From: a candidate division TA06 bacterium SM23_40
GTDB lineage: Bacteria; LJUI01; SM1-40
Assembly: GCA_001303705.1 (NCBI GenBank)
Contig: LJUI01000092.1
Location: 1 to 15,924, forward strand
DNA: 15,924 nucleotides
Direction of reading: 5' to 3'
Position 1 is the first letter of the stretch; every line of letters begins with the position of its first letter. The notes beneath the pieces were generated by a model, which was not told the DNA's origin, did not search any database, and saw only the letters and a list, made by a program, of their open reading frames with translations. Below are positions 1-15,924 of the stretch, piece after piece. Position numbers and translations under genes: made by a program.

Positions 1-121
<121 letters not shown>

Positions 122-151
122 TCACCCGGTCCTTTCTGAGAAGGCTTCAAT

Positions 152-178
152 ATTGCACGCCTAATTATTGTACGCCTA
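152..178. repeat. Two 12-bp direct repeats in the gltX leader
   Basis: ATTGCACGCCTA (152-163) and ATTGTACGCCTA (167-178) differ at one base and start 15 bp apart. The second copy overlaps the candidate -10 box and the first lies just downstream, so an operator-like role is possible but unproven. Confidence 0.4.
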
Positions 179-204
179 TATCCGGAATCGCACTGCTATG
201 TCAG
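175..204 (-). promoter_or_regulatory. Possible sigma70-type promoter for gltX
   Basis: On the minus strand CTGACA (199-204) and TATAGG (175-180) are separated by 18 bp, giving 5/6 and 4/6 matches to the -35 and -10 consensus. Transcription would begin about 50 nt before the gltX ATG. This is a motif match only; gltX might instead be read from an upstream tRNA promoter. Confidence 0.3.
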
Positions 205-256
205 ACATACTGCTGCACAGACTGCACCAGACCGCACGCCACGTCTGAGCACAACT

Positions 257-295
257 GACCGTCAGCTTGGACCATCAGCTTCGACCATCAGCCTC
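257..295. repeat. Three tandem 13-bp repeats between tRNA-Ser and gltX
   Basis: GACCGTCAGCTTG, GACCATCAGCTTC and GACCATCAGCCTC follow each other without gaps. The array lies in the 231-bp spacer between the tRNA-Ser(GCU) 3' end and the gltX start; no gene was seen in that spacer. Function unknown. Confidence 0.65.
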
Positions 296-347
296 AACGG
301 AACGCGCCGCCATACCGCGCGCGACGCGCCTCGATCTGCAGAAACGT

Positions 348-442
<95 letters not shown>

Positions 443-483
443 GCGAGGATTGTGCGTGTCGTCCTCAGTTTTTCGACAGGGCT

Positions 484-537
484 GGCACCCCGTGTTCGCC
501 GGCACCCCGTGCTGGTACTCAGCAGGTACTCTGCTGA
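484..537. repeat. Short direct and inverted repeats in the spacer between the two tRNA genes
   Basis: GGCACCCCGTG occurs at 484-494 and again at 501-511, a 17-bp period, and TCAGCAG/CTGCTGA (519-525 and 531-537) form a perfect 7-bp inverted repeat around a 5-nt loop. These are the only structures seen between the tRNA genes; they may fold in the tRNA precursor. No protein gene is supported here. Confidence 0.4.
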
Positions 538-620
538 CGCTTCCCCCAGCAGGCACGGAGCACCGCGCTGTCGAGCCCTGACGCTCCCCCACGCGAGCCC
601 AACAGCAGGGAAATCGATGA

Positions 621-707
621 TGGCGGAGGGCGAGGGATTCGAACCCCCAAGGGCCGAAGCCCGGCGGATTTCAAGTCCGCTGCCTTACCAGTTAGGACTA
701 GCCCTCC
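621..707 (-). tRNA. tRNA-Ser (anticodon UGA), CCA encoded
   Basis: An 87-nt class II tRNA reads from 707 down to 621. The acceptor GGAGGGC pairs with GCCCTCC, followed by discriminator G and an encoded CCA (623-621). The anticodon stem GCGGA/TCCGC encloses the loop CTTGAAA, so the anticodon is TGA (reads UCA and related serine codons). The variable arm CGGGC-TTCG-GCCC is long and ends in a stable tetraloop, typical of tRNA-Ser. The T arm is GGGGG-TTCGAAT-CCCTC with one G-U pair. It lies 67 bp after the stop of the beta-helix gene ending at 775 and has its own candidate promoter in that gap. Confidence 0.95.
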
Positions 708-737
708 GTGCGGTCGGTCTATCTCTCCGCGAAGAAC

Positions 738-766
738 AAGATACACCATATGAGCGAAGTTGTCGA
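738..766 (-). promoter_or_regulatory. Sigma70-type promoter for the tRNA-Ser genes
   Basis: On the minus strand TCGACA (761-766, 5/6 to TTGACA) and TATCTT (738-743, 4/6 to TATAAT) are separated by exactly 17 bp. This places the transcript start about 24 nt before the mature 5' end of tRNA-Ser(UGA), in the only gap between that tRNA and the stop codon of the upstream gene. Confidence 0.5.
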
Positions 767-774
767 GGGATTTC

Positions 775-2979
775 TCAGCGCAGCAGCACCATACGCTTCG
801 TCTCACTATGGTCACGGGCCTCGATCCGGCAGAAGTACACACCGCTCCCCGCACGATGCCCTCGCCCATCACAGCCATCCCAGATCGTTCGATGGTGCCC
901 GGCAGGAAGCTTCTCATCCACCAGCCGCCGCACCAGGGCGCCCCGCACGTCATAGATGTCAAGCCTCACCTGCGCCGACGCGACGAGTCCGTACTGAACC
1001 GTCGTCGCCGACCTGAACGGATTCGGACGGTTCTGAGCGAGATACCACGAGAGCGGGACCCGCAGCTCCTCATCCCCATCACTCACCCCTACTACGTCGG
1101 TCACGGTGATATCGGTCTGCTCGGTGTCGGCGAGCGCCGGGTTCCCCATGTCGGTGGCGACGAATGTCACCGTGTACAAACCGGACTGAGCATAGGTGGG
1201 CGTCCACCAGAAGACGCCGGTCAGCGAATTGAGCGCCGCCCCCTCCGGCAGATCGGGAGAGGCAAACCAGATACTGTCGTTATCGGGATCATTCGCCTCC
1301 AGGGTGAACGTCAGATACTGGTTCTCCGCAATCGTCGTATCCGGTTGATCGACGAGATCAGGCGCCTGGTTCACGTCGGTCACGGTGATATCAGTCTGCT
1401 CGGTATCTGCCAGCGCCGGGCTCCCATGATCCGTGGCGATGAACGTAACGGTATGGAGACCCGCTTGCTGATGGGTCGGCGTCCACTCGAAGAGACCGGT
1501 CGCCTCGCCCAGCACAGCGCCGGACGGCAGATCCGGGGAAGAGAACGAGATGCTGTCCTCGTCAGGATCGGTCGCCACCAACGTGAATGTAAGATACTGG
1601 TTCTCCGCCACCGTCGTATCGGCCTGGTCCACGAGGTCCGGCGCAAGGTTCACGTTGGTCACCGTAATGTCGGTCTGCTCGGTATCTGCGAGCGCCGGTA
1701 TCCCGAAGTCGGTGGCGATGAACGTCACCGTATGCAGACCGGATTGAGCGTAGGTCGGCGTCCACTGGAACAGCCCCGTAACCGCATGCAGCGTCGCCCC
1801 GCCCGGCAGATCGGGCGAGGAGAAGACGATGCTGTCACCATCCGGATCGTTCGCCTCCAGGGTGAACGTCAGATACTGGTTCTCCGCCACTGACGTGTCG
1901 GGCTGGTCCAGGAGGTCTGGAATATAGTTCGTGGGATAGTGGTAGCCCATGTCCAGAGGCCAGTAGTCGGGATACCCGTCTGTCCTCGTCGTAGCTCCCC
2001 CGGGGACGGGCGAGTTCGGGTCACCCGCATCCAGACAGGGACTATCTGATCCCTGTCCTGCGGCGACCTGGCTCAGATAGTAGTCGCCCAACGGACCGGT
2101 CACGAAGAGCGGATCCCAATCCATGTTTCCCTCGCCCCAGTACAGCGTGGCCCCCGGAGCGACGTGTACCGCGGCTGAACCGCCTTCCACATCGCAGTAG
2201 CTGACGTCCATCGACCCCGCTCCCAGGGAGATCTGGGGACCCGTAGAGGCACTGTTTCCCCAGAGAATGGTGTTGATGACTGTCTGAGGCGTGTCTGGGT
2301 AGCTCCGGATCCCGCCGCCATAAGTGACCGCGCTATTCCCCGTGATCGTATTGCCATCGATCCTCGGGGATGAAAACTCACAGTGGATCCCGCCGCCGGC
2401 GGCGGCCCAAGCACTATTGTCGGCGATGAGGTTGCCGACAATGATCCCTACACCTCCGTTCATGTACAAGCCACCTGACTGCGGAGCTGAATTCCCCGTG
2501 ATCGTGTTGCGCTCGACCCTCGGGGATGAACCCTCACAGTAGATCCCTCCGCCCTGCTCCTCGGCCGCGCACCATGCGATCGTATTGCCCACGATCCACG
2601 GGGAAGAGCCTTGACACAGGATTCCGCCGCCGCACGACAGACCCCCCCCGTTCTGAATCGTGAATCCTCTCAGCACTGAGGTGGTGTCTTCGCCGCAGTG
2701 GAAAAAGAACCCGCGCCCTGCTCCTTGGCAGTTGATGGTCGTCAGCTCGGGGGCGTTCTCCGATGTCACAAGAATCGCCTTCCCCAAGAAGTCGATATTC
2801 TTGTTCCCCAAGCCTGTATACGTGCCGTCGGCAACCAGCACTGTGTCCCCACCGACCGCAGCATCGATCCCCGCCTGGATCGTCGGGTATTGGCCCGGCA
2901 CATGACGAATCGTTGCCGAGGCGTTCACCAACAGCCCTAAGACTAGAACCGTCACTGCGAAAGGCGTCAGTTTCTCCAT
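775..2979 (-). CDS. Secreted beta-helix protein with three Ig-like modules and C-terminal sorting-like domain (A)
   Basis: A 734-residue exported protein. The start is supported by AGGAGG 8 nt before the ATG and by a signal peptide (MEKLTPFAVTVLVLGLLVNASA). Residues about 25-285 open with VPGQYPTIQAGIDAAVGGDT and continue with beta-helix coils of the GGGIxCxxSSPxIxxNTIxxN type (PbH1/pectate-lyase-like fold). About 288-347 is a 'DPLF...GDYYLS...SPCLDAG...MGYHYP' cap shared with the other beta-helix proteins here. About 350-635 holds three Ig/cadherin-like (He_PIG-like) modules of about 93 residues, each with ENQYLTFTL, a DPDxDSI acidic motif, DLPxGA and WTPT. From about 647 to the end is the FlgD-Ig/type IX-like domain (NRPNPF, IYDVRGALVRRLV, WDGCDGRG, ETKRMVLLR). 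Probably displayed on or released from the cell surface; ligand unknown. Catalytic activity is not evident. It is the last protein gene before the tRNAs and is read from its own candidate promoter. Confidence 0.9.
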   Translation of the reverse strand: MEKLTPFAVTVLVLGLLVNASATIRHVPGQYPTIQAGIDAAVGGDTVLVADGTYTGLGNKNIDFLGKAILVTSENAPELTTINCQGAGRGFFFHCGEDTTSVLRGFTIQNGGGLSCGGGILCQGSSPWIVGNTIAWCAAEEQGGGIYCEGSSPRVERNTITGNSAPQSGGLYMNGGVGIIVGNLIADNSAWAAAGGGIHCEFSSPRIDGNTITGNSAVTYGGGIRSYPDTPQTVINTILWGNSASTGPQISLGAGSMDVSYCDVEGGSAAVHVAPGATLYWGEGNMDWDPLFVTGPLGDYYLSQVAAGQGSDSPCLDAGDPNSPVPGGATTRTDGYPDYWPLDMGYHYPTNYIPDLLDQPDTSVAENQYLTFTLEANDPDGDSIVFSSPDLPGGATLHAVTGLFQWTPTYAQSGLHTVTFIATDFGIPALADTEQTDITVTNVNLAPDLVDQADTTVAENQYLTFTLVATDPDEDSISFSSPDLPSGAVLGEATGLFEWTPTHQQAGLHTVTFIATDHGSPALADTEQTDITVTDVNQAPDLVDQPDTTIAENQYLTFTLEANDPDNDSIWFASPDLPEGAALNSLTGVFWWTPTYAQSGLYTVTFVATDMGNPALADTEQTDITVTDVVGVSDGDEELRVPLSWYLAQNRPNPFRSATTVQYGLVASAQVRLDIYDVRGALVRRLVDEKLPAGHHRTIWDGCDGRGHRAGSGVYFCRIEARDHSETKRMVLLR
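1090..1925 (-). repeat. Three in-frame Ig/cadherin-like module repeats (about 280 bp each) inside A
   Basis: The module boundary encoding 'ADTEQTDITVT.V' recurs near 1090, 1373 and 1654, about 280 bp apart, with strong similarity at DNA as well as protein level. The modules resemble those in the gene at 13358-15388. Long near-identical direct repeats of this type are likely substrates for recombination. Confidence 0.75.
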
Positions 2980-3185
2980 GGCGTTACCCTCCTCTTGATA
3001 CGCCCTCAGTAAGAACGTCTGCGTGCACCAGACCGCCCTCTACTTGCAGGATGCTAACCAACACAAAGACCCGAGCAGCTCCACCGCGCGGGTCCAGAGG
3101 TCTGTCATCGGGTCTACAGGGCCGGGAGATATGCCACCCAGGCCCGCGCAGCGGGGCACTGCAATCGGCCGCATCATCGACCAGG

Positions 3186-3215
3186 AGTCTACAGCAAGGA
3201 TGCGCAGGATGTCAA
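3186..3215 (-). promoter_or_regulatory. Sigma70-type promoter upstream of A
   Basis: The minus strand has a perfect TTGACA (3210-3215) and TAGACT (3186-3191, 4/6) separated by 18 bp. It lies between the terminator at 3564-3590 and the ATG at 2979, implying a 5' leader of about 200 nt. It is the best promoter match in this 700-bp gene-free stretch. Confidence 0.5.
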
Positions 3216-3559
3216 CAGGAAGGAGAAGCATGAGCGCCGGGGGGACTACTCCATGGCTTCGCTCGATGTGTTGGGAGGACTCTGTCCGAGACTTGTGCGA
3301 ACTTGGTGCATCATTTCTCGTAATCGAACCCTGCTCATCGTGATCATCCCAGAGCGAATTCCCGCCGCCCGGGGCAACCGGCTCGGCGGAAGGCGTTGCG
3401 TGACGACCTACAACGATATCACGCGCCCTTTCGGGGAGGATCCGCTGCCGTGCGAGTCAGAATGGATCTTCCCTGTGCTCACTCCATCCATCCGCGGCGG
3501 TTGTTATAAGCTCAGTCTCAATGTAGACCCCAATCGAATCGCCGGAGGAAAAGGTCACG

Positions 3560-3590
3560 AAAACGCGGGGGTCCACAGAAGACCCCCGCG
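3560..3590 (-). terminator. Rho-independent terminator after B
   Basis: A perfect 10-bp stem, CGCGGGGGTC at 3564-3573 with GACCCCCGCG at 3581-3590, surrounds a 7-nt loop. On the minus strand it is followed immediately by TTTT, then more T-rich sequence (CGTGACCTTTT). It lies about 90 nt after the stop codon of the gene ending at 3682, the position expected for its transcript end. Confidence 0.85.
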
Positions 3591-3681
3591 CTGTTACGTT
3601 GTTGGGCTTCATCACTGCCCGGGCGAACACCGTTGCCCGGCGGGCACCCGCCGATTGCTCGCCGTCAGACGCGACCCTGCA

Positions 3682-6327
3682 TCACTCCTCGAACAAGTCG
3701 ATGAACTCGGCCACCGCAGGCACGATGAACGTATTGTATGCGGTTCCGCCGAGCTCGAACGACGTCCCGATGGTGTGACCACCCGCACCAGTCGCATTTC
3801 CTACCCCGACATCATCCGGGTTCCCGGAGTTCGTGAAGACGACCTGAGCCGGTAGGATGGGAATCAGTTCGTCGACCCAGCTATTCTCGCCGGTGTACGC
3901 TGACGTCAACCCGGCGAGCCCCGGCACGAGGGTGTTCGCAACCCCGGAGACGTTGAACAGATCCGCCGTGCCGTCCGCGAGGGCCAGGATCCCGAAGGTC
4001 GGCCCGAAGTTGTGCCCGCCCACCAACGGATCGTAGTACCAGACGTCCCCACCCTCCATATAGACGTCGCCGCCATCAGCGATGTAGGCCTCGATCTGGG
4101 CCGCCTCGGCCGAGCCCACCATGATCATGGCGTTGTTCGGGTACATGCCCAGGCAGACGAAGAGCCCCTCATACAGAGACAGGTTGTAGTTCCCGAGCGG
4201 ACCGACCACGAACTCAGAGCTCCTGCCATTGGCACTGAGGGCGTCCTTGATCGCCTGGCCGCTGATCGGAGTCGGGTCCGGCTCCCAGATCAGGTATTGT
4301 GCCCCGATGTAGAACTCGAAGGAACCTTCCGCCCAGACCGAGCCCCCGTGCTGGCCGGTCCGAACGCGAAGCTCATATGGTCCACCGGCAGGCGCCGCCT
4401 GCGGTATGTGGACGCTCCGGCGCACCCCGTACAACCCCGAGCCCCCACCCCGGGTGAGTTGCGCTGGCCCGAGCACGGGATTCCCACCGTAGGGATTGCC
4501 GTTCGCCAGGTACGCATCGACCCACACATCAAATGTCAGTGTGGTATCAGTGACGTTCACGATGTCGACCGTGAACCAGAGGTCCTGACCCGGATTCACG
4601 TGTGGGGAGTCGGGCGTCACCTGAATCGAGATCAAGCTCGGCCGCGGATAGTGACGCCCCATGTCGACGGGCGTGGAGTCCTGCACTTCGTCCGTCCTCG
4701 TGGTACTTGTCAGCACACTTGCGGCAGGATCGCCCGCATCGACGCATGGACTCTGTTGGGGCTGGCCGGCAGCGGTATGACTCAGATAGTAGTCACCATG
4801 CTGGCCGGATACGAACAGGGGATCGGCGTTGATATTGCCCGGCCCCCAGCCCAACCAGCCGCCGGTCTCGACCCAGATCCCCAGCTGGCCGTCCTGTACA
4901 TCGGAGTACCGGACCGTAATCGCACTCGAGGCATCAACGTAGGCCTCCGGCCCCAGCCATCCACTGTTCTCCCACAGAATGGAGTTGACGACCTGTGCAG
5001 AAGAGCTGCCGCGACAGCAGATCCCGCCGCCGTCGCTGATGGCCGCATTCTCTGTGATCGTGCTGCCATCGATGGATGCGATACACCCTACTTCACAGAA
5101 GATCCCGCCGCCATGGTAGGCCACGTTCTCCGCGATCGTGTTGTTCCTGATCTCCGGAGCGCACACATCGTGGAGAGAGATCCCACCTCCCTGATAGTCG
5201 GCGGTATCACTCACAATCACGTTGCCGACGATGGTCGGGCTCGAGTAGCTCCAGCAATAGATCCCGCCTCCGTAACTCGCCCAGTTACCGGAAATCAGGT
5301 TGTTCGAGATCGTCGGGGAAGACTCCTCCATGCAATCGATGCCGCCGCCGTAGTTGGCCAGGTTCCGGGAGATGGTGTTGCCGGCGATCGACGCAAAACA
5401 TGAATCGGAGCACCAGATGCCGCCCCCGATCCCGGCAGTGTTGCCGGTTATCGTGTTGTCGAGGATATCGGGCGAAGAGCGCTTCTCGCATGCGATCCCG
5501 CCGCCCCAGAACTGAGCGTCGTTGTCCGCGATCGTATTCCCCTCGATCTCCGGATTCTGGACATCCCAGCAGTAGATCCCCGCGCCTGCCGAATCCGCGA
5601 GGTTCTCCGAAATCGTATTATCTCTGATGGTGGCCCAGGACACAAATCCGACGCAGGAGATCCCGCCGCCATAGTCGGCTCTGTTGCCCGCAATTGTGTT
5701 ACCGACGATCGACACACCGGAAGGTGGCATATAGTATGTACCCACCACATGAATCCCGCCCCCACGATTGGTGCTGTCCGGGATGCCTTTTGCCATATTG
5801 CCAACGATCGTATTCCCCTCGATCGTGGGAGAGCAGAAATCAAGGGTCGCTATGGCGCCGCCGTTGACGGTAGCCGTGTCACCAGTGAGTATGTTGCCGA
5901 TAATCGTAGGAGAACTCCCCGTCATCCACGGAGGGGTGCTGTCCGGCGCGACGAGGATTCCGCCGCCCCGATCATGGTACCCGCCCGTGATCGTGAACCC
6001 CTTTACCACCGCTTCAGACCATTCGCCATTGTGGAACCAGAATCCGCGGTGCCAGGTGGTCGCGCTTCCGCCGCAATCGATGATCGTCACCTCTGGACCG
6101 CTCTGCGACATCACCACGATCGGCTTCCCGTTGAAGTCGAGGTCCCGGTTTCCCGGACCGGAGTAGGTGCCTGGCGCCACCGATACCGTGTCGTACCACG
6201 CCGCGGAGTCGATCCCCGCCTGGATGGTAGGACACTGGAGGCTCGGGACGTTCCACGTCGTCGCATGGGTGCTCATGCAGAGTCCGATAACCAGGGCAAC
6301 ACAAACGAGAATCATCAGGGACTTCAT
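3682..6327 (-). CDS. Large secreted beta-helix protein with C-terminal amidotransferase-like domain (B)
   Basis: 881 residues; the start is supported by GGAGG 5 nt before the ATG and the signal peptide MKSLMILVCVALVIGLCMSTHA. Residues about 25-490 begin with a CPTIQAGIDSA segment and run through many parallel beta-helix coils of the GGGIxCxxxSSPTIxxNTIxxN type. About 500-560 is the DPLF/GDYYLS/SPCVDAG/VDMGRHYP cap. About 562-675 looks like an Ig-like beta domain (SIQVTPDSPHVNPGQDLWF). About 676-881 starts YLIWEPDPTPISGQAIKDAL and contains LFVCLGMYPNN and YIADGGDVYMEGGDVWYYDP, which suggests a class I glutamine-amidotransferase or ThuA-like alpha/beta fold; whether the Cys in 'VCLG' is catalytic is unknown. 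Unlike every other complete beta-helix or propeller protein here it has no FlgD-like tail, so it may be released or retained by another route. It stands alone between a hairpin-rich gap and a strong terminator. Confidence 0.88.
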   Translation of the reverse strand: MKSLMILVCVALVIGLCMSTHATTWNVPSLQCPTIQAGIDSAAWYDTVSVAPGTYSGPGNRDLDFNGKPIVVMSQSGPEVTIIDCGGSATTWHRGFWFHNGEWSEAVVKGFTITGGYHDRGGGILVAPDSTPPWMTGSSPTIIGNILTGDTATVNGGAIATLDFCSPTIEGNTIVGNMAKGIPDSTNRGGGIHVVGTYYMPPSGVSIVGNTIAGNRADYGGGISCVGFVSWATIRDNTISENLADSAGAGIYCWDVQNPEIEGNTIADNDAQFWGGGIACEKRSSPDILDNTITGNTAGIGGGIWCSDSCFASIAGNTISRNLANYGGGIDCMEESSPTISNNLISGNWASYGGGIYCWSYSSPTIVGNVIVSDTADYQGGGISLHDVCAPEIRNNTIAENVAYHGGGIFCEVGCIASIDGSTITENAAISDGGGICCRGSSSAQVVNSILWENSGWLGPEAYVDASSAITVRYSDVQDGQLGIWVETGGWLGWGPGNINADPLFVSGQHGDYYLSHTAAGQPQQSPCVDAGDPAASVLTSTTRTDEVQDSTPVDMGRHYPRPSLISIQVTPDSPHVNPGQDLWFTVDIVNVTDTTLTFDVWVDAYLANGNPYGGNPVLGPAQLTRGGGSGLYGVRRSVHIPQAAPAGGPYELRVRTGQHGGSVWAEGSFEFYIGAQYLIWEPDPTPISGQAIKDALSANGRSSEFVVGPLGNYNLSLYEGLFVCLGMYPNNAMIMVGSAEAAQIEAYIADGGDVYMEGGDVWYYDPLVGGHNFGPTFGILALADGTADLFNVSGVANTLVPGLAGLTSAYTGENSWVDELIPILPAQVVFTNSGNPDDVGVGNATGAGGHTIGTSFELGGTAYNTFIVPAVAEFIDLFEE

Positions 6328-6483
6328 GGTCTCCTCCTTCTGTTCGAGTCGTTCCTGCTATACGTCGAGAGCTGACCCGCTCGTTTCTGGCAGTCAGCAC
6401 CGCTCCGTTCGGCCGGGGGAGTCCAGTCAGAGAAATCCCGGACACCAGTATGCTAAAGCAAGGTGCATGCCATGAACGGCGCA

Positions 6484-6508
6484 GCCCTCACCAGGCTGAG
6501 GTGAGGGC
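6484..6508. other. Perfect 9-bp stem-loop upstream of B
   Basis: GCCCTCACC (6484-6492) and GGTGAGGGC (6500-6508) enclose a 7-nt loop. No T-run follows on either strand, so it is not a typical terminator. It is flanked by two copies of GTGCATGC (6463-6470 and 6517-6524). Confidence 0.55.
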
Positions 6509-6580
6509 GTCGATAAGTGCATGCTCTACAGTTGGTTCCCGTGATCATGGAGTTCGCTCGGCGGCGCACAACAAGGAGCA

Positions 6581-6608
6581 CGGCCTGCGGTATCGATACC
6601 GCAGGCCG
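6581..6608. other. Perfect 28-bp palindrome between C and B
   Basis: The arms CGGCCTGCGGTATC and GATACCGCAGGCCG are exact reverse complements with no unpaired centre. It lies about 300 nt downstream of the stop of the gene ending at 6905 and about 250 nt before the next start. On the minus strand it is followed by TGCTCCTTGTTGTG, only mildly T-rich. It could be the operon terminator, a transcript-end stabiliser or a dimeric-protein site. Confidence 0.6.
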
Positions 6609-6668
6609 GTCGGGTTGCTCTCAGGTATCCTCTTGTTTCAATTGAGGTTGTGTGGATCAGCAGAGACC

Positions 6669-6687
6669 TGTCGATGCCGCATCGACA
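6669..6687. other. 8-bp stem, 3-nt loop inverted repeat
   Basis: TGTCGATG and CATCGACA flank CCG. With the neighbouring palindromes at 6581-6608 and 6803-6814 (CCGGTCGACCGG) it makes the 577-bp gap 6328-6904 unusually rich in exact inverted repeats. No gene is supported in that gap. Confidence 0.45.
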
Positions 6688-6904
6688 CCCCAGGAGACGC
6701 TCTGTAGATTGGCCGATCCACCCGCGCTTCTCGCCTCCTGTGTGCGGTCGGCAAGGACTTTCGATCCGGCCGACGAAATCGGGAGAAGGACATGCCCGTC
6801 TCCCGGTCGACCGGCAGGCAGATTATCAGCGACCGGCCGGCCCCCCGGATGCACGGTGTACCCGGGGCCGCCCGTGGGTGCGGTCCTCTCTCTAACAGGG
6901 GGTG

Positions 6905-8236
6905 CTATCTCAGCAATACCATACGCTTCGTCTCGGCGTGCTCCCCGGCCTTCATGTGGCAGAGGTAGATCCCGCTCGCCACGTAGTATCCTCGTCCATC
7001 GCGCCCATCCCATGTGATCTCGTGCGATCCGGCGGGATATGTCCGGTCCACCAGTTCCCGCACGAGCGCGCCCTGGATGTCATAGATCGCCAGGACAATC
7101 TTTGTCCGTCTTCCGAGCGAGTACCCGATCGTTGTGGTCGCGGCGAAAGGATTCGGATAGTTCTGAGTGAGATGGGAAACTTCCCGATGGTCATCGCCTC
7201 CTGCGCCTCCAGCTTCCTCGTAATGGTATCCCATATCTACGGGCCAGACGTCATAGACGTGGTCAGTCCTCGTTGTCCCTTCGCCCACGGCGGAGCCTGC
7301 ATCGCCTGCATCGACGCACGGGCTCTCCTCCGCCTGCCCTGCAGCGATCTGGCTGAGATAGTACCCACCGAGCGGCCCCGATACAAAGAGAGGATCGGCG
7401 TCGATGTTGCCTTCACCCTCTTTGCCACCTTCCACATCGGAGTAGGTGACCGTGACCGAGCTCGTGCCATCGTCGAACACCTCCTCTCCGATGTTCGCAC
7501 TGTTCCCCCAGAGAATCGAATTGAGAACCGTGGGGAACGAGGACTCAAGAGCGCAGATACCGCCGCCGTATGCCGCGGTATTCCCCACAAGGGTGTTGCC
7601 CGTAATCGCCGGGGACGACTCATTGCAGCGGATGCCGCCCCCGCAGTAGGCAGCCGTATTCTCGGTGATGAGGTTATCCTCAATGGACGCCGGGGACCCG
7701 CTGTGGCAATAGATGCCGCCCCCACACAAAGAGACGCTGTTCTCTGTGATCGTATTGCCGACGATGACCGCGTGCGAATTCGCCCGGCACATGATCCCGC
7801 CGCCGCCCTCTGCGGTGTTTCCGGTCATAATGTTGTTCAGGATTGTCGGAGAGGAGTCGTGGCACAGGACAGCGCCACCGGTATACGTCCAGCCGCTCAT
7901 AATCGTGAACCCCTGGACCACAGAGGTCGAAACTTCGTTGCTGTGGAAATAGAAACCACGGTGGGGATCCTGGTCGGTTCCCTCGCAGTCTATGATCGTC
8001 ATCTGAGGTCCGTGCTCGGACAGAAGGACGATCGCTCTTCCACCGAAATCGATATCCCGGTTCCCGTTGCCGGTGTAGGTTCCGTCTGCAACCAGCACCG
8101 TGTCCCCTCCGACCGCGGCGTCGATGCCTGCCTGGATGGTTGGATATTCGCTCGGCACTCGGAGGACCGTCGCCGACACGCCTGTCCACGCCCCAAGCAC
8201 AATGGCTGTGCACACCAACGCCGCCACGGTCTCCAT
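6905..8236 (-). CDS. Secreted beta-helix protein with C-terminal sorting-like domain (C)
   Basis: The frame is open from a GTG at 8263, but the ATG at 8236 is preferred: GAAGG lies 8 nt before it and the signal peptide (METVAALVCTAIVLGAWTGVSA) then starts normally. This gives 443 residues. About 24-275 carries VPSEYPTIQAGIDAAVGGDT and beta-helix coils (GGGIxCxxSSPxIxxNTLxxN). About 280-338 is the DPLF/GGYYLS/SPCVDAG/MGYHY cap. From about 357 comes the FlgD-Ig/type IX-like domain (NYPNPF, IYDIQGALVRELVD, WDGRDGRG, ETKRMVLLR). It is the smallest complete beta-helix protein here and has no Ig modules. It follows the gene at 8277-9743 by 40 bp and is probably the last gene of the same operon. Likely a secreted or surface protein with no recognisable enzyme residues. 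Confidence 0.9.
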   Translation of the reverse strand: METVAALVCTAIVLGAWTGVSATVLRVPSEYPTIQAGIDAAVGGDTVLVADGTYTGNGNRDIDFGGRAIVLLSEHGPQMTIIDCEGTDQDPHRGFYFHSNEVSTSVVQGFTIMSGWTYTGGAVLCHDSSPTILNNIMTGNTAEGGGGIMCRANSHAVIVGNTITENSVSLCGGGIYCHSGSPASIEDNLITENTAAYCGGGIRCNESSPAITGNTLVGNTAAYGGGICALESSFPTVLNSILWGNSANIGEEVFDDGTSSVTVTYSDVEGGKEGEGNIDADPLFVSGPLGGYYLSQIAAGQAEESPCVDAGDAGSAVGEGTTRTDHVYDVWPVDMGYHYEEAGGAGGDDHREVSHLTQNYPNPFAATTTIGYSLGRRTKIVLAIYDIQGALVRELVDRTYPAGSHEITWDGRDGRGYYVASGIYLCHMKAGEHAETKRMVLLR

Positions 8237-8276
8237 TCTCTCGGCCTTCTTCCTGCACCTCACTCAACCCTCGAGA

Positions 8277-9743
8277 CTATCTCAGCAACACCATCCGCTT
8301 CGTCTCGCTGAAGTCACCGGCCTCGAGACGATAGAAGTAGATCCCGCTAGCCACCTCGCGCCCGCGCGCGTCTAGCCCATCCCATAGGAGCTCATGTACG
8401 CCAGCATGCATCTTCCCGGATGTCAACTCGCGGACGACAGCTCCTCGTGCGTCATAGAGCGTCACCTTGACCGGCTGCGCGCTCGGCAGCGCGAATCGAA
8501 TTGCTGTCGTCGCCCGGAACGGATTCGGACGGTTCTGCATAAGTGCAAAGGCGCCGGGATGCGGTTCCTCACGAGGCTCCTCAGTGACCTGCACAAGTCC
8601 CTCGGCGTCCGTCTTGATCAGATAGACGTCGTCTCCACCCGCGCCAAACGATGCGGTGTATCCGGCAACGACATACCCCCCATCGCTCGTTACATCAATG
8701 GAGCGGGCATAGTCATCATCCGCGCCGCCGTACGTCCGCGTCCAGACCGTGTCTCCCGAAGCGTCCGTCTTGATCAGATAGACGTCGTACCCGCCCGCAC
8801 CAAACGAAGCGGTGTATCCGGCAATGACATACCCCCCATCGCCCGTCTCTTCAACCGAATAGCCATATTCATCATCTGAGCCGCCATAGGTCCGTGTCCA
8901 AGCGGTATCACCAGTTGCGTCGGTCTTGATCACATAGATGTCGTACCCGCCCGAGCCAAACGATTCGCTGAATCCTGCCATCACATACCCACCGTCGCTC
9001 GTCTGTCTGACCCAACGGTCCTCCTCATGATCTTGGCCGCCATAGGTGCGCGTCCAGACCGTGTCTCCTGAGGCGTCAACTTTGAGCAGGTAGACGTCCA
9101 ACCCGCCCGCACCGAACGAGGCAGCCCATGCTCCGACGATGTATCCACCGTCGCTCGTCTGGTCAACCGAACGGCCATACTCCTCATCCCCGCCGCCATA
9201 GGTGCGCGTCCAGACCGTCTCCCCCGACGCGCCAGTCTTCACCAGATACACATCCTTGGGTGCGCCACCGTATGGTTGGAACTCACCCACAATGATATAC
9301 CCACCATCGCTCGTCTGGTCAACCGAACGGCCATGATCATAATCCGGACCACCGTAGGTGCGCGTCCAGATCGTGTCTCCAGAACTGTCGGTCTTGATCA
9401 GATAGACATCGTCCCCGCCAGCACCAAACGAACCGGTGTATCCTCCGATGATATATCCATCATCATCCGTCTCCTCAGCCGAATAGCCCCAATCCCAATT
9501 TGAACCGCCATAGGTGCGCGTCCAGACCGTGTCTCCTGAAATGTCCGTCTTGATCAGATAGGCGTCGCTCTGGCCACCAGCGTACGGTTCGGCCCCTCCC
9601 GCGATGATATACCCTCCATCGCTCGTCTCCTCTACCGAATACCCCCACTCCCCAAATGCGCTGCCATAGGTGCGTTCGAAGGTGATCTGGGCGTCCGCGG
9701 TCAGCGGAACAAGCAAAGCCACCACAACCAGCAATGTTCTCAT
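8277..9743 (-). CDS. Secreted seven-repeat propeller-like protein with C-terminal sorting-like domain (D)
   Basis: 488 residues; the ATG is preceded by GGAGG 5 nt upstream and followed by the signal peptide [18 protein letters not shown], cut before QITFERTYG. Residues 19 to about 390 contain seven repeats of about 52 residues with the pattern [46 protein letters not shown]. The last repeat lacks its final WTRTYGG strand while the mature N-terminus supplies an unpaired FERTYG strand, as in closed beta-propellers; a seven-bladed propeller is therefore inferred. About 403-488 is the FlgD-Ig/type IX-like domain ([36 protein letters not shown]). It begins 12 bp after the beta-barrel gene E, which suggests translational coupling. 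Ligand and role are unknown. Signal peptide and architecture are nearly the same as in the gene at 13358-15388. Confidence 0.9.
   Translation of the reverse strand: [488 protein letters not shown]
8590..9689 (-). repeat. Seven 156-bp in-frame tandem repeats inside D
   Basis: Each unit encodes about 52 residues and the DNA itself is strongly conserved (for example 'GTCTTGATCAGATAGACGTC' and 'CGTCCAGACCGTGTCTCC' recur). The repeats could allow copy-number change by recombination or slippage. Confidence 0.85.
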
Positions 9744-9755
9744 GGCTCCCTCCCC

Positions 9756-11447
9756 CTATGCTCTGTACCTCCTCGTCGCACACATGTACCGCACCAGGAC
9801 CGTGTACTCCCTGTTGCCGTGCTCGCGGACCTTCCAGGTGCAGATAACCAAGGAGTAGTGTGCAACACTTCCCCAAGAATCAGCCGAAGCCTGTGCACAA
9901 CTGGCTCGCCTGCAGCCAGCCCTTCCCGCAGACCGGACGAGCAGGGTGCCTCCGCGCACCTTCGAGTCACTCCTGTCGATCCCGGCGTCGCCTCCCCCAC
10001 TGGCTCCGTCGTCGTCGCCCGTCTTGTCGGTATCGGCCCGACCAGCGCCCCGTACCGGTATGAACTGGGCCACCGCGCCGTCGAGGCGGAGTGGTCCGAC
10101 GTCAACTGCGGCCCCGACACAGGGGACGAAGATCGAGGTGTTCTCGAGCTCGAGGGTCATCTCTATTTCGTCCCTCCTCCCCAATCCGAGAAACGCGGGC
10201 TCCCATGAGTCGAGCGATAGCTCGCCATCCACCGACAGAAACCGCAGTCCCCCCCGAAGCACAGCAAAATCCGCGATATCCCGTTCACCGCCGAAATGGA
10301 GGCTCGTCAGACTGAGACTGCCCTCGCTCTCGATCCTCTGCCGCACACCGAGCAGGTCGATGAATCCCGTTGTGAAGGGCCATGCCTCGAGTGACCCATT
10401 CACGTGACCCTCGTATCTTGTGTGGGAAACGTCGGCGTAGCAGCGACTCCGCCTGAACGGGCGGAACCTGACTCCTGCTGCCCACTCGAGCGACTCCAGG
10501 TCGACCTGCCCCTGGCAGAAGCGTGTGCCATGCTCCGAGACACCGCCCTGTACTCTGCTATCACTGTCGCCGAAATGGAACGAGAACTCAGCGTCCTCGC
10601 CAAGTTCCCGGCTGATCGACAGGCGCCTGGCACGCGTCGTCGCGATCCCATCGACGAAGTAGGTGCGGCTCTGCTCTGCCGGCGCGTGGCGAAACATGTC
10701 CCGCCCTGCATGTTCTTCGAGCTCGATGGCGAGGTTTGGACTCGGAGCCAGCATGAGCTTGACACCGTAGTTCGCCCCATATCCACGCACGGGCAGGCCC
10801 ACTCGTTCCTTGCCGTACTCAACTCGCAGCGAGTGGGCTGAGCGTCGGCCGCTGGCGGAGATGGCGACAGAGACCGCACGATCCCCGGCAAGCGCCAGCG
10901 CCACACGATAACTCGGCCGATACCCGCTGCTCTCGTCTAGCCACAGGCCCGCCGCGACATCGATGAGTGACGTGGGGCGAAGACCATACGACACGCTCAG
11001 TGCCTGATATCTCGCCCGGTAGCGTTCCACATTGGCCGCGTCTCCCGGGCCCGCGAGCGCGAACTCGAGCACGTCATCGCGCCGGGATACGGCGAGCCCG
11101 ATTCCTCCCGGGAAGGAGCCGAGGGCGACGGGCACCCTGACTGTGAAGCCGCCACTCTCATGCCCGATCTGAAGAAAGGGATCGGATCGCCGTGCCACAT
11201 CCTCGACCCTGCCCGTGAGCACAACCTCGCCGCCCTGCACGCGGGGTACTGCGAGCAGATAGTTCAACTCCCGGGATGGCTCGGCACGGGTGACGAACGG
11301 CCAGCCGCCGATCCCGATCTCCTCGACCCCGCCGGGCACGAGGGTGTCCAGAATGAGCTGAGCCCTAGCGCTGTTCAGTCCGGGCGGACCTGCCAGTACG
11401 GCGACAGCGAGAAAGAGAAGCCACGCCCTCCTGGCACAAGCGATCAT
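9756..11447 (-). CDS. Putative outer-membrane beta-barrel protein (E)
   Basis: The start chosen is the ATG at 11447, which opens a signal peptide (MIACARRAWLLFLAVAVLAG, then PPGLNSARA before QLILDTLVPGG); this gives 563 residues. The frame is open further upstream through a repeat array to ATG 11849, which has GGAGGAG 8 nt before it, and to a GTG at 11936, so a longer N-terminus is possible. The mature part has many alternating hydrophobic strands and turns (FTVRVPVALGSFPGGIGLAV, RYQALSVSYGLRP, LIDVAAGLWLDES, GVKLMLAPSPNLAIELEEHA, LRLDGAVAQFIPVRG), typical of an outer-membrane barrel; no specific family is recognised. The last ~95 residues are different: Asp/Gly-rich (DTDKTGDDDGASGGGDAG), then Arg/Ser-rich. 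The stop lies only 12 bp from the next start, which supports the stop as real. Between a TPR lipoprotein and two sorting-tail proteins, it may serve their export or anchoring; this is inference. Confidence 0.7.
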   Translation of the reverse strand: MIACARRAWLLFLAVAVLAGPPGLNSARAQLILDTLVPGGVEEIGIGGWPFVTRAEPSRELNYLLAVPRVQGGEVVLTGRVEDVARRSDPFLQIGHESGGFTVRVPVALGSFPGGIGLAVSRRDDVLEFALAGPGDAANVERYRARYQALSVSYGLRPTSLIDVAAGLWLDESSGYRPSYRVALALAGDRAVSVAISASGRRSAHSLRVEYGKERVGLPVRGYGANYGVKLMLAPSPNLAIELEEHAGRDMFRHAPAEQSRTYFVDGIATTRARRLSISRELGEDAEFSFHFGDSDSRVQGGVSEHGTRFCQGQVDLESLEWAAGVRFRPFRRSRCYADVSHTRYEGHVNGSLEAWPFTTGFIDLLGVRQRIESEGSLSLTSLHFGGERDIADFAVLRGGLRFLSVDGELSLDSWEPAFLGLGRRDEIEMTLELENTSIFVPCVGAAVDVGPLRLDGAVAQFIPVRGAGRADTDKTGDDDGASGGGDAGIDRSDSKVRGGTLLVRSAGRAGCRRASCAQASADSWGSVAHYSLVICTWKVREHGNREYTVLVRYMCATRRYRA

Positions 11448-11800
11448 CGGTCCTGCGCTCCGGGTAGGTCTCTGCCCACTCCCCCGAGCAGACATCCTTC
11501 CTGCGCTCCAGGTGGATCCCCGCCCACTGCCCGGCGTCGGTCTCCGCCCGCTGCCCGGACCGAACATCCCTCCTGCGCTCCGGACGGATCTCTGCCCGCT
11601 ACTCTGAGGAGATATCGGTCTTGCGCTCCACCTGGATTTCCATCCGCTGCCCAAAGAGCATATCCGCCCTGCGCTCCGGGCGGACCTCTGCCTGCAGCCC
11701 GGGGTTAATCTCTGCCCTCTGCCGGTGGTGAATCTCTGCCCTCTACGGGCGGTGAACCTCCGTCCTCTACCGAGAGCGGATCCCCGTCCTGTGTGCGGAA
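11448..11800. repeat. Array of about 15 exact-phase 24-bp tandem repeats upstream of E
   Basis: A C-rich motif (plus strand TCCTGCGCTC or CCCGCTGCCC, or variants) recurs every 24 bp at 11451, 11475, 11499 and so on to 11787, with no insertion or deletion. Two sub-types often alternate, giving 48-bp super-units. Read on the minus strand in the frame of E it encodes Gly/Ser/Arg-rich octads (such as GRGQRFTT, GSGQRPTR). The right-hand unit of the transcript supplies the GGAG and ATG of E itself, and other units carry the same GGAGCGCAGGAxxGATG pattern. It fills most of the 469-bp stretch between E and F. Coding or leader status is unresolved. Confidence 0.85.
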
Positions 11801-11916
11801 CAATTCCCAGCGGAAGCATGTTCGCAACAGCCACCCGTCTCGATGGCATCGTTCCCGCTCCTCCGGTCCTCTGCGCAGCACCGAGTGAAAATGCGTATCG
11901 CCTTCGCAGATCCTTC

Positions 11917-13080
11917 TCACAGACCGAATATCTCACGGAGCCTCTCGTTCGTCATGCCCGGCAGAATCCCGTTGAAGGTGGGATCGGAGAATGTGATCGG
12001 CTCGTCGAGTATCGGCATTCCCTCCTCGAAGTGATAGTCGGGCAACTTCTCTTTCCAATCCTGGATCGGATTGAGGAACAGCTGGCCGAGATAGACGCTG
12101 ACTGTGGGCTCGCCCGGCTGTTCCCACGGGATCTCGACGTCGATTGGGCTGTTCAGGGTCGCCTCGAGATCGTCGAGTAGTTCCCGGGCCAGCTCCAAGT
12201 TCGGATCGTTGGGATCGCTTACTGTCGTCAAATCATCAGATTGGTCGTCCGTCTCGGCAAGGATCGCATCGAGCCCATCCTCTGCGTGGACGACCGCTGA
12301 CAGGAGATCATCCCGTGCAGCAGTCAGGTAGCTCCAGCCCTCCGGGTAGAGCGTCAGGAAGCTCGACCCGGTGCCGAGCAGCGTCTCCCACGATGGATTC
12401 TCGTAGTCATCTACATCGAAGTCATAGGAGATGAGAAAGTAGATCGCCGCTCTCGCTGCCTCGAGCCCGGCATGGGCGAGGTAGATGTCGCCGAGATCGA
12501 CCTCTATGTTCTCCGGTTCGCCTGTCATCCCCGGCGTGAGGATGAACTGGAACGACGGATTGGCCTCGAGGACCTGGAACCGCGCCATGACATAGGCGAA
12601 TACCGGCAGGACGTTATCCCTCAGCAACTCCTGCATCTCGCTCATGGGCGGAGGCTGTTGTATCGCGCCACTCGTCATTCGTAGCACTCCACCGAAGAAG
12701 ACGAGTGTCGAGGGAGACAGGGTGGCATCACCAAGCAGGCCGGGTGACGGTGGGGGGACGGGCTCGAACTCGAAGAATTCGATCCAGGCCTGGATCGCTT
12801 CCGCTAACTCGGGGTCCTCGTACATCACCAACGCCTCGGTCACTCCGGCACCGAACTGAGCATCGAGATTCTGTGGATCGAGGCTTATAGCCTGTTTGTA
12901 CAGCGCATTCGCCCCTGCATAGTCGTCCTGCTCCACAAGTCCATTCGCCTGGGCGACCAGCTCCTCCGCGGTTAGGCCGTCGCCATCCCCGCCGGTAGGC
13001 TCCTCACTTGCACACCCGGCAAGGCACAGCGCCGCCACCAGTGCCAGCAAGACTGCTACACTACTCCAGTCTCTCCTCAT
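11917..13080 (-). CDS. TPR-containing lipoprotein (F)
   Basis: The frame is open from a GTG at 13155, but the ATG at 13080 is chosen because AGGAGG lies 7 nt before it and a lipoprotein signal peptide starts there: MRRDWSSVAVLLALVAALCLAGC with lipobox LAGC and Cys at residue 23 (387 residues in all). Ala follows the Cys, not Asp, so outer-membrane sorting is expected if E. coli-like rules hold. An acidic Gly linker is followed at about residues 35-85 by a TPR-like helix pair (AEELVAQANGLVEQDDYAGA, then ALYKQAISLDPQNLDAQFGA). The rest is mostly helical, acidic and of no recognised family, ending DPTFNGILPGMTNERLREIF. As TPRs bind proteins, a scaffold or assembly role at the outer membrane with the adjacent barrel E is plausible. 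It is the first gene of the probable F-E-D-C operon. Confidence 0.85.
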   Translation of the reverse strand: MRRDWSSVAVLLALVAALCLAGCASEEPTGGDGDGLTAEELVAQANGLVEQDDYAGANALYKQAISLDPQNLDAQFGAGVTEALVMYEDPELAEAIQAWIEFFEFEPVPPPSPGLLGDATLSPSTLVFFGGVLRMTSGAIQQPPPMSEMQELLRDNVLPVFAYVMARFQVLEANPSFQFILTPGMTGEPENIEVDLGDIYLAHAGLEAARAAIYFLISYDFDVDDYENPSWETLLGTGSSFLTLYPEGWSYLTAARDDLLSAVVHAEDGLDAILAETDDQSDDLTTVSDPNDPNLELARELLDDLEATLNSPIDVEIPWEQPGEPTVSVYLGQLFLNPIQDWKEKLPDYHFEEGMPILDEPITFSDPTFNGILPGMTNERLREIFGL

Positions 13081-13232
13081 GGTTCGTCCTCCTCCTGCCA
13101 GAAGGTTCTCACCGGCCCAGGGATCCCGCCGTGCACGCGTAACCGGCGCCTGCACGCGGCCCTGCGAGGCTCGCCTAGTGCACCGCCCTCACGTCCACGC
13201 AGCTCATCCCTCGCCCCACACACGCTATAGAG

Positions 13233-13262
13233 CAGACGCCAGAGGAAAACCTCAGACGTCTG
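13233..13262. other. Imperfect hairpin in the leader region of F
   Basis: CAGACG (13233-13238) pairs with CGTCTG (13257-13262) and the inner GAGG/CCTC also pairs around an AAAA (TTTT on the minus strand) loop. It lies about 155 nt before the F start in the 277-bp gap after G. No convincing promoter was found there; a TATAG on the minus strand just downstream lacks a good -35. Confidence 0.35.
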
Positions 13263-13357
13263 TCATCTCCGCTATTGTCTTTCCATAATCGCCTCGCCCT
13301 CACATCAGCCAACAAGTCCCATCGAACCTCGTGACCGCTGGACCAGACGCAACAACA

Positions 13358-15388
13358 CTATCGCAACAACACCATCCTCCTCGTCTCTCTGAACTCGCCG
13401 GCCTCGAGGTGGCAGAAGTACACGCCGCTCGCCACCGCATGCCCCCGACCGTCGCGTCCATCCCACACTACCTGGTGCACACCGGCCGCAACTGTCTCGT
13501 CGACAAGCTCGCGCACCAGCGCACCACGGATGTCATAGATCGCCAGCGCGACCCGGCACTTCGCCTTCAGGGAATAATGGACAGTTGTCTGGGCTCCAAA
13601 CGGATTGGGACGGTTCTGCGCGAGGTACTGCGCGAGCGGACGCGATTCGTCTTCGTCATCGCCCACCCCGACCACATCCGTGACCGTTATGTCCGTCTGC
13701 TCACTATCTGCCAGGGCCGGGCTCCCGTAGTCCGTGCCGATGAACGTCACGGTATACAGCCCGGCTTGCTGGTAGGTGGGCGTCCACTCGAAAACGCCGC
13801 TCACCGAATCGAGCGTCGCCCCCGTCGGCAGATCAGGTGAGGCAAACCAAACACTGTCGAGGTCTGGATCGCTGGCCTCCAGAGTGAAGGTCAGATACTG
13901 ATTCTCTGCCACGGTTGTATCGGGTTGATCGAGCAGATCAGGCGGGCGATTCACATTACCTACAGTGATGTCGGTCTGCTCGGTGTCCGCAAGGGCCGGC
14001 TCGCCGACGTCTGTCGCGATGAACGTCACCGTATGGAGACCGGCCTGCTGGTAGGTGGGCGTCCATTCGAAGATACCGCTCACAGAGTCGAGCATCGCCC
14101 CTGTGGGCAGATCGGGAGAGGCAAACCAGATACTGTCACCATCTGGATCGGTCGCCTCCAGTGTGAACGTCAGGTAGAGGTTTTCGGCTATTGTCGTGTC
14201 GGGCTGATCCACAAGATCCGGTGCATGATTCACACCCACGAGCCCATCCGCGTCGGTCTTGATCAGATATACATCGTACGCGCCTGCGCCGGACGATGTG
14301 GTGAATCCAGTGATGATATATCCCCCGTCGGCCGTCTGCTTTACTGAACGTCCTCTCTCATAGTCTGGGCCGCCGTACGTGCGCGTCCACAGCGTATCAC
14401 CCGATCCGTTAGTCTTGATCAGATACACGTCGTCGTAGCCGGCGCCGAAGGAATCGGTGTATCCAGCGATGATGTATCCGCCACCGGCCGTCCAGTCAAC
14501 TGAACGACCAAAATCATCGGACGAGCCGCCGAACGTTCTCGTCCTGATCGTATCTCCCGCTCCGTCAGTCTTGATCAGATATACATCCGAGTTGCCTGCA
14601 CCGAACGAATAGGTGTATCCGGCGATGATGTATCCACCGTCGGCCGTCTGCTGTACCGAATGGCCAAAGTCCCACTCTGAGCCGCCGAACGTCCTCGTCC
14701 ACGCCGTATCGCCGGCCGCGTCAGTCTTGATAAGGTAGACATCTGCAAGGCCTGCCCCAAACGACCAGGTGTGTCCAGCGATGATGTATCCACCGTCGGC
14801 CGTCTGCTCAACCGAACGCCCAAAGTCATCTGATGGACCGCCGAAGGTCCGCGTCCAGGCCGTATCACCAACTGAGTCAGTCTTGATCAGATATACATCG
14901 ATCCCGCCGACGCCGTATGAAGCTGTGTATCCGGCGATGATGTATCCGCCGTCGGCCGTCTGCTGCACGGAATAACCATAATCATCGGACGGACCGCCGT
15001 AGGTGCGTGTCCCGACCGTATCGCCCGCTCCGTCAGTCTTAATCAGATACACATCCGGTCCGCCTGCACCAAAGGAACCGGTGTATCCAGTGACGACGTA
15101 TCCACCGTCGCTCGTCTGCGCCACTGAATACCCATCGTCGTAGCCCGGCCCGCCGAACATGCGCGTCCACAGCGTGTCGCCCACCTCGTCCGTCCTGATC
15201 AGATAGACATCTGTAAGGCTTGCGCCGAACGAGTAGGTGTATCCGACGATGATGTATCCGCCATCGTTCGTCTGCGTTACCGAATACCCATCATCATCGA
15301 AAAAACCGCCGTAGGTGCGCTCGAACGATATCTGGGCACCAGCGGTCAGCGGTATCAGCAACGCCAGCAGAACCAGCAACGCTCTCAT
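13358..15388 (-). CDS. Secreted seven-repeat propeller-like protein with two Ig-like modules and C-terminal sorting-like domain (G)
   Basis: 676 residues. GGAG lies 6 nt before the ATG and the signal peptide [18 protein letters not shown] precedes [10 protein letters not shown], nearly identical to that of the gene at 8277-9743. Residues 19 to about 387 hold seven 52-residue repeats ([45 protein letters not shown]), again with a lone N-terminal strand that could close a seven-bladed propeller. In repeats 2 and 5 the conserved Trp is Gly ([10 protein letters not shown]) and Arg ([10 protein letters not shown]). About 388-573 are two Ig/cadherin-like modules ([33 protein letters not shown]). 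About 593-676 is the FlgD-Ig/type IX-like domain ([28 protein letters not shown], ending ETRRMVLLR). It is probably a surface or secreted binding protein. It is separated by 206 bp from the preceding gene and 277 bp from the next, so it may be its own transcript. Confidence 0.9.
   Translation of the reverse strand: [676 protein letters not shown]
13672..14236 (-). repeat. Two in-frame Ig/cadherin-like modules (about 282 bp each) inside G
   Basis: The boundary encoding 'EQTDITV' recurs near 13680 and 13960. The second protein module plus its linker (TDVVGV, then an acidic stretch, then [10 protein letters not shown]) closely matches the third module and linker of the protein encoded at 775-2979. 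Confidence 0.75.
14240..15334 (-). repeat. Seven 156-bp in-frame tandem repeats inside G
   Basis: The plus strand shows 'GTCTTGATCAGATATACATC' and 'GATGATGTATCCGCCGTCGG' or close variants at 156-bp intervals. Units match those at 8590-9689 in length and pattern, showing a common origin. Confidence 0.85.
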
Positions 15389-15594
15389 ATTTCACTCCGC
15401 CTTGAGTTGTGGATTCTTCATCACGCGCGACTGCCGGACCAAGACGACACGCCCGGTTTCGGCGCGATCGCAGGACGATACAGCAAGTGAGGCGATCTGC
15501 CGCCATAGACGCCGAGTCATGCTCCCCTTCGAAGGGCTCCTCGCTCCTGCGCGATCACCAGAGTGCGCGATCCGGTCACGTCCCCGAGGATTTC

Positions 15595-15924
15595 TCAGCG
15601 CACCAATACCATCCGCTTGGTTTCACTCTGTTCGCCAGCCTCGAGATGATAGAAGTAGATACCACTCGCTACCTCACGCCCCCGCCCATCACGCCCATCC
15701 CACATAACCTGATGCGCACCTGCCGAGACCGTGCCCGAGATCAGGCGGCGCACCAGAGCGCCGCGGACGTCATAGATCGACAAGGTGACCCACCGCGCGT
15801 CCGGCAATGCATAGCGTATCGTCGTCATCGCCCGAAACGGATTGGGGCTGTTCTGACCCAGGTAGCGGAGACCGGGACGAGGTTCCTCACCGTAGCCCCC
15901 GCTGACGTGGACCAGCCCGTCGGC
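15595..15924 (-). CDS. C-terminal part of another sorting-tail protein (H; runs off right edge)
   Basis: The frame is open from the window edge at 15924 to the TGA at 15597-15595, giving 109 residues; an internal ATG at 15828 is not the true start. The fragment begins ADGLVHVSGGYGEEPRPG, matching the junction after the last propeller repeat of the gene at 8277-9743 (KTDAEGLVQV, then an acidic Pro linker), so the missing part is probably the same seven-repeat fold without Ig modules. It continues with the FlgD-Ig/type IX-like domain: NSPNPF, IYDVRGALVRRLI, WDGRDGRG, GIYFYHLEAGEQ, ending ETKRMVLVR. It shows that the paralog array extends beyond the window. Confidence 0.88.
   Translation of the reverse strand, partial: ADGLVHVSGGYGEEPRPGLRYLGQNSPNPFRAMTTIRYALPDARWVTLSIYDVRGALVRRLISGTVSAGAHQVMWDGRDGRGREVASGIYFYHLEAGEQSETKRMVLVR

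Follow-up and report, generated by a model that had tools for sequence, protein, structure and literature searches.

The degenerate tandem array that lies between gene E and its upstream lipoprotein gene in candidate division TA06 bacterium SM23_40 is very probably a non-coding minisatellite, which grew by tandem duplication between two genes that are normally found back to back. The window, i.e., the whole 15,924-nucleotide stretch of contig LJUI01000092.1 analyzed here, carries the array at positions 11444-11803 of the minus strand, where 15 units of 24 bp follow one another without indels. The array has a regular anatomy, lacks a coding signal in the frame of E, is absent from the loci of E homologs, and belongs to a genome in which non-coding arrays are abundant. 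Duplication or slippage would account for its origin, and the array itself probably serves no selected function.

Gene E and its upstream neighbor

Gene E (9756-11447, minus strand) encodes 563 amino acids counted from 11447, beginning with a signal peptide (MIACARRAWLLFLAVAVLAG...SARAQ), and an in-frame coding signal is present from 11447 downward. The product is a putative outer-membrane beta-barrel protein, as judged from its sequence and from a structure model of low confidence (mean pLDDT 38) with long beta-strands at residues 276-461; no Pfam match was obtained for the longer open reading frame (ORF) containing E. The part of E past about 10000 (9756-10000 in the window) is unlike the ends of the homologs (YGGGFxxxxxxxF) and has a weaker codon signal, for which a frameshift, an assembly error or a diverged end are possible explanations. 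The conserved upstream neighbor of E is a TPR lipoprotein gene (11917-13155, minus strand), the TPR matches of which are below cut-off, and 469 nt separate the two genes in the window.

Anatomy of the array and the start region of E

The self-identity of the array is 0.54 at a shift of 24 bp, 0.58 at 48, 0.56 at 72, and 0.60 at 120, compared with a best value of only 0.41 in shuffled arrays (n = 1000, shifts 10-99), and its periodicity is the strongest of the whole window at the scan length used and shifts below 100. Two types of units can be distinguished, type A (5 copies) with the consensus CCRCCYGGAGCGCAGGAxxGATRT and type B (10 copies) with the consensus YCRCYCCGGGCAGYGGGCRGAGAT, and their order, 5' to 3' on the minus strand, is BBBBBABABABBABA. 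The spacings of 48, 72, and 120 bp suggest that at least two units were duplicated together.

In a position-weight scan with a matrix of all units, 15 of the 15 in-phase units were found at p < 0.0001, and beyond 11444-11803 the in-phase units had p values of at least 0.008, none matching the array units. The original prediction of about 15 units in exact 24-bp phase is thus borne out, but its edges (11451-11787) fall short of the actual ones, which are 11803 and the start codon of E. There is no clear continuation within E: the first in-phase unit inside the gene is marginal (p 0.02-0.03 in the same scan), and an extension of the array into the signal peptide was dropped on this ground. The strict phase across 15 diverged units outlasts that of most other arrays of this genome. 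The remaining spacer (11804-11916, minus strand) is non-repetitive and without coding signal, and it contains the predicted GGAGGAG-8 nt-ATG at 11849.

The last A-type unit (11444-11467, minus strand) supplies both the GGAG located 10 nt before the ATG of E and the ATG itself (11447-11445), as had been predicted; it stops one base past this ATG and shares 17-19 of 24 bases with the other A units. The two further units with an in-frame ATG that had been pointed out were also seen, at 11492-11515 (ATG at 11495) and at 11564-11587 (ATG at 11567), both on the minus strand, and in the remaining two A units (11612-11635 and 11660-11683, minus strand) ATA replaces ATG. One alternative explanation is that translation begins at two or three of the A units (ATGs at 11567, 11495, and 11447), yielding signal peptides whose n-regions differ in length, and that the number of units tunes the translation of E while the frame is kept. 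The resemblance of the A units to the start region of E, the identical 10-nt distance between GGAG and ATG in the two upstream units, the use of SD motifs by this genome (GGAG ahead of the first ATG in 43% of the genes sampled vs. 13% at control positions), and the fact that a start at 11495 would add no more than 16 residues to E are consistent with such duplicated initiation, but two of the five A units have ATA in place of ATG and the encoded peptide bears no sign of selection, and this explanation is considered quite unlikely. Less probable still is the more specific proposal that a duplicated ribosome-binding site (RBS) and start in a triplet-multiple unit would let the unit number tune the amount or targeting of E through the length of the n-region while the frame stays intact. 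The original prediction had suggested a repeated leader in which initiation sites are duplicated; its anatomy holds, given the resemblance of the A units to the RBS and start of E, but switching on and off by frameshift would not be expected, since a 24-bp unit is frame-neutral.

Is the array coding?

The frame of E is open on the minus strand from the GTG at 11936 and, as noted in the original prediction, through all units, and a low-complexity Gly/Ser/Arg extension at the N-terminus of E, starting from about 11849 or 11936, could be read from it, the GGAGGAG ahead of the ATG at 11849 being a good RBS. The open frame itself follows from the unit, because a 24-bp unit free of stops in the frame of E keeps this frame open through the whole array. 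When the array columns were sampled independently in a selection-free model, 36% of the draws preserved an open frame for E, and the corresponding values for two offsets on the plus strand were 47% and 59%; in the real array, just one stop interrupts each of three of the five remaining frames. A lesson of caution for gene calling is that an uninterrupted frame across a triplet-multiple repeat is weak evidence for coding; in the present case, E would likely gain 134-163 false residues under automatic annotation.

By codon log-odds, for which long ORFs of this genome served as the training set, the array scored -0.16 in the frame of E, compared with +0.02 and -0.07 for the remaining two minus-strand frames, so that the frame of E has the lowest score of the three. 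The body of E (11447 to 10060), by the same measure, ranged from +0.09 to +0.19 in its own frame and from -0.19 to -0.36 when read out of frame. The mean information of the array columns by codon position in the frame of E was 0.92, 1.00, and 1.01, and hence the third position is no looser than the first or second. The dN/dS between units in the frame of E, the comparison of units that had been suggested along with the original prediction, was 1.34 among A units, 0.74 among B units, and 0.92 over all units; these values, near 1 overall and above it for A units, show no coding pattern, and the other frames of both strands gave a similar spread.

Such an extension is missing from the homologs described below, and with it about 134 residues would precede the signal peptide of E. 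The N-terminal extension is therefore regarded as refuted as far as sequence allows, and as highly improbable overall; an extension unique to this lineage would still be conceivable, since the homologs are only 16-27% identical overall to E. The separate leader peptide from 11849 that had been offered as another option fares no better, as its translation would continue into E without a change of frame, and codon usage does not support it. Assignment of the array to the coding repeats was likewise rejected, because neither codon usage nor the substitution pattern in the frame of E is that of a coding repeat and the array is absent from the homologs.

Homologs of E and their loci

Distant relatives of E were detected in 2 of 40 sampled genomes. 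A scan of the GTDB collection with E alone found no relative, and a scan of the same collection with alignment A1 returned five loci, including two Zixibacteria records and Electryonea clarkiae; the proteins of loci L069 and L066 are identical to those of the loci in genomes G006 and G007, respectively. A homolog of the TPR lipoprotein gene lies directly before the barrel gene in L022/L069, L065, L067, L068, and L071, where the upstream ORF of L071 is a fragment recognized solely from its conserved end. The TPR protein of the window is 26-30% identical to the upstream-gene homologs in an alignment of four loci. The TPR lipoprotein gene and the putative barrel gene, the latter with a conserved WPFT...LLG motif, form a conserved pair in the window and in L065, L067, L068, L069, and L071, and this pair is found across Zixibacteria, Electryonea, and further lineages.

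The distance between lipoprotein and barrel genes is a gap of 16 nt in L022/L069 and of 33 nt in L071, and the genes overlap by 44 nt in L065, by 10 nt in L068, and by 74 nt in L067 if the first ATG is used. No array was found at any of these loci with the upstream gene (L022/L069, L065, L067, L068, and L071). The homologous proteins start at, or a few tens of residues from, a signal-peptide-like stretch, and the barrel protein of G007/L066, which is kept without a TPR lipoprotein gene upstream, starts at a hydrophobic stretch as well. The original prediction had named homologs of E that begin at the signal peptide with no array upstream as evidence against a coding array, and this is what the homologs show, their N-termini lying at the signal peptide or close to it; the option of a genuine N-terminal extension is thereby contradicted, in line with the missing coding signal.

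Arrays elsewhere in the genome and in other genomes

The genome (89.76% complete, 189 contigs) is the only one of its phylum in the genome collection analyzed, and its genes were called with a home-made caller. A simple periodicity scan of an 825-kb sample, consisting of stretches of its contigs and including the window, gave 30 array calls, of which 23 fall for the most part in sequence without called genes; because of its open frame, the gene caller placed the window array among the genic ones. The 23 non-coding arrays, equivalent to about 28 per Mb of sampled sequence, have periods of 14-57 bp with 16 different values, 10 of the 23 being multiples of three and 13 not. Tandem Repeats Finder reported 0-3% indels for nearly all arrays, mostly 0-2%, and the low-indel arrays include those with periods of 14, 16, 17, 22, 23, 26, 28, 32, and 53 bp. 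Clean arrays of non-triplet period are thus common in this genome, and the lack of indels, which the original prediction took to argue for a frame constraint, is uninformative about the frame.

Among these arrays, one with a 24/12-bp period fills the spacer between putative hypD and hypE ORFs (as read from sequence), and in another (L029, 12041-12317) the first units overrun the stop of the preceding gene, mirroring the last unit of the window array over the start of E. Further degenerate arrays with unrelated units are located at L033:14426-14673, L089:11048-11321, and L039:1404-1966. A DNA search of the genome revealed no convincing sister copy of the window array, the best other match being 34 bp long (E-value 4.6e-4) and outside any array, and a dispersed repeat family was ruled out accordingly.

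Samples of roughly 8 to 20 kb per genome from 17 other genomes (287 kb in total) contained no non-coding array, and neither did 90 kb of G006. Two were detected in 100 kb of G296, and six, of short period, in 112 kb of the distantly related G016 (stretches L052 and L131). The habit of forming arrays is uneven among lineages and not unique to this one, as observed with small control samples.

Proposed origin of the array

The ancestral state would have been a tight two-gene operon, with the TPR lipoprotein gene followed by E. Repeated tandem duplication in this lineage may then have copied pieces of 24, 48, and 72 bp beside and including the RBS and start codon of E, and the copies would afterwards have diverged through point mutation, the array being neutral or near-neutral. 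Since many arrays of unrelated sequence and period exist in the genome, a general tendency toward spacer duplication suffices as an explanation. E is most likely translated from the ATG at 11447 in the last unit, and the GGAG 10 nt ahead of it is probably its RBS; at the present distance, E would no longer be placed to have its translation coupled to that of the lipoprotein gene and would need an RBS of its own. Extra starts with a longer n-region might be provided by the upstream A units with ATGs at 11495 and 11567, both of which are in frame. A 24-bp unit can be gained or lost without any shift of frame, so that phase variation of the classic frameshift type would not be expected.

Regulation and RNA structure

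A regulatory role has also been considered, in which tandem protein-binding sites or a structured leader RNA control E, now uncoupled from the lipoprotein gene. The array sits directly upstream of E, its two unit types alternate, and upstream tandem repeats affect expression in some bacteria (PMC3899988; PMC5179023). The units and periods of the other arrays are unrelated, however, which argues against a common factor site, and no sigma-70-like promoter was matched across the array in a scan covering that promoter type alone. The predicted RNA fold is mildly more stable than those of shuffled sequences (z -1.7, with 5 of 100 shuffles equally good), so that a leader RNA structure over the array is possible, but the z value is only -1.7 and Rfam gave no match in the array. 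A structured RNA was set aside for these two reasons, and regulation by the array as a whole is judged unlikely, the least so among the alternatives to a non-coding minisatellite. The only Rfam matches were two tRNAs, and two tRNA-Ser genes with GCT and TGA anticodons lie next to each other in the window (350-442 and 621-707, minus strand).

Relation to known repeat systems

The array belongs with the bacterial intergenic minisatellites, as its units are arranged head to tail, fall in the range of roughly 10-100 bp, and lie outside coding sequence. Like minisatellites and VNTR loci (PMC2884548; PMC3914561), it has units of tens of bases that differ by point mutations and are unrelated in sequence between loci. 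The units described here are far more diverged (about 54-60% self-identity), and the density of such arrays (28 per Mb) exceeds that of most bacteria sampled.

MIRUs are located between the genes of operons and may touch the flanking start and stop codons. They are likewise tandem repeats found at many loci, with a unit length of 46-101 bp (PMC3914561), whereas the unit here is 24 bp and has no sister copies at other loci in the DNA search. A MIRU-like dispersed family was rejected on both unit length and shared sequence. In Beggiatoaceae, direct repeats of TAACTGA before start codons have been proposed to play a role in translation (PMC4679880); the position just upstream of start codons is similar, but a single heptamer is used genome-wide in that case, and the arrays here differ from one another in unit and period. 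Phase-variable contingency repeats resemble the array in that a tandem repeat adjoins a surface-protein gene, and the cases listed are short repeats that alter the frame, promoter spacing or binding sites (PMC3899988). The present array, in contrast, is long, degenerate, and frame-neutral, and a contingency locus acting by frame change was excluded because 24 is a multiple of three. No report on arrays of this lineage was found in the open-access literature, which makes for a weak negative. The genome can be used as a case for spacer growth by short tandem duplication in bacteria.

Repeats of another kind occur within proteins of the window: two secreted proteins (8277-9743 and 13358-15388) consist of 52-residue (156-bp) repeats and carry an FlgD-like C-terminal domain. 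Both are flanked by beta-helix proteins, some of which share the same kind of tail.
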